IMG/VR virus record: IMGVR_UViG_3300020180_000010
Span: 1 to 64,000 of that record
Strand: one strand, 5' to 3'
Length of the DNA: 64,000 nt
From: a virus
Of the stretch, positions 1 to 64,000 are shown piece by piece. Positions within the stretch are counted from its first letter, which is position 1. Every line of letters starts with the position of its first letter. The position numbers and the translations under genes were made by a program. Below the pieces are notes generated by a model. It did no database searches. It saw only the letters and a program-made list of their open reading frames with translations, and was not told the DNA's origin.

Positions 1-1
1 A

Positions 2-85
2 CATTGGTTTCTGAATGGAAACGAAATAAAATGCTCTGATAATGAAGAATTTATCCGTATTGTACCGATGATAGCAATTTTGTAA
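2..85 (+). CDS. HREDGPA-repeat family protein, 3' end only
   Basis: The gene starts before the window; only the last 27 codons and the TAA are visible. They encode a tail beginning HWFLNGNEIKC and ending in IVPMIAIL. This matches the conserved C-terminal tail of the three complete repeat proteins at 42547-43176, 44950-45450 and 47445-47984, being closest to the last one (QWFLNGNEINC ... IKMIAIW). It is therefore a fourth family member, on the opposite strand to the others. The function of the family is unknown. Confidence 0.75.
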   Translation, partial: HWFLNGNEIKCSDNEEFIRIVPMIAIL

Positions 86-134
86 ATATATTGTAACTGA
101 AGTTATTATAATAATACATTAAAAATTATGCGTT

Positions 135-428
135 TTAAGCTATCGGATGTTCTAGCTTGGCTGAATTTATTTCAATTTTACAGCCAGTATATCCGTTAAT
201 CATCTTCAGAACCAAATCAGATCTGGATTTCTGATCACAAAACATTGCTATTTCGTGCAATCCGTGCGGTAGGAAATGGACTTTGCTCATCGCCATACGG
301 TAGGCAATGAGCAAAGCCGCTTCTTTAGTCGTGACGACTCTAAAATCAGAGGATCCGCCCTGATCTGCCAAACTTACGATCCATACTTCCATTGCGGGTC
401 CAATATTCATTTGTTCGGATCTCGTCAA
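135..428 (-). CDS. hypothetical protein, 97 aa
   Basis: I do not recognise this protein. It starts MTRSEQMNIG and has no signal peptide or membrane segment. The middle part (KEAALLIAYRMAMSKVHFLP) looks like an amphipathic helix. Its ATG overlaps the TGA of the preceding gene (425-775) in an ATGA junction, so the two are probably translated together. Its end faces the end of the left-edge repeat gene. Confidence 0.7.
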   Translation of the reverse strand: MTRSEQMNIGPAMEVWIVSLADQGGSSDFRVVTTKEAALLIAYRMAMSKVHFLPHGLHEIAMFCDQKSRSDLVLKMINGYTGCKIEINSAKLEHPIA

Positions 429-775
429 TATTTAGTATAAAATATTCTATCAAAATCTAAATGGTCTAATTGGAGCGTTAACCCGGGCGGGCCATAACGA
501 TTCATTTCTACTGAAATCAACCCTTTTTTAATAAAGAGGACAAAATCAACCTCTTCCCTATTAAATCCATCCTGAAGATTCCGTACAATTAATAAACGTC
601 TGCCTGTTAGTCGGATTCTTTCTGGGTAGGAAGGATCCGCTAGGATCCGAGCATCAAATTCTGCCCCGTCTATCGTTTCATCAATAGATATTTGGACTTT
701 TAGCGTCATCAGTGCTGACGCGGATATATCGTGATTCAGCACAATAACGGCGGGAGACCTGTTTCCAAAGCCCAT
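425..775 (-). CDS. hypothetical protein, 116 aa
   Basis: Unrecognised soluble protein, first gene of a two-gene minus-strand unit. It is rich in beta-type segments (SALMTLKVQISID, RIRLTGRRLLIVRN) and ends in YTKY. It has no cysteine pairs and no membrane segment. The gene diverges from the dUTPase gene across a 69-base gap and is coupled to the downstream 97-residue gene by an ATGA overlap. Confidence 0.7.
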   Translation of the reverse strand: MGFGNRSPAVIVLNHDISASALMTLKVQISIDETIDGAEFDARILADPSYPERIRLTGRRLLIVRNLQDGFNREEVDFVLFIKKGLISVEMNRYGPPGLTLQLDHLDFDRIFYTKY

Positions 776-844
776 ACCTACATCACGTTTTATTCGTAAT
801 GAAGCGAAGCGACGATAAACGCTCCGGGCCGGGTCGGTTCAGTT
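776..844. promoter_or_regulatory. divergent intergenic region between 425-775 (-) and dut (+)
   Basis: Only 69 bases separate two divergently read genes, so promoters for both directions may lie here or just inside the flanking genes. I see no convincing -35/-10 pair. The stretch contains a short direct repeat (gaagcgaagcgac) and a GC-rich block (ctccgggccgggtcgg) next to the dut start. The promoter assignment rests on gene arrangement alone. Confidence 0.3.
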
Positions 845-1345
845 ATGAACTGGCCCGTATTTCATTTTGCACTTCGTTACGACATTTCTGATCAACCTCA
901 ATTTCTACCCAGACAGGGTGAACCCCTCGCAACCGGTTGGGACGTATTCGCCGCGCCGGTAGATCGTAACCCAATAATACTGCGAGCTGGACAGTATGTA
1001 AAAATACCATTGGGTATCAGGGCATTCAGTCCAGATAGTTGGTGGTTACAACTAAATCCCCGCAGTAGCACTTTTGCTAAAAAATCACTCCATGCACTGT
1101 ATGGAGTCATTGATAGTTCCTATGAAGGGGAACTTACGTTTGTTGCTCAGTATCAGCCAGACGTCAGGTCTCTAGGTACTGATCTGGTTATTAATTTTGG
1201 TGACGCGGTGGGTCAATTAATACCGGTCCCGCGTCAACAAATGTCTGTCGTACAGATTACCAATACTGAATTCGACGATATGTGCCGGGAGCGTGGCGCC
1301 GTTAGGGGCGCCGGAGGATTCGGTAGCACCACGGGTGGCCAATAA
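845..1345 (+). CDS. dut: dUTP diphosphatase (trimeric dUTPase family)
   Basis: Hydrolyses dUTP to dUMP and pyrophosphate, keeping uracil out of DNA and feeding dUMP to thymidylate synthase. All five family motifs are visible in order: ATGWDVFA (about residues 29-36, catalytic-region Asp33), NPRSS (about 72-76), GVIDSSYEGEL (about 87-97), GDAVGQLIP (motif 4), and the glycine-rich C-terminal arm RGAGGFGSTTG. The length of 166 residues is usual for the homotrimeric type. The stop codon overlaps the next ATG (TAATG). It works with ThyA (13640), the dCMP deaminase (17341) and NrdA/NrdB (37393-40837). Confidence 0.95.
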   Translation: MNWPVFHFALRYDISDQPQFLPRQGEPLATGWDVFAAPVDRNPIILRAGQYVKIPLGIRAFSPDSWWLQLNPRSSTFAKKSLHALYGVIDSSYEGELTFVAQYQPDVRSLGTDLVINFGDAVGQLIPVPRQQMSVVQITNTEFDDMCRERGAVRGAGGFGSTTGGQ

Positions 1346-1557
1346 TGAATGGCCGTGCCGAGACGGATGACCAAAAAGAAATGGTCATGGCGAGGATCCT
1401 GGCGGCCTGGAAGACCCAGCCATCTCTTCGTTTAGGTCAATTGATTTGGGGATCTAATCACCTTAGATCGGGCCCGGATCTATTTTATGTTGAGGACTTT
1501 AAATTGGTCGAACGTATAGAAGATCAGGTCACAACAACAACAACCAAAAATGCGTAA
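1345..1557 (+). CDS. hypothetical protein, 70 aa
   Basis: Small acidic protein whose ATG overlaps the dut stop. The core pattern ILAAWKTQP ... LRLGQLIWGSN ... DLFYVEDFKLVERIE recalls, from memory, small uncharacterised phage and bacterial proteins in which an RLGQLI motif is followed by a short acidic F-Y-V-E-D segment. The C-terminus has a run of threonines (VTTTTTK) encoded by an aca/acc repeat. No function is known to me. Confidence 0.75.
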   Translation: MNGRAETDDQKEMVMARILAAWKTQPSLRLGQLIWGSNHLRSGPDLFYVEDFKLVERIEDQVTTTTTKNA

Positions 1558-1762
1558 TTATAATCGTACCAAGTTTACTGATGATGAATTACGCAATGCT
1601 GGAATCCCGACCCGAAAACAGCAAAGACTACTCAGATCTCTTAAAGATGGATCTGATTTGTTCGTCACGACCATTCTATATGGATGCTTCGCGGTACCGT
1701 TAGCATGTATCGCGTATACATGGATTCTGGCGTTTCTGAAGCTACTTGGTAAGGAACCATGA
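1550..1762 (+). CDS. small single-pass membrane protein, 70 aa
   Basis: The basic N-terminal half (TRKQQRLLRSLKDG) is followed by one strongly hydrophobic segment at about residues 43-66 (VTTILYGCFAVPLACIAYTW onward), then a short Lys/Glu tail. This suggests an inner-membrane protein with a cytoplasmic N-terminus. It overlaps the previous gene by 8 bases and the next by 4 (ATGA). Function unknown. Confidence 0.7.
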   Translation: MRNYNRTKFTDDELRNAGIPTRKQQRLLRSLKDGSDLFVTTILYGCFAVPLACIAYTWILAFLKLLGKEP

Positions 1763-1980
1763 AAACTTATTTTGATATACAGTTGGAGTCAAGATTGCCC
1801 GCGACTATCAAATATAGGATTCTGGCCGAGTCTCCTCAAGAAGCCCTTCAGATGCTCTTGAAGGGAACTATCAATCCGATAGAAGTAAAATATAAACTAA
1901 ATGCCCGGCGCGACATCAAAGCAACCATCTACGCTGCCGGAAGCAATTTAGTAAAACTGGTCAAGCACTTTATAAGATGA
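1759..1980 (+). CDS. hypothetical protein, 73 aa
   Basis: Small basic protein, coupled to both neighbours by 4-base overlaps. The start MKTYFDIQLESRLPATIKYR followed by a helix (SPQEALQMLLKG) looks like a strand-helix fold. I recognise no family. Confidence 0.7.
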   Translation: MKTYFDIQLESRLPATIKYRILAESPQEALQMLLKGTINPIEVKYKLNARRDIKATIYAAGSNLVKLVKHFIR

Positions 1981-2285
1981 TCCGGATATCGGTAGATCTG
2001 GCCTGGTGTGACATGAGTAATAATGAGCATAAATTCTTAGTAACGGATTGTAGGTCAGAGAAGCCAGTCTACACTTCTGTTTATATTAATTTTGATACAA
2101 GGGTTCCTCTGGATTGTGGGAAAATAGCAGCTATATATTATATTTTTCCAGAAGATAAAGAAGAGCTGATTTACCAATACTGTGTAGAAAATAGTATTGA
2201 TTTTACTATTCTTGAAGAATTCGCTATGATTCCGGAATTTGCTGATTTATTTTTACGATTAAAACGTTTTAGTCCCTTAGCATGA
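1977..2285 (+). CDS. hypothetical protein, 102 aa
   Basis: Unrecognised soluble acidic protein beginning MIRISVDLAW. It has four scattered cysteines but no CxxC pair and no membrane segment. The start codon overlaps the stop of the previous gene (ATGA). It precedes the exonuclease gene by 9 bases and belongs to the same plus-strand unit. Confidence 0.7.
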   Translation: MIRISVDLAWCDMSNNEHKFLVTDCRSEKPVYTSVYINFDTRVPLDCGKIAAIYYIFPEDKEELIYQYCVENSIDFTILEEFAMIPEFADLFLRLKRFSPLA

Positions 2286-2294
2286 AAGTTAACC

Positions 2295-2918
2295 ATGAGC
2301 TTACAATATTACGTCTTGGATTCCGAAACTAATGGATTGAAATGCGGGTTTCATGAACTGACAGAAATTTGCTGTATAAGAGTCCAGGATCGTATGCAAT
2401 TAGCACGAAACATCATTGCTAAATATCCTGAACGATCCAGCCTTCAAGCATTACAGATAACTGGTAAGACCATGGCTGATCTTCAGTACGGCCACCCGCA
2501 GCATCAAGTCGTGATGGATTTTAATAAGTTTTTTGAGTCAGATGGATTGACTCCCGACCATAGATGTATAATCGCACACAATGCTTTGTTTGATAGGAAA
2601 TTTCTTCATAACCTATGGTCTCAAAATAATATAAGATTTCCGGCAGCCCTGTGGGTCGACACGATTCCTATCGTCAGGACAATATTTAAAAACGAAGGCA
2701 TGGTAAAACCCAAGACAAATCTTACCGATACTTGTAACAATTTAGGAATAAAAAAGGTTGCCGGGACTCACAATGCCGTTTCTGACGCACGTAACCTTTA
2801 TTTCGTATGGGAAAAGGTAAAGGAGCGAGTGGATCATTTAGAATATATTAAACCGTATCCTCATCTATTAAGCTCCGATACTACGACTGATCAATCAGAA
2901 GAAATCGACCATGAATAA
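2295..2918 (+). CDS. DEDDh 3'-5' exonuclease, DnaQ/epsilon-like
   Basis: Likely a two-metal 3'-5' exonuclease of the DnaQ fold. Exo I is LDSETNG near residue 8 (Asp and Glu ligands), Exo II lies in IIAHNALFDRKFLHNLW (Asp), and Exo III is AGTHNAVSDARNL (His and Asp of the DEDDh subtype). The 207-residue length fits a stand-alone exonuclease domain. A paralogue at 21713-22321 shares the same layout, including an FLxNLW segment after Exo II. Without a polymerase next door, its role (proofreading, end trimming or RNA turnover) cannot be told. Confidence 0.88.
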   Translation: MSLQYYVLDSETNGLKCGFHELTEICCIRVQDRMQLARNIIAKYPERSSLQALQITGKTMADLQYGHPQHQVVMDFNKFFESDGLTPDHRCIIAHNALFDRKFLHNLWSQNNIRFPAALWVDTIPIVRTIFKNEGMVKPKTNLTDTCNNLGIKKVAGTHNAVSDARNLYFVWEKVKERVDHLEYIKPYPHLLSSDTTTDQSEEIDHE

Positions 2919-3285
2919 TATCATTTATGGTTTAACGTCTCTATTATGTTATAGTTTGATTATGGAGTTAGGGAAAGATCTTAATCTAAAGCAAAATTTT
3001 AAATTCTTTACAATGCACGCATTATCGCTAATCGTAATGCTCGTTGGATCGTTTGTCTTGTACAGTTCATTAAAAGTCTACGCTATATGCGGATGTTTAT
3101 CTGTAATGTGGGGATGTTTCGAGCTTCTCTATCATAATAAATCAAAAGAAACCGCGACACATATGTTCGTAACTTTACTTCTTGTTTGGTTTTTCTGGGC
3201 GCCATGCGCAGCGTTCATTATATTTTTTAATTCTTATTTTAAAGAATATAGTGAGCGTTATATTCAGAATAAACCACCAACGTGA
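2911..3285 (+). CDS. polytopic membrane protein, 124 aa
   Basis: Three or four hydrophobic segments are visible: near the N-terminus (IIYGLTSLLCYSLIM), about residues 33-51 (FTMHALSLIVMLVGSFVLY), about 56-72 (VYAICGCLSVMWGCFELLY), and about 83-107 (TATHMFVTLLLVWFFWAP onward). The C-terminal tail is hydrophilic. It overlaps the exonuclease gene by 8 bases. The family is unknown; holin-like size and topology are possible but no lysis gene is adjacent. Confidence 0.7.
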   Translation: MNNIIYGLTSLLCYSLIMELGKDLNLKQNFKFFTMHALSLIVMLVGSFVLYSSLKVYAICGCLSVMWGCFELLYHNKSKETATHMFVTLLLVWFFWAPCAAFIIFFNSYFKEYSERYIQNKPPT

Positions 3286-3301
3286 CGTTAGGGTGGTTGT
3301 T

Positions 3302-3940
3302 TTGTTAAAACAAACGATCGAAGCATTCTATATAAAATACAAAGGATATTTGGAAACAGTACAGGCCTATACTATGGAATCTGGCCTCGCAGATGTCATG
3401 CAGGCATGTCGTATGAAGCCTCTAAATCATTATATTTCGCCTCTTCCGGTTTCTGCCAGGCTTGAACGGCATTGGTGTGATGAATCACGTTGTTCGATCC
3501 TTATAAAGAAGAGAAAAATTAAAACCGTACAGAATGATTTATCCGTTCCGGCAAATATCAGTACCACGGATATGTTTTGTAATTTATCTATATTTGATTT
3601 GCCTAAAATTAGCCAATCCGTATATATAGGTGTGGGTACGGATGAGTCAGACCGACATGTATTCATATTATCTTTTTTAGGAGATGATATGTTTATTAGA
3701 TCCCGATTATACGTTGATGGGAATTGGCAGAAGGTTTCGCCGATCGTTATGACGATACCTTTGGTTCGGGAGCTGCTCCGGGGAGACCGTCATAATGCTT
3801 CGATCGTTGGTAATGAATCTACCGTGCCGGATTTGCCATTTATTTGGCAATATCAATATACCGTGCCGATTCCGATACCCGATGAATTCAAAGCCACGAT
3901 AATGTCAAGTTTTCCGTTTTTATTTCGTTACTTATGTTAA
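3302..3940 (+). CDS. hypothetical protein, about 212 aa
   Basis: I do not recognise this soluble protein. The open frame extends upstream to an ATG at 3182, but that would overlap the membrane-protein gene by 104 bases. I prefer the TTG at 3302 because AGGG sits 8 bases upstream; a GTG at 3293 and an ATG at 3374 are alternatives. Visible features are a basic patch (LIKKRKIKTVQ), paired beta-like strands (SVYIGVGTDESDRHVFILSF) and a proline-rich PIPIPDEF near the end. It lies directly upstream of the IF-1 gene. Confidence 0.7.
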   Translation: MLKQTIEAFYIKYKGYLETVQAYTMESGLADVMQACRMKPLNHYISPLPVSARLERHWCDESRCSILIKKRKIKTVQNDLSVPANISTTDMFCNLSIFDLPKISQSVYIGVGTDESDRHVFILSFLGDDMFIRSRLYVDGNWQKVSPIVMTIPLVRELLRGDRHNASIVGNESTVPDLPFIWQYQYTVPIPIPDEFKATIMSSFPFLFRYLC

Positions 3941-3959
3941 AATTTAAGGAGATTCTGGT

Positions 3960-4181
3960 TTGAAGAAAGAGAAAAGAGACCGTTTGGAAATGGACGGAGT
4001 TGTTCAGGATACATCAAAGGGTAAATTTACCGTCGAGATAACAGATCTTCACAAAGTAAAATGTACCTTGTCTGGTAAAATAAGACAGAATGCTGTCCGG
4101 ATCCTTGTAGGGGATCGCGTTAGGGTGGAGCTGTCTCAGTACGATACTCTTCAAGGAAGAATCGTATATAGATTCGGATGA
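3960..4181 (+). CDS. infA: translation initiation factor IF-1 homologue
   Basis: IF-1 binds the A site of the 30S subunit and helps IF-2 and IF-3 in start selection. The 73 residues (E. coli 72) form one S1/OB domain that follows the family along its whole length: MDGVVQDTSKGKFTVEI, then LSGKIRQNAVRILVGDRV with the conserved SGK, R and GD positions, then VELSQYDTLQGRIVYR matching the usual L-T-P-Y-D-x-x-x-G-R-I-x-x-R ending. The start codon is TTG, 7 bases after a strong AAGGAGA at 3946-3952. Phage-encoded IF-1 is uncommon and is known mainly from very large phages. It may bias initiation towards phage mRNAs (inference). Confidence 0.93.
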   Translation: MKKEKRDRLEMDGVVQDTSKGKFTVEITDLHKVKCTLSGKIRQNAVRILVGDRVRVELSQYDTLQGRIVYRFG

Positions 4182-4184
4182 TTC

Positions 4185-4463
4185 ATGAATATGAAATTCA
4201 TTCATTACATTACCTTAATAAGTATGTTGTTGTTGTGTTGCAATAACAATACCTCCAGGGAAGATTTTGGGATCAGCGGTGCAGATCCCTTGTCATCCAA
4301 GGATGCTTCAACAGACGTTGATATCGGGGCCTGTCATGTTGGCTTCGCTGCCTGCGAAGCACCGTGTTTAAATTCCACACTCAACACGTCTTCCAGAAAA
4401 GAATGTCTGAACACCTGTGTTTACAAATTTAGAGTCTGTACACAATGTCCTCTGGTGGATTGA
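4185..4463 (+). CDS. putative small lipoprotein, cysteine-rich
   Basis: The N-terminus MNMKFIHYITLISMLLLCC is a short basic-hydrophobic signal ending in a lipobox-like LLLCC, followed by an Asn-rich linker (NNNTS). The mature part has about eight cysteines (GACHVGFAACEAPCLN, KECLNTCVYKF, CTQCP), suggesting disulphides outside the cytoplasm. A Cys at position -1 of the lipobox is unusual. Possible roles are a superinfection-exclusion or lysis-accessory lipoprotein; nothing here decides. It begins 3 bases after infA. Confidence 0.7.
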   Translation: MNMKFIHYITLISMLLLCCNNNTSREDFGISGADPLSSKDASTDVDIGACHVGFAACEAPCLNSTLNTSSRKECLNTCVYKFRVCTQCPLVD

Positions 4464-4473
4464 ATCATAATTA

Positions 4474-4782
4474 ATGAGTTTATTAAAAGTATTTAAAGAA
4501 GTCGAAGCGTTGATCTCTTCCGGCTATGATGGGCCATTATCCGGCGAAGCTGTAGAATCTTTGTTCAGGGCGGTGCGACAGCATCAGGTAGAGCGTGAAG
4601 AAGATTGGGAAGATGACTACGCGGATGCCGTAGCGGTGCTGGAGCGTGCCGCCCGAACAAGCGATAGTCTGGCTTCCTGGTCCGGAGCCAGTGGAAACTG
4701 GACATTACAATCCGCCTCTATCAATACAAATAAAGCTTTGAAAATACTACTACTGGTGGGAAAGCATGACGATGGCAAGTAA
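4474..4782 (+). CDS. hypothetical protein, 102 aa
   Basis: Acidic, mostly helical protein (VFKEVEALISSGYDG; VEREEDWEDDYADAVAVLE). A second helix near the end (NTNKALKILLLVGKHDDGK) finishes it. No family recognised. It overlaps the following gene by 11 or 17 bases, depending on that gene's start. Confidence 0.7.
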   Translation: MSLLKVFKEVEALISSGYDGPLSGEAVESLFRAVRQHQVEREEDWEDDYADAVAVLERAARTSDSLASWSGASGNWTLQSASINTNKALKILLLVGKHDDGK

Positions 4783-5068
4783 TCGAATAAAAAACGGCAT
4801 ACGTACGAATAAGAAAGAACTTACGTTAGAAGAACGTATTGATAAACTTTTAAAATTCGGAGTTGATAGACCTGAAAAATGGTCTGCTGTTGAAAATTAT
4901 ATAGAACCGGATCTTTATACAAAATATGCGGGTGATCTTTTTAATCCAGTTTGCTTTGATGACCTGCTGAAACATCATCAGGATGAAACTAAATTTTTAT
5001 TTGAGGTAATAAGAGAATTGGTCAGGCGTCTTGACGGATCAATGACTGATTTCAACTATCATGAATAA
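4766..5068 (+). CDS. hypothetical protein, 100 aa
   Basis: Last gene of the first plus-strand run. It may start at 4766 or at the internal ATG 4772 (MASNRIKN). The protein is charged and helical (KKELTLEERIDKLLKFGV; ETKFLFEVIRELVRRLDG) with no motif I know. It converges on the GC-rich fibre gene with a 44-base gap and no clear terminator between them. Confidence 0.7.
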   Translation: MTMASNRIKNGIRTNKKELTLEERIDKLLKFGVDRPEKWSAVENYIEPDLYTKYAGDLFNPVCFDDLLKHHQDETKFLFEVIRELVRRLDGSMTDFNYHE

Positions 5069-5112
5069 ATGATCAGTAGCTAAAAAAGCAATCGTACCAA
5101 ATAGTTACGGGA

Positions 5113-6480
5113 TCACGACGCCCATGTCAGGCGATCCGTACTTGCGAATGCGCGGCACCGCCGGATGACGCAGTTTATCTGTTCCACGGCTCCGGACTGG
5201 TAGCGCTGCCACATCGAGAGATTCGAGTCGGTATTCGCGACGTTGCCGAAAGTTCCCGCAGCCCACGTTCCGAGCGTGGTCACTGAACCCTTGTTGACGC
5301 GGACCTTGAGCGCCGCGGACTTAGCCACGTTTCCGGCCTCGACCCACACCTCGACGAGGTCGTACTCGTTCCACGACGGGAAGTTGGTCGGGCACGTCAC
5401 CGACACGCCCCCCACGTTGAACGTGGCGACCATCGTCGCCATGTTGACCTTGAGGGCTGCGCTAGCCACTCCGTCGATGACTTCAAAGATGGTCTTGGTG
5501 CCGCTCGAAAAGGCGGAGCGCGGCGCGAGCATCCACGCCTCGAACGACATACGCAGGTGCCCGCTCGGAATCCACGAGTTGGGGTTCATGCCTCCCGGGT
5601 TGAAGCGGAACGCTTCGGGGTCGCGCGTGTTCGAGGCGCCGGTGGTCGGAATCGGCGAGACGCTATGCCATTGGGATACCTCGACCATGAAGGCGTCCAT
5701 GATGACCGTACCGATCGCCGCGTTGAAGAAGTGTCCCTGGTTGAAGTTGGTACCGGGTGACGAGACGGGCCCGCCGCGGTACTTCGCCCACGCTGTCGAC
5801 AAAGCGCCTCCGAGGTACAGGACGTTCATGAACGACGTGCCGCCGCCAGCCGGTAGTGTCCCGGAGGGTGTCCGGTGCCAAACGGACGCGAAGATCGAAG
5901 ACGAGTTCACGCCGAAGAAATCGAGCTTGGAGTAGCTACCGAGGTTCGCGAAGCTGACCTGGCGCGAGTTAGTCCCGTCACCGAGCAGGCTGATGCCTGA
6001 GTCCGCGTACGTGTCGCCACCACCGCCAGCATTGCCGAGCAGGTCGAAGCGCGTCGAGCGCGTGAAGTAGTTGGTACTCGTCGCCTCAAGGATCATTCCG
6101 ACGAGGCGGTCGCCGTTGTAGTCTAGTACCGGCATCGAACCAAGACGCAGTAGCCCAGGCGACATGCCTCCTCCAAAGAATACGTTGTTCGATATTCCCG
6201 CATAAGGCAGATAGCACTTACCTCCTCCTTGCGTCGATGCGTACCAAGGCGACGTGTTATTAGCGCCAGCGTAGGAGCCGCTGATACCTGCCGCGTATCC
6301 AGGCGTGCCGAGGTACGGGTGGAAGTCGAAGAGCGGTGTAGGATCTCCAAATGAGTGAGTCCGCGCACCCATTCCCATTCCACTCGGGGAACACTGGATT
6401 CGTGCCATCGCAGCCATCGCAGCCGGTCCATTTAGAATTCTATTCACGTACGCACCGACCAGCGAATCTCCGATTGCCAA
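5113..6480 (-). CDS. tail fibre or spike protein, GC-rich, LamG-like C-terminal half
   Basis: Distal gene of fibre cassette 1. The protein is rich in Gly, Ser, Asn and Thr. The C-terminal half (about residues 290-440: LRMSFEAWMLAPRSAF, IFEVIDGVASAALKV, EYDLVEVWVEAG) has the alternating-strand pattern of a LamG/concanavalin-like carbohydrate-binding fold. The DNA stands out: bases 5341-5400 contain 38 G/C of 60, while 13081-13140 has 17 of 60. Shadow frames stay open on both strands, as expected for GC-rich DNA. It overlaps the upstream fibre gene by 37 bases if it starts at 6480; Met22 (6417) would avoid this. It probably binds the receptor and was acquired from another phage (inference). Confidence 0.8.
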   Translation of the reverse strand: MAIGDSLVGAYVNRILNGPAAMAAMARIQCSPSGMGMGARTHSFGDPTPLFDFHPYLGTPGYAAGISGSYAGANNTSPWYASTQGGGKCYLPYAGISNNVFFGGGMSPGLLRLGSMPVLDYNGDRLVGMILEATSTNYFTRSTRFDLLGNAGGGGDTYADSGISLLGDGTNSRQVSFANLGSYSKLDFFGVNSSSIFASVWHRTPSGTLPAGGGTSFMNVLYLGGALSTAWAKYRGGPVSSPGTNFNQGHFFNAAIGTVIMDAFMVEVSQWHSVSPIPTTGASNTRDPEAFRFNPGGMNPNSWIPSGHLRMSFEAWMLAPRSAFSSGTKTIFEVIDGVASAALKVNMATMVATFNVGGVSVTCPTNFPSWNEYDLVEVWVEAGNVAKSAALKVRVNKGSVTTLGTWAAGTFGNVANTDSNLSMWQRYQSGAVEQINCVIRRCRAFASTDRLTWAS

Positions 6481-7484
6481 TTGATAGTCGTCGCGGCGAC
6501 GCCCGTAACTACGAATTCAATTGTAACGTTATCTCCGTTGAGTTGGAAGGCTGTGCTGTAGCCCGCGACACTTACGTGCGAGACTGTCAGCGCTGGTGCT
6601 ACTTTTACCGTTGTGGTGCCGCCGTGACGCTCGTAAGCTACCTTGTATTCGGCCCAGAAGAGATCTCCCGTCGCGACGTTGAAACCCTGAATGATGCCGT
6701 AGGCTGTTATGCTCTGGCCGTTCGTGAGAACGAGAGAGTCAATGACACCGGGCGTCGCGTTAGTAGTTTGAGCAGTTTTGTGGCGCGAGCGAATGCGGGA
6801 GTTGCCGCTGCTTTGGTTCCAGTCGGTCTCGGACGACGAGAGGATAACGATGCCGCTTGATCCGGTGATGGTTGTTACGACGTTCGCCGCCGTAGTTCCG
6901 GTGACGTCTCCAGTAAGGGTCTGGGCAGCTTGATTGGCAGTCGGTAAGATACCTGTTACGTAGTTAGCTCCACCGGCAAGATTGATAGATGACCAGGATG
7001 GAGAGGTCCCGGCTGAAAGGGTATTTCCGGTGGTTCCGGAAGCCAAACGTACCCAATTCGTTCCGTTGAAATAAATTATATCGCCAGCAGCCTGACTTGA
7101 AATACTCAAATCAATAGGGTATCCCCATGATGGATTGGCTCCGGTTCCACCCGTGATAAGTGCTTTGCCTAAAGTACCGGCAGGCAGCCTCGTCCATACG
7201 GTTCCGTTAAAATAAAATACATCTCCCTGAGCTTCTCCCGATACCTCAAAAGCTGATGCCGCGGCAACTGTCCAGTTGCTATTGTCGATTCCACCGACTA
7301 ATTGATACATGGTTGTGCTGGACCGAACCCAAGCCAGCATCCCATCTTCTCTAAAATAATCAGGTAAAGCATTCCGAGCAGTCAAATCCGCAACAGAATG
7401 AAGTCCGCCTTTTATATCTGATTGCCGGGCCTGTTCAAACGGACCACCCGGAGCAACGGTTCCACCGAGAACAATATCACTCAT
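6444..7484 (-). CDS. tail fibre protein, cassette 1 middle gene
   Basis: The N-terminus (MSDIVLGGTVAPGG ... ARNALPDYFREDGMLAWV) is homologous to that of the 1264-residue fibre at 27265-31059 (MADIEVGGSLASAG ... ARNAITDERRIEKMVVVE), suggesting a shared attachment domain. Two GDVFYFNGTVWTRLPAGT-type repeats follow. Next comes the NLAGGANYVTGILPTANQ module, also found in the 1264-residue fibre. The last third (about residue 200 on) becomes GC-rich (36 of 60 at 6541-6600), so the junction with the imported segment lies inside this gene near 6900. It overlaps the upstream gene's stop by one base. Confidence 0.82.
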   Translation of the reverse strand: MSDIVLGGTVAPGGPFEQARQSDIKGGLHSVADLTARNALPDYFREDGMLAWVRSSTTMYQLVGGIDNSNWTVAAASAFEVSGEAQGDVFYFNGTVWTRLPAGTLGKALITGGTGANPSWGYPIDLSISSQAAGDIIYFNGTNWVRLASGTTGNTLSAGTSPSWSSINLAGGANYVTGILPTANQAAQTLTGDVTGTTAANVVTTITGSSGIVILSSSETDWNQSSGNSRIRSRHKTAQTTNATPGVIDSLVLTNGQSITAYGIIQGFNVATGDLFWAEYKVAYERHGGTTTVKVAPALTVSHVSVAGYSTAFQLNGDNVTIEFVVTGVAATTINWQSEIRWSVRT

Positions 7485-8956
7485 TAGCTTACCGTTATTG
7501 TGAATGTAGATGTGAGTAAATTATCTGATCGCCATACATCGTAACTCCTAGTTACACCGTTTCTAGTTATCTGCACTGTTGTGGTGAGGGTGAACGGGAT
7601 AACGAATCCTGTGATCGCATCCTTTATCAATACAGTGCCGGAATTATATTGAGAATGCGAAGGCCAGAGAAAATTTACATATTGAGTCGCAGGACTGAAA
7701 GTCCTTGTCTGACCCCTACCGGTTTGTAATGAATCGCTGAATCCAGATTGCAACGTAACATTAAACACATCTGTACCACTAACGATAGAAGTACTCTTTA
7801 CTCCATAGTAAACATCACTCGTCCATTGTATTGTCCAGGAAGCATTCCTGGTGAATGGAGTACTGAAAGCACTAAGAGTAGCCGTGACGGTTGGATCCGC
7901 GCCTTCTGCCGAAGGATACTGTGTGCCGTTTCGTTTTATTGATCCGGCGAGTGTCGCCGCGGTATACGCGGAAGGAGTGACGCTCCACGAACCAGGGCCG
8001 ATATCTCCCGGATCAGTAGATCCGCCGTAAGTATTGGCAGCACTGGCTGTGGTGGGCGGGCCCGAAACATATGCGGCGGTGGCGGTGATCCCGGTAACAG
8101 TATCGCCTCTCCTATAAAGGAGAGTTCCGCCATCTGGAGATGATTTTCCCCAGGAAGTAATAGCAAAATCAGGATCAATATCAGCTTGTCTGAGACGTCT
8201 TGATCGGCGGTTCGATGCCGGGTCCTCTACTATTACGGCTCCAGCTATAGCGGCTCGGCCCGGGACCATTATTTCTATCGAGATGGCAGTCACGCCTACT
8301 ACGACGGTTCCGATGCTAGTATAATTTAGAAGTGCCCCGGCGTTAATGGTTCCTTCGGATACCGATACAAAGAAACCAGGAGTAAAATCAGTCGGAATGG
8401 AAAGGTCAGGGGTTCGGGTCCAGGCTCCTGAGGAGGCTATCCAGATTCCATTTTCTGCCGGAAGGGTTTGATTCATCGCCACGACCCTGTCACCCGTTAC
8501 CGTAGTGACGGAATCAACCGTAACGAGACCAGAAAGGCTTAGATTTGTAGTAGATGCGAGTCTTGCTATGTTTTTAACAGCAGTATAGTTATCCTGGGGA
8601 CCCCAGGCAGACCCATCCCAACTTAATGATTGGCCAATTATTGGCAAAGTATCCAGAACAGGTCTTCCCTGCAACCCTACAACAATTTGATTTATGGTAT
8701 TACCGTTTAAATCAGTACCGGGAGTAAAAAAACTACCAGTTCCGCCGGTTGCGATAGTTATGAACTGTTCTATATGATCTAGCCTGTTTCGAACAGTCGA
8801 GTATACAGAACTTGGTTTTACGCCTAATTCTGCTTCCACCGCCACGATAGCATCACGCAGAACATTTACTAATGCCGCGTCGACTGAACTAACCAGATTA
8901 ACTACATCTGGTAAAGATGCCGATGAATCAATGCCGTTGGGATAGATAGTGCTCAA
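7484..8956 (-). CDS. tail fibre protein, cassette 1 first gene
   Basis: The N-terminal domain carries ELGVKPSSVYSTVRNRLD, identical to the product of 31061-32332. Both continue with an NQIVVGLQxRPV segment and a GQSLSWxGxAW segment. About residues 130-230 form a module widespread in phage fibres (GDRVVAMNQTLPAENGIWIA, AWTRTPDLS, GFFVSVSEGTINAGALL). The C-terminal half again parallels its paralogue (RQADIDPDFAI, SGPPTTA, YGGS, ending in VWRSDNLLTSTFTITVS). The pair shows duplication followed by module gain. Confidence 0.85.
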   Translation of the reverse strand: MSTIYPNGIDSSASLPDVVNLVSSVDAALVNVLRDAIVAVEAELGVKPSSVYSTVRNRLDHIEQFITIATGGTGSFFTPGTDLNGNTINQIVVGLQGRPVLDTLPIIGQSLSWDGSAWGPQDNYTAVKNIARLASTTNLSLSGLVTVDSVTTVTGDRVVAMNQTLPAENGIWIASSGAWTRTPDLSIPTDFTPGFFVSVSEGTINAGALLNYTSIGTVVVGVTAISIEIMVPGRAAIAGAVIVEDPASNRRSRRLRQADIDPDFAITSWGKSSPDGGTLLYRRGDTVTGITATAAYVSGPPTTASAANTYGGSTDPGDIGPGSWSVTPSAYTAATLAGSIKRNGTQYPSAEGADPTVTATLSAFSTPFTRNASWTIQWTSDVYYGVKSTSIVSGTDVFNVTLQSGFSDSLQTGRGQTRTFSPATQYVNFLWPSHSQYNSGTVLIKDAITGFVIPFTLTTTVQITRNGVTRSYDVWRSDNLLTSTFTITVS

Positions 8957-8992
8957 TTCATTATTATTTTAAATTATGCCTGTATAACATAA

Positions 8993-9769
8993 TCAAAACA
9001 ATAGATCCGGAACGCGTGTCGGTACCCAAATATCATGAGTTGTATCCCAATCTATATAACTACTGTCGACCCAAACGTGGCCATTATTAGCCCAGGTCGA
9101 CCCCCAAGAATTTCTAATCCAGTATTGCCGTGTACCGTTTGTATGCCGGTATCCAGTAATGATCATTGCGTGAAGGCCATCATAATGGTCTGGTCTTGAA
9201 AAGACTTGATTCGGAAAGGCATTTTGAAAAGACTTTCCGACTCCAGTTGCAAAAACAACCGGATGTTGTGCTGAAAGAGCCGTTTCGATATCATTCAGTC
9301 TATCATTGCCGTTTGAGTCGATTCGGTAAAAATCCTCAATAGTATTATCATTGGCAGTTTTATAAGCAGATAAAGAAGGTTGAACAAATACCTTCATCGG
9401 GTCATATGGCCACGCGTCCTCTGGACATATCCCGAGACGTTTTAATGAATCGAATGCATTATGAATGTATGTTCCGTTATCTTGATCAGTTTGCTTATTG
9501 TACATCCTAGAATTCCAATATAGAAACATCCTGGAAAGCTGAACAACTGGCCTTCCTTCCAGTCCTAACAGGATCTCCAACGCGTCACTCGTTGCGTTAC
9601 AAACACAACTACCAATCTGATACTGATTACTAATTGGTGTCGATTCATTCAGAATGACTTCATTCTGAACCGTTGCTCCGGCTTGTTTTAATAATGGTGA
9701 CGATATACTTTTGAATGACTTATATGTAAGTCCGGGTGGGGAAGGCAGATATCCTGATGTTTTAAACAT
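8993..9769 (-). CDS. papain-like (C1A-type) cysteine peptidase
   Basis: A cysteine protease of the papain clan. The oxyanion-hole Gln and nucleophile sit in NQYQIGSCVCNATSDA (papain has Q-G-x-C-G-S-C-W). The catalytic His is in GLHAMIITGY and the Asn in WIRNSWGSTWANNGHVWV, which is very close to the papain NSWG motif. It has 258 residues with no signal peptide and no long inhibitory propeptide. It sits between fibre cassette 1 and a lipoprotein gene, both on the same strand. Papain-type enzymes are uncommon in phages; it could process virion proteins or act on host proteins. Confidence 0.88.
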   Translation of the reverse strand: MFKTSGYLPSPPGLTYKSFKSISSPLLKQAGATVQNEVILNESTPISNQYQIGSCVCNATSDALEILLGLEGRPVVQLSRMFLYWNSRMYNKQTDQDNGTYIHNAFDSLKRLGICPEDAWPYDPMKVFVQPSLSAYKTANDNTIEDFYRIDSNGNDRLNDIETALSAQHPVVFATGVGKSFQNAFPNQVFSRPDHYDGLHAMIITGYRHTNGTRQYWIRNSWGSTWANNGHVWVDSSYIDWDTTHDIWVPTRVPDLLF

Positions 9770-9774
9770 TTATT

Positions 9775-10104
9775 TTATTTCTTGTAATTAGATGAATAGG
9801 CGGGGCAAATACCAGTCGTGGTGACGGTATCGATTTGATCGCAATTAGTTATGATGGATAAACATTTTGGATAAACAGAAACTCCATTATCTTGGGTTTC
9901 GCGACAAAATTGCGCAAAAGACTTTCCACGTTTTGTCGGGTTGCCCAGCTCACAACGTAGATCATTAAGGTTCTTTTGTGCTGCTTCGCAATATTCCTGA
10001 TCCCGCACGATCGGCGTCGGGATAGGTCCGATAGGGCTGGAATTATTATGATTGCCAGCGCAATTAGGAAGTAATATTAAAAACAATAAAATTCTACATA
10101 TCAT
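9775..10104 (-). CDS. putative lipoprotein, 109 aa
   Basis: The open frame extends to 10248, but the ATG at 10104 gives a proper lipoprotein signal, MICRILLFLILLPNC, with lipobox L-P-N-C. AGGG lies 6 bases upstream. The longer start would also overlap the broken plus-strand gene. The mature part begins AGNHNNSSPIGPIPTP (a flexible linker) and holds about six cysteines, suggesting a disulphide-bonded envelope protein. It lies 5 bases upstream of the papain-like protease gene, so the two are probably co-expressed. Function unknown. Confidence 0.72.
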   Translation of the reverse strand: MICRILLFLILLPNCAGNHNNSSPIGPIPTPIVRDQEYCEAAQKNLNDLRCELGNPTKRGKSFAQFCRETQDNGVSVYPKCLSIITNCDQIDTVTTTGICPAYSSNYKK

Positions 10105-10216
10105 CCGACACCCTAACTCTATAGAATAAAAATCATATTTTATCTTTTGAATGAATTGTCGAGAAGAATACCCTACGGCCAAGGCATTTGGAATGAAATC
10201 GTAGAATTCAGGAGAA

Positions 10217-10470
10217 TTGTACAGAACCGGCATCACAACAGGCTCCAAGCCTGTATTGGGAGGAGTATATAGTTTTTACGAAACTCATGGCCTTCCTTTG
10301 GACATATTGGTTGGGTTCCGGATTGGCTAGATATTTATGTCCAAGCCAAACAAGCTGGAATGAAACATAAAAGAATTGTTTCAAAAATGGAAGAAGCCAT
10401 ACAAGACTCTTTCGGAGCCGTGACTGCACAACACGTTACATTGGTTTTAAACGAGAAATTCGGAGAATAG
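10217..10470 (+). pseudogene. frameshifted remnant of a small phage gene
   Basis: Two overlapping plus frames read like one protein. Frame A, from about 10217, gives GVYSFYETHGLPLDIL and then stops at 10328-10330. Frame B (-1 relative to A) continues from about 10315 as VPDWLDIYVQAKQAG, then KRIVSKMEEAIQDSFG, and ends ...LNEKFGE with TAG at 10468-10470, two bases before the VWA gene. From memory, intact phage relatives have about ten more residues between the LPLD and PDW parts, so a small deletion with loss of frame is likely. No good start codon is visible: TTG 10217 has a Shine-Dalgarno only 1 base away. Confidence 0.5.
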
Positions 10471-10471
10471 A

Positions 10472-11167
10472 ATGAAAGAAAACTTTACGTCAATCAATGT
10501 AGTTTTGGACCGTAGCGGTTCTATGAAAGAACTCGCGAACGATACCATCGGTAGTTTTAATGCCCTTCTGAAAGATCAGAAGGAATTACCATATGAAGCG
10601 GTATTTACGCTCTGTACCTTTAATACCGATTATCATTTGGTACATGATTCGGTTCCACTGAAAGATATCCCGGATCTTGATGATAAATCATATCGTTGTA
10701 GTGGCGGGACATCCCTGTTGGATGCTGTCGGAGCGACCATCACATCCGTAGGTAATAAATTAGCGCGGATGCCGGAATCGGATCGCCCGAGCAAAGTTAT
10801 CTTCCTAATCATTACGGATGGTGAAGAGAATTCGAGCCATGAATTTACGAAAGAACAAGTATCCAGTATGGTTCAGCATCAGCGGGACCATTATAAGTGG
10901 GAATTTGTTTTCATGGGTGCGAACATCGATGCGTTCAAAAATGGGACTTCGTTGGGAGTAGATAGTCGCAATACAATGAATTATTCCGCCACGTCAGTCG
11001 GAACGAAGGGTCTTTACGGACAGGTATCAAATTCTCTTAGAAGCTATAGAGGCGGAAATAGCGGGCCTCAGGTTGATTTCTTTAATCAACCAGAAGAAAA
11101 CAAGACTGATTCTAAAGATCTTAATGTAGTTCCGAGCAAAAATCCTCAGGATCAGAATAATAACTGA
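10472..11167 (+). CDS. von Willebrand factor A (VWA) domain protein
   Basis: VWA domains bind a metal through a MIDAS site and mediate protein-protein contacts. The site is complete: DRSGSM (Asp13, Ser15, Ser17), the Thr in CSGGTSLLDA (about residue 81), and the Asp in IITDGEENSS (about residue 115). The C-terminal tail after about residue 195 is polar and disordered, ending QDQNNN. 231 residues. GGAGAA just upstream serves as RBS, and the gene adjoins the GMP-reductase-like gene with no gap. Its partner is unknown. Confidence 0.88.
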   Translation: MKENFTSINVVLDRSGSMKELANDTIGSFNALLKDQKELPYEAVFTLCTFNTDYHLVHDSVPLKDIPDLDDKSYRCSGGTSLLDAVGATITSVGNKLARMPESDRPSKVIFLIITDGEENSSHEFTKEQVSSMVQHQRDHYKWEFVFMGANIDAFKNGTSLGVDSRNTMNYSATSVGTKGLYGQVSNSLRSYRGGNSGPQVDFFNQPEENKTDSKDLNVVPSKNPQDQNNN

Positions 11168-12208
11168 ATGATCATTGCGAAGAAGGGTCTGGTGTTTGAT
11201 GACGTGCTGTTTATTCCGAAGCACTCAAAAATCAGATCAAGAAGCCAAGTTGACCTGACTGTCAGGTTAAAACAGTTTAGATTCGCCACGCCCATCATAC
11301 CTGCGAACATGGTATCGATCATGGGTCCGGATATGATTGAGTTTCTATACAAAAATCATAGCATGGCGTTGATGCACCGATTCTCATCATTTGAAGACCA
11401 ATTGACAATGGTAGAGTCGATGGCACAGAAATACCAGGATATCATGATGTATCTTGGTGTTTCGCTGGGTGTTCAGGAGCATGATAAAAAGGCCGCGAGA
11501 CAGTTTTTCCTATCCGGAGTCCGGATATTTTGCATTGATATCGCGCATGGAGACTCCGAACATTGCATCGAGATGTGTAGATTCGTAAAGAAAAATTATC
11601 CCGATACATTGTTGATTGCGGGAAACATCGCCACGGCCGGGGGTGCGGCACGCCTGTGGAAAGCTGGCGCGGATGTAGTGAAGTGCGGCATCGGAAATGG
11701 TGCCAGTTGTAGTACGAGGATCGAGACTGGTAATGGGTTTCCTCAGATGAGCGCCATTTCCAATGTTGCGGAAGAGAAGGCGAAGCAGGAAGAAAAGTTA
11801 AAAAGAAAACTATATTTTATTGCTGATGGTGGGATCCGGTCAGCCGGGGATGCTGCGAAAGCTTTGGCATTTGCAGATATGGTGATGATTGGTGGGATGT
11901 TTGCTGGAACGGATCAGGCAAACGGGGATACAGTACAACATAACGGAAAAACTCATAAACGTTATGAAGGCTCGTCTACCCATAAGGACAAACATATAGA
12001 GGGGGTGAAGGGATTTGTGGAGTACCGAGGGTCCGCACAAACAATTTTAGATAAATTGACTCAAGGGATCAGATCTTCATGTTCTTATCAAGGAGTATCG
12101 AATCTTGATGATTTCAAAAAGAATCCTGAATTTGTACAGATGACATCGGCAGGATTGGTGGAATCGCATCCACATTCAGTAAAAGTTGTATTCGGTACGG
12201 ATGTTTAA
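11168..12208 (+). CDS. guaC: GMP reductase / IMP dehydrogenase family enzyme
   Basis: A (beta/alpha)8 enzyme acting on purine nucleotides; GMP reductase converts GMP to IMP with NADPH. The 346 residues without CBS domains match GMP reductase (E. coli 347) rather than IMPDH. FDDVLFIP at the N-terminus, PANM (GMPR-like; IMPDH usually has S-A-A-M-D), AGNIATAGGAA, and the catalytic loop GIGNGASCSTR with Cys about 181 are all present. Then come IADGGIRSAGDAAKAL and GGMFAGTD. The loop differs from the usual G-P-G-S-x-C-T-T-R. It could alternatively be an IMPDH-like enzyme feeding guanine nucleotide or base-modification chemistry. Confidence 0.8.
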   Translation: MIIAKKGLVFDDVLFIPKHSKIRSRSQVDLTVRLKQFRFATPIIPANMVSIMGPDMIEFLYKNHSMALMHRFSSFEDQLTMVESMAQKYQDIMMYLGVSLGVQEHDKKAARQFFLSGVRIFCIDIAHGDSEHCIEMCRFVKKNYPDTLLIAGNIATAGGAARLWKAGADVVKCGIGNGASCSTRIETGNGFPQMSAISNVAEEKAKQEEKLKRKLYFIADGGIRSAGDAAKALAFADMVMIGGMFAGTDQANGDTVQHNGKTHKRYEGSSTHKDKHIEGVKGFVEYRGSAQTILDKLTQGIRSSCSYQGVSNLDDFKKNPEFVQMTSAGLVESHPHSVKVVFGTDV

Positions 12209-12214
12209 TGCCTC

Positions 12215-12385
12215 ATGCGTACTTATTATCTTATATGTTCTACAATAATATTTTGTCTTTGCAGTTATAACAACCTATTCGTTTATATGTACCATGGAGA
12301 CGTGGCTCCGTTTTTGGTATCGGTTTTTGCATTAGCATTTACGTTGGTTTTATTAGTATTTTTGGATGACGCGACGGAAGAATAG
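12215..12385 (+). CDS. small membrane protein, 56 aa
   Basis: The stretch between guaC and the next gene encodes MRTYYLICSTIIFCLCSY, then a short loop (YMYHGDV), then a second hydrophobic helix (PFLVSVFALAFTLVLLVFL), ending DDATEE. It is a two-pass membrane protein with an acidic tail. It starts 6 bases after the guaC stop and ends 9 bases before the next ATG, which fits the tight operon spacing here. No family recognised. Confidence 0.6.
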   Translation: MRTYYLICSTIIFCLCSYNNLFVYMYHGDVAPFLVSVFALAFTLVLLVFLDDATEE

Positions 12386-12394
12386 AGCGGGGAT

Positions 12395-12817
12395 ATGAAC
12401 ATGATGGGTAATTATGTTATTCGTTTCAGTGACGGAACTTATTATAAATGGGCAGATCCGTATGGAGACGATAATAGTACTGATGATTTAAAACTGACTG
12501 CGAGGTTTGACTTGAAACGTGCTCAGGGATTCGCGGATACTTTTTACGGAGCCTCCAATGAAGGGGAATACAAAATTGTGAAGATTCGGAAAGTAAAAAC
12601 GAAACAAATAACTTTCCAAGCCTACTACCCTACAGGTAAATATGGAGTTTGGTGCGAGAGTAGGAGGAAATGCCATCAAAATGAAAATTCTTGGTTACTA
12701 TCATCCGACACTTCATTTTCAGGCACTTACGACGAAGCTGTAAAGAGGGCCGATGAAATGTGTCGCAGTAATAAATTTTTTCATTATTACGCCAAACCTC
12801 TTGAGTCGTTTCTATGA
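12395..12817 (+). CDS. hypothetical protein, 140 aa
   Basis: Unrecognised soluble protein. It begins MNMMGNYVIRFSDGTYYKW, has a basic segment (KIVKIRKVKTKQ) and ends ...YAKPLESFL. A gcgggg stretch precedes the ATG. The stop overlaps the start of the SET-domain gene by 4 bases, so the two are probably co-translated. Confidence 0.72.
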   Translation: MNMMGNYVIRFSDGTYYKWADPYGDDNSTDDLKLTARFDLKRAQGFADTFYGASNEGEYKIVKIRKVKTKQITFQAYYPTGKYGVWCESRRKCHQNENSWLLSSDTSFSGTYDEAVKRADEMCRSNKFFHYYAKPLESFL

Positions 12818-13215
12818 AGAAATATAAACCTACAAAAGTTACGACTGCTCTTTTAGAGACTCATAACCGTTTCAATATACGAGTCAGTCGTTGCCGTTAT
12901 GGCAGGGGAGTATTTGCAGGACAGGATTTTCAAAAAGGTGAATTGATAGAAGTGTGCCCGATGTTGATCGTGGATGATTACAGCGCAACCATGGCGTGGG
13001 TAGCCGGGCAATCAGATTTTGAAAGATATTTTTTTGATTTTGACGGAGTTTTTGGGATCGCACTCGGATACGGCTCACTATATAATCATTCCAAAACTCC
13101 AAATGCTCTATATATTGATAATTCGAAGGGAAATGAATTGATTATTTATGCAAGCAAAAATATCAAAAAGGGATATCAGGTATTTATTGATTACGGTTAC
13201 GAACCAAAGAAATAA
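12814..13215 (+). CDS. SET-domain protein (putative lysine methyltransferase)
   Basis: SET domains transfer methyl groups from S-adenosylmethionine to lysine. The core signatures are visible: YGRGVFAGQDFQKGELIE at the N-terminus, GYGSLYNHSKTPNA (the S-L-x-N-H-S-x-x-P-N-A pseudoknot motif), and YASKNIKKGYQVFIDYGYE (K-G-x-E/Q-x-x-x-D-Y-G). At 133 residues it is a minimal SET domain with no post-SET cysteines. Phage SET proteins are uncommon; possible targets are a host ribosomal or nucleoid protein or a phage protein (inference). Confidence 0.88.
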   Translation: MKKYKPTKVTTALLETHNRFNIRVSRCRYGRGVFAGQDFQKGELIEVCPMLIVDDYSATMAWVAGQSDFERYFFDFDGVFGIALGYGSLYNHSKTPNALYIDNSKGNELIIYASKNIKKGYQVFIDYGYEPKK

Positions 13216-13234
13216 TATTTTGCTATAAAATTAA

Positions 13235-13474
13235 ATGGTTCGGATCCAAAAGAATCGCAACAGAAGTAAAATCGAGACTGTATTTCCGATAATTGATTGG
13301 TATTTTGAAAACGGCAACGATATGATACTGTTCTGGATACCCGACACAACAATCAATATAAATCAACTGTACTCTATATCTAGATTATTTGCCAATAGCT
13401 ACTTAGAAATAGACGATATAGCGAATAGATCTGGATTTCAGATCAGAATTGAAACGAGAGCATCAGATGATTAA
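13235..13474 (+). CDS. hypothetical protein, 79 aa
   Basis: Small protein starting MVRIQKNRNRSK (basic) followed by beta-like and helical segments (NGNDMILFWIPDTTINI; NQLYSISRLFANSYLEID). Not recognised. The gene lies between the SET-domain gene and a small membrane-protein gene that overlaps its end. Confidence 0.65.
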   Translation: MVRIQKNRNRSKIETVFPIIDWYFENGNDMILFWIPDTTININQLYSISRLFANSYLEIDDIANRSGFQIRIETRASDD

Positions 13475-13640
13475 AATGAAACCCTATGATGTTTTGGCGT
13501 TGTATTTATTTTTGGCATTTTTATCTTTTGCGGTATTTACAGATAGTTGGTGGCCCGTGATCGGAACCGTTATAGGGTTCGGCCTCGGCACTTTAATTAG
13601 TTATCGACATAATAAAAGCTCAGAAGAACCTCCAAAATAA
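13467..13640 (+). CDS. small two-helix membrane protein, about 57 aa
   Basis: Two hydrophobic segments, YDVLALYLFLAFLSFAVF and WWPVIGTVIGFGLGTLI, with a polar tail (YRHNKSSEEPPK). The frame is open from 13449, but the ATG at 13467 has GAGAG 6 bases upstream and a smaller overlap; ATG 13476, one base past the previous stop, is also possible. The stop overlaps the thyA start (TAATG). Confidence 0.65.
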   Translation: MIKMKPYDVLALYLFLAFLSFAVFTDSWWPVIGTVIGFGLGTLISYRHNKSSEEPPK

Positions 13641-14494
13641 TGTATGTTCTGCAAGATTTTGATGATAGTTTAGAGCGGATTATTAATCATGGCATTAGAA
13701 AACCCAACCGAACCGGTATCGATACCGTAAGTTCGTTTGGCCTACATTGTAGGTACATGATAGGTGACGCTTTCCCTATACCGACTAAACGTAGAACTGT
13801 TTATAAATCTATTTTTGCCGAATTGCTATGGATGATATCGGGTTCGACAGATGTCAATGACCTTGAAAAAATGGGAAGCAGAATCTGGACTGCTTGGCGC
13901 GATTCTGAATTTGAAAAGAGAAACGGTTACGATGCAGGTGAACTAGGCCCGATCTATGGCTGGAGTTTTCGCCATTTTGGTGCTCCGTATTCCTCACGAA
14001 AAGGACCCGCTGGAGGTGCGGACCAGGTTCAATACATAATTGATGAATTGAATCGAGACAGATTCTCCCGAAGAGCCCTGATAAATCTTTGGGATCCGAA
14101 CGTCATGACGACAGATCAGGTAAAACTTCCGACTTGTCATTATAGCTTTCAGGTTCTACTGGATACTCAGGATCGTTTAACCGGAATCCTGACTCAACGT
14201 TCAGGTGATTGGTTGCCAGGAGTCAGTGCAAATATCTATTTCTATTCGGCTCTCATGTACATGTTTGCGCAACAATTAAACGCAACTCCGTATGAACTGA
14301 TTCATAATGTCGCGGATGCACATGTATATGTTAATCAATTTGATGCGGCGAGAGAATATCTATCGAGACCCGCAATCGATTCACCAAAATTAATACTTAA
14401 TAAAGCAAAATCGATATTTGATTACAAACTAGAAGATTTTGTTATCCAGGATTATTTCCCTGGAGAAAAAATTACAGTTCCGGTGGCGGTTTAA
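13640..14494 (+). CDS. thyA: thymidylate synthase
   Basis: Methylates dUMP to dTMP using 5,10-methylene-tetrahydrofolate. Family features: RTGIDTVSSFG near the N-terminus, ELLWMISGSTD, ELGPIYGWSFRHFG, the nucleophile Cys about 166 in LPTCHYSFQV, QRSGDWLPGVSANIYFYS with the dUMP-binding Asn kept (dCMP hydroxymethylases carry Asp there), and NVADAHVYVNQ. The 284 residues compare with 264 in E. coli. The dihydrofolate it produces would be recycled by the DHFR at 18292, and dUMP comes from dut and the dCMP deaminase. The stop overlaps the next ATG. Confidence 0.95.
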   Translation: MYVLQDFDDSLERIINHGIRKPNRTGIDTVSSFGLHCRYMIGDAFPIPTKRRTVYKSIFAELLWMISGSTDVNDLEKMGSRIWTAWRDSEFEKRNGYDAGELGPIYGWSFRHFGAPYSSRKGPAGGADQVQYIIDELNRDRFSRRALINLWDPNVMTTDQVKLPTCHYSFQVLLDTQDRLTGILTQRSGDWLPGVSANIYFYSALMYMFAQQLNATPYELIHNVADAHVYVNQFDAAREYLSRPAIDSPKLILNKAKSIFDYKLEDFVIQDYFPGEKITVPVAV

Positions 14495-14760
14495 TGAAAA
14501 GTAAATCTGTTTATGTGAACGGCCTTTTAAGACGAAAAGGATCTCAACCTTATCATGACTATAGCGAAGTGGATGGAGAAATAATTTTTCGATTTAAAAT
14601 AAAAAGATCAGATGAGGTTACGTTTCATCATTACCGAGACGGTATTCTTCATTATGAAGAAATTATAGATGTGTACGATACTCCGCCCGGCACTCCTATC
14701 AGAATTGCGAATCGTTACGTTAATAATCATGTAGATGATAAATTAATGAATTTAATATAA
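14494..14760 (+). CDS. hypothetical protein, 88 aa
   Basis: Small basic-to-neutral protein (MKSKSVYVNGLLRRKG...; EIIFRFKIKRSDEVTFHHYR) ending MNLI. The strand pattern suggests a small beta domain. It overlaps the thyA stop by one base (TAATG). Not recognised. Confidence 0.68.
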   Translation: MKSKSVYVNGLLRRKGSQPYHDYSEVDGEIIFRFKIKRSDEVTFHHYRDGILHYEEIIDVYDTPPGTPIRIANRYVNNHVDDKLMNLI

Positions 14761-14798
14761 CGGAGAAACAAGACGTAGGTATTATGATATATTGGTAC

Positions 14799-14817
14799 GG
14801 AACCCAGAGAGGGTTCT
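14799..14817 (+). promoter_or_regulatory. hairpin in the leader of nadM-Nudix
   Basis: The sequence ggaaccc-agaga-gggttct forms a perfect 6-bp stem (7 with a terminal G-U) closing a 5-base loop. It lies 25 bases before the ATG at 14843, and the RBS ACGGAGAGT lies between them. No U-run follows, so it is not a standard terminator. The nadV leader has a hairpin of the same shape with the same CCC-AG-N-GA-GGG core at 15893-15911. It may control translation or stability of the NAD salvage mRNAs (inference). Confidence 0.5.
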
Positions 14818-14842
14818 ATAATTGGCACACGGAGAGTGTATT

Positions 14843-15844
14843 ATGAGTTATACATTTCAGTATTGCGTTTGTATTGGTCGTTTTCAGCCATTCCATAATG
14901 GCCACCATGAGTTGGTCAGGGAGGCTTTGAGTCAAGCCGAGACTGTTTTGATTGTTATCGGGAGTACTGATAAGGCCCCGAACATTCAAAACCCTTGGAC
15001 AGCGGATCAGCGCGAGGCGATGATTCTTTCGGCCCTGACGGATCAAGAGAAGGAACGAGTCAAATTCGTTCAAGTTCGTGATTTCTGGTATACTCAGAAC
15101 CGTTGGTTAACGGAAGTCCAGCGGCGCGTATACGATGCTACGGATGGCATTGATGATGATAAAATTTGCGATGTTGGAGAAGTAAGTTATTTTCCTCAGT
15201 GGAAATTCTTCAAGATGCGCAACATCGATAGAATGCCACACGCGACTACGATTCGCGATCTTTACTTTACCATGGATAATGCTTATAAAAACCATGTCAG
15301 TCCAGGCGTGGTGAATTATCTTGAAGAATTCAAAAAGACTGTTTCCTTTAAAAACTTGAAGGAAGAGTATGAGCATATCCGGAACTACCGGGCAGCCTGG
15401 ACCGGAGCACCGTTCCCTCCGACATTCGTTACAGTTGACTCCGTAGTTATCCGGAGCGGGCACGTCCTGACGGTCCGCCGTAAGGGGAATCCTGGTCGTG
15501 GTTTGATTGCTCTTCCGGGCGGTTTTTTAAACCAGAATGAAACGATTCTAGATGGTGCGCTCCGGGAATTGAAGGAAGAAACTGGTATAAAAGTCTCAAA
15601 GGAAGAATTGGAAAAGGCTGTGATTGAATCGAAGGTGTTTGATTATCCTGACCGATCCCTTAGAGGCCGGACCATCACCCATGCTTATTTAATTGATCTC
15701 GGTAGTGGAAACCTTCCACTTGTCAAGGGATCCGATGATGCCGATAAGGCATGGTGGATGTCTTTGAGCGATTTCTATACTATAGAAGATAGATTTTTTG
15801 AAGACCATTGGCAGATCATATCATATTTCTGTAGCAGATTCTGA
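14843..15844 (+). CDS. nadM: bifunctional NMN adenylyltransferase / Nudix hydrolase
   Basis: The N-terminal nucleotidyltransferase domain makes NAD+ from NMN and ATP: CIGRFQPFHNGHHELV carries the GRFQPFHxGH signature, and HATTIRDLYFT is the second nucleotide-binding segment. The C-terminal Nudix box (about residues 225-247) runs from GGFLNQNE to RELKEETGI and fits GX5EX7REUXEEXGU. I use the ATG at 14843 (MSYTFQYC), 6 bases after GGAGAG, instead of the upstream in-frame ATG at 14822. The next gene, nadV, makes its substrate NMN. The fusion resembles NadM-Nudix proteins of cyanobacteria and of large phages. Confidence 0.93.
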   Translation: MSYTFQYCVCIGRFQPFHNGHHELVREALSQAETVLIVIGSTDKAPNIQNPWTADQREAMILSALTDQEKERVKFVQVRDFWYTQNRWLTEVQRRVYDATDGIDDDKICDVGEVSYFPQWKFFKMRNIDRMPHATTIRDLYFTMDNAYKNHVSPGVVNYLEEFKKTVSFKNLKEEYEHIRNYRAAWTGAPFPPTFVTVDSVVIRSGHVLTVRRKGNPGRGLIALPGGFLNQNETILDGALRELKEETGIKVSKEELEKAVIESKVFDYPDRSLRGRTITHAYLIDLGSGNLPLVKGSDDADKAWWMSLSDFYTIEDRFFEDHWQIISYFCSRF

Positions 15845-15892
15845 TCTATCTTGTGCAGATGTTTTGGTTAATGTAAGGCAAGTCTTTTTAAA

Positions 15893-15911
15893 TCTTCCCA
15901 GTGAGGGAAGA
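15893..15911 (+). promoter_or_regulatory. hairpin in the leader of nadV
   Basis: The sequence tcttccc-agtga-gggaaga is a perfect 7-bp stem with a 5-base loop. It lies 23 bases before the nadV ATG, followed by the RBS ACGGAGAGTAT. The stem sequence differs from that of the nadM leader hairpin, but the CCC-AG-N-GA-GGG core, spacing and RBS are the same. Stem covariation between the two copies suggests the structure matters. No U-run follows. Confidence 0.5.
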
Positions 15912-15934
15912 GTCTGAATAATACGGAGAGTATC

Positions 15935-17344
15935 ATGAAAACGAATCGTTTTAGTTATCTTTTTGACACGGATTCTTATAAAGTAAGCCATTACAAGCAG
16001 TACCCGCCCGCCACAACAAGTATGTTTTCATATATTGAAAGCCGAGGTGGAGAGTACGATGAGACCGTATTTTTTGGTTTACAGTATTACCTTAAAGAAT
16101 ACCTTACACATCGTGTAACGGTGGAAGAGGTTGAGCAGGCGAAGAATCTTTTCGCACTCCACGGCGAGCCATTCAATTACGAAGGTTGGCTCTATATAGC
16201 AAAAGAGCTTGGCGGTAAGTTGCCAGTACGGATCCGCGCGGTTCCGGAAGGCATGGCCGTTCCGACCCATAACATTTTAGTTAGTATCGAATCAACTGAT
16301 CCAAAAGTATTCTGGATAGTCTCGTGGCTAGAAACCATGTTACTTCGTATCTGGTATCCAATCACCGTATCCACTAGAAGTCACTTTATCAAAAGCATCA
16401 TTATGGATGCATTGACTAAATCATCGGATGATCCTGAGGGTGAGATTAGTTTCAAACTTCATGACTTCGGTTCTCGTGGCGTCAGCAGTCAGGAATCGGC
16501 CATGATCGGCGGTGCGGCTCACCTTGTTAACTTCATGGGAAGCGATACGGTGGCTGGTGTTTTGATGGCTAATCTTTACTACAATATTCCGATGGCAGGA
16601 TTCAGTATTCCTGCGGCTGAACACAGTAGCATTACTTCTTGGGGAAAAGAAAATGAAGTTGAAGCCTATCGTAACATGCTTAAGCAGTTTGCAAAACCCG
16701 GAGCACTGGTTGCGTGCGTCTCTGACTCTTATGATTTATGGAACGCTTGCACTAATCTTTGGGGAGATGTTCTGCGTCAGGAAGTGATTGATTCTGGTGC
16801 AGTCGTGATCATTCGGCCTGACTCTGGATATCCTCCGCAAGTTGTCTGCAAGTGTGCCAGCCTTCTTGCTGAAAAATTTAGTTATACCGTTAATAGCAAG
16901 GGCTATAAGGTTATTAATAACGTTCGAATTATTCAGGGCGATGGCATAAATGAAGATTCGATTCAGATCATTTTGAATGACCTGTTGAAGGCGGGTTTCA
17001 GTGCAACCAATATTGCATTCGGTATGGGAGGAGCCCTTTTACAGACGGTGAATCGCGATACACAGAAATTCGCAATGAAGTGCAGCCATATATTCCGTAC
17101 CGTTGACGGTAAGTCAGTATCTGTTGATGTCTTCAAAAATCCCATTACTGACCCTGGAAAAGCAAGCAAGGCTGGTCGTCTGGACCTTGCTTTTACGGAT
17201 GATCGTGGGTTCGAAACGGTTACGTTGTCTGATGACGAGTTTGCCAGCCAGCACAGCGTCATGCATACGGTTTATTTGAACGGTGAACTATTAAATGAAA
17301 CGACATTTGATGAGGTCCGCACGCGAGCTAAGAACTTTAAATGA
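15935..17344 (+). CDS. nadV: nicotinamide phosphoribosyltransferase
   Basis: Converts nicotinamide and PRPP to NMN, the entry step of the two-step NAD+ salvage route completed by the adjacent NadM. Family landmarks along 469 residues: DTDSYKVSHYKQYPP at the N-terminus, ESRGG, HDFGSRGVSSQESA, AGFSIPAAEHSSITSWG, SDSYDLWNACTNLWG, IIRPDSGYPP and IQGDGINEDSI, then FGMGGALLQTVNRDT. These include the phosphate- and nicotinamide-binding His, Arg and Asp positions. RBS CGGAGAGT. The stop overlaps the next ATG (ATGA). Confidence 0.96.
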   Translation: MKTNRFSYLFDTDSYKVSHYKQYPPATTSMFSYIESRGGEYDETVFFGLQYYLKEYLTHRVTVEEVEQAKNLFALHGEPFNYEGWLYIAKELGGKLPVRIRAVPEGMAVPTHNILVSIESTDPKVFWIVSWLETMLLRIWYPITVSTRSHFIKSIIMDALTKSSDDPEGEISFKLHDFGSRGVSSQESAMIGGAAHLVNFMGSDTVAGVLMANLYYNIPMAGFSIPAAEHSSITSWGKENEVEAYRNMLKQFAKPGALVACVSDSYDLWNACTNLWGDVLRQEVIDSGAVVIIRPDSGYPPQVVCKCASLLAEKFSYTVNSKGYKVINNVRIIQGDGINEDSIQIILNDLLKAGFSATNIAFGMGGALLQTVNRDTQKFAMKCSHIFRTVDGKSVSVDVFKNPITDPGKASKAGRLDLAFTDDRGFETVTLSDDEFASQHSVMHTVYLNGELLNETTFDEVRTRAKNFK

Positions 17345-17853
17345 TTAATTTTAACGAGACCACAGATAATACGCCAGAACAACTGATAGAAATTTTTGAA
17401 TGGGTACGGAGAGAAGCTCTCCAATCAACCTGTTTGAGAGCCCGATGCGGTACCGTAATCCTGCGCCCCGGATACGGTACCGTGCAGGAACGTATCATCG
17501 GCGCCGGATACAATTCTCCAGCCGGGAAAGAACCTGAACGTTGTTCTAGAAAACATGAGATTGATCCGAGTTTCAAGTCAGATAGAACTTGTTGCGTTCA
17601 CGCGGAGCAACGAGCCATTATGGATGCCCTGAGAACCAATCCTGATTATTTATCTAAATCAATTTTGTATTTCGGACGGGTTGATGATCAGGGTAATCTA
17701 AAAACATCAGGAAAGCCATACTGCACTATTTGCAGTAAAATGGCTCTTGACGTCGGGATAGGCTCGTGGGTCCTGAGCCATGATACGGGATTCAGAGAAT
17801 ACCCGTCACAATTTTATAATGATTTATCTTTTCAATACAAAAGAGACAAATAG
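17341..17853 (+). CDS. deoxycytidylate deaminase-like protein
   Basis: A zinc-dependent deaminase of the CDA/dCMP deaminase superfamily, probably making dUMP from dCMP for ThyA. The zinc and proton-shuttle motif is CVHAEQRAIMDAL (H-A-E). The second zinc motif is KPYCTICSKMAL, a CxxC preceded by Pro-Tyr instead of the usual Pro. An insertion with extra Cys (ERCSRKHE, RTCC) between the N-terminus and HAE resembles the second, structural zinc site of phage dCMP deaminases. 170 residues, coupled to nadV by ATGA. Confidence 0.85.
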   Translation: MINFNETTDNTPEQLIEIFEWVRREALQSTCLRARCGTVILRPGYGTVQERIIGAGYNSPAGKEPERCSRKHEIDPSFKSDRTCCVHAEQRAIMDALRTNPDYLSKSILYFGRVDDQGNLKTSGKPYCTICSKMALDVGIGSWVLSHDTGFREYPSQFYNDLSFQYKRDK

Positions 17854-17860
17854 AATCGAA

Positions 17861-18295
17861 ATGTCTTTTGCATTGGTTCCGATAGAATATGAATCGGTAA
17901 TATATTATACCGATACCTCTCGAAACCTTATTTCCATATTTGTTTCGGCAAACATAAAGCAAATTCAGGAGAGCCGAATCATTATGTCGATCGCGCCTCC
18001 TAATCCACATTCACTTCCTGATGACTTGGTAAGTTGCTACGTTGGAAATTATGTCGAGACCGTTAGAAACGAAGATACAGCCATTGCTATTTTTGCATCT
18101 TACGTATTGAATGATTTATGGGTTGGTAAAAAGTTCAAAGATGATTCCCCTATCGTTATAGAAAATATAACATTTTCATTATCTGGCGCGAAACATTATA
18201 TCGATCCTAACTGTATAGAGCATAATAAAGCTAAATTTGTACAGAAGTACAATGAGATTCACAGAAAAATAGAAAGGTTATTGGCTCTGGCATGA
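17861..18295 (+). CDS. hypothetical protein, 144 aa
   Basis: Unrecognised soluble protein. The frame opens at 17780 inside the deaminase gene, but the ATG at 17861 (MSFALVPIEYESV) starts 7 bases after that gene's stop and is preferred. It contains a proline-rich turn (SIAPPNPHSLPDD) and a C-terminal helix (YNEIHRKIERLLALA). The stop overlaps the DHFR start (ATGA). Confidence 0.68.
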   Translation: MSFALVPIEYESVIYYTDTSRNLISIFVSANIKQIQESRIIMSIAPPNPHSLPDDLVSCYVGNYVETVRNEDTAIAIFASYVLNDLWVGKKFKDDSPIVIENITFSLSGAKHYIDPNCIEHNKAKFVQKYNEIHRKIERLLALA

Positions 18296-18792
18296 AAAAA
18301 ATCGTCATGATTGCTGCGGTGAGTCAAGATGGAGTAATAGGAGTCAACGGGACCATTCCATGGAAACATAAAGCGGATATGCTGAGATTCAAGTCCCTAA
18401 CAACCGGTAATACAGTAATTATGGGCCGGAAGACATTTGAATCGATCGGCAGGGCCCTTCCGAACCGGATGAATATAGTCCTGAGTCGGGCTCTTTTACA
18501 GACTTACATTCCTACGGTTTACCAATGCCGCACACTAGAGGATGCAGTGAGTCAGGCTGACGGAACTGCATTTTTGATTGGTGGAGCGGAGATTTATAGG
18601 CTCGGAATGGCCATGGCGGATGAGATTGATCTGACGATCGTTCCGGAAACCATCGGGTCTGTACCGGACAGGTCGACGGAGTTCGGCCCTGTATACTTCC
18701 CTTGGATTAATCCGACATTATTTAAGATAGTGAAGGATCTGAAAGATCCAGATAGCCAATTAAGACATTTGACGTATAATCGAGCCGAGTAA
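18292..18792 (+). CDS. folA: dihydrofolate reductase
   Basis: Reduces dihydrofolate to tetrahydrofolate with NADPH, closing the ThyA cycle. The N-terminus KKIVMIAAVSQDGVIGVNG leads into the substrate/NADPH loop TIPWKHKADMLRFK (W and the acidic residue positions), MGRKTFESIGRALP (NADPH phosphate binding, M-G-R-x-T), NIVLSR, and FLIGGAEIYRLGM (G-G-x-x-I-Y). The length, 166, is typical of bacterial DHFR. It is joined to the preceding gene by ATGA. Confidence 0.95.
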   Translation: MKKIVMIAAVSQDGVIGVNGTIPWKHKADMLRFKSLTTGNTVIMGRKTFESIGRALPNRMNIVLSRALLQTYIPTVYQCRTLEDAVSQADGTAFLIGGAEIYRLGMAMADEIDLTIVPETIGSVPDRSTEFGPVYFPWINPTLFKIVKDLKDPDSQLRHLTYNRAE

Positions 18793-18795
18793 GAT

Positions 18796-19194
18796 GTGGC
18801 TATGAAGGACCGGATGTTCATTCAATCTTCTAATGGTTTAGTGTTTCGTTTGGGTCATGATAACGTTGTTTCGATGTCATCACGTGAAGTGCCTAATTGC
18901 TTGACATTCGAGCTTAACGAAATCCCTACAATTCAATTCAGGCCAGACGGAAGTTTTGACGTACTGTCTTCGCTGAGAGATGCCGCGGAATGTCTTTTCT
19001 GGGCCGCCATGCACCTAAAAGCATCGATGGATGATCGTACAGAGCTTGATCAATCGATCTGGATATTTGTTGGACAGCATCATCTGATGCTTTTTGAATC
19101 CGAACGGCCGTACTGGTCAGGGATCGAAACGGATCAGCTTGATCAAGTATTTGGATTGGTTGAGTCGTTCTGGAAACTAAAAAATATAAAATAA
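18796..19194 (+). CDS. hypothetical protein, 132 aa
   Basis: Last gene of the plus-strand metabolic run; not recognised. Start is GTG 18796 or ATG 18802 (MKDRMFIQSSNGL). It has a helix with AECLFWAAMHLKASMDD and a WIFVGQHHLMLF strand. It converges with the minus-strand gene at 19199 with only 4 bases between the stops and no visible terminator. Confidence 0.7.
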   Translation: MAMKDRMFIQSSNGLVFRLGHDNVVSMSSREVPNCLTFELNEIPTIQFRPDGSFDVLSSLRDAAECLFWAAMHLKASMDDRTELDQSIWIFVGQHHLMLFESERPYWSGIETDQLDQVFGLVESFWKLKNIK

Positions 19195-19198
19195 TGCA

Positions 19199-19585
19199 TC
19201 ATCGGTACGGATTGAACCTACAGAGGTAACATATAAAAGTATCGTCTGGCTGATTCGGTTCGGCCATCATTGCAAACTCTTTGCACCGATTGCACGCCAT
19301 CCCGACATTTCGGCTATAAAGGCGAACAATATGGCGATGTGTTAAGAAATAAACAGTTGATCCGATATACCGATCCGAAATCTCGTAATCTTTTATATTA
19401 TAATAATCTAATTTTACTGAATCTTTAAGACTCATGAGCGAGGGCACGTATATAAAATACCCTCCTTCAAATACTGATATTATCTGAAACTTTTTTGTTT
19501 CATCATAATCAGGTGTATCCGCAAGAACAATATGTGAGTCACGAATTTTACAAATCACGTCATCTGATACATGATAAGAAGTCAT
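19199..19585 (-). CDS. hypothetical protein with C-terminal zinc ribbon, 128 aa
   Basis: The N-terminal two thirds are beta-rich (SDDVICKIRDSHIVLAD; FQIISVFEGGYFIYVPS). The C-terminus holds a CxxC...CxxC zinc-ribbon-like pair (ACNRCKEF and FICYLCRF). This suggests a nucleic-acid or protein-binding role. It is the terminal gene of the long minus-strand unit ending here. No specific family recognised. Confidence 0.7.
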   Translation of the reverse strand: MTSYHVSDDVICKIRDSHIVLADTPDYDETKKFQIISVFEGGYFIYVPSLMSLKDSVKLDYYNIKDYEISDRYIGSTVYFLTHRHIVRLYSRNVGMACNRCKEFAMMAEPNQPDDTFICYLCRFNPYR

Positions 19586-19595
19586 GACGGTTTGA

Positions 19596-20105
19596 TTATT
19601 TAGAAGCCTGCCCCGTTATAGTGGTGATGGGTGATTCTGCGACCTTTACCGTGGGTTCATTATAAACGTATACGTTTATTCCAGATTCTATTAATTCTTT
19701 CGTTGCCGCGGCTTCAAATCCAGTAGTTCCGAACATATCTTCGGTTATGTGTACGGTTGCGGATTCGTATTTTGCCAACGCACCAACTTTTTTGATAGCA
19801 TTTTCAAATGCTTTCGTATCTAGCCCGTTCTTGTCCAGAACCAGAATATTCACAACCCATACATCGCTCTGAACCAATAACGACTGAATCTCACCTAACT
19901 TAAAATTAGTCCGGTTGGCATACCAAGTCTTTGCTTCAGTTCTGACTTTTCCCCATTTCTTAGTCAGTACTTTACAAAGAAAAGTATCTAACTTTACATC
20001 GGTATCGATAGGATTGAGAATCAATCTCAACCCAGAATTTTCTGGATTAGCTACGGTTCCTTTAATGTTTCTAAATTTGCCCTTTGGATTAAATTTTGTC
20101 ATCAC
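19596..20105 (-). CDS. macrodomain-like protein (tentative)
   Basis: 169 residues. The order KKWGKVRTEAKTWYANRT, FKLGEIQSLLVQSDVWVVNI, ASATVHI-like YESATVHITEDMFGTTGFE and a final GINVYVYNE recalls phage macro (ADP-ribose-binding) proteins. These have a W-G strand, a G-x-x-Q segment and a late H-x-P/glycine region. The classical N-terminal N-A-A-N motif is not visible, so ADP-ribose binding is uncertain. It lies next to a HAD phosphatase and a glycosyltransferase. Start 20105, or 20102 at the second Met. Confidence 0.6.
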   Translation of the reverse strand: MMTKFNPKGKFRNIKGTVANPENSGLRLILNPIDTDVKLDTFLCKVLTKKWGKVRTEAKTWYANRTNFKLGEIQSLLVQSDVWVVNILVLDKNGLDTKAFENAIKKVGALAKYESATVHITEDMFGTTGFEAAATKELIESGINVYVYNEPTVKVAESPITTITGQASK

Positions 20106-20115
20106 TCTAAATATA

Positions 20116-20718
20116 TCACGTCAAAATCATTGATTCGATATGGTCCCATTTTTGTTTCAAGGTACTTCTGTCGTGCTGGCTCGTATCCAGATGTACCGTT
20201 CTGAATCCTGCTCGTTCCCCAGCTTCAAGGTTTTCTTGCCGATCATCCACGTATACAGAACCACTAAATGAAGGATTTTCCATCAAAAAACTTTGAAAGT
20301 ATATTTTTTGAGGTTTTCTCGCACCAATATCACAGCTTATATGATGTTTGCAAAAATAAAATATTTCACTTAAATGCTGGTCTATAGTGGATCGGTGTTC
20401 CGTGCCCATGTTCGATAACAACGCTACATCAATACCGTTCGTGGTAATGAGATTCTTGACACGTTCGATAGAATAGAGATTTGGTTTCAAAACCTCTTGC
20501 CACGACCACATAACTGATTCTATCTGATACGGTTCCAAATAAAACTTAGATTTAAATTCTCTATGAATATTATTATGCCCGATATCATGTCCTGATTGTA
20601 TTGAGCAGATCCAATCTATAATTTGATTATTATCTAGACCAGTAAAAGCTACCATTTTATTAACAAAAGGCCTAAGATCGATATCACACAATACATTTCC
20701 GATGTCTAACGCGAGCAT
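20116..20718 (-). CDS. HAD-superfamily hydrolase
   Basis: All HAD motifs are in place: motif I LALDIGNVLCDID (nucleophile Asp5; the DIGNVL form typical of haloacid-dehalogenase-like subfamily IA), motif II ALLSNMGTE (Ser/Asn), motif III GARKPQKIYF (Lys), and motif IV VYVDDRQENLEAGERAG (acidic pair). The cap lies between motif I and II, as in C1 HADs. The substrate is unknown; the overlap with the glycosyltransferase gene suggests a sugar phosphate or nucleotide. 200 residues. Confidence 0.85.
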   Translation of the reverse strand: MLALDIGNVLCDIDLRPFVNKMVAFTGLDNNQIIDWICSIQSGHDIGHNNIHREFKSKFYLEPYQIESVMWSWQEVLKPNLYSIERVKNLITTNGIDVALLSNMGTEHRSTIDQHLSEIFYFCKHHISCDIGARKPQKIYFQSFLMENPSFSGSVYVDDRQENLEAGERAGFRTVHLDTSQHDRSTLKQKWDHIESMILT

Positions 20719-21716
20719 TGTTTCTCCAAGTGTTCGTGAAGGTAATAGGTATTAGGGTCATGATTCAGTCGGTACGGCTCTGGATCCAGGTAATTTATCT
20801 GGTTGGTATTTTTCCTCGTCAGTACGATCTCCCCGATACCTTGCCGCTGAACAAAAAATCCATTCAGTACCGTATCCATATTAGCAGGGCTGCTGTATAC
20901 GAGACAATGTTTTTTATTATAAAAGGCATCCGCTACTAATGATGTTTCGCCGTGACTCAATACTAGATAGCAATTAGATATCATGTCAGCATATTCTTGG
21001 CTTTCAGCAGGAAAGTGCGGAATCGTATCACCATCCACGCCATTGAATTTTTCATAACTGAATGGACTAAATAACACGGCATCACCCAACGTTACTGCGT
21101 ATGACATGAACAGTTTATCGTTATGAAGAACCGTACAGACAACTTTTGGATCACATTTTACCGTAGATACGACATGATACGGCCGGATCCATCGGTACTC
21201 TGGCTTCAGGTCAGGTCTGAATTCTGAATCACACAGATAAGAATAAACAAAATTAAACTTAGCTGGTCCGCGTACCTTCTCAAACGAATGAAATGTTCTA
21301 TTTAGTCTGAAATAATGAAAATATTTTTTATTTATTTGTAATGATTTGCTAACTTTATCAGTTATGGCGCGGTAAAGTAATTTAGAACTTACGTTCCAGT
21401 ACGGAATATTTAATTGATTCGCAATGATAGCGGCATGATGATCAAGATCATTTATAATAAGATGAGGTGCGTATATTTTAATTTCATCTTTTAGACGATT
21501 GAATCCGATCCTTTCATTTAGAGGAAGGTTTGTTTCATAAAAGTCTAAAAAACTATCCATGGTGTAATCGGCTCCGATGGTCGGAGCGGAGCTGCTGAAT
21601 GCAGCTATTCTTAATTCATGTCGTTTCAGTATATCGGATTCATAGAATGCTTTTATGAACCTGGATAACTGAACAGAAGAAGAAGTGCTGTTATCGGCGA
21701 CGTAAAGAAATTTCAC
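20706..21716 (-). CDS. GT-B glycosyltransferase-like protein
   Basis: 336 residues with the N-terminal Rossmann start MKFLYVADNSTSSSVQLSRF and a late donor-binding region ADMISNCYLVLSHGETSLVA plus KKHCLVYSSP. This resembles the C-terminal half of MurG/UGT-type (GT1/GT28) enzymes, where a glycine-bearing helix follows the S-H-G-E/G turn. Donor and acceptor are unknown. It overlaps the HAD gene by 13 bases and the second DEDDh exonuclease by 4. Confidence 0.7.
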   Translation of the reverse strand: MKFLYVADNSTSSSVQLSRFIKAFYESDILKRHELRIAAFSSSAPTIGADYTMDSFLDFYETNLPLNERIGFNRLKDEIKIYAPHLIINDLDHHAAIIANQLNIPYWNVSSKLLYRAITDKVSKSLQINKKYFHYFRLNRTFHSFEKVRGPAKFNFVYSYLCDSEFRPDLKPEYRWIRPYHVVSTVKCDPKVVCTVLHNDKLFMSYAVTLGDAVLFSPFSYEKFNGVDGDTIPHFPAESQEYADMISNCYLVLSHGETSLVADAFYNKKHCLVYSSPANMDTVLNGFFVQRQGIGEIVLTRKNTNQINYLDPEPYRLNHDPNTYYLHEHLEKQCSR

Positions 21717-22321
21717 TTATTAATTCTTTTAGCCAGTTCTACCAGTTTAGTAAATACGCTTACTGTCGCGTGGACGTCTGATTCAGCATTGTGGGCTTTG
21801 CCGATCCGTTTGACTCCCAGGTCTTTAATAAGACCATTCAGGTGGTAGCTCTGTCGTTCCTGACCCGTAACGTAATCCAGAAAAGCCGCTATTTGCATCG
21901 TATCAAGATACATCCGGCCGAATGGAAACGTTTCTGACTGATCATGTCGCTTCCAAAGATTTTGTAGGAATCCTTTATCGAAGGTAATGTTTTGTCCCAC
22001 CAGGACTCTTTCTGTACTGGTCATACCGTCTTGCATTAGGAATGATTCTACCTCAACCAAAACTTTAGAAGGATCCTGATAAACAATTCTGCTGGTATTG
22101 GTTTCTTTATTTTCTGGTCTAAACCCAGCTTTAAGGTCTTCCAGACGATGACCGTTAATCCGAAGGGCTTCCGGTTCCGCAGTTGAGAGATCCATTGGCT
22201 TTAAAAAGAATGTTTTTTGAACCTGATCGGAAAGTCGGAATAAGGATAACTCTATAATCTCATGAATACGATCGTCAATGCCGGTTGTTTCGACGTCCGT
22301 TACGTACAGTATATTAGCCAT
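21713..22321 (-). CDS. DEDDh 3'-5' exonuclease, DnaQ-like (second copy)
   Basis: Exo I YVTDVETTGIDD, Exo II LVGQNITFDKGFLQNLW and Exo III GKAHNAESDVHATVSVF give the full DEDDh set. The frame opens at 22357, but the ATG at 22321 (MANILYVTDVETTG) begins after the stop of the upstream gene and puts Exo I at the usual position, so I prefer it (202 residues). It is paralogous to 2295-2918; both share the F-L-x-N-L-W block and a following D-T-hydrophobic-x-I segment. Confidence 0.87.
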   Translation of the reverse strand: MANILYVTDVETTGIDDRIHEIIELSLFRLSDQVQKTFFLKPMDLSTAEPEALRINGHRLEDLKAGFRPENKETNTSRIVYQDPSKVLVEVESFLMQDGMTSTERVLVGQNITFDKGFLQNLWKRHDQSETFPFGRMYLDTMQIAAFLDYVTGQERQSYHLNGLIKDLGVKRIGKAHNAESDVHATVSVFTKLVELAKRINK

Positions 22322-22332
22322 AATACCCGTGG

Positions 22333-22527
22333 CTATGGATACGTATCTTCTCGACAATCGGGTGTCGGTCTATCCGGTTCAGGTTCACAAATTAATTCAC
22401 TACTAATCATCGCGACTCGATAATTAAAATTATCTTTATTTATTTGTCGGGCCAGATTCAGACGTTCTGATTCGGTCAGAACCGTTGCGGTCAGAACCGT
22501 TGCGGTCAGATTAATTTTTTTAGACAT
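22333..22527 (-). CDS. hypothetical protein, 64 aa
   Basis: Short protein with an N-terminal duplicated segment TATVLTATVLT, produced by a 15-base tandem repeat at 22474-22510. The rest (LARQINKDNFNYRVAMISSE) looks helical and the C-terminus is proline-rich and acidic (ICEPEPDRPTPDCRED). Not recognised. It overlaps the preceding gene by 22 bases. Confidence 0.55.
   Translation of the reverse strand: MSKKINLTATVLTATVLTESERLNLARQINKDNFNYRVAMISSELICEPEPDRPTPDCREDTYP
22474..22510. repeat. 15-bp tandem repeat, about 2.5 copies
   Basis: The unit ggtcagaaccgttgc occurs twice head to tail and then half again. It is in frame in the 64-residue gene and duplicates T-A-T-V-L in its protein, so the expansion is silent for frame. 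Confidence 0.85.
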
Positions 22528-22838
22528 GATTTTAGATGACCGATGCCTTTCCAGTCTGATTTGAAGTGACGTACTAAAAAAGTCAATCCTTCCGGAGTAT
22601 GCAAATATGAACGCATAGCCAGAGTAAGTTTGGATCCTTCGATAGTTTCGATAATTTTATTATCACGCATTAATCTCCAATTCTCTCCTTTATTAGAGAG
22701 CTGGATTCTTCTGACTCTCAGAACCGGATCACAAATATCATCTTCTTCTTTATAGAGTTCAAATTCGTATCTTCCGGCGCCAATTTTACCACTTTGAGTT
22801 CTGGTTGATTCAAAATCACCTATATCATTTTTCTTCAT
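22506..22838 (-). CDS. hypothetical protein, 110 aa
   Basis: Charged soluble protein (SGKIGAGRYEFELYKEEDD; VLRVRRIQLSNKG) with beta-like first half and a helical C-terminal end (GIGHLKSCLKKLI). No family recognised. It is coupled by ATGA to the FAD oxidoreductase gene upstream, so its product may act with that enzyme. Confidence 0.68.
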   Translation of the reverse strand: MKKNDIGDFESTRTQSGKIGAGRYEFELYKEEDDICDPVLRVRRIQLSNKGENWRLMRDNKIIETIEGSKLTLAMRSYLHTPEGLTFLVRHFKSDWKGIGHLKSCLKKLI

Positions 22839-24046
22839 TTAAATATCCCGTCTGCCGCGACCACTCCCGATACCACGGCTCCCATCAATCCAACGATTCC
22901 CGCACTCTCTCCAGCTACTGATAAATTATTCATTTCTGTAGTAAAATCATCCTCCAATTTAACCTTTGGAGCCAATGGTAGAATCATCGGAACATAAAAA
23001 TATCCTTTATTAATAAAATTAGGAATAATCAGATCTATTTCTCGGCACGTATCGACCAACCAATCAAATTCCTGAATAACTGATATTTTACTTTTTTTAG
23101 TCATGATGGTTTGCACTCGTTCCCTAGAAACCCGATCATTTGATAATAAAAATGCCAGTTTTCCTAGTCTTGCGTTCTGCTCAACGCCTGAACCTTCAAA
23201 ACGTCTTGAGCCTATAATTTGAAACGAAACCTTATCAGTTTTCCATCTGTTTTCATTAGATCGGAATGCAGATATCGCCAGATCAACATGATCTTCCGGA
23301 ATAACTGTACCGTTCCAACTTACCGGGCCAATCTGCAAACCTTCTTTCATTATGGTGCAGTTTGAACGGCGAAAATCTTTCATATATGTTGTCGGGAGTT
23401 CTGCATGGATTCCGAATGTCGCGGTGTCGTTATGGTCTATTATTCCGAATCTACTGAATTGTTCCGTAGCCCATCTCCAGCCACTACGACCAACTGATAT
23501 GAGAATATTTTTAGCATGAAAATCACCTTCTTGAGTCGTCAAGACAAAAGAAGTTTTTTGTTTATGAATTCTGAATACTTCATTATCAAAACTAAATTTA
23601 ATACTAGGATCTTCGAGATCCGTAGCTAATTGTTTTGATAATAAATGAATTTCTTTAGGATAAAGTTGATAATAATTATTTAATTGATATTCGAATGAAT
23701 TATGACTTAATCGTTTTTGAGCCGTTACGAGTATATTTTTATCTTTTATTAGATTAAAGTCAATTATATTTCCAATATAATTACGACACCAAGTAGCGGC
23801 GGATTTGGCTTTTTTATTTCCACAGATCTGAGCGACGCGCAGGGTATCGGTTTCATAGAATTTACCGTCTGAATTCGGTAGCGCTCCGAGCCATCCTTCG
23901 AGCTGTCTCCGGCGTTTCGCCGGAGGTCTTCCGGAATCCAGAACAATTATTTTAAGATTTTTATACTGTCTGGATAGTCTCAGGGCAGCAAAGCTTCCTG
24001 CCAATCCTGCTCCAATAATCGCAACATCATAATTTTGATTCATCAA
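22835..24046 (-). CDS. FAD-dependent oxidoreductase
   Basis: A flavoprotein with the dinucleotide-binding start YDVAIIGAGLAGSFAALRLS (GxGxxG) and an acidic end of beta-2 (IIVLDSG). A second FAD contact is ILISVGRSGWRW. The C-terminal FAD motif is NLSVAGESAGIVGLMGAV, a G-E-x-x-G-x-x-G ending. The segment after beta-2 (RPPAKRRRQLEGW, ALPNSDGKFY) recalls uncharacterised FAD-dependent dehydrogenases of the COG2509 type. 403 residues, no membrane segment. Its substrate is unknown. Such an enzyme is unusual in a phage. Met2 is an equally possible start. Confidence 0.8.
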   Translation of the reverse strand: MMNQNYDVAIIGAGLAGSFAALRLSRQYKNLKIIVLDSGRPPAKRRRQLEGWLGALPNSDGKFYETDTLRVAQICGNKKAKSAATWCRNYIGNIIDFNLIKDKNILVTAQKRLSHNSFEYQLNNYYQLYPKEIHLLSKQLATDLEDPSIKFSFDNEVFRIHKQKTSFVLTTQEGDFHAKNILISVGRSGWRWATEQFSRFGIIDHNDTATFGIHAELPTTYMKDFRRSNCTIMKEGLQIGPVSWNGTVIPEDHVDLAISAFRSNENRWKTDKVSFQIIGSRRFEGSGVEQNARLGKLAFLLSNDRVSRERVQTIMTKKSKISVIQEFDWLVDTCREIDLIIPNFINKGYFYVPMILPLAPKVKLEDDFTTEMNNLSVAGESAGIVGLMGAVVSGVVAADGIFK

Positions 24047-24127
24047 TTCCCATCAAAGATAAGCTGAAAGGTTGGTCTGACCGAGCCCATTCAGCCCTAC
24101 TATATCGTTTGATTAGAATTGTTATGA

Positions 24128-24763
24128 TTAAGTTTGAATCATTTTTATGTCCTGATCAATCAGGTTATCCATGATATCATAATAGTCTTGCTCATAATAA
24201 GGCCTCTCTCCTGCACGGAAACGAGCCAATAAATCTTTAAAATAACCACTCATGTCACCAAATGGCCACATATAATAATAGTATGATGTTCTGAATTGTT
24301 CAGAGTAATTAGCAACGTGACTATCAAAATTTATTTTATTGCCTTGCAATTCTAGACGATACAATACGTATAATGAAAAAGAATAAGCTTTCTTTTCATA
24401 ATACATTCTGTAATAAGCCGGTACTGGACTCAGACAGATCCCCAACCATACTAGACTCCAGAACCAACTTATCATGAATATCGGTATAGCGAATAAGAAC
24501 ATACATTGTGGGAAAAGATACAGAAATGCAAATGAGAATCCAGGCAATCTATTGTAATCCATGATATGGATAAGTTCATGCATGAATATAGTTTTGGCCG
24601 TTACGGGGTATGTCCGGACAAAATTTTCTGAAGGAAAATAAATTGTATTGCCGATGGTTGTAGTGTAGCGAGTCATGAAAGATTTATTAAAAAATAAAAT
24701 CTTGCTAAGAATCAGCATAAACAAAGATTTATCTTTAAATTTAATTTTATAATCTGGCAACAT
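24128..24763 (-). CDS. membrane protein with HExxH metallopeptidase motif
   Basis: 211 residues. HELIH in TIFMHELIHIMDYNR (about residue 62) is a zinc-protease HExxH signature. It is followed by a hydrophobic double helix (FAFLYLFPQCMFLFAIPIFM, then MISWFWSLVWLGICL). A candidate third ligand Glu lies in YRMYYEKKAYSFSLYVLYR, a pattern seen in membrane-associated metallopeptidases. The C-terminal part is Tyr-rich and soluble. It may be a phage protease or only a Zn-binding envelope protein. It stands alone between the fibre cassette and the FAD enzyme. Confidence 0.7.
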   Translation of the reverse strand: MLPDYKIKFKDKSLFMLILSKILFFNKSFMTRYTTTIGNTIYFPSENFVRTYPVTAKTIFMHELIHIMDYNRLPGFSFAFLYLFPQCMFLFAIPIFMISWFWSLVWLGICLSPVPAYYRMYYEKKAYSFSLYVLYRLELQGNKINFDSHVANYSEQFRTSYYYYMWPFGDMSGYFKDLLARFRAGERPYYEQDYYDIMDNLIDQDIKMIQT

Positions 24764-24820
24764 GTTACCCGTATACGTTAAAGTTAGTTGTGCCGTACTG
24801 TCTTTTGCCGAATCATATGA

Positions 24821-27265
24821 TTATGAACTCGTTACAACGGTCCCGTATAGGTAACTCATGTAAATTCCGTTGAATGGACTTCCGTTGAGATTGCTCCATG
24901 TTCCTAGAGTTGATGAGGCCGGGACGCTAGAACTTGCAATTAATGGAGATATGGCGGATGCTTGTGCATCGAATTCTATTTCAGATGAACCTGTTATTTT
25001 TCCACCATTAGTCACGACAACATTCGCACCATGGTCTACTTGCAAACCAAAAGTATTACCATTACCGAAAGGCCCGTTCAGTTTTACTTTACCGACACTG
25101 TTGATAAAAATACCATCACCATTGAATACAGCTGGCGATTCAACGTATATACTTCTAGATCCGGTTATCTTAAATTTGTTGTTCACCATAACCGGATACA
25201 AAATACTATCGACCGCACCGCCTATACTTACCACTCTTCCGATACCATCTAAAGTAAAATGAGTATTGTGGCACGTATGGGTAAGTTTTACGTTACGATA
25301 AATGATCAGTTCCGCACCAGAGAAAGATGTATGGACCGCGTGAAAATCAGAACCAGACTTATGTATATTTCCTATTATGTGACAATTTGAGAATAATACA
25401 GATGTAATTTCATTGAATATTATTTCGTTATTTATTCTTAAATTAACTAATCTTAGTGCCGGTATATTGGAACCTGAAACATCTAAATTGTCTCCTGTTT
25501 CAAACGAAATAGATATAGCTCCCCCGGAGAACACTGCTTCATCTACAATTTTCAGTGCAGTGCTGGCTGCTGGGGGCGTTACGGTATTACCATTACCATC
25601 ATTCCAATATCCAACATTTCCAGATCCTACGGTGCCCGCAACTATACGGGCCTTTACTGTATTACCAGTATTTCTTACTTCGTATCCAATATAATTACTA
25701 AAATTAACAGTATTCGCTACATCATCTACCGTACCTAAAGTGTTTCCGGTAAAATCCGTGTGAGTCGCCGCGGATGCTCCGGTAGTGAATGATTCAGAGA
25801 CAGTTGTATTGTCGCCTCTTATTTCTAATGTTGGTACAGGATGACTATTATCCCTACCAATATCCGCTACTCTTATGGTTAAGGCAATATTATCACTGTA
25901 CGTATCTGTTAAATTTATCACAGTTGATTTAGATAACTCACCACCGATACGCCTTTCCCATTCATCTATTGATGCAAGGGCTGTTCCGGACGACGCGCCC
26001 GATGCCTCATTATCTCCGGCAACGTTATCTATGTACCAAGTAGCTTGAGCTTGCCATTTTTTTGAAGGAATATGTAATCTTGTCCAAGATTTATTATTGG
26101 ATGATGTTACGATCCTGAACGGCTCCGCCGTAAGTAAAACATCCGGATAGCTAAAATAAGCATCCAGCGACTCTACCCATGCCAATTCCCCACCCGTATA
26201 AGCTGAATCATTCAGTGCTGCCAGTGCTGTGAGGTTAGCTACATTCACTACACCTCCACCGCCACCTCCGGATGCCAATGCGTACCAGGCCCCGCCTTGT
26301 CGTGTATAAAGACCATTCGATGCTCCGGATCCATCGGTCCGCATGAATACTGAGCCATTATTTTCGGAAGTCGCCGGTACTCCGGTTCCGCTGGATACGG
26401 TCGGTGGAGAACTCAAACCTACACCGAATTTAAGTGCATCGGCACTTGTAGTACCGATATTCATAACCGTCGTTGTATTGGTTATGAACCTTGCTCCGGC
26501 GTGACCTTGTAATGTATTTATACCGGCATTGTTATAATTTATAGCCTGATTCGATGCAGATGTCAGTGTACCACCCGTTACAGCGGATAAGCTAACAAGA
26601 GATCCGGTCAAACCTGCCTGTGCGGCAGAGGATGTATCGTTTGTAGCGGTATTACCTATGGCCCAGGCGCCGGTTTGCCAGATGCGCCCGCCTACTGGTG
26701 TCCCGGTGACAAAATCGATACGACCGTGATTAGATGTTCCGGTCCCGGCCCGGAGTGATAAATTCCCACCCGTACTGGTGGTGCCGGTAGCATTCTGTGC
26801 TTGAATAGTTAGATTTTGGGCCGTGACGGAAGCAGTACTGTCGTCTGTTTGGTTTAAAGTCGGACTAGTCGTGGCGATATTCCATCTTATCGTTGCCGCA
26901 GTAGTGGCGATGCTTAAAATCCCACCACTTCCGGTCAACGACACAACTTGCTGACTCGAACTGGATCCCGTCAGGTCTCCACCGGCACTAAAAGCTCCGC
27001 TTCCTGTAACAGAATACCAAGCTCCACCCTGGCGAGAATACACAGCATCGGATGCGCCGGTTCCGTCAGACCTCAACCATACCGATCCGTTTGGGTCGGA
27101 TGCCGTGGGAGCCCCGGTACCGCTGGTTATGACGGGTCCTCCAGATGTTCCGATGGTATGGGTTACGGCCCGGACTTCTCCGGTCGTGATGATGGTTTGG
27201 GACCCGAAATTAGGAGTTACGAGGGACCCAGATATTGTGATGGGGCCAAGAATATTATAAGCCAT
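24821..27265 (-). CDS. tail fibre protein, cassette 2 distal gene (814 aa)
   Basis: The first about 200 residues repeat modules of the neighbouring 1264-residue fibre: SDPNGSVWLRSDGTGASDAV, YSRQGGAWY, FSAGGDLTGSSSSQQVVSLT and TAQNLTIQAQNATGTT. These occur again around residue 300 (VFMRTDGSGASNGLYTRQGG). The second half (about residues 440-814) is beta-rich and irregular (VLFSNCHIIGNIHKSG, AVHTSFSGAELIIYR), consistent with a parallel beta-helix tip. The ATG overlaps the stop of the upstream fibre (TAATG). It is likely a receptor-binding or fibre shaft protein. Confidence 0.85.
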   Translation of the reverse strand: MAYNILGPITISGSLVTPNFGSQTIITTGEVRAVTHTIGTSGGPVITSGTGAPTASDPNGSVWLRSDGTGASDAVYSRQGGAWYSVTGSGAFSAGGDLTGSSSSQQVVSLTGSGGILSIATTAATIRWNIATTSPTLNQTDDSTASVTAQNLTIQAQNATGTTSTGGNLSLRAGTGTSNHGRIDFVTGTPVGGRIWQTGAWAIGNTATNDTSSAAQAGLTGSLVSLSAVTGGTLTSASNQAINYNNAGINTLQGHAGARFITNTTTVMNIGTTSADALKFGVGLSSPPTVSSGTGVPATSENNGSVFMRTDGSGASNGLYTRQGGAWYALASGGGGGGVVNVANLTALAALNDSAYTGGELAWVESLDAYFSYPDVLLTAEPFRIVTSSNNKSWTRLHIPSKKWQAQATWYIDNVAGDNEASGASSGTALASIDEWERRIGGELSKSTVINLTDTYSDNIALTIRVADIGRDNSHPVPTLEIRGDNTTVSESFTTGASAATHTDFTGNTLGTVDDVANTVNFSNYIGYEVRNTGNTVKARIVAGTVGSGNVGYWNDGNGNTVTPPAASTALKIVDEAVFSGGAISISFETGDNLDVSGSNIPALRLVNLRINNEIIFNEITSVLFSNCHIIGNIHKSGSDFHAVHTSFSGAELIIYRNVKLTHTCHNTHFTLDGIGRVVSIGGAVDSILYPVMVNNKFKITGSRSIYVESPAVFNGDGIFINSVGKVKLNGPFGNGNTFGLQVDHGANVVVTNGGKITGSSEIEFDAQASAISPLIASSSVPASSTLGTWSNLNGSPFNGIYMSYLYGTVVTSS

Positions 27266-30200
27266 TACAGAACACTCCAGGTTGAGCCGGTGTACGTGAC
27301 CTGCACGGCTGCATAGTTTTGATTAATTACATACGTCGCGCTACCATCAATATTGGCGCTCGTGGGACTGATCGTGATGGTGTTGGTCGCGGCTCCACCC
27401 ACCGTATCTTTTATTAAATATGTATCGCCGGTTGCAGGTGACGCAGGAATCGTTATAGTGATGTTTGTACTGAGCGTTCCCACGGCAATAATATCATCCG
27501 TACCCAATACGGCATAGTCAGCAGTTATACTGGTGACGTGTCTCCGCACACCTCTCACGATAATGAATTTATTATCAGCTGCCGAAACAACAGTATTTCC
27601 ATTAACTTGAAGCTCTACCGTACCGTTCAGAATAGTTCCGGTACCACCTTTGAGTAAAAGCTTGCCGCCTACGCTAGAGGTTCCGGTTGCGTTTTGTGCC
27701 CGGATTATTAAATTTTGAGCCGTGGCACTATTTGTTGTATTGTCTGCTTGTGATAATGTTGGTGCGGAGGTTCCGGTGACCCACTGTACCAATGCTCCGG
27801 TACTGGCAATGCTTAGAGTCCCGGCTGAACCGGTCAGCGATACTACTTGCTGACTTGAACTGGACCCGGTTAGGTCACCACCAGCGGTAAACCCACCCCC
27901 GCCGCCTAATGCATACCAAGCTCCACCCTGCCGCGTATACACGCCATCACTTCCGCTGGATCCGTCAGTCCTGAGAAAAACAGATCCGTTCGGATCAGAT
28001 GCAGAAGGCGTTCCGGTACCTTTGGATATGATGGGCCCGCCCGAACCTACCGTATGAGTGGCTCCCAGGACGTCTCCGGTCGTGACGATATTTTGTGAAC
28101 CAAAATCTGGACTTATTTTGGTACCGGCAATCGCCGCGGATGCCGATACATTTGCATTCGCTATTAATGCATACGAAAGTGCAGAGCTTCCGGAGACTTG
28201 CAAAACATGCCCGGTCGTGAGGGAACCGGCTGCCGGGACCGTGGCACCGTTGACCTTTGCTACGACGCTTGCTCCGGTGTTTCCCGTAACATCCCCGGCC
28301 ATGGTTTGACTGACTTGATTTGCCGCTGGTAACGATCCTGTTACGTAATTAGCTCCACCGGCAAGATTAAGCGCTGAATAACTAAGAGCACTTGATCCCG
28401 TAACATAAAGACCATTTCCTGTGGTGAGGGATCCCGCGGCCGGAACAGTAGCGCTGTTTATCTTGATAACTGTAGGATTGGGATAAGTTCCGGATAGATC
28501 ACCACCGGCGGTACCCGTTGGAGCACCACCGCTAGATAGGGTTACCGTAACATGGTCATTTGAAGAATCATCAACAATAGAAGTAACGGCCGAGCCGGTG
28601 ATGTTGATACTTTTTCTCGCCGCTACTAGAGTGCCGGTGTTTTTGACCGAAACATTTGATTGGTAGATTTTATTTAGTGTTCCGAGAAATCCAGACTGAG
28701 TCCCGTATTGAGTATCCGTATACAGATAAACGTTTAATATTGATCCGGATACGCCAGAGATGCATCCATTCGGAAGAACTACACCTGGATCCAGGTACAG
28801 ATTAACAATGATGGTGCTACCGCCACCCCAGGTAAGTAATTTAGCAGAATTAGCTAATGAAAATGATCCTTTTATATACAGATTCAGGACATCAGTTGGT
28901 GAACTGGTATCCATCAAGATTAAAAACTGTGAAGAACCGCTGTCAGCTTTTACATTTTCTAATGTTATGGATCTGGAATAAGCGTCAGTCCCCTCAACCG
29001 GATATGCAATGGAACTGATCGGCGCTCCAGAACCAAAAGAAATAGTTAAATCTTTTATTAATTTAACATTTCTTATAAGTGCGCCCGACGCCATAGTTAA
29101 TGTAGAGTTGTATGGAGAGCTTAAGCTTCTGGTCAGGCCGATCAGATCTAAGAAACCCTGACCTTCATAAACTCCAGATGTAACGGTTCCCGTTTCTATA
29201 TATATTTGTCTGTTACCACGAAAATTCTTAACATTTGCCCACAGAGGGTCCCAAGTATTATAGATGTCGCTGGATGCCGGGGCAAAATTTACAAAGTAAA
29301 ATACAGGGCTAGTATTGAGCGGAATAACATTAAGCGTTCCTAAGAAACCAGCCTGTACCGAAGCAAATGAAGCGCCGCGGGCAACGTAAACATTTACGGT
29401 AGATCCGGATACTCCGGCAAGTTTTCCAATACCAATATTAACACCGGATTCGAGGTAAAGATTAAGTGTTCTGGATGTCGTCCCGACATTAATGAGATAA
29501 GCTCCGCTCGCATGAGTTTCGCTGAACGGACCTCTTATCCGGATCGTAGTATTCTTATCAATACGTATGGATGCTGGGTCCGAAGATATTCCGGTATTTA
29601 CAAATGCGCAATTTTCAATTAAACAAAAATCAGAAGTAGCGCCGGAACTAAAAAGAACCGATCCGTGTCCGGTTGGACTTCCACCAGTATCGATATCTGA
29701 TATGTTTAAATTTTTTAATGATAATGGAGATTTTAATGGCATTCCCCACGGAACCGAAAGATCTTCCCGAACATCCGTGCCATCAGCAAAGCCATTGACT
29801 TCAATACCATGAAGGTCAGCAGAAGCAGTATTGACTGCACTGATTCCGGAAACACTGTCGATCAATAATGATCTGATTCCACCGGCACCGGATCCAGAAA
29901 GAGCAGTCAAGGCAGTAGAAAAAGATGTATATACGTTTCCAGTTGCGGAACCGCCTTCTCGATACGAAACAGCCGTGGGAAGTGAACCCACACCACTATT
30001 TACCGTTACGGTGACCTGATCATTTACAGAATCGTCAACGATCGAGGCCACTGCCGTACCGGTGATGTTGATGCTTTTACGAGCCCCGACTAGAGTCCCG
30101 GTATTTTTAACCGAAACATTAGTTCTGTATATTTTATTTAGCGTACCGAGGAATCCAGATTGTGCTCCGAATTGAGTATCGGTGTAAAGATAAACGTTTA

Positions 30201-31059
30201 GTGTTGAACCGACTGCGCCGGTTATTACACCTGCCGGAATCACGATACTCGGATCATCTATGAAGATATTTTTAGTTGATGATGATGTCCAACTGAGTAA
30301 TCTAGCAGAATTTCTTAATGAAAATGTACCTTTGAGGTAGAGATTTACGGTTCCGCTGGAGCCAGATTCTTCAGAAAGCACAGCAACGGCTGACGCACTC
30401 GTGGCATCAAAATTTTCCAAAACAATCGATGCCCGATCAATATCATCGCCATATGCTGGAGTGATGGAATCAGTATTGAGCATCAATGGGGTACCAGACC
30501 CATACGATATAGATAGATTTCTAACTGATCTAACGTTTCTTATAATGGCGGTGTTATGAAACGTCAGAACAGAATAGAATGGAGTAGTTGATGTTCTTTC
30601 GGTTCCGACCAGGTCTACCAGGCCATCCGCACCTACGTAGGTACCGGTCCCTACCGACCCTGTAGGATAGACGTTAGAAGTATCTGTTTCGATATAAACC
30701 TGTCTATTACCAGGCGTATTCTGAACTTCAGTCCATAATGATGTAAAATCTCCATACACGTTACCAACATTCGTGGCACCGGGAGCAAACAAGAACGAAG
30801 TCTGGATGGAGCTGGTATTTGACTGGATCGCAGGTTCCCAATCGGCGTCAGTACCGACCCACGGACCAGCTTTTAATTGATACCAATCACCCGTACTGAT
30901 CTCAACCACGACCATCTTTTCAATGCGCCGCTCATCCGTAATGGCGTTTCGGGCCGCAGGGTTCGCCACGACACGGAAACCGCCAAATTGATCATAATCA
31001 TACGTGATGGGGAATGTTCCGGCCGAGGCCAGACTACCACCAACTTCGATATCCGCCAT
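27265..31059 (-). CDS. long tail fibre protein with internal repeats (1264 aa)
   Basis: The N-terminal domain (MADIEVGGSLASAGTF ... WYQLKAGPW) matches the 346-residue cassette 1 fibre. A large beta-helix-like unit occurs twice (about residues 90-352 and 590-838). Each ends with YLYTDTQ, GFLGTLNKIY, NVSVKNTGTLV, ARKSINITG and SIVDDS. A divergent unit lies between (residues about 355-590). The C-terminal third has the NLAGGANYVTGSLPAANQ module, the GSSSSQQVVSLT module and an ending with LIKDTVGGAATNTITI, a common phage fibre terminus. It probably forms a trimeric fibre. Confidence 0.88.
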   Translation of the reverse strand: MADIEVGGSLASAGTFPITYDYDQFGGFRVVANPAARNAITDERRIEKMVVVEISTGDWYQLKAGPWVGTDADWEPAIQSNTSSIQTSFLFAPGATNVGNVYGDFTSLWTEVQNTPGNRQVYIETDTSNVYPTGSVGTGTYVGADGLVDLVGTERTSTTPFYSVLTFHNTAIIRNVRSVRNLSISYGSGTPLMLNTDSITPAYGDDIDRASIVLENFDATSASAVAVLSEESGSSGTVNLYLKGTFSLRNSARLLSWTSSSTKNIFIDDPSIVIPAGVITGAVGSTLNVYLYTDTQFGAQSGFLGTLNKIYRTNVSVKNTGTLVGARKSINITGTAVASIVDDSVNDQVTVTVNSGVGSLPTAVSYREGGSATGNVYTSFSTALTALSGSGAGGIRSLLIDSVSGISAVNTASADLHGIEVNGFADGTDVREDLSVPWGMPLKSPLSLKNLNISDIDTGGSPTGHGSVLFSSGATSDFCLIENCAFVNTGISSDPASIRIDKNTTIRIRGPFSETHASGAYLINVGTTSRTLNLYLESGVNIGIGKLAGVSGSTVNVYVARGASFASVQAGFLGTLNVIPLNTSPVFYFVNFAPASSDIYNTWDPLWANVKNFRGNRQIYIETGTVTSGVYEGQGFLDLIGLTRSLSSPYNSTLTMASGALIRNVKLIKDLTISFGSGAPISSIAYPVEGTDAYSRSITLENVKADSGSSQFLILMDTSSPTDVLNLYIKGSFSLANSAKLLTWGGGSTIIVNLYLDPGVVLPNGCISGVSGSILNVYLYTDTQYGTQSGFLGTLNKIYQSNVSVKNTGTLVAARKSINITGSAVTSIVDDSSNDHVTVTLSSGGAPTGTAGGDLSGTYPNPTVIKINSATVPAAGSLTTGNGLYVTGSSALSYSALNLAGGANYVTGSLPAANQVSQTMAGDVTGNTGASVVAKVNGATVPAAGSLTTGHVLQVSGSSALSYALIANANVSASAAIAGTKISPDFGSQNIVTTGDVLGATHTVGSGGPIISKGTGTPSASDPNGSVFLRTDGSSGSDGVYTRQGGAWYALGGGGGFTAGGDLTGSSSSQQVVSLTGSAGTLSIASTGALVQWVTGTSAPTLSQADNTTNSATAQNLIIRAQNATGTSSVGGKLLLKGGTGTILNGTVELQVNGNTVVSAADNKFIIVRGVRRHVTSITADYAVLGTDDIIAVGTLSTNITITIPASPATGDTYLIKDTVGGAATNTITISPTSANIDGSATYVINQNYAAVQVTYTGSTWSVL

Positions 31060-31060
31060 T

Positions 31061-32332
31061 TTAACCCACCACTATAGAAAGGCTTGTTCCGGTTAGCCGG
31101 TTGTCTGAACGAAATACTTTATATTCATTAACTACCGTATATGCATTCGTAATATTCAATGTCGCGACGACTGACTTGGGTACAGGAAACCCATTCAGAG
31201 TCCATGCAGGTGTACCGTAATCAGTCGGAATTATCTGGTAAACATACTGATTACCGGGGCTCACGACAAAGCTTCTCAGTCGATCCGTTCGGACTTCTGA
31301 ATCAGGAGACCCGGTAACGAATGCCGCGTTGACCGTCTCGCCTCCTCCGACATTTCCCAATCGCCAATAAATTCTCCTTGTCCACAGGAGAGTCCTGTCA
31401 GACGTGAATGTATTTGTTTTGGTTGCGGTGAGACGTACCGTAAGAGTTGGATCGGCGTCATGATCCGTACCATCACGCCTGACCGTTCCGGAGGTATTGC
31501 CACTCGCAAAAGGTGTCGTGAATGGAGTCCAAGCACCAAGATTGATATCTCCGCCACCTGAGCTTCCGCCATAGATATTGGTAATGGTAGCGGTCGTGGG
31601 AGGACCAGAAATATACGTAGCGGTGGCGTGGGGAGAGCTTCCGAGGGAAACCGTCTGGCCACGTTCATATGTTCCGGGAGCCGGAGAAGTTACGGAGAAT
31701 GAATTAATGGCGAAATTAGGAACGATATCAGCCTGGGTGATCTCTTTCCAAAGCAAACCTCCCGAACCATCTTCGGTCAAAACTGCATTCGCAACATTTG
31801 TTAATGCTGGATAGACTGTAAATGGGATCCAATCGGATCCGTCCCATTTTAAATATTGCCCAGAAGTAGGCGCGGTGGTGCTGAGAGGTCTTCCCAGGAG
31901 CGCAATTACGGTTTGGGACGTATTGTTTCCGGACAGGTCTCCACCAGCGGTGAAGCTGATCGGAGGAGTTGTAGGGGTCCAGGCAGCCCCGCTCCAACTA
32001 AGGGATTGCCCGGTAGTAGGAGTGACGTTTGCTACAGGTCTGCTTTGCAAACCAACTACGATTTGATTCGTGATGGTTCCGGAGAGATCATTTCCCGGAA
32101 CGAATACGTTTCCTTCTCCGCCTATTGCGTTGATAATTAGATTTTCTAATGTATCGAGGCGATTCCGAACAGTAGAATAGACGGAGCTGGGTTTTACTCC
32201 AAGCTCGAATTCGATCGCAATGATAGCTTCTCGAAGATTATTAACGACTTGAGCGCTGATCGGATCTATAAGATCAGTAACTTCTGGCAAAGAAATAGGT
32301 GAATCTAATGATTGAGGGTAGAGAGTCGCCAT
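31061..32332 (-). CDS. tail fibre protein, cassette 2 first gene (423 aa)
   Basis: Paralogue of 7484-8956. ELGVKPSSVYSTVRNRLD is identical, NQIVVGLQSRPV and GQSLSWSGAAW are shared, and the C-terminal half follows the same order (ITQADIVPNFAI, YISGPPTTA, IYGGSSGGGD, FRSDNRLTGTSLSIVVG). It lacks the ENGIWIA module present in its paralogue and has two TAGGDLSG/GQYLKWDGS-type segments instead. It is the first gene of cassette 2, one base upstream of the 1264-residue fibre. Confidence 0.87.
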   Translation of the reverse strand: MATLYPQSLDSPISLPEVTDLIDPISAQVVNNLREAIIAIEFELGVKPSSVYSTVRNRLDTLENLIINAIGGEGNVFVPGNDLSGTITNQIVVGLQSRPVANVTPTTGQSLSWSGAAWTPTTPPISFTAGGDLSGNNTSQTVIALLGRPLSTTAPTSGQYLKWDGSDWIPFTVYPALTNVANAVLTEDGSGGLLWKEITQADIVPNFAINSFSVTSPAPGTYERGQTVSLGSSPHATATYISGPPTTATITNIYGGSSGGGDINLGAWTPFTTPFASGNTSGTVRRDGTDHDADPTLTVRLTATKTNTFTSDRTLLWTRRIYWRLGNVGGGETVNAAFVTGSPDSEVRTDRLRSFVVSPGNQYVYQIIPTDYGTPAWTLNGFPVPKSVVATLNITNAYTVVNEYKVFRSDNRLTGTSLSIVVG

Positions 32333-32377
32333 CTCACCCTAAATCTGCAATTATGCAGTTTAATTCAAGAATTGAAT

Positions 32378-32761
32378 CTATTCTAAATATTGAAATCTTT
32401 TATATTGATCGAATCTATCAACAATTTCTGTATCAGAATTTGCTGCCAACATCACTACATAACTACTATTAACAATTCCTTCTGTATCTGAAGGCGTAAA
32501 TAGTGACGAATAGATATATTTATCTTTATTTCTATCAATGAATCCCAGAATAACTTGTTTTAATTTAGGATCATCATAATTAATAGTCATGCTCCAGACA
32601 TCCATAATGATGGCCGGGAACATATTCATTATAGACTGGAAAGAAGGCTTTACTCTGAATAGAGATTCACTAATTTCATTAGAAAATTTTATTTTTCCAG
32701 TATCGTAGAGATTCCAAGCATCAAATTCACTTAGATCCAAATAATTCTTGATATTGCTCAC
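32378..32761 (-). CDS. hypothetical protein, 127 aa
   Basis: Soluble protein starting with GTG at 32761 (M-S-N-I-K-N). It has a helical centre (SEISESLF-like EISESLFRVKPSFQSIMNMF) and a mixed C-terminus (VNSSYVVMLAANSDTEIVDR). Not recognised. It overlaps the upstream 55-residue gene by 35 bases and lies just before fibre cassette 2. Confidence 0.68.
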   Translation of the reverse strand: MSNIKNYLDLSEFDAWNLYDTGKIKFSNEISESLFRVKPSFQSIMNMFPAIIMDVWSMTINYDDPKLKQVILGFIDRNKDKYIYSSLFTPSDTEGIVNSSYVVMLAANSDTEIVDRFDQYKRFQYLE

Positions 32762-32894
32762 TAGTCAACTCTACTGAATTAATTATGTTTTTGAGGTTAT
32801 TAAGCTGATCCTTCGCAACAATCGTAATGATGTAGGTATCGTGATCAGTCCTGGTAGACTCGATGTAACTTTGATCCGGAAATACAACCTTCAT
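32727..32894 (-). CDS. small hypothetical protein, 55 aa
   Basis: A short gene between two larger ones. Its ATG overlaps the TGA of the upstream gene (ATGA). The product reads MKVVFPDQSYIES, then DTYIITIVAKDQLNNLKNII, and ends ELFGSK. A beta-strand followed by a helix suggests a small folded protein. The ATGA coupling and plausible composition support it; the function is unknown. Confidence 0.6.
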   Translation of the reverse strand: MKVVFPDQSYIESTRTDHDTYIITIVAKDQLNNLKNIINSVELTSEQYQELFGSK

Positions 32895-33421
32895 TTAATT
32901 TCTTTCATGATCGGGCTTAATCGGCTCATCATGGTTTCTAGAGATCTCGTGAGATCGGCTATTTTTTTAGGATTGGTAAAATTAGAGATATCGAACACGG
33001 GCTTTTTACTATTATGGGATTGAGAGGGGTTGGCGGAACCTTCGGAACGTGCGACCAATAATATTTCTTCAAGTTGTTTTTCAAGCTGTTTCTGCATATC
33101 TTGATTTGCATTTTTTGATTTTTCAGACTTAGATTCCGTCATGAATCGGCCAATCGTTTCGATATCCGTCAGGCATAATCCACTCCAAATGACTTGATGT
33201 TGGATCGAATATATTGGAAACTGCTGGCTATCTCGGGCTGAATCTATAAATCCCTGAATAAATTCCGGACCAACTACGATCGCATCCAGAAAATCAAGCT
33301 CAATATCTTCGTCACGATCTCCCTCGATAAATGTCTCCAAAAGTTCAATAAAAAGATCAGTACCTTTTTCTTTGGTCAGTAGGATCCCTCCCAACTTACT
33401 CGAAACCATTATTTTTTTCAT
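32891..33421 (-). CDS. hypothetical protein with coiled-coil segment, 176 aa
   Basis: The N-terminal half is acidic (ELLETFIEGDRDEDIELDFL). The middle is a predicted coiled coil (NQDMQKQLEKQLEEILLVAR), followed by a polar linker and a C-terminal helix (LTRSLETMMSRLSPIMKEIK). Not recognised. It lies 7 bases downstream of the methionine aminopeptidase gene in the same minus-strand unit. Confidence 0.7.
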   Translation of the reverse strand: MKKIMVSSKLGGILLTKEKGTDLFIELLETFIEGDRDEDIELDFLDAIVVGPEFIQGFIDSARDSQQFPIYSIQHQVIWSGLCLTDIETIGRFMTESKSEKSKNANQDMQKQLEKQLEEILLVARSEGSANPSQSHNSKKPVFDISNFTNPKKIADLTRSLETMMSRLSPIMKEIK

Positions 33422-33428
33422 GAAATCT

Positions 33429-34253
33429 TTAGATATTGGACCGTATCGGAATTAACGTCGCATCGGGGCGCGTCAACACCTCTACATGGTCTTGATGTAC
33501 GTATATCGTGTGTTCAAAATGAGCCGAGACGTCCTCTGTATATACTGTCCAATTATCGCTAGCTACCCTGGTACGATTTGATCCGATTGCAAACAAAGGT
33601 TCGATCGCTATGGTTAGCCCTTTTTGGGCCCTTATTCCGTCATTAATTTCTGATCGATTTGATACAAAAGGCAAAGAGTGAGGCCGGTTCCAATCCAACC
33701 CGTGCCCACCATATTCCGTAATGACGCTAAATCCGTCTTCTCTTCCGCATTTAAATATAGTATTACCGATACTTCCCAATCTTTTCCCGACCTGAACTTC
33801 TCTTATGGCAAGCTCCAGAGCTGTTTTGGTTGATTGGATCAATTGAACATGATTGTCTTGTTTTGGTTCGCCATAAATACAAGTAATGGCCGCATCGGAT
33901 ATCGCGCCTTCATACGTAGCGCCGAGATCAAAGCTAACGACATCACCTTCTTTTAAAGAATTGTTGGTCGGGATGCCGTGAACCAATTGTCGATTAACCG
34001 ATATACAGACACCGGCTGGAAAATCTTTATAATATTTAAATGTAGGTGTGCATCCCTGACTGATGATGAATTGTTCTGCCAAACCATTCATTTCAAGCAA
34101 TGAAAGAGGCGATTTTTCTTTCACGAGACTGGAGAGTAGTTGGAGGGCCTGTGCAACAGTTTTCCCCGCAATACGCTGTTTGGAAAGCCAATCCTCATCC
34201 TTCAACTTAATGAGGGATGAGGATATGGAATTATTGCGTTCTGGAATTTTCAT
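33429..34253 (-). CDS. map: methionine aminopeptidase, type I
   Basis: Removes the initiator Met from nascent proteins. The pita-bread fold metal ligands are visible: two Asp in VVSFDLGATYEGAISDAA, His in EYGGHGLDWN, Glu in LTIAIEPLFA, and Glu in VSAHFEHTIYV. HGIPTNNSLKEGDVV is the usual segment preceding the first Asp, and PAGVCISVNRQLVHG includes the conserved C-x-S-V-N and His. The 274 residues compare with 264 in E. coli. Phage-encoded MetAP is rare. Together with the IF-1 gene it points to interest in early steps of translation (inference). Confidence 0.92.
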   Translation of the reverse strand: MKIPERNNSISSSLIKLKDEDWLSKQRIAGKTVAQALQLLSSLVKEKSPLSLLEMNGLAEQFIISQGCTPTFKYYKDFPAGVCISVNRQLVHGIPTNNSLKEGDVVSFDLGATYEGAISDAAITCIYGEPKQDNHVQLIQSTKTALELAIREVQVGKRLGSIGNTIFKCGREDGFSVITEYGGHGLDWNRPHSLPFVSNRSEINDGIRAQKGLTIAIEPLFAIGSNRTRVASDNWTVYTEDVSAHFEHTIYVHQDHVEVLTRPDATLIPIRSNI

Positions 34254-34495
34254 TTCTTAGCGGTGTTATTATTTTTAGAACGCACCTTGAGTCCGCCACA
34301 GGGACTCTCTTCTGATGCATTGAATTCAGTTTCCAGGTCTAACTGGAGAACCGACTCGACAATCTTTTCATCGAACAATTTGATTGTCTTCTGTACCGCG
34401 CGAGAAATCTCTTTAGAAAGATGTGGAAACGGGGCAACTTGCTGTTCTTGGAGGAAATTCCTCACAATTATCAATGCGGCTAAATTCTTAAGCAT
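34250..34495 (-). CDS. hypothetical protein, 81 aa
   Basis: Mainly helical small protein (MLKNLAALIIVRNFLQEQQ; ISRAVQKTIKLFDEKIVE) with a basic tail rich in Asn and Lys. It is coupled to the map gene by a 4-base overlap. It recalls short phage proteins with an N-terminal AAxIIxxxF helix, but I cannot name a family. Confidence 0.65.
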   Translation of the reverse strand: MLKNLAALIIVRNFLQEQQVAPFPHLSKEISRAVQKTIKLFDEKIVESVLQLDLETEFNASEESPCGGLKVRSKNNNTAKK

Positions 34496-34553
34496 TGATG
34501 TTTTGTTCTATTGAGCCGCGTCTCATGCAGATATGTTGTAAATGCCGAATCAT
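34488..34553 (-). CDS. possible 21-aa micro-ORF
   Basis: A tiny frame fits exactly between two genes: its ATG overlaps the stop of 34550-34831 (ATGA) and its TAA lies just inside the start of 34250-34495. The product would be MIRHLQHICMRRGSIEQNIN plus Ala. It could be a coupling leader that carries ribosomes across the gap rather than a functional peptide. Length alone makes it doubtful. Confidence 0.3.
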   Translation of the reverse strand: MIRHLQHICMRRGSIEQNINA

Positions 34554-34831
34554 GGCGAGGGTTGCATGTCCCTTGCTTGGTCGCGCTGGGCTTCCGGGGC
34601 CTGGACAACTTTTCTTGTAAAAGTTCCATCATTATTAATTGAGTCTGCTTCTGTCAGGCCGTACTTCATGAAAAGTTGCAAAACAACATTTCTATAGGAA
34701 AGATCCGCAGCTTCCTGTTCGGCATTTGCCCGTTGAACATCTTTTTCAGCAAGTTGCTTTTTTGCAAATGCTCGTTCAAGTTTGAACATATCTTCTTCTG
34801 CCATTTTTTCTTGATTCGGTGTCTTTTCCAT
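34550..34831 (-). CDS. hypothetical coiled-coil protein, 93 aa
   Basis: Strongly charged helix (EEDMFKLERAFAKKQLAEKD, then VQRANAEQEAADLSYRNVV), typical of a dimeric coiled coil. It is followed by FMKYGLTEADSINNDGTF and a Gln/Arg-rich end. No membrane segment. It lies 12 bases downstream of the PIN-PhoH gene. Not recognised. Confidence 0.68.
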   Translation of the reverse strand: MEKTPNQEKMAEEDMFKLERAFAKKQLAEKDVQRANAEQEAADLSYRNVVLQLFMKYGLTEADSINNDGTFTRKVVQAPEAQRDQARDMQPSP

Positions 34832-34843
34832 CGTGACCTTTCT

Positions 34844-36142
34844 TTACAATATTTCTGAGGCTTCCGTAGCTAGGGGACTACGCTCACCTTTCATGAACGT
34901 GATATGTCCGGCTAATTCTGATGTTTTAAACTTTTCGACAACATAAGTCAGACCATTGTTCATTGAGTCGAGACTTGAGTTATCGATCTGCTCTATATCT
35001 CCCGTCATGACAATTTTGGAATCTTTTCCAGCTCTGGTCAAAATTGTTTTTGTTTCCTCTTTTGATAGATTCTGACTCTCGTCCAGCAGAATATAGGCAT
35101 TTGGAATACTTCTGCCGCGAATGTATGTTATGGCGTCCATTTCTATGTAGCCTTTTTTAACCAGCATTTCGTATCCGATACGCCAATTTTCACGATTTTT
35201 TTGCGTGAAGCAAAATTCCATACTATCCATGACCGAGCCCATCCAGGGCATTATTTTTTCCTGCAAAGATCCCGGAAGATACCCGATATCTTTTCCTACG
35301 GGTTGTATAGGTTTAAGAATAATGAATTTATCATATTTTCTTTTATTTATGACGTTATCTAGGCCCGCCGCGACTGCCGCGAGTGTTTTCCCGGACCCGG
35401 CTCTACCTAACATCGTCACAAGATTGACCTTTGGGTCCATCAAAAGGCTAAAAGCAAAGGCTTGTTCCTTATTCTTGCTAATTAGGTCCCAAGGCGATTG
35501 TGGATTAATGATTCTGACCTTATTACCTATACGACGTCCGATGCTGATACCCTGCGCATCTTCACCTTTCCCATCCACAAAATGAACGCATTCGTGCGGA
35601 TTCAGCTGAACGGGCAATTGATTCAGATCAAGCTGACCATTCTGTTCTAATAGAGTTCCGAGTGCCAGATTATTAATCGTACGGAATCCCTGGTAAATTT
35701 CAGAATTAGCGCAGCTATGATGCTGATAATCTTCAGCCGATAGTCCCATAGACCTGGCTCGGACTCGAAGATTAATATCATTGGATACGAATATAATAGG
35801 CGTTTTCTTTTTTAGATTAAGATATGAAGCAGCTGTCGCGAGGATCCGGTTGTCTCCGTACTGGTCATCCTGGCCCAAGGCTTCATAGGCCGCGGTATCG
35901 ACTTTTAGAGTCGTGCCGTTGGTGAGCCTGACTCCACGATGCAAGTCGCCTGTTTGTGAAATTTGATCCAATTCTCGAATCACCAATCGAGCATTTTTGC
36001 TGGCTTGTGATATGCCTTTTTTAAGTTTATCAAGCTCATCCAGAACCGTAATCGGGACGATACAATCATGACCGATAAAGTTATTAAGAAAGCCCGGGTC
36101 ATTAACGAGAACCGAAGTATCCAGAACGTATGTTTTACGCAT
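34844..36142 (-). CDS. phoH: PIN-PhoH (PhoH2) RNA helicase/ribonuclease
   Basis: PhoH2 fuses a PIN ribonuclease to a PhoH ATPase and unwinds and cleaves RNA. The PIN domain (residues 1-130) shows YVLDTSVLVNDPG, a conserved Glu (VLDELDKL) and the acidic pair region YGDNRILATA and FVSNDINLR. The ATPase carries Walker A MLGRAGSGKT (about 244-253) and Walker B YILLDESQNLS (about 350), with MTGDIEQID after it. 432 residues, full length. Its Met overlaps the stop of the upstream 120-residue gene by one base. Confidence 0.92.
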   Translation of the reverse strand: MRKTYVLDTSVLVNDPGFLNNFIGHDCIVPITVLDELDKLKKGISQASKNARLVIRELDQISQTGDLHRGVRLTNGTTLKVDTAAYEALGQDDQYGDNRILATAASYLNLKKKTPIIFVSNDINLRVRARSMGLSAEDYQHHSCANSEIYQGFRTINNLALGTLLEQNGQLDLNQLPVQLNPHECVHFVDGKGEDAQGISIGRRIGNKVRIINPQSPWDLISKNKEQAFAFSLLMDPKVNLVTMLGRAGSGKTLAAVAAGLDNVINKRKYDKFIILKPIQPVGKDIGYLPGSLQEKIMPWMGSVMDSMEFCFTQKNRENWRIGYEMLVKKGYIEMDAITYIRGRSIPNAYILLDESQNLSKEETKTILTRAGKDSKIVMTGDIEQIDNSSLDSMNNGLTYVVEKFKTSELAGHITFMKGERSPLATEASEIL

Positions 36143-36504
36143 TAAGAATCCTCAAATATAGAGGTGAATCCGACTTGCATTTCTAAGTATAATTGTTTTT
36201 TTGGATCAATCTGACTGTGATCGTGTTTGAGAATAAATGTTGGTTGCCTCCAAGTTGCTATGATTTGATTGTCACAAAACACCTCTACCCCGCCATCCGG
36301 ATCATCCCGAATAACTAAGTCATATTCGTTTTGAAGCTGGCGAAGTTTCCTTCGCGTCTCGATCGATAATGGAAATTCCTCAGGATCCCAAAAGTCTAGA
36401 TTGATATTTAGAGCTTCAATAACATGGCGAATGAATCGAAATTTCTCTTCAGATTTAGCATCCTCTACGTTTGTAGAGACTGCCAAGAGAACTTTATAAT
36501 CCAT
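36142..36504 (-). CDS. hypothetical protein, 120 aa
   Basis: Soluble protein with a central segment LVIRDDPDGGVEVFCDNQII and ATWRQPTFILKHD, then LYLEMQVGFTSIFED. I recall similar short phage proteins of unknown function that precede phoH or replication genes. It has a Rossmann-like beginning (KVLLAVSTNVEDAKSEEKF) but no catalytic motif. Confidence 0.7.
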   Translation of the reverse strand: MDYKVLLAVSTNVEDAKSEEKFRFIRHVIEALNINLDFWDPEEFPLSIETRRKLRQLQNEYDLVIRDDPDGGVEVFCDNQIIATWRQPTFILKHDHSQIDPKKQLYLEMQVGFTSIFEDS

Positions 36505-36571
36505 CTATCTGGATATCAAAAAATGTAGAAATATCGACGACAATCATGTAACAATATAGCAAACGGATTAT

Positions 36572-36861
36572 TTACGTGATTGATCGGTATCTGGAGCAAT
36601 AAAATTCATTATGACGTATTATTGACGGTTCTGTATCCGTCGCGGCATCCATAACACTAATAATGTAAAAAGGTACGCTGGTCCGACCTAAATAATATAC
36701 CCTTGTTTCTATTTCGCTATTTATGAAAAATGGCTCACAATCCTTTTCTTTACATGAAAAGTCGCGATTGTTTTTATTACTTGAATGTTATTTTTTAGAC
36801 TGTCATGTAGATTTATATTGTCCTGAACAATATTAGATTGCTTTAATGCATAAACGTCCAT
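36572..36861 (-). pseudogene. probable frameshifted gene, cysteine-containing
   Basis: This 356-base gap (36505-36860) holds two minus-strand fragments. The first starts at ATG 36861, overlapping the upstream stop (TAATG), and reads MDVYALKQSNIVQDNINLHD before stopping at 36721-36723. A second frame, -1 relative to the first, has no start codon but reads like protein from about 36785 (RDFSCKEKDCEPFFINSEIE, then RVYYLGRTSVPFYIISVMD, ending EFYCSRYRSIT) and stops at 36572-36574. One indel near 36780 would join them. Alternatively only the 46-residue first fragment is expressed. Confidence 0.42.
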
Positions 36862-37229
36862 TATAGTAGATTTTTGTATTTTAAACAATAAGTCGTATTA
36901 GGATTTATAAGGAATTTCTGGTATCCATAAGTATTTGCTATAAGAATTTTAGACGAATGATTATGTGCAGAACTATACAACCAATACAAATATTTTTGTA
37001 TTAGCCCAGAAAATGAATATCTAACTAAAAAGATCAAATTATCAGATTTGCAATAAGATGAAGCTATAAACGATGTACTTTCTTCGTTTGCTTCAAAATC
37101 CCAGACACTTGCTTCAAAATCCCAGACACTTATTTCGTGACCGTATTCTTTAATAATTTCAGAAAATTTCTCCAGAGCAATATTTAGACCAGGGTATTTA
37201 TTATTATTCACCATCCACGGCCTATCCAC
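36861..37229 (-). CDS. hypothetical protein, 122 aa
   Basis: Soluble protein with an in-frame duplication, SVWDFEASVWDFEA, from a 21-base tandem repeat at 37091-37131. Several Tyr- and Phe-rich segments (LIFLVRYSFSGLIQKYLYWL; NTTYCLKYKNLL) suggest a beta/alpha fold. It overlaps the upstream gene by 22 bases; Met6 (37214) would reduce this. Not recognised. Confidence 0.62.
   Translation of the reverse strand: MDRPWMVNNNKYPGLNIALEKFSEIIKEYGHEISVWDFEASVWDFEANEESTSFIASSYCKSDNLIFLVRYSFSGLIQKYLYWLYSSAHNHSSKILIANTYGYQKFLINPNTTYCLKYKNLL
37091..37131. repeat. 21-bp tandem duplication inside a gene
   Basis: The unit cttcaaaatcccagacactt plus one base occurs twice in a row without mismatch apart from the last base. 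It keeps the reading frame of the 122-residue gene and doubles seven residues (SVWDFEA). Confidence 0.88.
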
Positions 37230-37396
37230 TTCATCATCGGCTGCCCTGTATGGTCTTTTAAGACATTCCCATGATTATCCCGGACAAATTCCAATGGTGA
37301 CCTGGCGCCGCAGTAAAAACATATAAACCCAGGATGAGAGTGCCCTCTGAAAAAACATCGTAATCTATTATAAAGCTTAGTCAGGAACTTAATCAT
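37208..37396 (-). CDS. small protein with CxxC motif, 62 aa
   Basis: Basic N-terminus (MIKFLTKLYNRLRCFFRGHS) followed by GFICFYCGARSPLEF, a single CxxC knuckle that with an upstream Cys/His could bind zinc. The C-terminus KDHTGQPMMKWIGRGW is polar. It starts in an ATGA overlap with the nrdA stop, so it is probably co-translated with the reductase. It might be a thioredoxin-like partner or a zinc protein; it is too short to tell. Confidence 0.65.
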   Translation of the reverse strand: MIKFLTKLYNRLRCFFRGHSHPGFICFYCGARSPLEFVRDNHGNVLKDHTGQPMMKWIGRGW

Positions 37397-39807
37397 CCGC
37401 TACAAGCTTCGCAATTTTCAGGATTCTCCAGCGAACACACGAGAGCTTCCAAATTCTCTTCTTTGGTCCGACCTTCGGTCCGGAGACCTTCAGTCCTGAT
37501 AACCTGGGATTCAATATCACGATCTACCGTTACTTTACTGGCTTCTTTCGGTGCATTGGTTCGGGTATAATAAACAAGCGTTTTAAGTCCCTTTTTCCAA
37601 GCATAAAAGAATGCAGAAGTCATTTTTCCAAAATTAGGATCTTTAACATAAAGATTCATGCTCTGCGATTGACAAATAAATGGCCCACGATCCGCAGCCA
37701 GATCAATGATCACCTTCTGTGATATCTCCCATACTGTACGATAGAGTTCCTTTAACTCAGCCGAAATACTAGGAATCATTTGGATCGAGCCATTCGATGC
37801 AATGATGGTTTGCCGCATCTCGTCATCCCAAAGATTCAGTTCAATAAGATCTTCTACAAGATACTTATTCACCTGGATAAATTCTCCAGATAAAGTTGAA
37901 CGTTTATAGATGTTACTAGTTATGGGTTCGAAACATTCAGTATTACCAAGGATCTGAGATGTTGATGCGGTGGGCATCAATGCAATGCTTAGACTATTTC
38001 TCAATCCATGCTTTTTGATTTTGTTTCGTAATGCATTCCAATCCCATTGATCAGACGGAACGACTCCCCACATGTCTGGCTGAAGAATACCTTTACTTGC
38101 AGGTGAACCTTCGTAAGAATCATACGGACCTGATTGTTTCGATAGATCCGCAGACGTGTCAAGAGCTGCAAAGAGCATAGTTTCGGATATCTTACGGTTA
38201 AGTTCTCTGGATTCAGAGCTTCCCCAAGGATATCGCATCATTGCAAAAACATCAGCCAGTCCCTGGATTCCTATTCCCATAGGTCTGTCACGCATATTTG
38301 AACGCTGTGCCGTTTCTACAGGATAGAATTCATTGTCTATTACTTTATTAAGATTCTCCGTCAAAGCTTTCGTTATATCATAAAGCTTTTGAAAATTAAA
38401 CGTTCGCTTATGTTTCTTTCCTTCTACACATGAAGGCAATGAAATGGATGCCAGATTACAAACGCTTGTATGGTTAGGATCGGAATGCTGAAATATTTCA
38501 ATGCAAAGATTTGATGATTTTATCGTGCCGAGATTTTGTTGATTTGATTTCTTGTTTCCAGCGTCTTTGGCAGCTAGGTAGGGCTGCCCTGTCTCGATCT
38601 GGGACTCCAGAATTGCAGTCCAAAGCTCTTGAGCCTTGACGGTTCGCTCGGCCCGACCTTCGGCTTCGTAACGTAGATAAAGACCTTCAAAGTCTTCTCC
38701 CGAAACATCCGAAAGACCTGGACATTTATTCGGGCACATTAGAGACCATTCCTGATCCTGTTCAACACGTTTGAAAAACAGGTCCGGAGCCCAGATAGCT
38801 AGATTGAGATCGCGACAACGAAGCTCTTCTTTTCCGTTGTTTTTTCTCAAATCAAGAAAATCAAAAATATCTGCATGCCATGGTTCCAAATAAACCGCAA
38901 TACTACCTTTTCGTTTTCCTCCACCCTGGTCAATATACCTGGCAGTTTCGTTATAGTTTCTCAACATCGGAACGATACCGTTGGATACTCCTCCGGTTCC
39001 GTAGATGGGAGAGCCTTTGGCCCGTACGTCATGAATATGGATTCCGATCCCTCCTGCGGATTGGGAAATTAATGCACATTCTTTAATCGTATCGTAAATG
39101 CCTGTTACAGAGTCATCTTTATTGCTGACTAGAAAACAACTTGAAAGTTGATTCTTTGGTGTTCCGGCATTGAATAGTGTCGGAGTAGCGTGGGTAGCAC
39201 GCATACAACTGAGCATTTCATACGTACTGAGAACAGATTCGATATCATTTCTATGGATCTCGATCGCTACCCTCATCCACATATGTTGTGGCCGCTCAAT
39301 AATTTGTTGGCCGGTATGCCTTCCATCTTTCCATATATTGTTTTTCAGTAAATATGAACGTTCAAGCGTCTTGAATCCAAAATAATCAAAAAGATAATCA
39401 CGATTATAATCAATAGAGCTATTCAGAACGCTGGCGTGTTTCTTGGCTATCGCGTACAATTGTTCCGATACGAATGATCTTTTATTTCCAAAAGAATCAA
39501 CACCATTGTATAGTATCTCTACCGCCTCTGAAAATGTATTAGGCGTTTCTTTATGCAGTGCTGAAATGGCGAGTCTCAAGGCAAGTTTATCGTATTCGGG
39601 ATGTTTTGTAGACAGAGAATAAGCAGTCTCGACTGCCAGGCGATCCAGCTCTCTGCTGGTCACGCCATCATAAACGCCTTGAATTACTTTCTGCGCAACA
39701 AGTACCGAATCCACACATTTTAGATCTTTAGCTTTTCCTGATATTCTTTTAGATATTTTTTCAAATTTAACTTGCTCTTTTCGCCCATCTCGTTTAATTA
39801 CAAACAT
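37393..39807 (-). CDS. nrdA: ribonucleoside-diphosphate reductase, alpha subunit (class I)
   Basis: Reduces NDPs to dNDPs. An ATP-cone (about residues 1-90, VIKRDGRKEQVKFEKI) gives allosteric control. Active-site residues are visible: LSSCFLVS (first redox Cys, about 222), SSNLCIEIF (thiyl Cys and catalytic Glu, about 430), SVCNLASISL (second redox Cys), and the C-terminal CEACSG (CxxC shuttle pair). Two tyrosines for radical transfer lie in the YYTRTNAP region. 804 residues, full length. NrdB is encoded just upstream, separated by a 70-base gap with a hairpin. Confidence 0.95.
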   Translation of the reverse strand: MFVIKRDGRKEQVKFEKISKRISGKAKDLKCVDSVLVAQKVIQGVYDGVTSRELDRLAVETAYSLSTKHPEYDKLALRLAISALHKETPNTFSEAVEILYNGVDSFGNKRSFVSEQLYAIAKKHASVLNSSIDYNRDYLFDYFGFKTLERSYLLKNNIWKDGRHTGQQIIERPQHMWMRVAIEIHRNDIESVLSTYEMLSCMRATHATPTLFNAGTPKNQLSSCFLVSNKDDSVTGIYDTIKECALISQSAGGIGIHIHDVRAKGSPIYGTGGVSNGIVPMLRNYNETARYIDQGGGKRKGSIAVYLEPWHADIFDFLDLRKNNGKEELRCRDLNLAIWAPDLFFKRVEQDQEWSLMCPNKCPGLSDVSGEDFEGLYLRYEAEGRAERTVKAQELWTAILESQIETGQPYLAAKDAGNKKSNQQNLGTIKSSNLCIEIFQHSDPNHTSVCNLASISLPSCVEGKKHKRTFNFQKLYDITKALTENLNKVIDNEFYPVETAQRSNMRDRPMGIGIQGLADVFAMMRYPWGSSESRELNRKISETMLFAALDTSADLSKQSGPYDSYEGSPASKGILQPDMWGVVPSDQWDWNALRNKIKKHGLRNSLSIALMPTASTSQILGNTECFEPITSNIYKRSTLSGEFIQVNKYLVEDLIELNLWDDEMRQTIIASNGSIQMIPSISAELKELYRTVWEISQKVIIDLAADRGPFICQSQSMNLYVKDPNFGKMTSAFFYAWKKGLKTLVYYTRTNAPKEASKVTVDRDIESQVIRTEGLRTEGRTKEENLEALVCSLENPENCEACSG

Positions 39808-39838
39808 TTGTTTCCCGCTAATTAAGTTAAATCATAAG

Positions 39839-39863
39839 ATCGAGCGGTTATGAACTGCTCGAT
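39839..39863 (-). promoter_or_regulatory. hairpin between nrdB and nrdA
   Basis: The 70-base gap between the two reductase genes contains an inverted repeat: atcgagc pairs with gctcgat (7 bp) and inner gtt with aac, around a short loop. One opposed pair between them is G-T on plus and A-C on minus. No U-run follows on minus, so it is not a simple terminator. It may stabilise or process the mRNA to balance the subunits (inference). Confidence 0.42.
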
Positions 39864-39877
39864 AAAACAGAATCAGA

Positions 39878-40837
39878 TTAAAAATCGCTATCGAAATTGA
39901 TTTTATTTTCAGTAGAGGTGTTTCCGACACCAGCTTTTCTATACTGGCTGACTCTTTTCTCGAAGAAATTTGATTTTCCCTCTAGAGAAATCAGTTCCAT
40001 AAAATCAAATGGATTCTGAGAATTGAATATTTTATTACAACCTAACTGTACAGCCAGTCTGTCTGCAACAAATTCTACATACTGAGTCATGAGTTTGCTA
40101 TTCATTCCGATCAATTCAGTCGGGATGGCATCGGTACAGAATTCACGTTCTAAACTTACTGCATCCTGAATTATTTTATGTACAGTGGTTTCTGGTAAAC
40201 GTTGCCCCATCGAGTACAGCAGACATGCAAAATCAGTATGCATACCTTCATCACGTGATATCAATTCATTGGAAAAACTCAATCCGGGCATGAGTCCACG
40301 TTTTTTTAGCCAATAAATTGAACAGAATGAAGAGGAGAAAAAGATACCCTCTACCGCAGCGAACGCGACCAATCGTTCCTGGAACGATTCTGAACTATCG
40401 ATCCATTTGAGAGCCCATTCGGCTTTCTTCTTTACGATGGGTATTTGATCGATCGCATTGAATAATTTTTCTTTTTCTTCGGTATTCTGTATATAGGTAT
40501 CGATCAATAAAGAATAAGTTTCAGAATGAATTCCTTCCATCATCAATTGGAATCCATAAAAAGCTCTTGCTTCGGGCAGCGTTACATCGTGATAAAAACG
40601 CATCGCAAGATTCTCTCCAACGATACCGTCAGAAGCAGCAAAGAAAGCCAGTACGTAGGATATAAAGTGACGTTCATTATCTGTGAGACGGTGCCAATCC
40701 AGCATATCTCCCGAAAGATCTATTTCCTCGGCGGTCCAAAACATAGCTTCGGTTATTTTGTAAGCCTTCCAGATATCATTATTTTGAATAGGAAATAAAA
40801 CAAAACGTTTACTGTTTTTGGTATGAAGATCACTCAT
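39878..40837 (-). CDS. nrdB: ribonucleoside-diphosphate reductase, beta subunit (class Ia)
   Basis: Holds the di-iron/tyrosyl radical that starts catalysis in NrdA. Ligands appear in order: Asp in [13 protein letters not shown], Glu and His in [12 protein letters not shown] (also carrying the radical Tyr in the position used by eukaryotic-type R2), Glu in VEGIFFSS, and Glu/His in RDEGMHTDF. The C-terminus NKINFDSDF is the acidic, aromatic peptide that docks on the alpha subunit. 319 residues. The [14 protein letters not shown] stretch resembles eukaryotic-like R2 rather than E. coli NrdB. Confidence 0.95.
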
Positions 40838-40863
40838 GTTTCCTTATCAAGCTAAGATATGGT

Positions 40864-41493
40864 TCAGATGCGTATCTGATGTCGGATCATGTCGACCGCG
40901 CTATCGAGGGCCTTGACACAATTTGGTCTGGATATTTGTAGTTTTTTGCAGATCTTAGTAATGGAGAGAGGTTTATCTCCATTGAGACCAAACGCCAGAG
41001 TAACGATTGAGCGTTGTTCCGATTCTAGTTTCTGCACAACGTCGCGAACGGCTTCTTGTGTTTGACTGGTTTCGAGAATCAGGTCTGGACAGTATCGGGT
41101 CTCCACCATCACGGGAATCGTCGACTCTTTATGAGGAGTGATGGCTTTTGCATATTTTAATGGATATCTAATAGTCGTGTGTCGGTTAGCGGATCTGGCA
41201 ATACGTGTGTCAATGTATCGATGTGCCCAAAAGAAAAAAGATCCTTTTTTTGCGTTATAATTTTTCATCGATTTAAGAAGGGCTTCAAAACCTTCTTGAT
41301 TCAAGTCATCGTAATTAGAAAATTTCTTATACCGACTCGTTCTCATCGTTACAAGATAGCGAAACTTTGCCATACACAATTCTTCATGAGATTTTAACTT
41401 ATTTAGAATAGTTTTGTTTGGATTGGTAATGGCTTTTTTACGTAAATCATAAAGTTTCTGCATAAGTGTCTGCGCTTCGGTTTCGGTCAACAT
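40864..41493 (-). CDS. sigma-70-family RNA polymerase sigma factor
   Basis: Region 2 is clear: YDDLNQEGFEALLKSMKNYN (core binding, -10 helix start), GSFFFWAHRYIDTRIARSAN and the basic RHTTIRYP. Region 4 is LESEQRSIVTLAFGLNG, followed by the helix-turn-helix LSITKICKKLQISRPNCVKA. With 209 residues it is short, like group 4 or phage late sigma factors. It may redirect host polymerase to phage promoters. It is preceded by a terminator and an AAGGAC RBS, so it has its own transcription start or depends on read-through. Confidence 0.85.
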   Translation of the reverse strand: MLTETEAQTLMQKLYDLRKKAITNPNKTILNKLKSHEELCMAKFRYLVTMRTSRYKKFSNYDDLNQEGFEALLKSMKNYNAKKGSFFFWAHRYIDTRIARSANRHTTIRYPLKYAKAITPHKESTIPVMVETRYCPDLILETSQTQEAVRDVVQKLESEQRSIVTLAFGLNGDKPLSITKICKKLQISRPNCVKALDSAVDMIRHQIRI

Positions 41494-41510
41494 GATTTGT
41501 CCTTATGAAT

Positions 41511-41533
41511 AAAAAACGCGGGATAGCCCGCGG
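41511..41533 (-). terminator. rho-independent terminator (minus strand)
   Basis: On the minus strand the sequence reads cgcggg-ctat-cccgcg, a perfect 6-bp GC stem with a 4-base loop, directly followed by TTTTTTATT. It ends transcription from 41576-42536 before the sigma-factor gene. Confidence 0.82.
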
Positions 41534-41575
41534 TCTTTCTGAGTCATGATCAGGTATTATCGTCAATGATCTTGA

Positions 41576-41776
41576 TTATTTTCTATTCATCTCTTCATCT
41601 AACATTTCAATTACTTGTTCCAATGAAGATCTGACCAATTCAGGATCATCAATCGTTGTAATGAAACGTAATATTTTTATTACTTTGACAAGCATCACGG
41701 CTCGTTGGCTGGAATCTTTTACGATTTCAGCCACGACCCCCGCCGCTGTAATTATCCCGAGCCCAGCCTTGACCAC
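41576..41776 (-). CDS. hypothetical protein, 66 aa
   Basis: Helical small protein (LGIITAAGVVAEIVKDSSQR; AVMLVKVIKILRFITTID), with an acidic C-terminus (LEQVIEMLDEEMNRK). The first helix is moderately hydrophobic but rather short for a membrane span. It overlaps the upstream zinc-ribbon gene by 50 bases; a start at Met28 (41695) would avoid this. It is followed by the terminator at 41511-41533. Confidence 0.55.
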   Translation of the reverse strand: MVKAGLGIITAAGVVAEIVKDSSQRAVMLVKVIKILRFITTIDDPELVRSSLEQVIEMLDEEMNRK

Positions 41777-41939
41777 GCAACTGGAACGAAGTTATTGAAA
41801 GGATCCTTTTAGGAGGAGGGGTTGGTTCATGATTATTATTTGCTTCGGCACATTCAGGACAAACCTCCAACGGAGGGTCCTGGATGGACTGCCGTACTTC
41901 AAACGTCCCGTGTACTGAACATTCATATTCGTAAATCAT
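41727..41939 (-). CDS. FmdB-like zinc-ribbon protein, about 70 aa
   Basis: MIYEYECSVHGTFEVRQSI, then EVCPECAEANN, forms a zinc ribbon of the FmdB type (C-x(2-4)-H/C and C-P-x-C). The C-terminal SFQLRGQGWARDNYSGGG is the family's usual glycine-rich end, where the region R-I-L-S-I-T-S-F-Q-L-x-G recurs. I prefer the internal start MIYEYEC (41939) over 41954 because it begins at the ribbon, as usual. Such proteins appear in many phages without known function. Confidence 0.72.
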   Translation of the reverse strand: MIYEYECSVHGTFEVRQSIQDPPLEVCPECAEANNNHEPTPPPKRILSITSFQLRGQGWARDNYSGGGRG

Positions 41940-41990
41940 TCGTCTCTCATACATAACAAATAATTAGTTGGTAAAAATCAGGCAAATATG

Positions 41991-42287
41991 TTATCTTCGA
42001 CGTCTTTCGGCAGCGCTTAAATTGCTATGATATTTGGCCTCACCGATCAGATTTGCTAGGACATTTTCGTTTCGACCAGCTTCTCGTTTGAGATCACTTA
42101 TATCTTTTTGCATTTTATTTGTCATTTCATGTCCGGTCAATTCTACAATTCCCTTGCCGGACCCGCCGGATATTAATCTTTTAGATTCTCCATTGCATTC
42201 TGGGCACGGTGGCACCGGAGCGGTAATGCTGTAAAACTGCTCAAATTCTTTCTGACAAACCAAACATTCATGAACATAAGTAGGCAT
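41991..42287 (-). CDS. FmdB-like zinc-ribbon protein, 98 aa
   Basis: The N-terminus MPTYVHECLVCQKEFEQFYS and PPCPECNGESKRLISGGSG give the CxxC...CxxC ribbon and the conserved G-x-x-x-R-L-I-S-G-G-S-G-K-G turn. The C-terminal half is a charged helix (KMQKDISDLKREAGRNENVL). It is similar in layout to the next gene (41727-41939). The ATG directly follows three 20-bp direct repeats and has no evident Shine-Dalgarno. Confidence 0.78.
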   Translation of the reverse strand: MPTYVHECLVCQKEFEQFYSITAPVPPCPECNGESKRLISGGSGKGIVELTGHEMTNKMQKDISDLKREAGRNENVLANLIGEAKYHSNLSAAERRRR

Positions 42288-42288
42288 G

Positions 42289-42348
42289 CATCAACTATAT
42301 CCGATAGGATCGGTTTATATCCGATAGGATCGACTTATATTCGACAGG
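42289..42348 (-). repeat. three 20-bp direct repeats ahead of the FmdB-like gene
   Basis: On minus, three contiguous units read CCTGTCGAATATAAGTCGAT, CCTATCGGATATAAACCGAT and CCTATCGGATATAGTTGATG. The last ends one base before the ATG-containing segment. The middle unit contains an inverted pair ATCGG...CCGAT around ATATAAA. The layout fits an operator array or multiple binding sites for a regulator. Confidence 0.75.
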
Positions 42349-42362
42349 AGTATTATTATAGA

Positions 42363-42536
42363 TTAGCTATCTAATAATTTAAAAATTCTAGAAACAACTT
42401 CATCTGAAGAAAGAACAGGTTTATGCCTACAGCTTCCATCTGATTCAATATTAGTCCCGCCCTTTAAATAACATAATTCGCATGGTAGTTTGCTAGCAAT
42501 ATTAAATAATTTTTGTTTTAATTTACATTTATTCAT
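42363..42536 (-). CDS. small cysteine-containing protein, 57 aa
   Basis: A short gene in the gap between the direct repeats and the first HREDGPA gene. It reads MNKCKLKQKLFNIASKLPCE, LCYLKGGTNIESDGSC, RHKPVLSSDEVVSRIFKLLD. Three late cysteines (CELC and SC) plus His suggest a small zinc-binding site. Gene spacing (10 bases after the upstream stop) fits the operon. Confidence 0.6.
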   Translation of the reverse strand: MNKCKLKQKLFNIASKLPCELCYLKGGTNIESDGSCRHKPVLSSDEVVSRIFKLLDS

Positions 42537-42546
42537 TAAAAATAAA

Positions 42547-43176
42547 TTACCAAATTGGAATCATTTTTATCAAACGGAGAAATTCTTCATTATTAGAACA
42601 ATTTATTATTTTGCCATGGTAAAACCATTCTTCTGTACCATGGTAAAACCATTCTTCTGTACCGCTGGCATATTCGCAAGCTGGTCCATCTTCTCGATGA
42701 CGTTTGCCATTGAGATACCAGCGTTTAGTGCCATCGGCATATTCAATAGCAGGCCCGTCTTCTCTATGAAGATTGCCATTGAGATACCAATGTTTATCGC
42801 AATTAACATATTCAACAGCCGGACCATCTTCTCTATGAAGTTCACCATCAAGATACCATTTTTTAATACCATTATCAAATTCAATAGCTGGTCCATCTTC
42901 TCTATGAATCTCACCATTCCGATACCATATTTTAGTACCATGGGCATATTCGCAAGCAGGCCCATCTTCTCTATGAAGATTGCCATTGAGATACCAATGT
43001 TTATCGCCATTAACATATTCAACAGCCGGTCCATCTTCTCGATGAAGCTTGCAGTTTAAACACCATTTTTTAGTACCATCGGCATATTCGCAAGCTGGTC
43101 CATCTTCTCTATGAAGCTCACCATTTAGATACCAATGTTTATCGCCATTGGCATGTTCGACAATTTTTATTGACAT
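42547..43176 (-). CDS. HREDGPA tandem-repeat protein (MORN-like), 209 aa
   Basis: About seven copies of a 23-residue repeat with consensus [CV]EYxxGxKxWYLNGxxHREDGPA. The repeats resemble MORN/YwqK-type beta-hairpin units (W-Y-x-N-G-x-x-H). The C-terminal tail INCSNNEEFLRLIKMIPIW is shared by all family members here. A 24-base duplication at 42614-42661 repeats TEEWFYHG. Members at 44950-45450 and 47445-47984 differ in repeat number and order. MORN-like repeats often mediate membrane or protein contact; no function is known for this phage set. Confidence 0.82.
   Translation of the reverse strand: MSIKIVEHANGDKHWYLNGELHREDGPACEYADGTKKWCLNCKLHREDGPAVEYVNGDKHWYLNGNLHREDGPACEYAHGTKIWYRNGEIHREDGPAIEFDNGIKKWYLDGELHREDGPAVEYVNCDKHWYLNGNLHREDGPAIEYADGTKRWYLNGKRHREDGPACEYASGTEEWFYHGTEEWFYHGKIINCSNNEEFLRLIKMIPIW
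42614..42661. repeat. 24-bp tandem duplication in an HREDGPA gene
   Basis: A 24-base unit beginning ccatggtaaaaccattcttc occurs twice consecutively. It encodes TEEWFYHG twice near the C-terminal end of the repeat protein and keeps the frame. Confidence 0.9.
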
Positions 43177-43185
43177 GTGATATTT

Positions 43186-43359
43186 TTATTTTAAATGAAG
43201 ATTTTTCCCGATCATTATGAATTCAATATCCTGTGACCAATTCTTTTTAATGAATTGTTTATATTTCTCAGAAATTACTTCAAACGTAACGAATACTTTG
43301 CCAGTATTTTCATCCGTTTCCACACGAATCGCCTGAGCAACGGTTTCGTATTCTGACAT
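43186..43359 (-). CDS. small hypothetical protein, 57 aa
   Basis: A short gene immediately after dnaB: the dnaB TGA and this ATG share a base (TGATG). It reads MSEYETVAQAIRVETDENTG, KVFVTFEVISEKYKQFIKKN, WSQDIEFIMIGKNLHLK. A strand followed by a helix and strand suggests a small folded protein. The coupling to dnaB and plausible composition are the support. Not recognised. Confidence 0.62.
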   Translation of the reverse strand: MSEYETVAQAIRVETDENTGKVFVTFEVISEKYKQFIKKNWSQDIEFIMIGKNLHLK

Positions 43360-44741
43360 CAGAATATTTCTCCCGAGATATCATCAGCTCCTGATATTTC
43401 TCCGGCGTCATCTTGAGGATCATTCTGAAGTCCACAGCAAGCGAAATTCTTAATCAATCTACCTCGTACATTCTCACCGTCACGGTTTTTAATGATATGT
43501 ACGATCATGTCGGGATGCATATTCTCTTCTGGACGCTTTTCAATCTGAAGCGCAACATTTGCGTTCTGAATAATTAATGCAGATCTGCCGATCCTATGGG
43601 CACCGATTTTATCATCTTGAGCCGTATCTTTTCCTTTTTGCATACGATTCAGCTGGACCGCGCTCAACACACATACATTGTAAACACGTGCGAATTCATG
43701 AAGCGAGCCTGATATGGCTCCAAGCTTCAGCCAATCATCCATATCCCCATGGTGTTCCATGAGTCCCAAATAATCCACTACCACAACATCAGGATGGAAT
43801 CTTGCCTTTACATCATTGAAAATTGTTTCGATGCCCTCAATAGTCGCGCCACGCGGAATATCAACGATCTCAAATTCATTCGGGTAACGTTTGATAAATG
43901 CCAATGCCTGACGGACCCGCTCATGCTGGTCTTTTGTCAGAGTACCGTCACGTATCGATCTATACGGAACATCTGCAAGCCTCGAAACAATGCGATTCAA
44001 ACATTGTTCATAAGGCATTTCTAAGGAGAAAAATAGAATATTGTATCCGGTTTTGAATTCAGTGCTACTGATAGTATTTTGCTGTAGCCACATCTGGATG
44101 GCAAAATTCATCAGGAGCATGCTTTTACCGCTCCCGCTTTCGCCCGCTACCAGGAAAAGCTCCGCAGGTCTCAATCCATTTGTTTGGAAATCTAGAAAAT
44201 TATAACCCGTAAGTATCCCTCTACCAAAATTCGGGTCTCTCTGCTTGGCAGAGTAACGATCAACGAAATCCTTAATCGAGTCCTTGAGAGTCTTTTGATT
44301 AAAAGGACTACTTTTGTATAAAGTCTTGATTTTTTCAGTAACGGAATGGATCGCGCTGAGATTTTTTAACGGATCCCCATGAAGTTTTTCATCACTGAAT
44401 ACATTGTCACGCAGCGATAGGAGAAGAGATTCAGCATAACGATCTTTTATTTGCTTCAGATCATGTTTGAATTCTTTATCATTGAGCGGAACCGATTCAA
44501 CCGCAGTCCAGGTTTGTTTTAGATAATCTGCTCTTTGCTGATTATCTTGCCCAGTAAACTCAATCAGAGTACGGAGGGTCGGAAGATCTTTGTAAACTTT
44601 GATATATTGACATACCTGCTTTGCAAAGAGGTACGTATCGGTCTGAAAAACGAACTCTCCGCATTCAGATATGAATTCCGACGCGTTCTTTTTATTCGAA
44701 ATAAGTGTCGCGAGGATCCTTAAATCAAGCTGATCAGTCAT
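43359..44741 (-). CDS. dnaB: replicative DNA helicase, DnaB-like
   Basis: Hexameric 5'-3' helicase that unwinds the replication fork. The RecA-type C-terminal domain has Walker A VAGESGSGKSMLL (about 197-209), ILFFSLEMPYEQCLNRIVSR (the H2-like helix), Walker B VVVVDYLGLMEHHGD (about 316-330), and SAVQLNR (the H3-like Q). The N-terminal domain is short and diverged (EFISECGEFVFQTD). 460 residues. The loader-like ATPase (45447-46205) lies upstream in the same unit, with an HREDGPA gene inserted between. Confidence 0.93.
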   Translation of the reverse strand: MTDQLDLRILATLISNKKNASEFISECGEFVFQTDTYLFAKQVCQYIKVYKDLPTLRTLIEFTGQDNQQRADYLKQTWTAVESVPLNDKEFKHDLKQIKDRYAESLLLSLRDNVFSDEKLHGDPLKNLSAIHSVTEKIKTLYKSSPFNQKTLKDSIKDFVDRYSAKQRDPNFGRGILTGYNFLDFQTNGLRPAELFLVAGESGSGKSMLLMNFAIQMWLQQNTISSTEFKTGYNILFFSLEMPYEQCLNRIVSRLADVPYRSIRDGTLTKDQHERVRQALAFIKRYPNEFEIVDIPRGATIEGIETIFNDVKARFHPDVVVVDYLGLMEHHGDMDDWLKLGAISGSLHEFARVYNVCVLSAVQLNRMQKGKDTAQDDKIGAHRIGRSALIIQNANVALQIEKRPEENMHPDMIVHIIKNRDGENVRGRLIKNFACCGLQNDPQDDAGEISGADDISGEIF

Positions 44742-44949
44742 ACTGATCCAGTCTGCTCAGGAGCTAGTCTCGTCAAATACCTTTTAGGTATTGATTCCTA
44801 AGCGCAACGTGCTGGCTGGCGTGACATCCTGGACATATAATTAGGCCGTACCGCGAGAGACAGTGAGTGAGTGCTTTGAGGTTCCGTCATCAGTATGATC
44901 TTTTGCAGATCCAATATCCAGATTTCTCATTGTAGTGATTTTTCTTTAA
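44742..44949 (-). other. 208-base gap upstream of dnaB, possible small or degenerate gene
   Basis: No gene of normal form fits. One minus frame without a start codon reads LKALTHCLSRYGLIICPGCH and then ASQHVALRNQYLKGI before stopping. Its ICPGCH looks like a zinc knuckle. A different frame has ATG (44927) but only 29 codons (MRNLDIGSAKD...). A 6-bp hairpin (aatacc-tttta-ggtatt) at 44776-44792 is 35 bases before the dnaB start. The stretch may be a leader or a decayed zinc protein gene. Confidence 0.3.
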
Positions 44950-45450
44950 TTACCAAATTGGAATCATTTTTATCAAACGGAGAAATTCTTCATTATTAGA
45001 ACAATTTATTATTTTGCCATGGTAATACCATTGTGTAGCGCCATACTTATGGTCAATAGCTGGTCCGTCCTCTCTATGAAATTTACCTTCAAAAAACCAT
45101 TCTTTGTCACCATTGGCATATTCAACAGCTGGACCATCTTCTCTATGACGCCTACCATTTAGATACCAATATTTGCTACCATCGATATATTCGCAAGCTG
45201 GTCCATCTTCTCTATGAAGCTCACAATTTAGATACCAATGTTTATCGCCATTATACAGTTCAATGGCCGGTCCGTCTTCTCGATGACGTTTGCCGTTCAG
45301 ATACCAGCGTTTAGTGCCATCGGCATATTCAATAGCAGGCCCATCTTCTCTATGAAGTTGACTATTTAGATACCAATATTTGCTACCATCGACTCTTTCA
45401 AATAGCTGACTGCTGCTGCTACTACTTTTATCTTTTCTATGAAGTTTCAT
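44950..45450 (-). CDS. HREDGPA tandem-repeat protein (MORN-like), 166 aa
   Basis: Five to six 23-residue repeats (YWYLNSQLHREDGPAIEYAD; RWYLNGKRHREDGPAIELYN; and so on), then the common tail INCSNNEEFLRLIKMIPIW. The N-terminus MKLHRKDKSSSSSSQ carries a broken repeat and a serine run from a trinucleotide microsatellite. The last about 70 bases of the coding sequence match those of 42547-43176 almost exactly, pointing to recent copying. The start overlaps the stop of the loader gene (ATGA), so it has been added without breaking the coupling. Confidence 0.82.
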   Translation of the reverse strand: MKLHRKDKSSSSSSQLFERVDGSKYWYLNSQLHREDGPAIEYADGTKRWYLNGKRHREDGPAIELYNGDKHWYLNCELHREDGPACEYIDGSKYWYLNGRRHREDGPAVEYANGDKEWFFEGKFHREDGPAIDHKYGATQWYYHGKIINCSNNEEFLRLIKMIPIW

Positions 45451-46205
45451 TTTTTGTTATGCATTGTTTTCCTAAAGTCCTCACCAAAAACCGGCACAAC
45501 CTTTACGTATCCCTTCATCAGTGAATCAATGCTTTGTTTGATTGGCCCGGAGAATGTTTCTACAACATTCGGAGAATTTGTACACATGAATGTTGGGAGC
45601 CTATTTTGAGATCGGGTACGGAAGATGTTTTCAAGAGTTCTTCCGAAAAGATCCGATGCATTATCTGTAGGCATGAATCTGGAATCAAATTCATCAATTA
45701 CAAGAAAATCAACTGTAGTTAGTTCTCTCCTTGCTATGTATTTTTCAGATTCTTCCTTAGAAAGCATAGTTGAAACGATATCACTAAGAGTTGTATAAAG
45801 ACCAGAATAACCTTTTAATGTTGAAGTTTTAATGATATTCGTAACTACGGAGCTTTTTCCTACTCCGTGCAGTCCTGCGAAACATAAAGACATTCCTTTT
45901 GTATAAATACCAGGAAGATCTTTGATAATTTCGTAATATTTTTCTTTTAGTTTTGCCTCGCCTTGGAATGATTTCATATCCAGGTCCCAATACTCAACCG
46001 GGACGTTAGATTCGGCGTATCTACGGATTGCGATGGTTCGGTATAGGCAAGATTTGCAGAGACCGTCATTGAGATTATCGGTTATTTTTGTTTTGGTTAC
46101 GGAGCAATCTGGACAAAGCTGGATTATTTGAAATATCTTTTCCAGAATCTTTCTGGGCGGGATATTGTTGAGAGCGCGACTTCTGGTTAAAGTTTGGGAC
46201 ACCAT
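45447..46205 (-). CDS. DnaC/IstB-type helicase loader ATPase
   Basis: An AAA+ ATPase likely to load the DnaB-like helicase. Walker A is FAGLHGVGKSSVV (about residues 110-122), Walker B VDFLVIDEFDSRF (about 165-177), and the sensor-1-like segment is LPTFMCTNSP. A zinc finger precedes it (LCPDCSV and GLCKSCLYRT). The C-terminal half has SLMKGYVKVVPVFGEDFR, the usual DnaC ending. 252 residues. The first 43 codons overlap the upstream gene in another frame, and the zinc finger's first pair lies inside this overlap. Confidence 0.85.
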   Translation of the reverse strand: MVSQTLTRSRALNNIPPRKILEKIFQIIQLCPDCSVTKTKITDNLNDGLCKSCLYRTIAIRRYAESNVPVEYWDLDMKSFQGEAKLKEKYYEIIKDLPGIYTKGMSLCFAGLHGVGKSSVVTNIIKTSTLKGYSGLYTTLSDIVSTMLSKEESEKYIARRELTTVDFLVIDEFDSRFMPTDNASDLFGRTLENIFRTRSQNRLPTFMCTNSPNVVETFSGPIKQSIDSLMKGYVKVVPVFGEDFRKTMHNKK

Positions 46206-46785
46206 ATTGTACCTGCTGAACCTGCATCATTTCATGAGACGTGAGGTTATTACGGATCTCTTCACGATCAATCTCGTTTAATTGCTTACGAAGATCTGCC
46301 AATCGCTCCAATTGCGCCCGGCTTCGGTTCCCGGTCCTGGCTAGACTATTGAACTCATTTTGAAGTTCTTCCCTGGTCTCAGCCAGTTTGTTCGGGACCT
46401 CTGATTCTGAATTTTCAAATAAATCATCAAAAAGGTTTTCTGGAGAGTCGTTAGACTGTGACCTCACGACCTCCACTCCTTCTTGATCAAACTCATCTAC
46501 CCACATTTCTTCTTGTGGGGTTAGTGTCGGTCCCAATAAAGAGGACATGCCTGCATCACGAGCCTGACTCTCTCTAGGGTTGTGATGCGTTTCAGATTGA
46601 GTCGAAGAGATTTCCGACTGAACCTTTACTGCCAAGACATCCTGTTTAGTTTTTAGTATGATAAATGTTCCACCATCGTGAGCCGCCAGAACAGACTCTT
46701 GGTCTGTCCAGGTACGCACGACACCTTCAAACACAACACCGTTACCGAACATCACCTTTACACGTTGACCCGCCAATGGTTTCAT
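46075..46785 (-). CDS. hypothetical protein with N-terminal beta-barrel and disordered tail, 236 aa
   Basis: Residues 1-55 (KPLAGQRVKVMFGNGVVFEG, VVRTWTDQESVLAAHDGGTF) look like a small SH3/Sm-like barrel. Then a long polar linker (NSESEVPNKLAETREELQNE) and a coiled-coil patch (SRAQLERLADLRKQLNEID). It is encoded between the loader and a 199-residue gene, so it may be a replication accessory factor, for example an SSB or loader partner. It overlaps the loader by 131 bases and is coupled upstream by ATGA. Confidence 0.7.
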   Translation of the reverse strand: MKPLAGQRVKVMFGNGVVFEGVVRTWTDQESVLAAHDGGTFIILKTKQDVLAVKVQSEISSTQSETHHNPRESQARDAGMSSLLGPTLTPQEEMWVDEFDQEGVEVVRSQSNDSPENLFDDLFENSESEVPNKLAETREELQNEFNSLARTGNRSRAQLERLADLRKQLNEIDREEIRNNLTSHEMMQVQQVQYGVPNFNQKSRSQQYPAQKDSGKDISNNPALSRLLRNQNKNNR

Positions 46786-47381
46786 TTAAGTTTCTCCAAT
46801 ATTGAAAAATCAAAGCCAAGAGCCTTTAATTTTTGACATGCTTCTAAATATTTAGGATCGGCTCCATCATCCTGAGCCGCCATAACTAAAAAAGCCAAGC
46901 TTCCGTAGGTTTCACAGCTAGGAAGATTTAGATTCGATAATGCTTCCAAACACGGTGGTGGAAGAAAAGAGTCACGCCGGACTTCTTTCCTGGCCATGTA
47001 TTTAAATTTGAAATCTGTAATGAAAATATTATTGGCCAGAAAACCTATCGCGGTGATACGTTTATTCGTTCCGACAATTTTCGTATCGAAGATCCAATCA
47101 ATATATTCTTTCAAGGTTACGGGATCCGTACTGAGGGACGCGGCGACTCGACTCAATTGATACACTTCATAAGATTTTGACGGAGCCGCGTTAAACTTGA
47201 ACGAATAATCAACTCCATATTGATCTTTATATCGCTTGACGAAATAACCAATCAGATGGGCGGCCTTCCATTTAGAAGGTTCTAATGTATTAATTTCAGA
47301 GAATTTATCAAAGAATTTTTTGTAATGAATGGAAGGTGTAGAAGTGAAGTCCGCGTCATCTGCATTAGATTTCTTTTTCAT
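46782..47381 (-). CDS. hypothetical replication-locus protein, 199 aa
   Basis: Soluble helical protein (HYKKFFDKFSEINTLEPSKW; AAHLIGYFVKRYKDQYGVDY) with a conserved-looking aromatic core. Later helices (LKEYIDWIFDTKIVGTNKR; LEALSNLNLPSC) follow. It belongs to the block of replication genes between the helicase loader and UvsW-like helicase, and is coupled to the 236-residue gene by ATGA. It may be a helicase-assembly factor; no motif confirms this. Confidence 0.72.
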   Translation of the reverse strand: MKKKSNADDADFTSTPSIHYKKFFDKFSEINTLEPSKWKAAHLIGYFVKRYKDQYGVDYSFKFNAAPSKSYEVYQLSRVAASLSTDPVTLKEYIDWIFDTKIVGTNKRITAIGFLANNIFITDFKFKYMARKEVRRDSFLPPPCLEALSNLNLPSCETYGSLAFLVMAAQDDGADPKYLEACQKLKALGFDFSILEKLK

Positions 47382-47444
47382 TTAAATAATTTCTATACGT
47401 TAAAATAGCACGGTGAGACGCTTGAAGTCGAAGAGATCATAACT

Positions 47445-47984
47445 TCACCAAATTGCTATCATTTTTATCAGGCGGGTGAATTCTTCATTATCAAAACAAT
47501 TTATTTCGTTTCCATTCAGAAACCATTGTTTATGACCATTAACATATTCAACAGCCGGACCATCTTCTCGATGACGTTTACCGTTTTGGTACCAAAATTT
47601 GTTACCATCGATATATTCGCAAGCTGGTCCATCTTCTCGATGATGAATGCCATTCAGATACCACTCTTTACCACCTTTGTAATTTTCAATGGCCGGTCCG
47701 TCTTCTCGATGACGTTTGCCATTGAGATACCAATGTTTATCGCCATTAACATATTCAACTCGATGAAGCCTACCATTTAGATACCAATATTTGCTACCAT
47801 CGACATATTCGCAAGCTGGTCCATCTTCTCTATGAAGATTGCCATTGAGACACCAATGTTTATCGCCATTAACATATTCAACAGCCGGACCATCTTCTCG
47901 ATGAAGCCTACCATTTAGATACCAATGTTTATCGCCATTGACAAATTCAACACTCGGGTCTTCATGTTTATAAAATAAATTCAT
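47445..47984 (-). CDS. HREDGPA tandem-repeat protein (MORN-like), 179 aa
   Basis: About seven repeats of the same 23-residue unit. One copy lacks five residues (GRLHR runs straight into VEYVNG), an in-frame 15-base loss within the array. The tail HKQWFLNGNEINCFDNEEF is the closest match to the left-edge fragment at 2-85. It begins MNLFYKHEDPSVEFVNG and stands in a gap between two replication-locus genes. Repeat order and sequence differ from the other members, which suggests independent shuffling. Confidence 0.82.
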   Translation of the reverse strand: MNLFYKHEDPSVEFVNGDKHWYLNGRLHREDGPAVEYVNGDKHWCLNGNLHREDGPACEYVDGSKYWYLNGRLHRVEYVNGDKHWYLNGKRHREDGPAIENYKGGKEWYLNGIHHREDGPACEYIDGNKFWYQNGKRHREDGPAVEYVNGHKQWFLNGNEINCFDNEEFTRLIKMIAIW

Positions 47985-48010
47985 TATTGTATAGATTTAT
48001 TTATTTTTTA

Positions 48011-48403
48011 CTAAACAATACTGATAAGTTTTTCATAATCCTGTGGTACATGACGTTGTATTAGAGGTCCGGCGTTATAAATGATAATTTTATCAGAATT
48101 CAATAATTCAAATGTTGATTCGGCATTTTCTGCAAAAACCACCGGCATACCATAAATATATTGCCATGACAAATACCATGGATACATAATAGAAATTATT
48201 GTTTCGTGCCCAAATGTTATATTATTTAGACTTAAAACCCTAAGAGATTCCATTGAGTTTAGAGGATATTTCTTGTAAGATACAAATAAACTTTTATTAT
48301 CAGTATAGGTACGGTGATAGTCTGATATGAATTCATATTCATCGATAAGCTCGGCACCTCTGGCAAACATTTTGGTAAGAAAAATTATTTTTTCTTGTTC
48401 CAC
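48011..48403 (-). CDS. hypothetical protein, 130 aa
   Basis: Unrecognised soluble protein with a Tyr/Trp-rich middle (ISIMYPWYLSWQYIYGMP) and a beta-type C-terminus (SDKIIIYNAGPLIQRHVPQD). Its GTG start overlaps the end of the helicase gene by 19 bases; ATG 48370 is an alternative. Confidence 0.65.
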   Translation of the reverse strand: MEQEKIIFLTKMFARGAELIDEYEFISDYHRTYTDNKSLFVSYKKYPLNSMESLRVLSLNNITFGHETIISIMYPWYLSWQYIYGMPVVFAENAESTFELLNSDKIIIYNAGPLIQRHVPQDYEKLISIV

Positions 48404-49881
48404 TTTACGTCAAAACCTTCTTCTGATTTATAGACTTTATATCTTATTTTAGAGTGTTTATCGAGCCACTTGCAATTATCGGCAAAATCAACCACCGCCG
48501 CAAAACGTTTGCCAGGAAACTTACGGATGACCCGACCGATCCTTTGGATCGATTTTATGCTTGATTTACCAGCACACGCGATCACCAGTCCTGATAGGGA
48601 GGGCAGGTCGACCCCTATCTCGAAGATCTTTGAGGCCAAGATGCATTTGATCTTACCCTCGGTTAATTGCTTCTTCACCGCCTCACGCTCCTCCGCTGAA
48701 TCTGAACCATCCAGAATCGCACATGGTAACTCCTGACGAATCATGTCATACAATATTCTACCGTGAGATAAATTGTTAAACAGAACAAGTGTCTGGTATC
48801 CCTGATCAACAATCTGTTTCGTTGCCTTCAGAACCAATTCATTCCGTACAGGATTCTCCACTACGTATTTTTTATATACTGATTGATAATTGTTCTGTAT
48901 CTCTCCATCATATTCCGGAACTGTCATGAACCTGATTATAGGCCTGGCAAGCAATCCCCTCTCGATAAGATAACTTGCCGGAATATTAACTATATATTTT
49001 CCAAGGATCCCTTCAACCAACAAATCTGCATTGTCTTCCCTCCAAGGAGACCCGGATAATCCATAAATATATTCTGATGATTTTAAATGCTTGTATATTT
49101 TCTGAATAGTTTCACACGCACAAACATGACACTCATCAAACTGATGAACCTTTGCAGTTTCGATCATTTTGATAATATCATTCTTTTTATCAAGATTCAG
49201 TGTCTCATCATCTTGCTCCGAATCAACCAGAATCTCATTCTTTTTCAATCCTAATGCTTGACCGATTGTCCAGATACTAGCGATGGTCACGTTACGGATG
49301 TTACAGTGCCCATCACCTACCATTCCGACGTTTTCTGTTCCGAGCAATTCTGAATAAAGATTATAAAATTGATAAAGAAGATCTTTTCCAATTACATAAA
49401 TAACTGTAGATCGGTTCAGATCACATGTAATTAGAAGTGAAATTAATGATTTTCCTGAACCTGTAGCGGATTTAATTATCCCACGATCATGCAGTCGAAC
49501 CTGATCCAAAACTGCTAATTGATAATCATATGGTTCTTTCCCAATAGCTTTTAATTTTAATAAAATATTGTCAAGATCAGGTTTAACACTTGATTTAGCT
49601 GGACGCTGATCCTGAACGGTATACTGGATATTCTGTTCAGAATAGAACTGCTGTATCCTGGGAACTAAACCCGTTGGAAATTTTAGATCTCCTGTAAGTA
49701 TTTTCCGTACACCATCCCAACGTTGGAATTTACCAGACTTATCAACGAATCCTTTAAAAGCTCGGCTATACTGGGCGCCCGGAACTCGAAATGATAGGAG
49801 CTGATCCAATCTGATCAATAGCTCAGGATCATCTTCAGATTGTATCTGGCTATAATTTCCCAGTATAACGATTTGACGCAT
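48385..49881 (-). CDS. SF2 DNA/RNA helicase, UvsW-like
   Basis: A superfamily 2 helicase similar to T4 UvsW, which remodels branched DNA and processes R-loops at origins. Motif I is IKSATGSGKSLISL (about 138-151), motif II VHQFDECHVC (DECH, about 248), motif III LSGSPWRED, motif V FEIGVDLPSL, and motif VI SIQRIGRVIRKFPG (about 446). The first 100 residues form a family-type N-terminal domain (RWDGVRKILTGDLKFPTGLV). 498 residues, full length. It fits a recombination-dependent replication role. Confidence 0.9.
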   Translation of the reverse strand: MRQIVILGNYSQIQSEDDPELLIRLDQLLSFRVPGAQYSRAFKGFVDKSGKFQRWDGVRKILTGDLKFPTGLVPRIQQFYSEQNIQYTVQDQRPAKSSVKPDLDNILLKLKAIGKEPYDYQLAVLDQVRLHDRGIIKSATGSGKSLISLLITCDLNRSTVIYVIGKDLLYQFYNLYSELLGTENVGMVGDGHCNIRNVTIASIWTIGQALGLKKNEILVDSEQDDETLNLDKKNDIIKMIETAKVHQFDECHVCACETIQKIYKHLKSSEYIYGLSGSPWREDNADLLVEGILGKYIVNIPASYLIERGLLARPIIRFMTVPEYDGEIQNNYQSVYKKYVVENPVRNELVLKATKQIVDQGYQTLVLFNNLSHGRILYDMIRQELPCAILDGSDSAEEREAVKKQLTEGKIKCILASKIFEIGVDLPSLSGLVIACAGKSSIKSIQRIGRVIRKFPGKRFAAVVDFADNCKWLDKHSKIRYKVYKSEEGFDVKWNKKK

Positions 49882-49914
49882 ATATAATTATATGCGGCGA
49901 TTTCCATTATATCG

Positions 49915-51168
49915 TCATGTGGAACGTTTGCCGCCTGTCGGAAGCCCACGCCTCAAAGTAATCCCTTTTCTGATCTCATCGCTCATATTTACTACAGTCT
50001 CGCGTGGAAATGTCGCGGGCTTTTCTTCCTGTTGTTGTTGCTTTGAAATTTTACTTTCTTGACTTAACAAATATTCAGGATTAATTGATTTAAAAGAAAA
50101 AGATGAATCCATAGCCCTGATAACAATTCCTTCTCGTAAAATATTAGAATTGATTTTAGACTTATCGTTACTAAGGCCAACGTAATACTTAATATCATTA
50201 ATAAGCGGAACATTTGTCTGAATCACCGGAACCATATTTAATTCTAACTCAGAAGTTATTGCCCATAGACTTTCATAATCAACATATTTTTTCTCATCTA
50301 TATCATAAATGGAAAATACTCTCATTTGATATTCAGGTAGACCGTAAACATTACCCTGAATCTTCGGACCAAAAATTTCTCCCTGGATAGCAATATTTTT
50401 ATTAAGTTTAATTAATTTTCTTTCCAAATCATATTTGGTCATGATTTGGCAAATCGGATGTGTCTTATTAGAGCTCTTATTTGAATTATAAATAATTTGA
50501 TTACGCGAACATGCCAGGAAACAATATTTATTTCCAAATAACCCTGATAACCAATTACCATTTAACTTACGATAAATATAAGTACAGGATGATCCTTCAC
50601 ATTTTTCAGCGATGTAACAGGCCGTGCCTTCCTTATCAAAGAGAAGACCTCCCATCTTCTGCACTCTCGTTTCATCTGTTTTCGGAACATATGATGGAAA
50701 AGATCCTGTCTTGACTGGTTTGATACGAAATATTTTCCACTTTAACCAACCATAATAACTCTCGATCCAGCTTCGCTTTTCCTGAAGCTCTTCTTCAATA
50801 TCATTATCAAGTTCATATTTTGAAATACCAAGGATTTCCGTCAAATCATCGCCAATCCGTGCCTTATCAATATCAAAAGAAGGATTGACTTCTTTTACAA
50901 TTGATAGAGGAAAAGCAATTCCCTGTGAAATTTGTTTGCGAATTTTTATTGTTTTGATTCTAAATTTTTTAGGACGTAGAAACTCGAACACCGGAACTTC
51001 CGGAAGGACCGAGTCTATCTCACAATAGACCGCTAGATCTCCAACTTTAAATTCATCCTTCTTTACTACTAGTTCCCAGCCAAGAATCGTCGCACATTCA
51101 ATTTTATCTGCATCCTGAATAGGTTTTAATTCTTTAATCGTTTCTATATATGCTAATGCTCTTTTCAT
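49915..51168 (-). CDS. ATP-dependent RNA ligase with N-terminal OB domain (DraRnl-like)
   Basis: Seals RNA nicks through a ligase-AMP intermediate. The N-terminal OB-type domain (residues about 5-100: DKIECATILGWELVVKKDEF, FKVGDLAVYCEIDSVLPE) precedes the nucleotidyltransferase domain, as in DraRnl (Rnl5). The catalytic Lys is in motif I AEKCEGSSCTY (about residue 188). Motif III-like IQGEIFGPKIQGNVYG, motif IV EGIVIRA and motif V FKSINPEYLL are visible. The C-terminal tail is disordered. It may repair host tRNA or rRNA cleaved by anti-phage nucleases (inference). Confidence 0.85.
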   Translation of the reverse strand: MKRALAYIETIKELKPIQDADKIECATILGWELVVKKDEFKVGDLAVYCEIDSVLPEVPVFEFLRPKKFRIKTIKIRKQISQGIAFPLSIVKEVNPSFDIDKARIGDDLTEILGISKYELDNDIEEELQEKRSWIESYYGWLKWKIFRIKPVKTGSFPSYVPKTDETRVQKMGGLLFDKEGTACYIAEKCEGSSCTYIYRKLNGNWLSGLFGNKYCFLACSRNQIIYNSNKSSNKTHPICQIMTKYDLERKLIKLNKNIAIQGEIFGPKIQGNVYGLPEYQMRVFSIYDIDEKKYVDYESLWAITSELELNMVPVIQTNVPLINDIKYYVGLSNDKSKINSNILREGIVIRAMDSSFSFKSINPEYLLSQESKISKQQQQEEKPATFPRETVVNMSDEIRKGITLRRGLPTGGKRST

Positions 51169-51179
51169 AATATTTTGCC

Positions 51180-51992
51180 TTATATTTCAGTAATGGACTC
51201 TGGGCGTGATGATTCTGTCACGATAGTTTCTTCGAGCATAGAATCTATATCTGATTCTTTAGGCAAAGATTCTAATCTATTAAAAATACCTTCAGTAGCA
51301 TCGTCCCAACAATAAATGCTAGGATAACTTTCCTTATAGTCAGATAAAAATGTTATCAGGTCATCTGGATCGCTATGATCCACATGAACCTGACCAACAG
51401 GGCAAATCAGCTTCCCTTCAAGTTTGTTTGTTTTGGTGAGTCGAAGCAAATCATTAAAACTCTCCTGAAGAACCGTAGAAACGTGAGCATAACTTTTACG
51501 TTTTTCTGAATCAAGACAGAAAGGAAGGAATGCGTCGCAGTGTTTAAAAAATGAAATATATGGAAAATTTCCATTGAAATTATATATTGATGGCCCGGTA
51601 AATCCTAAGAAAGGATCCGGGCCGGTTTTTTTACGAAGAGTAGATAAGAATCTCTCGACTTCGACGGAATATCCTCGCCATTCATCTTCCGTTAGTAAGA
51701 TATGGCCATCCGAACCTTCTTTTTGACAAGAAAGAATCTGCTGAATTTCCGCAGCCCAGGTTGATGGTCGGGAGAAATTCCAGGTATAGATTTTCAATCC
51801 AGCTTCATGACACTGATCTATAAATTTAGATGAAAGTGGCATGTACCATTGATTAAGTCGGTAGGCATCACCGCTCTTTACAGCGATCCATCCTATGTGG
51901 TGATCTAAACATTTTTGTATAATTAATGATGAATTACCATTCTCGCATTTTGCGATATTTTTAATCCAAATTCCTAATTTTTGTTCTTGCAT
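51180..51992 (-). CDS. hypothetical protein, TIM-barrel-like, 270 aa
   Basis: The sequence starts LGIWIKNIAKCEN and goes through alternating strands and helices: IGWIAVKSGDA, FIDQCHEAGLKIYTWNFSRP, DGHILLTEDEWRGYS, PFLGFTGPSIYNF, KLICPVGQVHVD, IYCWDDA. This order resembles (beta/alpha)8 glycoside-hydrolase-like domains, with LTEDEW and CWDDA as possible acidic catalytic sites. The Ser/Glu-rich end looks disordered. I cannot assign a family. It lies between the RNA ligase and the TubZ-like terminator. Confidence 0.6.
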   Translation of the reverse strand: MQEQKLGIWIKNIAKCENGNSSLIIQKCLDHHIGWIAVKSGDAYRLNQWYMPLSSKFIDQCHEAGLKIYTWNFSRPSTWAAEIQQILSCQKEGSDGHILLTEDEWRGYSVEVERFLSTLRKKTGPDPFLGFTGPSIYNFNGNFPYISFFKHCDAFLPFCLDSEKRKSYAHVSTVLQESFNDLLRLTKTNKLEGKLICPVGQVHVDHSDPDDLITFLSDYKESYPSIYCWDDATEGIFNRLESLPKESDIDSMLEETIVTESSRPESITEI

Positions 51993-52014
51993 ACGTTTTC
52001 TCTAAACAAATTCA

Positions 52015-52057
52015 ATAAAAACAAAAACCGACCAGACTATGTTAATAATCTGGTCGG
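52015..52057 (-). terminator. rho-independent terminator after the tubulin-like gene
   Basis: ccgaccaga at 52028-52036 pairs perfectly (9 bp) with tctggtcgg at 52049-52057 around a 12-base loop. On minus the stem is directly followed by TTTTTGTTTTTATT. It is a strong terminator at the end of the tubulin-like gene. Confidence 0.88.
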
Positions 52058-52093
52058 TCAGCCCGGCCTCGCCTGCAATCCTATTCAGTTATA

Positions 52094-53452
52094 TCATTTT
52101 CGCTTATCGACAACTGATCCCATGAGCTTGCCGAAATTTGAACTCTTGGCGGCAATTTTTTCGCGAATCTTCTGCGCTTCCGATACCGTCTCATTCTTTC
52201 CCGTATCTAACTGTAAAGACAAGTTCCGCTGACTGTCTCGATTCTTAATCGTTTCGGTATGCTGCGCTACTTCAGCTTTCAGTTGTGTAATTCTGGATCC
52301 AGGAAGTCCCAATCCGCTAAATATCGAATAAACCTTCACACAGTCTTCATCCGACTCAACTGTATAGATTCCCTTGAACACGCCTTTTGGCGTTCCGCAT
52401 TGCTCATTAATCATTTCAAGGGCATAATTCACCGCAACGTTCGGAATCTGCCTCCAAACACGTTCCGGCGCAACAAACATCACTCCTACGTATTTTGATT
52501 GCTTCAAATCAAACCCACTTGCGAGAAGATTTGAATTCAAATTCTCAATAACAGCCTCGGCAATCGCAGTATTCTCCGTATATTGAGTTACTTTCATTTC
52601 ACCATAAATGGAAAGTCCCTCGCCATCAATAAATAATTTAGCCATTTCCGTAGGATCGAGCCCCTTCACCCCAGATGGCATACTAGACAGTGTATTGAAT
52701 ACCTCGATCGGCTCGACAATGGCTCGGTTAGCCATAGGATAAAAATCAAGCTGATTAATGTCTTGATAAATCGTTTCGATTTTAGCGTTATCCACTACGA
52801 TGAGATTGCTTACCTTCTTGGTTTCGGTAAGTTTAGCTAGTTTGCTGAGAGTTTCGAGAGAATTGCTTTTGGTTTGAGCATCCTCGGTACTCATGGGCAG
52901 CACCGTTATCACGATCAAGGGCTTCCCTAGTCCTGACAGGATATCCACGAGCGTTTCGCACGAACCTGCGCCGGAGCCTCCTCCCAAAGAAAGGCACAGG
53001 ATATTGACTTGGGAGGCCCCTAATCTGGAATGCAGAAGTTCAGTGATTTGGGGCCGATACATTTCGGCTGCCGCGCGACCAATTTCCAATTCCTTCGCCG
53101 CACCACCGAGAGAATAATCCAATAGAAGCTTGTTAGCTTCTGGAATCTTGATGAATTTCAAATCTTGAGATGCGGTATTCAGTACAACAGTATCGTAGCC
53201 TTCATTATATAGACATTCGGCGAGTCTTGAGCCGCCCTGACCGCTCCCTATGACTCCGAACGCGATGCTACGTGTTTTCTTTTCTACAATCTTCATATCA
53301 TTTTTCTTTTTATCAGCCAATTTCGCTTTAAGTGAGCTAAGTTTGGCTTCGTCTACATTGGGTTCGGTATTCTCCGGAACCTTTACATCTGAAATATCAT
53401 CCATCAAAACCTCTGCGTCATTATGATCAGTAATTTCGTTTCTTACAGACAT
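52094..53452 (-). CDS. tubulin/FtsZ-like GTPase (TubZ/PhuZ-like)
   Basis: A cytoskeletal GTPase. The nucleotide-binding start is FGVIGSGQGGSRLAECLY (about residues 67-84, with G-x-G-x-x-G-G), and the tubulin signature is LSLGGGSGAGSCETLVD (GGGxGxG, about 153-170). T7-loop-like and synergy-loop residues lie in the region to LDPTEMAKLF. The N-terminal 60 residues are charged and disordered and the C-terminal helix (KIREKIAAKSSNFGKLMG) is a tail. In jumbo phages such proteins centre the phage nucleus or form DNA-partition filaments; which applies here is not decided by sequence. 452 residues. Confidence 0.85.
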   Translation of the reverse strand: MSVRNEITDHNDAEVLMDDISDVKVPENTEPNVDEAKLSSLKAKLADKKKNDMKIVEKKTRSIAFGVIGSGQGGSRLAECLYNEGYDTVVLNTASQDLKFIKIPEANKLLLDYSLGGAAKELEIGRAAAEMYRPQITELLHSRLGASQVNILCLSLGGGSGAGSCETLVDILSGLGKPLIVITVLPMSTEDAQTKSNSLETLSKLAKLTETKKVSNLIVVDNAKIETIYQDINQLDFYPMANRAIVEPIEVFNTLSSMPSGVKGLDPTEMAKLFIDGEGLSIYGEMKVTQYTENTAIAEAVIENLNSNLLASGFDLKQSKYVGVMFVAPERVWRQIPNVAVNYALEMINEQCGTPKGVFKGIYTVESDEDCVKVYSIFSGLGLPGSRITQLKAEVAQHTETIKNRDSQRNLSLQLDTGKNETVSEAQKIREKIAAKSSNFGKLMGSVVDKRK

Positions 53453-53469
53453 ATATCTCTTTCTCTAAA

Positions 53470-54429
53470 TCAGAGGCGTAAAAACCATAGATTATTACGG
53501 TACCACTCAACAGTTATTTCGAGACCTCGCCTGAGCTTTATCGTCGGTTCCCAGCCAAGACTTTTAAGTTTATTGCAATCAAGAGAATATCTGAAATCAT
53601 GACCTGCACGATCCGGAACGAACGTTAATAAATCAGTATAATCCTTATCCATAACCTTGCTCAGGAGATGTAGGAGTTCAATATTTGAAAGCTCTTGATT
53701 AGTTCCGACATTATAAATCTCATTCTCAAAACCATTATTCATTATAAACTGAACCGCTGCACAGTTATCCTGCACATGAATCCATGACCTGACCTGACTT
53801 CCCTTTCCGTAAATCGGAATCTTTTCATTATTTATAATGCATTTTATAATCTTTGGAATTAATTTATCCACAGATTGTCTTGGTCCATAATTATTTGATG
53901 ATCTTATTATATTGTATGGTAGTCCATACGTATGGTAAGCTGCCTGGATCAGAAGTTCTGCTGCGGCTTTGCTTGCGGCATACGGATTTCTAGGATTGAG
54001 GGGAGCCGTTTCATCCCAACTTTTTTGGGAATCATCGGTCAAGTGCCCATAAACCTCATCCGTAGATTGATAAATGAATTTTTCCACTTTCCATCTGACA
54101 CATGAATTCAGAAGTGTCTGGGTTCCCAGGACATTTGATCTGATAAATTCATTCGGATCCAATATAGAATCATCAACATGTGTATGAGCCGCGCCATGCA
54201 GGACAATGTCTGGGCGTTCCAACTCCATCACGACATTGATAAAATGTTGATCCGCTACGTCTCCAATATAAAATTTATGATTTTTATTCGCGTAGATATT
54301 ATTCAGAACATTTGTCTTCGTAACTTTATCAATGCTGACAAATGTATATGGTTGTTTTTCGTATACGGATTTTCTAACAAAATTAGAATATATGAATCCG
54401 CCGGTACCGGTAATCAGGACTTTCTTCAT
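53470..54429 (-). CDS. dTDP-glucose 4,6-dehydratase-like SDR enzyme
   Basis: An extended short-chain dehydrogenase acting on a nucleotide sugar, probably making a 4-keto-6-deoxy sugar. NAD-binding TGTGGFIYSN (about residues 7-16), catalytic STDEVYGHLTD (Thr, Asp, Glu of RmlB) and YAASKAAAELL (Tyr/Lys). RSSNNYGPRQSVDKLIPK and RSWIHVQDNC are RmlB-like substrate-binding segments. 319 residues. It forms a cluster with three glycosyltransferases (to 58074), coupled to the GT2 gene by a 4-base overlap. Confidence 0.9.
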   Translation of the reverse strand: MKKVLITGTGGFIYSNFVRKSVYEKQPYTFVSIDKVTKTNVLNNIYANKNHKFYIGDVADQHFINVVMELERPDIVLHGAAHTHVDDSILDPNEFIRSNVLGTQTLLNSCVRWKVEKFIYQSTDEVYGHLTDDSQKSWDETAPLNPRNPYAASKAAAELLIQAAYHTYGLPYNIIRSSNNYGPRQSVDKLIPKIIKCIINNEKIPIYGKGSQVRSWIHVQDNCAAVQFIMNNGFENEIYNVGTNQELSNIELLHLLSKVMDKDYTDLLTFVPDRAGHDFRYSLDCNKLKSLGWEPTIKLRRGLEITVEWYRNNLWFLRL

Positions 54430-55262
54430 GAAGATATTAATCCGTAATTCTTAATTTTTAAGTAAAGATCTTCGTCAATCTCATAACGGCCACTCCAGAT
54501 AGAATAAAAATATTTAATATTTTGATGAAGAAATAATCTATTTACTGGATTTTGTTTCAGAGTAACGGATTCACCATGAGTCATGTTGGTTTGCCCGCAC
54601 ATGATACATTTAAGTTTTAGATTTTTACTTATCTGGAGTGTCAGATCAACATCGTCATAACACCAGATAAACTTATTATCCCAGGCTTGACCGGTTCCCC
54701 TTAGTTTGCCGATTTCCATAAGAATTCTGGCTTTTGTTAACAGGCATGCACCCGTAAGAACTTGAAATTCACGATTTTGTCTAGCATGATCATCTACTGG
54801 CGATCCTGCCTTCAAATGTTTCGGAAGATTTCTTAGAGACTCGAATACAGTTCCGCAGAATTGAATTGATTCAGGATTACACCCAGGGTAGGAAAGTCTC
54901 GCCCCTACCGCTCCCACATCATCCATGTGGGATAAACTAACCATTCTATTTAATGATCTACCATCTTCCATCATGACATCATTATTTAGGAAAAGTACAA
55001 AATCATCCGGATCTGGATTGGTCTGATTGAATAGATAATTGCAGCCTTCTGCAAAATTCATTTTATTATCTGGATACTCAAAAACCTTTATATTTGGATC
55101 GTTCCAATTTTTAACTTTCTCAACCGTACCATCGGTACAACCGTTGCTTTTTATGCACCATTGGAAATCATGTCCGGTCTCTTTAAGATTAAGCAGTAAT
55201 CCTGGCTTTAAACGATCCAGCATATCGAAGCCATTCCAACTTAACGTATAAATGTAGATCAT
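54426..55262 (-). CDS. family 2 glycosyltransferase (GT-A)
   Basis: GT-A fold: YIYTLSWNGFDMLDRL, IKSNGCTDGTVEKV (the S-x-D/G-x-S-x-D-G-T segment), VLFLNNDVMMEDG (DxD-type, N-N-D), and LTGACLLTKARILMEIG, WCYDDVDLTLQISKN (acceptor-side acidic patch E/D-D). It resembles rhamnosyl-type GT2 enzymes that use dTDP sugars, which would fit the neighbouring dehydratase. 278 residues, overlapping the flanking genes by 4 bases on each side. The acceptor is unknown. Confidence 0.85.
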   Translation of the reverse strand: MIYIYTLSWNGFDMLDRLKPGLLLNLKETGHDFQWCIKSNGCTDGTVEKVKNWNDPNIKVFEYPDNKMNFAEGCNYLFNQTNPDPDDFVLFLNNDVMMEDGRSLNRMVSLSHMDDVGAVGARLSYPGCNPESIQFCGTVFESLRNLPKHLKAGSPVDDHARQNREFQVLTGACLLTKARILMEIGKLRGTGQAWDNKFIWCYDDVDLTLQISKNLKLKCIMCGQTNMTHGESVTLKQNPVNRLFLHQNIKYFYSIWSGRYEIDEDLYLKIKNYGLISS

Positions 55263-56272
55263 AAACCTGCCGAGATCGTTCCGAACAACTGCACACTGCT
55301 TGCCGTATCGACTCCCAAACCTGCTCCAATATAAAGATTTTTCATAAAAAGAATATGCTGTCCTACATTGTATTGAACCGGAATCAATATAGCTGAGGCT
55401 CGTTTTTCATTCAAGCCGTAACCGATTCCCAGGCCCAGAACCGTAATATCCGGCTGATCACGATATCTGCCATAACTCATTATATTTATCATTAATAATG
55501 GTGCGGCTTCAGCAGTCGGAACGGATATATTAGCGCCGAGTCCCATTCCTAGATATAATCTTGGATTCCAAAATGAAAAATGAGATTCCGGAACTTCTTG
55601 AAGAAATTTAGATTCTTGAATCTCAACCGGGTATTCTTGATCGTTCGATCTAATTATAAATTTATTATACGCGTATTCTTTACCACTGGAATCTTTTCCC
55701 ACGACTGTCGTTAGTTTATAAGCTCTCGGATAAACCTGAATATCCCAAGGGTTTTGTTTCCATGCACTGAATCCTACGCTTCCGAACGGGACGGATTTAT
55801 CTTGGAATTTTTCTGAAAGATTAAGTTTCTGTTGATTCTGTCCATATCCATAATTCAATTCTGGACATTTCCCATCAACGCACGGAACTGGAGGATTTGT
55901 CGGATCAATTCTCGGAACCGTATTATCTGACGGTAGGTTATCAGCTCGAAATCCTTTATTAGCAATGATTGCAGAATTTATGCTATGTAGATTGGCGTTA
56001 AAATCTGAAAGGTCTTTTTTTACCTGGTTAATTTCAAGAGAATGATTTTTTGCAAATGTTTCGATATCTTGTTTGGATGCGTATTGTGATTGGGCTCGTA
56101 GTATATTATCTGCTAATTGTTTTTGTTCGACGATCTGGTCCCGGATCATTTCTTGACGTTGTTTGATTTCAGCTAACCTGACTGCCAAGAAGACACCCGC
56201 CGCTAAAAGTAAGGTCAAACCAAGGAAAATAAGGATTTTATTTAAAGTTGACATGCGTCTACCACGCATCAC
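55259..56272 (-). CDS. membrane-anchored coiled-coil / barrel protein, 337 aa
   Basis: An N-terminal transmembrane helix (KILIFLGLTLLLAAGVFLAV, about residues 11-31) is followed by a coiled coil (EMIRDQIVEQKQLADNILRA). A linker with one CxxxxC follows (VPCVDGKCPELNYGYG), then a globular part. The C-terminal third (GMGLGANISVPTAEAAP, ITVLGLGIGYGLNEKRAS, LYIGAGLGVDT) shows alternating strands like a small beta-barrel. I recall similar phage proteins of unknown function. Start may be MMRGRRM or Met7. Confidence 0.72.
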   Translation of the reverse strand: MMRGRRMSTLNKILIFLGLTLLLAAGVFLAVRLAEIKQRQEMIRDQIVEQKQLADNILRAQSQYASKQDIETFAKNHSLEINQVKKDLSDFNANLHSINSAIIANKGFRADNLPSDNTVPRIDPTNPPVPCVDGKCPELNYGYGQNQQKLNLSEKFQDKSVPFGSVGFSAWKQNPWDIQVYPRAYKLTTVVGKDSSGKEYAYNKFIIRSNDQEYPVEIQESKFLQEVPESHFSFWNPRLYLGMGLGANISVPTAEAAPLLMINIMSYGRYRDQPDITVLGLGIGYGLNEKRASAILIPVQYNVGQHILFMKNLYIGAGLGVDTASSVQLFGTISAGL

Positions 56273-56326
56273 TCTTTAGAGGACAATTATCGTCAATAAA
56301 CTATTAGACAAGTCAATGTTGTGATT

Positions 56327-57007
56327 TTACCGTAGCCATTTAGCCCGAAATTTAGCTTTTGAGCTAAGATAAAGATCGCTCAGTCCTACAGAACGACTCG
56401 TGACTCGTCCAAAATGCACCACCGGAACCGGAACAATTTTTAACCCGATTCCTAAATCTCTAGCTCGGAACGAAAGATCAGTATCCTCATGATAAGCTTT
56501 TCCGAACTCATTCGTAAATGGCCCGAGTGACCCAGGCATGATAAGATCTTTCCAAACCGAAGCATTTGCTGAAATATTCCATCCAGAAATATAATGGTTC
56601 TTCGTTACGACATGATCGGTCTCAGATATGAATTCTAATGTATCGCTCATATTTCCGATAGTCGGTCCTGCCAGACATCTATCCTGACAAGCTTCTAATA
56701 TCGGCACGGTCCAATCGGAATGGTTAGATTGGACCCTAATATCATTATTTAAAAACATTATAGAATTACCCGTTGCAGCGTTATACCCTGTACCACAACC
56801 ATCTGCGAATCCTAAATTTGTTTCATTCCGAATATAAACAAAATTATCTTTTCGAATCTGATCAAGAGATCTAGTCTGATCAGTACTTCCGTTATCAACG
56901 ATAATTATCTGATGATCCGGAGGAAGATGAAAAAGATCATCCAGACAAGATTTAGTGAAATTATACTGATTCAACACCGGAACAACAATACTTAATTTAT
57001 AAATCAC
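56327..57007 (-). CDS. family 2 glycosyltransferase (GT-A)
   Basis: SIVVPVLNQYNFTKSCLDDL is the classic GT-A N-terminal strand-helix. IIIVDNGSTDQTR, NLGFADGCGTGYNAATG and FLNNDIRV (DxD-type) follow. AGPTIGNMSDTLEF and FGKAYHEDTDLSFRARDLG (E-D-x-D) complete the fold. The frame is open to 57046, but GTG at 57007 overlaps the preceding gene's TGA (GTGA) and starts exactly at VIYKLSIVVP; I prefer it. 226 residues. Confidence 0.85.
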   Translation of the reverse strand: MIYKLSIVVPVLNQYNFTKSCLDDLFHLPPDHQIIIVDNGSTDQTRSLDQIRKDNFVYIRNETNLGFADGCGTGYNAATGNSIMFLNNDIRVQSNHSDWTVPILEACQDRCLAGPTIGNMSDTLEFISETDHVVTKNHYISGWNISANASVWKDLIMPGSLGPFTNEFGKAYHEDTDLSFRARDLGIGLKIVPVPVVHFGRVTSRSVGLSDLYLSSKAKFRAKWLR

Positions 57008-58074
57008 GTTACCAACTTCATAATTTGATCCGTAACAGAGCGCCACGAATATCGTTCCGTAGATATACCGGCGACTCTAGCTTTCAGAGCAGACAAATTC
57101 GCTACGGCGAAACGTAGCCGATCCACCGCATCATTCAGATCCGGTTCAAACCAATACGTACTTGGTTTGGCTTCATAATACAGAGCCCTTGCTGGTGCCG
57201 GTACTATCTTCCCACCAATCAGAATAGAATTATCATCATTTAAAAAGTCAAGTTGTCCTCCGTATCGAGGAGCCACGACAACATTTCCAGCTACCAATGC
57301 TTCCAAACCAGGTACCCAGTACGCTTCGCAGTGACTCATTGTGAACGTCACGTCACATGCCTTGTAAAGAGAACTGATCTGCGGAATAAATTCGGTTATG
57401 AGTTCCAATTCTGCATGTTCTGGATAATGTTTATAGAAACTAGACAGATCTTTCTGTATATCAATATCAAAGCTCATTGCTGGTCTGGCTAGTGTGGTCT
57501 TCAATACCAAAACAACATCATCACGTTTCGTAAATGCCATCCCGAAACACTTAAGTAACCCAGTAATGTTTTTACGCAAATGTGGCTGAGCAATATTTGC
57601 GAGAATTTTTACTTTTTTCTTTGTTTTGAGAGGATAGGGCTCGGTACATGGAATATCAGCGCCATGAGGGATCACTTTAATATGCTGATCCGGAACGCCT
57701 GAATCAATAAAGATCTGTTTTGAAAAATTAGAAGGTGCTAATATCAAATCAGTATATTTATAATTTTTAGCAAATCCTGTCGGTAATGCATTCTTTCCAG
57801 CAAATTCATAACACCAGATTCCAAATCTATTTTTAGTGCCATGCTTCAAAAACATAGGAAAATTTTTCATAGCTGTATAAGTCAACTGTACTGAATAATC
57901 TTCCGACGATGGCTTACCTTTCAAATAAGGCTTGAGGTCATCCGGAATAAATTCCGTACCATTCGTACTGATCAGATCCACCGAATAACCAGCCCTGATC
58001 AACTCCGTACTGATGCTTCGAGCAACAGTGCTCCAACTATGATTCTTGCCAATATATCCCTGCCATTTAATCAT
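57004..58074 (-). CDS. family 4 glycosyltransferase (GT-B)
   Basis: A retaining GT-B enzyme. The N-terminal domain begins MIKWQGYIGKNHSWSTVARS; the second Rossmann domain has KVIPHGAD, KVKILANIAQPHLRKNITGL and DVTFTMSHCEAYWVPGLEAL, with VVVAPRYGGQLDFL. The S-H-x-E-x-x-x-x-P-x-x-E-A stretch is the donor-binding motif. Start ATG 58074 has GGAG 4 bases upstream; the frame is open to 58086. The stop overlaps the next gene (GTGA). It shares the sugar cluster; the acceptor is unknown. Confidence 0.85.
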   Translation of the reverse strand: MIKWQGYIGKNHSWSTVARSISTELIRAGYSVDLISTNGTEFIPDDLKPYLKGKPSSEDYSVQLTYTAMKNFPMFLKHGTKNRFGIWCYEFAGKNALPTGFAKNYKYTDLILAPSNFSKQIFIDSGVPDQHIKVIPHGADIPCTEPYPLKTKKKVKILANIAQPHLRKNITGLLKCFGMAFTKRDDVVLVLKTTLARPAMSFDIDIQKDLSSFYKHYPEHAELELITEFIPQISSLYKACDVTFTMSHCEAYWVPGLEALVAGNVVVAPRYGGQLDFLNDDNSILIGGKIVPAPARALYYEAKPSTYWFEPDLNDAVDRLRFAVANLSALKARVAGISTERYSWRSVTDQIMKLVT

Positions 58075-58119
58075 AGTGCTCCTCATGAGTGAGGAGGTGA
58101 TGTCGTCAAATGATCTGGA

Positions 58120-61100
58120 CTATAATCCCAGCAAACTAGTCAGCTTGGAAGCATCGACATTTACGAAATTATTATTAAATCCAGACTTTTTCAAATACAC
58201 TTGAATCTGTACTTTTGTATTGAGACTGAGTTTCGTAGGATCTTTCAGTAAATAAGCGAAGTTCATACGCAACAGCCCTGATACATAATCGATATGTAGA
58301 CCCATTCGATGATCCACTATGACTCCTGAGTACCCATCAGTACTGACTCCTGCCAGGTCTGCATAGAATGATTGAATGGATGCCGAGAACCTTACCTGAT
58401 TCTGAGCCGTTGCGGTGAGACTCGGAACAAAGCTGCAATCGGAGAACTTCATCGCCGGATATCCGATCCGAGTCACACCGGACCCCGGTACAACCTCTGC
58501 AACGAAATCTGTAAAGATATTTATGGTCTTCTCTGTCAAAAACAGTATCGTCGGAACCTCTAGTACAATCGTCCCGATCTCCAGATCCATCTTGTATAGA
58601 GACCCATCCTTATTCTGAAGCGTCTCTCCGATAATTAGATTGTTAGGAATGAAGAAGTCATTTCGACCAGGATCCGTCCCGGCCAGAACAGGATATGCTC
58701 CGCATTCAACCTGTTTCGGCTCACAGGACCGGAGTGGAGTCGATACGGCCCCGCTAAATGTACAGGCGACCAATTTGCCCTGACCATTCGTCATGATCAA
58801 ATCATCACTCCAAGTTAATGTCTTGATGATATTTAGAGTGCTGGGAGTGGTAGTGTAGTTCCGAGCAGCAAGACTCGTATCGCTCAATACAATATCCACC
58901 CTTGGATGTAGAATCGTTGCTCTGTTCGCGATATTGTAAGGATAATCGTCAGATCGATCAACCAAACGCTCCAATTGAAGCTTCATTACTTTGAATGGTG
59001 TTCCGATACGGTTTCCAGGTGACGTGGTGATGGGTACCGGAGCAATCTTTTCTACATACTGTGTCAACAGCGACACATCACCCACGCCTACCGTTCCGTT
59101 ACCATCAATATCTGATCTTAGAATTCTCAGATAGGTCTCGCTATCAGTATAGAATTTTCTGATACGTATGTTTGTTCCGTTCTGAACAAATATAATATCA
59201 AAGGTACCGATATTAACTGTATCAAACGATCCCGTCACGACAACTTTGTACGTCAGTATATTCGTGATACCGGTAAATACCGCGCTGGCATCAGTAATCG
59301 TGGCCTCGATACCACTCGGTAAAACCGTGAGTGTACATATACCGCTATAAATAACCGTCAACGTCGTGGCATCGTATATATTGTACGTAACGCCTGAATT
59401 GGTTACGAAATAGTTCGTATCGGTAAGATATTTTGCAATCGTGGGTGACGAACCGACACTCTTCCCTAAGAGTCCCGTCGCGAGTGCCAAATCCGCATCA
59501 TCAACAATTCCATTCCCGTCTACATCTCCGTAGAGCATCGTACATATTTCAGCTTTACCGATTCTGTACTGTATATTTGGAAGTGTAGTGTTGGGGATGA
59601 GTCTAGCGCCGATCAAATCACCATTATTGAATGCAGTTACCAGATTAACATTTATATTAGGATCGGTATTATCATCAATTATTTTGATCAGTAGTTCATT
59701 TTTAAATATAGTTGATTGATTTATTTTTGAAACTATGGTTGCATTCGAGATATCGATACTTTTTACATTTCGATCCTGAATGGTTGCGATGGTAAGTGGT
59801 TCTGTCGTTAGTTTTCGCTGGTCTAGTTCATCTGGCAACAAAAGTTCAATTTTCGGAACTGTTTGTTTTCTAGAAAATACTGGATTTCCGGTTCGCTGAT
59901 CCTGTACCGTACCGGATTCTTCAGTAGCAGCGCTGATCGTTGCGATAAATTTTCTAGTCGTGGTGAATGAGATATTGTTCTGACTCCAATCCTCAATAAT
60001 CCCGGTCATTGGATCGGGTTTAGTTTTAGGTATGGTGATTCCGAACCCAGCATCATACGCCTGACCATCCGAGACTTTTATCGCATCCGACCAAATCTGA
60101 AACCACAGATCTTCTTCTTTAATATCTGCCCATACCGAGCCATTAAATATCGTAACGTGAGAGTCGTTTATTTTATTGGATGCGGCAGCCGTTAATATGT
60201 TACATTTATCTGCGGAACCGGCTCGCTTCAATGTCCAGGCATAATAACTTCCAACGGTCAATCCACCATTCGCAACATTCGTATTACTGAATAGAAAGTC
60301 AATAGGCTGGAGATACCCGTCCAGAGCAGAACCGGCAGTCTGAAGCGTAGCGAAATTTAGAGACGCTTGCGCCAGAGGTATATTGGTGGGCGAAAAATCA
60401 ATCGCCAACTGCGGAACAATATCCGTACTACAGGCTACGCTGGATTGAAGCGCATACAGACTCAATACTAAATCACCTGTCCAGCTTAGATCGCTCGGAG
60501 TTACATCGTTTTCAACAGATAAAAGAACTGTTATCTTTTGAATGTTATTGCTGGTAGCTGCAAATTTCTGCCCAATCTGCGTCACGACATCGTTTCGTGG
60601 TAGCTTCCGAAGCTGACGATAGCTCGTTGATATGCCGAGACTATCAACGTTGTATCCGGGTACTGCTGCTTGTAAGAGCGTGAATAGTGAGCTGTAAGCC
60701 GGGTCAATAAAAAAATCTCTGAAAAATAAATTAGGCTCGATGTCCTGGGCTAATGATTTTGCATCCCTGGATACCGAAACCGGTGATGACTCACGAATCA
60801 GTACTGTACCGCCTAGATTAAATGATTTATCTTCCGCTCCTAATAAATCATTAAACAGTATCGAGACTATATGTATATAATGTTTTGATGTTGTTTGTTT
60901 TTCATTCTTTTTAAATACAAATGTATCGTATTGAATATTATTATTAAGATCCAATCCTATCACGCATACTTTAACGGTTTTCTTTCCAAAAACAGCAGAT
61001 CTGCTCAGTTCTACTTCCAGCTGTACTCCGGTTTGAGTATCAGATGGTTGCTTCTGCGTCAGAATGGGTTTCCCATCCAGCAGACCTACGGTGAGGCTTG

Positions 61101-61281
61101 AGTCGAAAAGAACGGGCTGAGAAAGAACCGCCGGAAGGATTCCGGAACCAAAATGGTTCTGGATGGTGGCGGAATTAATCTGATCGTTAAAAGTTTGTTC
61201 GTCTAGAAGATCATTCGAATCTACCTGTTGTGAATCAAACCACGTATTTTGAAAAGCTGAAACAGGTAGTCTTTTTGTCAT
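58120..61281 (-). CDS. large virion-type protein with two dockerin-like repeats (1053 aa)
   Basis: Beta-rich, low-complexity protein typical of phage baseplate or fibre components. Two calcium-loop sequences, GDVDGNGIVDDADLALATGL (about residues 583-602) and SDIDGNGTVGVGDVSLLTQY (about 720-739), match dockerin type I repeats (D-x-D-G-x-G-x-x-x-x-D-hydrophobic). Their spacing is wider than in cellulosomal dockerins. The N-terminus (MTKRLPVSAFQNTWFDSQQV) may be the attachment end. No enzymatic motif. It is adjacent to another giant fibre-like gene. Confidence 0.78.
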   Translation of the reverse strand: MTKRLPVSAFQNTWFDSQQVDSNDLLDEQTFNDQINSATIQNHFGSGILPAVLSQPVLFDSSLTVGLLDGKPILTQKQPSDTQTGVQLEVELSRSAVFGKKTVKVCVIGLDLNNNIQYDTFVFKKNEKQTTSKHYIHIVSILFNDLLGAEDKSFNLGGTVLIRESSPVSVSRDAKSLAQDIEPNLFFRDFFIDPAYSSLFTLLQAAVPGYNVDSLGISTSYRQLRKLPRNDVVTQIGQKFAATSNNIQKITVLLSVENDVTPSDLSWTGDLVLSLYALQSSVACSTDIVPQLAIDFSPTNIPLAQASLNFATLQTAGSALDGYLQPIDFLFSNTNVANGGLTVGSYYAWTLKRAGSADKCNILTAAASNKINDSHVTIFNGSVWADIKEEDLWFQIWSDAIKVSDGQAYDAGFGITIPKTKPDPMTGIIEDWSQNNISFTTTRKFIATISAATEESGTVQDQRTGNPVFSRKQTVPKIELLLPDELDQRKLTTEPLTIATIQDRNVKSIDISNATIVSKINQSTIFKNELLIKIIDDNTDPNINVNLVTAFNNGDLIGARLIPNTTLPNIQYRIGKAEICTMLYGDVDGNGIVDDADLALATGLLGKSVGSSPTIAKYLTDTNYFVTNSGVTYNIYDATTLTVIYSGICTLTVLPSGIEATITDASAVFTGITNILTYKVVVTGSFDTVNIGTFDIIFVQNGTNIRIRKFYTDSETYLRILRSDIDGNGTVGVGDVSLLTQYVEKIAPVPITTSPGNRIGTPFKVMKLQLERLVDRSDDYPYNIANRATILHPRVDIVLSDTSLAARNYTTTPSTLNIIKTLTWSDDLIMTNGQGKLVACTFSGAVSTPLRSCEPKQVECGAYPVLAGTDPGRNDFFIPNNLIIGETLQNKDGSLYKMDLEIGTIVLEVPTILFLTEKTINIFTDFVAEVVPGSGVTRIGYPAMKFSDCSFVPSLTATAQNQVRFSASIQSFYADLAGVSTDGYSGVIVDHRMGLHIDYVSGLLRMNFAYLLKDPTKLSLNTKVQIQVYLKKSGFNNNFVNVDASKLTSLLGL

Positions 61282-61319
61282 GATGGTCTCGGATCAATGC
61301 GTCGTGCCGATATTGGATC

Positions 61320-64000
61320 TTACTTATAGCTAATAAATACTCTAGAATTGGCTGGTTTTAAAGTTTTGATCAATGCTTCCAACACCTCCCGTACACGATC
61401 GCTATTCCGTACTATATCAAAACTGTCAATAATTCCAAGAGAAAAATCAAATAAACCAAAATCTTTATTTTTTAAGAGTGCAAAATCAGTATTTTTTTCA
61501 AGTAAACTATCTTGATCTAAAAGATATGTTGTGAAAAGATCCGTCGTAACGGGATACGCAGCGTTTATATTTTTATTATAATGAACATCAATAGATTCGC
61601 CAAACGCCAAATATGTTGGCCTGGCCGTATTGCTGATTCTTAAATTATCCAACAAACATCCTGCCATGAATTGACCCGTATGATCCGAACCCACTACAAA
61701 TTCATTTATCGGATCTCTAAAGTTAATATTTGCTGATATGTTGCCTCCTCCCACAAAAGACTGACCCAGAACATAATTTTGACCAAATAATAAACCAGAA
61801 CCGAACAAAATATTACCCCGTTCGAACCCATCCACAAAAAGTCTTATCTGGTCTATATTCTTACCTTGATTAAATCGCCAAACCGCTTTAACTCTATGCC
61901 AAGTACCCTGTGACCAAAATATCGGAACTTGTATTTTATAATCAGTTCCGTTCGCACGTACCAAGAAATTTAAAAACCCATAAGGATCCTTAAATATACT
62001 TAACCTGTCTCCCTTTAATCCATTCGGAACATACGTTACCGAACATAGTTCTTCATGCCGTGGTAATGGCCTTTTTAGCTTTATTGTATTTCCCTGTACG
62101 GTCCCGCCTCCGGTAAAATAATCCATAACCAAACCATTTTTAGGCTTGACACTCAGAACATTCGACGCCGTACCCTTGATTTTGACAGTTGTTGAATTAA
62201 TACTTACGGTCTCTTCTGTCTGGATTCCCGTGGCATCGAAATAAAAACGATACGCTGGATCTTTAAATGTATCGATCAGCGGTGATACCCAGAACTCAAT
62301 CGTCCCGTCTGTCTTTGTATTAAGAATTCCATCATTCTGTACAATAAATGGCTTGTCACGAAGCGATAGACTCTGCCCAAATGTTTCATTTGGACTCCTT
62401 CCGGCCTGGATAACTCCATGCTTTCGAAATACATAATAATCAGCAGCATTGCTGAGAGTCGTTTCATCCAGATGCAACAATACAAGTGTTGTACTGGTTT
62501 TGGAAAGCTGTTTTACCTGATTGTATTGCTTAGTAATGTTTCCATTTATACTTTCTTTGCCGATCTCGCCGATCCTGGTATCGGTCATGATGATTGATTT
62601 TATTTGAATTTCATCAAGAATTGCATTTGCCTGCAATTTACCATTTAGATCAGATCCGAAATAGATGTTACCATGGACCGGATCCATTCGGATCGGTATG
62701 TATGATTCATAATCAAATTCATACTGGCCTTTAGTTAACGCGTATGGTTGTTTAGGCTGATCCGCTCGTTCAAACGTAAAGAACCCGTTCTGTAGACCTG
62801 AACGTTCCGTCGTGACGTTTAGAATCTGATACGTCGCTCCGCTGAACGCGCTGATCGTACCATCCACAACTGCTGTTTTTCGATCTTCAGTTACCGACAG
62901 TACACGGTAATAACCTGCCGGACCTGCCGTAAAGATTTGAATATAGTTACCAACATCAATGCTGGAAAAATTACCATTCGGATCCGTAACAGTATTGCCA
63001 CTTCCGGATAATGTCGTTCCGAGAAATACTTGATAAGAAAAACGAATCACCGGAACCAAAGTGCTATTTTCAGCCGTAGTGATACTGTATCGCTCACGCA
63101 CCGCCACGACACCCGCAGGAATCGCTAAATCAATCGGCTTGACCGTTACAGATATTCCCTGTACTGAATTGTATTTATTTACAGTATAGAGATATGTATT
63201 ACTATTGAAGGTAAGGATCTCGGAAGTCGGTGTGATCCCGACCATTCCGGAAACTGTAATCGTTACCGGAACTGACCAATCTACATTGGACCCGCTCCAA
63301 TTTACCTGAAGTGTTCTGCCGGTATCCGACAATACTGGCTGATCCGGTAGGATTGTACTGGATACGAAGCTTCCAAGATTAACGGTACTGTTATCTGGAC
63401 CGATAACAGTACTCGCGAGTAGTATTTTAAATATCTTGACATCATCCAGACTGATCGGCGGAGGAAGTCTCGTAGCCAAAACATTTTGTGTATCTGACCA
63501 ACAATAATAAGACTGTCGGTTTCGTCTGAAATTCAGACCAAATGATTTGATCCGTACCAAGTCTCCTTGCTTCCCACCATTCAGCAATACAAGATTCGGC
63601 TGTAACGTACCATCGTTCGCCAGTATTCTTTCGATTCGGTAATATGGTATTATAGCTCTTATGCCGGGAATTTCTTGATCCGTATCCTTATAAAGGTAAA
63701 AAAGTAAAGATGTTCCGGTAGGAGGAGGTCTATTCAGTTTCAAATACCCAGCCGCGACCTTCGTAACAACATAATGCGGAGCTGCACCGATCGTCTCGAT
63801 CCGTACCAAATCTCCAACCTCAACTCCAACAATAATGAAATTTGTGGAACTGGATGCGATATATTCTGAATTCGTAACAACACCATCTGTATTGCTGAAA
63901 TAAGAATGTAGAAGTGTTACGGCGATATTCTTATAGGCATCAATTTTGGTGCTAACTGGTATAGTTGTACGGTTTACGCAGTATTGTCCTTGCGTGATGC
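61320..64000 (-). CDS. very large virion-type protein with LamG-like domain, 5'-partial
   Basis: The reading frame stays open from TTG 63809 to the right edge (readable residues upstream include GVEVGDLV, TNFIIVGVEV and NSEYIASSS), so the true start is outside the window. Domains: beta-sandwich repeats, then a LamG/concanavalin-like domain (NDGILNTKTDGTIEFWVSPL, WSQGTWHRVKAVWRFNQGK, DQIRLFVDGFERG) near residues 470-690 of the visible part. The C-terminus is charged (FDIVRNSDRVREVLEALIKT). It is likely a tail or baseplate-associated carbohydrate-binding protein. Confidence 0.78.
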   Translation of the reverse strand, partial: ITQGQYCVNRTTIPVSTKIDAYKNIAVTLLHSYFSNTDGVVTNSEYIASSSTNFIIVGVEVGDLVRIETIGAAPHYVVTKVAAGYLKLNRPPPTGTSLLFYLYKDTDQEIPGIRAIIPYYRIERILANDGTLQPNLVLLNGGKQGDLVRIKSFGLNFRRNRQSYYCWSDTQNVLATRLPPPISLDDVKIFKILLASTVIGPDNSTVNLGSFVSSTILPDQPVLSDTGRTLQVNWSGSNVDWSVPVTITVSGMVGITPTSEILTFNSNTYLYTVNKYNSVQGISVTVKPIDLAIPAGVVAVRERYSITTAENSTLVPVIRFSYQVFLGTTLSGSGNTVTDPNGNFSSIDVGNYIQIFTAGPAGYYRVLSVTEDRKTAVVDGTISAFSGATYQILNVTTERSGLQNGFFTFERADQPKQPYALTKGQYEFDYESYIPIRMDPVHGNIYFGSDLNGKLQANAILDEIQIKSIIMTDTRIGEIGKESINGNITKQYNQVKQLSKTSTTLVLLHLDETTLSNAADYYVFRKHGVIQAGRSPNETFGQSLSLRDKPFIVQNDGILNTKTDGTIEFWVSPLIDTFKDPAYRFYFDATGIQTEETVSINSTTVKIKGTASNVLSVKPKNGLVMDYFTGGGTVQGNTIKLKRPLPRHEELCSVTYVPNGLKGDRLSIFKDPYGFLNFLVRANGTDYKIQVPIFWSQGTWHRVKAVWRFNQGKNIDQIRLFVDGFERGNILFGSGLLFGQNYVLGQSFVGGGNISANINFRDPINEFVVGSDHTGQFMAGCLLDNLRISNTARPTYLAFGESIDVHYNKNINAAYPVTTDLFTTYLLDQDSLLEKNTDFALLKNKDFGLFDFSLGIIDSFDIVRNSDRVREVLEALIKTLKPANSRVFISYK

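Follow-up and report, generated by a model that had tools for sequence, protein, structure and literature searches.

Predicted MORN-class repeat proteins encoded by recombining accessory genes in the replication operon of a jumbo-phage lineage

Genes for a tandemly repeated protein with the motif HREDGPA lie interspersed among the replication genes of a virus known from a 124-kb contig (IMG/VR record IMGVR_UViG_3300020180_000010), which raises the question of what these genes encode, how they came to be there and what their products may do. We analysed a window of 64 kb (positions 1 to 64,000 of the record). It contains three complete repeat genes on the minus strand, here termed A, B and C, and a truncated fourth on the plus strand (Table 1), and no further copy was found in the remaining 60 kb of the contig. 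The sequence-only reading had described three complete genes with a common C-terminal tail, and this description holds: the open reading frames lie where it had placed them, and all 17 exact HREDGPA motifs in the 64 kb fall within genes A, B and C. The arrays have a 69-bp periodicity that is detected by TRF, and the encoded unit of 23 residues reads [IVC]-E-x-x-x-G-x-K-x-W-Y-L-N-G-x-x-H-R-E-D-G-P-A. Each array is closed C-terminally by a short cap, (C/S)xxxEEFxRLIKxxxW in the lineage of the window phage, which is predicted to be helical; the tails fall into two subtypes, the second being that of gene C and the left-edge copy. A long plus-strand open reading frame at 42490-43059 was rejected as a gene, being the mirror image of the array.

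Table 1. Positions in the window of the HREDGPA-repeat genes and of the operon features that surround them.
Feature	Position	Strand	Remarks
Fourth HREDGPA gene, truncated 3' end at contig edge	2..85	+	HWFLNGNEIKCSDNEEFIRIVPMIAIL
Gene A	42547..43176	-	209-aa repeat protein with 7 exact HREDGPA motifs and C-terminal cap
Gene A/B common 3' end	42547..42622	-	76 bp, identical to gene B 44950-45025
24-bp exact tandem duplication, gene A	42614..42663	-	GTEEWFYH twice; TRF 100% match
g63, conserved small operon gene, 57 aa	43186..43359	-	directly upstream of gene A; order kept in relatives
DnaB-type replicative helicase	43359..44741	-	PF03796 113.6 bits; synteny anchor
Non-coding gap, 208 nt, gene B/dnaB	44742..44949	-	no Rfam match, no unusual folding
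Gene B	44950..45450	-	166-aa repeat protein with 5 exact HREDGPA motifs and cap
AAA+ helicase loader-like protein	45447..46205	-	PF00004 22.5 bits; 63% identical in L008
g199, conserved operon gene, 199 aa	46782..47381	-	downstream of gene C
Gene C	47445..47984	-	179-aa repeat protein with 5 exact HREDGPA motifs and cap, second tail subtype
130-aa ORF, unknown function	48011..48403	-	shares the UvsW-g199 interval with gene C; GC3 0.25
UvsW-like helicase, synteny anchor	48385..49881	-	PF21241 UvsW_N 32.3 bits; 18 relatives, 49-62% identity

Structure prediction, which had been proposed as a check, gave two confident AF2 models, for gene A (m1ccdba5152aa; mean pLDDT 91.9, pTM 0.81) and gene B (m311a68547931; pLDDT 92.9, pTM 0.79). 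Their strand pattern is regular at 23 residues, as in a MORN beta-hairpin array; the gene B model has a predicted helix at residues 153-162, and pLDDT in the gene A model falls below 50 only at residues 185-187, within the 24-bp duplication. The best-ranked PDB matches of the two models in Foldseek are MORN proteins (MORN1 6t68, E=8e-7 and 9e-9), followed by junctophilin, radial-spoke proteins and MORN4, with TM-scores to MORN1 of just 0.4-0.5 and a different curvature. At the level of sequence consensus, PF02493 (MORN) gave no match at E<=10 in proteins A, B and C, and PF07661 (MORN_2) reached 17.2 bits in gene A against a cut-off of 29.6 and was not among the matches listed for the other two. 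The profile PF20530 (DUF6745) scored 44.7, 29.2 and 31.2 bits in A, B and C against 27 bits, with best stretches spanning about 20 of its 206 positions; the overlap is the repeat motif itself and gives no evidence of a common whole domain. A phmmer search of the PDB returned one irrelevant dioxygenase match, and NCBIfam and PADLOC gave partial low-score matches only, such as HcaE and BrxA fragments. On these models the fold is predicted to be of a known kind, a beta-hairpin array of divergent MORN class that ends in a helical cap.

The likeness to animal and parasite MORN proteins (TbMORN1/TgMORN1/PfMORN1, junctophilin, MORN4) extends to a 23-residue beta-hairpin unit, an elongated all-beta array and aromatic- and glycine-rich repeats of 2 to >20 units. 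In contrast, the HREDGPA proteins lack the YxGEW...GxG consensus, have the HREDGPA motif and a C-terminal helical cap instead and, on our reading, shift the hairpin spacing by 2 residues. A MORN groove can bind a protein partner with high affinity, as is reported for MORN4 with Myo3a (PMC7725318). MORN_2/YwqK proteins share short G-x-x-x-W/Y-Y-x-N-G hairpin units. Beta-flower proteins have been linked to a 'MORN repeat variant', and many of them carry a C-terminal hydrophobic helix (PMC10584680). However, the beta-flower is a closed barrel of 8-12 strands around that helix, whereas family paralogues of the HREDGPA type have 2 to 13 repeats, a range that is hard to reconcile with a barrel closed by a set number of strands.

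How the genes reached the replication locus can be addressed by comparison with relatives. Twenty of these keep the order UvsW-g199-g236-loader-DnaB-g63-g98-g209, as far as their contigs reach, with no HREDGPA gene inside the operon. At the site of gene B, most relatives have the loader directly adjoining or overlapping dnaB, and the start codon of gene B overlaps the loader stop (ATGA) at the very position of the dnaB start in those genomes. One relative (G031) has 16 HREDGPA matches with the same cap outside the operon, showing that the family is still present in the clade. Because the operon is kept without HREDGPA genes in 20 relatives, one of which has them elsewhere, these genes are, as judged by synteny, apparently mobile accessory genes in insertion-prone gaps. 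The gaps of relatives hold homing-endonuclease-like open reading frames (GIY-YIG at 22.3 bits in L077, cut-off 22.6; a weak HNH in L085); genes A, B and C and the 130-aa open reading frame contain no endonuclease domain of the kind expected in mobile genes of the homing type. Since unrelated open reading frames also accumulate in gaps of this operon, proximity to dnaB need not imply a role in replication. A 452-aa gene used as bait for relatives found nothing.

The tight operon spacing that had been claimed for every copy applies to gene B, with its overlap of the loader stop, and to gene A, which begins 9 nt past the preceding gene; it does not extend to the non-coding stretch between gene B and dnaB, nor to gene C with its extra neighbouring reading frame. 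That stretch gave no evidence of an RNA element, its folding being no better than that of shuffles, and scans for promoters and terminators gave no signal clearly over shuffle level. GC3 of genes A, B and C is 0.23-0.26 versus 0.33-0.44 in most operon neighbours. The 130-aa open reading frame, for which no match was found in phages, also has a low GC3, resembling the HREDGPA genes.

Comparison of the copies at the DNA level confirmed, and sharpened, three changes seen earlier. The near-identity of the last ~70 bases of genes A and B is an exact run of 76 bp up to the stop codon, beyond which identity breaks off within 2 nt; the gain of 24 bp corresponds to a perfect tandem duplication within gene A; and the loss of 15 bp is the absence of EDGPA from unit 2 of gene C (junction 47759/47760). 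Exact shared runs of 36-76 bp between genes exceed a synonymous-codon null; the 76-bp run is longer than any in 60 simulations (maximum 41 bp). Of 14 units, 4 have their nearest neighbour within their own gene, against 4.15 expected. Because shared runs beat the null and units resemble those of other genes as often as those of their own, the sequences show that the paralogues recombine. All indels are multiples of three, the three frames are open and the caps are preserved, and unit spacing is 23 in 211 of 220 intervals. Of the earlier proposal of active duplication, conversion and shuffling, the duplication, the exchange between paralogues and the unit-level indels therefore stand. The word 'active' finds no support: arrays are fixed in near-identical strains, contig pairs at 99.4-100% identity, a set without intermediate divergence, differing by no array change, and the window's own units are under purifying selection overall (pS 0.29, pN 0.08).

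Within the unit, HRxxGPA is almost invariant. The residues H, R, G, P and A have pN of 0-0.003; for G, P and A the rate at synonymous sites is 0.30-0.34. At positions 1, 3, 4, 7, 9 and 16, pN is at or above overall pS among 224 close unit pairs, which are non-independent, the positions having first been chosen from an overlapping set and the window units being too few alone. A preserved scaffold on which some six positions vary no more slowly than synonymous sites suggests a diversifying surface, and the idea of binding-surface diversification is thereby supported in part.

The family is widespread, expanded in a lineage-specific manner and variable in repeat number. One 122-kb contig has at least 68 family genes, which occupy 26% of the 120 kb read; matches per record number between 0 and roughly 100, and many relatives have none in the contigs available. 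Contigs often end inside HREDGPA genes, and assemblies therefore probably undercount them. Uncharacterised proteins with the same repeat type and fold occur in uncultured Caudovirales, Atu_ph07, the Celeribacter phage P12053L (ORF9), mimivirus (R871) and Harvfovirus ('MORN repeat-containing'), with a TM of up to 0.82 over 149 columns (A0A6J5LA02); their copy numbers and caps vary by lineage, and their function has not been described. In cellular genomes, one bait found a single locus, in a Bryobacterales MAG. Lineage-specific growth in copy number is shared with the giant-virus gene accordion, a model proposed in a 2015 giant-virus comparison (PMC4468942), although the genomes here are those of bacteriophages. 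A search of viral records for NCLDV capsid was uninformative, being silent in its controls as well. Literature searches with HREDGPA and DUF6745 returned no papers, and the literature searched describes no function for the family in bacteriophages. The sequence-only reading had not recognised the fold, the breadth of the family or the insertion of its genes into a conserved operon.

Taken together, we think it probable that the HREDGPA genes are mobile and accessory in a jumbo-phage lineage, recombine and encode MORN-class repeat proteins, most likely modular protein-binding adaptors. According to this model, each 23-residue unit would form a beta-hairpin and the units would stack into an elongated sheet. 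Copies would arrive by ectopic recombination into insertion-prone gaps, after which slippage and conversion between paralogues would add, remove and reassort units. The product might then act as a modular adaptor, made alongside the replication proteins, with the variable surface positions perhaps choosing its partner. Such adaptors would most likely be aimed at host or phage proteins; the leading candidate for the partner would be a host protein, for instance one involved in defence or targeted during takeover, a step that is itself rather doubtful.

Were the arrays instead structural rods, acting as spacers or as membrane or virion tethers in the virion or the infected cell, with repeat number setting their length, then the near-constant unit spacing would fit, as would the frequent use of MORN proteins as scaffolds (radial spoke, basal complex, junctophilin), and the caps, being conserved, could mediate dimerisation in the way reported for the C-termini of MORN1 (PMC7725318). 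We consider this quite unlikely, as a core structural component should not show such wide variation in match counts between records, the window copies sit in a replication operon, and repeat numbers are mostly small and, within one phage, change from paralogue to paralogue. It is distinctly improbable that the genes are selfish or neutral, repetitive DNA recombining easily in phages with strong recombination systems and its proteins being tolerated rather than useful. The insertions do lie in an operon whose gaps hold homing-endonuclease-like open reading frames in relatives, two of the three copies have indels, and the loop at the 24-bp duplication is predicted with low confidence; however, the strong codon-level constraint on H, R, G, P and A, the preserved frames and the intact caps all argue for a useful product.

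The MORN_2 match, below threshold as it is, and repeats resembling YYxNG-type units would fit proteins of immunity or antitoxin type that resemble the YwqK family, but no toxin gene is recognised beside the copies, no NCBIfam or PADLOC model of a protein of this kind matches, and many paralogues per genome lack evident partners, making this very improbable. A variable protein of a diversity-generating retroelement would likewise have a fixed scaffold with variable positions. Its probability is next to negligible: a search that found its controls detected no reverse transcriptase (PF00078), which such an element needs along with a template repeat, in the 124-kb record, which is incomplete, and variation spreads over many codon types and is not adenine-specific.

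For the family as favoured here, that of MORN-class adaptors, assigning a fold makes a widespread phage 'hypothetical protein' the subject of a concrete hypothesis that can be tested, and comparison with empty sites in a conserved replication operon reveals entry points of such genes into phage genomes. One would expect a recognition repertoire to be laid out in this way, with a fixed scaffold and a few changing positions that paralogues exchange. It is an unlikely reading that the genes form a recombining repertoire of MORN-type binders, in which shuffling of units between dozens of paralogues would redirect the proteins to host targets of defence or takeover as these change; if true, it would constitute a protein-based diversification system, independent of retroelements of the DGR type, that takes up as much as a quarter of a phage contig.

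Genes A, B and C, the three complete HREDGPA-repeat genes around dnaB, the loader gene and the UvsW-like helicase gene, are built of 23-residue units ending in HREDGPA, and all 17 exact copies of this motif in the 64 kb lie inside them. The sequence-only reading had described a 24-bp gain, a 15-bp loss and near-identical 3' ends, and these were borne out: the gain is an exact tandem duplication in gene A, the loss is of one EDGPA from gene C, and A and B end in an exact 76-bp run, with the match ceasing directly past the stop codon. The tail of C is of the same subtype as that of the copy at the contig edge and differs from the A/B tail.

Features of the window and, where an L handle denotes another sequence record, of loci compared with it
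Feature	Position	Strand	Remark
Gene A, 209 aa	42547-43176	minus	complete ORF
Gene B, 166 aa	44950-45450	minus	complete ORF
Gene C, 179 aa	47445-47984	minus	complete ORF
Fourth HREDGPA copy	2-85	plus	cut by contig edge
130-aa ORF	48011-48403	minus	overlaps UvsW 3' end
20-bp tandem repeat TATATCCGATAGGATCGACT	42296-42349		2.7 copies; upstream of conserved g98, adjoining gene A
Perfect short tandem repeats, 15 bp and 21 bp	22473-22510, 37088-37131		
Homing-endonuclease-like ORFs in relatives' operon gaps	L077:11544-11687, L077:16265-16828, L085:11538-12329, L079:14847-15500, L008:11410-11895		one near-threshold GIY-YIG; rest HNH- or zinc-finger-like, weak scores
HREDGPA arrays C-terminal to a TQWCTA / TKWCTA-motif domain	L016:4224-5606, L016:6185-7438, L025:4446-5657		include several tandem paralogues
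HREDGPA array and MazG nucleotide pyrophosphohydrolase domain in one ORF	L019:2946-3689		MazG 37.2 bits

The best-supported reading of the HREDGPA genes is that they are mobile accessory genes. In 20 related records gathered with DnaB and UvsW as baits, several exceeding 400 kb, the order UvsW-g199-g236-loader-DnaB-g63-g98-g209 (g numbers denoting conserved operon genes) is kept throughout as far as the contigs extend, and none of the 20 has an HREDGPA gene within the replication operon. Loader and dnaB overlap or lie a few bases apart in most of the 17 records holding both, an ATGA overlap joining them in L009, and are about 385 bp apart in three. In the window the ATGA junction with the loader is now occupied by gene B, and dnaB starts 208 nt past B; gene C and an orphan 130-aa ORF lie between UvsW and g199, and gene A and a small ORF between g63 and g98. 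Gaps of the same operon in relatives are filled by other ORFs, one GIY-YIG-like (22.3 bits against a cut-off of 22.6) and further ones HNH-like through a motif or weak score, and are therefore general insertion sites. GC3 is 0.23-0.26 in A, B, C and the 130-aa ORF, compared with 0.33-0.44 in most operon genes; this ORF, for which searches of phage records and of Pfam gave no match, may have been brought in along with gene C. Members of the family do occur elsewhere in the clade: whole-record searches found 16 matches outside the operon in a 448-kb relative (G031), where caps (short, predicted helical segments after the array) such as INCSSQEEFEKILKLKIFW are similar to INCSNNEEFLRLIKMIPIW, and one match each in three more related records.

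Recombination between the paralogues likewise belongs to the best-supported reading. Mean unit identity is equal within genes (74.6%) and between them (75.7%), and a unit has its closest counterpart within its own gene in 4 of 14 cases, where chance would give 4.15. Exact runs in common reach 76 bp (A-B), 44 bp (A-C) and 36 bp (B-C), whereas 60 back-translations with the codon usage of A, B and C themselves yielded at most 41, 36 and 32 bp. Protein constraint is therefore insufficient as sole explanation, and the genes either exchanged DNA or derive these stretches from common copies of recent date. To this extent the proposal of duplication, conversion and shuffling stands; that the process is visibly active or fast is not supported, since no array differed between strain pairs of 99.4-100% identity. 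A diversity-generating retroelement (DGR) is disfavoured as the source of variation, no reverse transcriptase having been found in the 124,347-bp source record, whose first 64,000 bases are the window.

The predicted fold is best explained by MORN-class repeats. A Pfam scan of the three proteins did not match MORN (PF02493), left MORN_2 below threshold (17.2 against 29.6 bits) and gave a DUF6745 match whose best stretch spans about 20 of 206 profile positions. AlphaFold2 modelled gene B (32-row alignment; mean pLDDT 92.9, pTM 0.79) as a regular beta repeat with a single C-terminal helix at residues 153-162, and gene A (91.9, 0.81) with pLDDT below 50 only at residues 185-187, within the 24-bp duplication. 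Foldseek searches of the PDB with both models ranked MORN proteins top (best E 8e-7 and 9e-9), among them MORN1 of T. brucei, T. gondii and P. falciparum, radial spoke, junctophilin and MORN4; TM-scores of 0.4-0.5 indicate likeness of class with different curvature, not superposition. Viral models gave matches to uncharacterised proteins of phages and to proteins of mimivirus and Harvfovirus; the annotation 'MORN repeat-containing' is attached to some of these.

A single-bait search placed HREDGPA genes at 36 IMG/VR loci; they are present in Celeribacter phage P12053L and Agrobacterium phage Atu_ph07, and the repeats also occur among giant-virus models and on plasmids of Frigidibacter mobilis, Miltoncostaea oceani (L073, L074) and Curtobacterium (megaplasmids), with 4-10 matching places each. 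Genes hold 2-13 repeats, and the cap tends to be genome-specific, common to most paralogues of a genome. In one contig (G009; L059-L064, 120 of 122 kb read) HREDGPA genes number at least 68, comprise 270 units and fill 26% of the 120 kb, neighboured by TROVE/Ro60, TnpB, intein-containing ThyX and LysRS. Contigs end inside or adjoining HREDGPA genes at the window start (1-85) and in L018, L021, L036, L037 and L048, so it is probable that assemblies are interrupted at these genes and that copy counts come out too low; this agrees with a long-read study (PMC9238414) in which MORN-repeat proteins were 37 times more frequent in the long reads themselves than in the assemblies. The N-terminal TQWCTA / TKWCTA domain of the L016 and L025 fusions had no Pfam match, and the MazG fusion of L019 is a possible lead to function.

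Across 224 close unit pairs in 16 sets, nonsynonymous change (pN) is 0-0.003 at H17, R18, G21, P22 and A23, and synonymous change (pS) reaches 0.30-0.34 at G21, P22 and A23, which shows a translated reading frame and a constrained scaffold. At unit positions 1, 3, 4, 7, 9 and 16 pN is as high as 0.21-0.32, compared with 0.20 for pS overall; because the pairs are non-independent and these positions were first picked out in an overlapping data set, this suggests diversification, short of proof. The idea of a diversifying binding surface draws on these six positions across the family; the window's own units, at pN 0.08 and pS 0.29 (7 pairs), are under purifying selection overall and too few to reveal it by themselves.

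That the arrays are structural rods we consider unlikely, that the genes reflect selfish spread a little more so, and a role as YwqK-type antitoxins is disfavoured. A MORN groove is able to bind a protein partner, as in the MORN4/Myo3a case cited in PMC7725318. Because of such groove binding, the constrained scaffold with its varying positions and the lineage-variable copy number, we favour the view that HREDGPA proteins would act as modular binding adaptors aimed at host or phage proteins.
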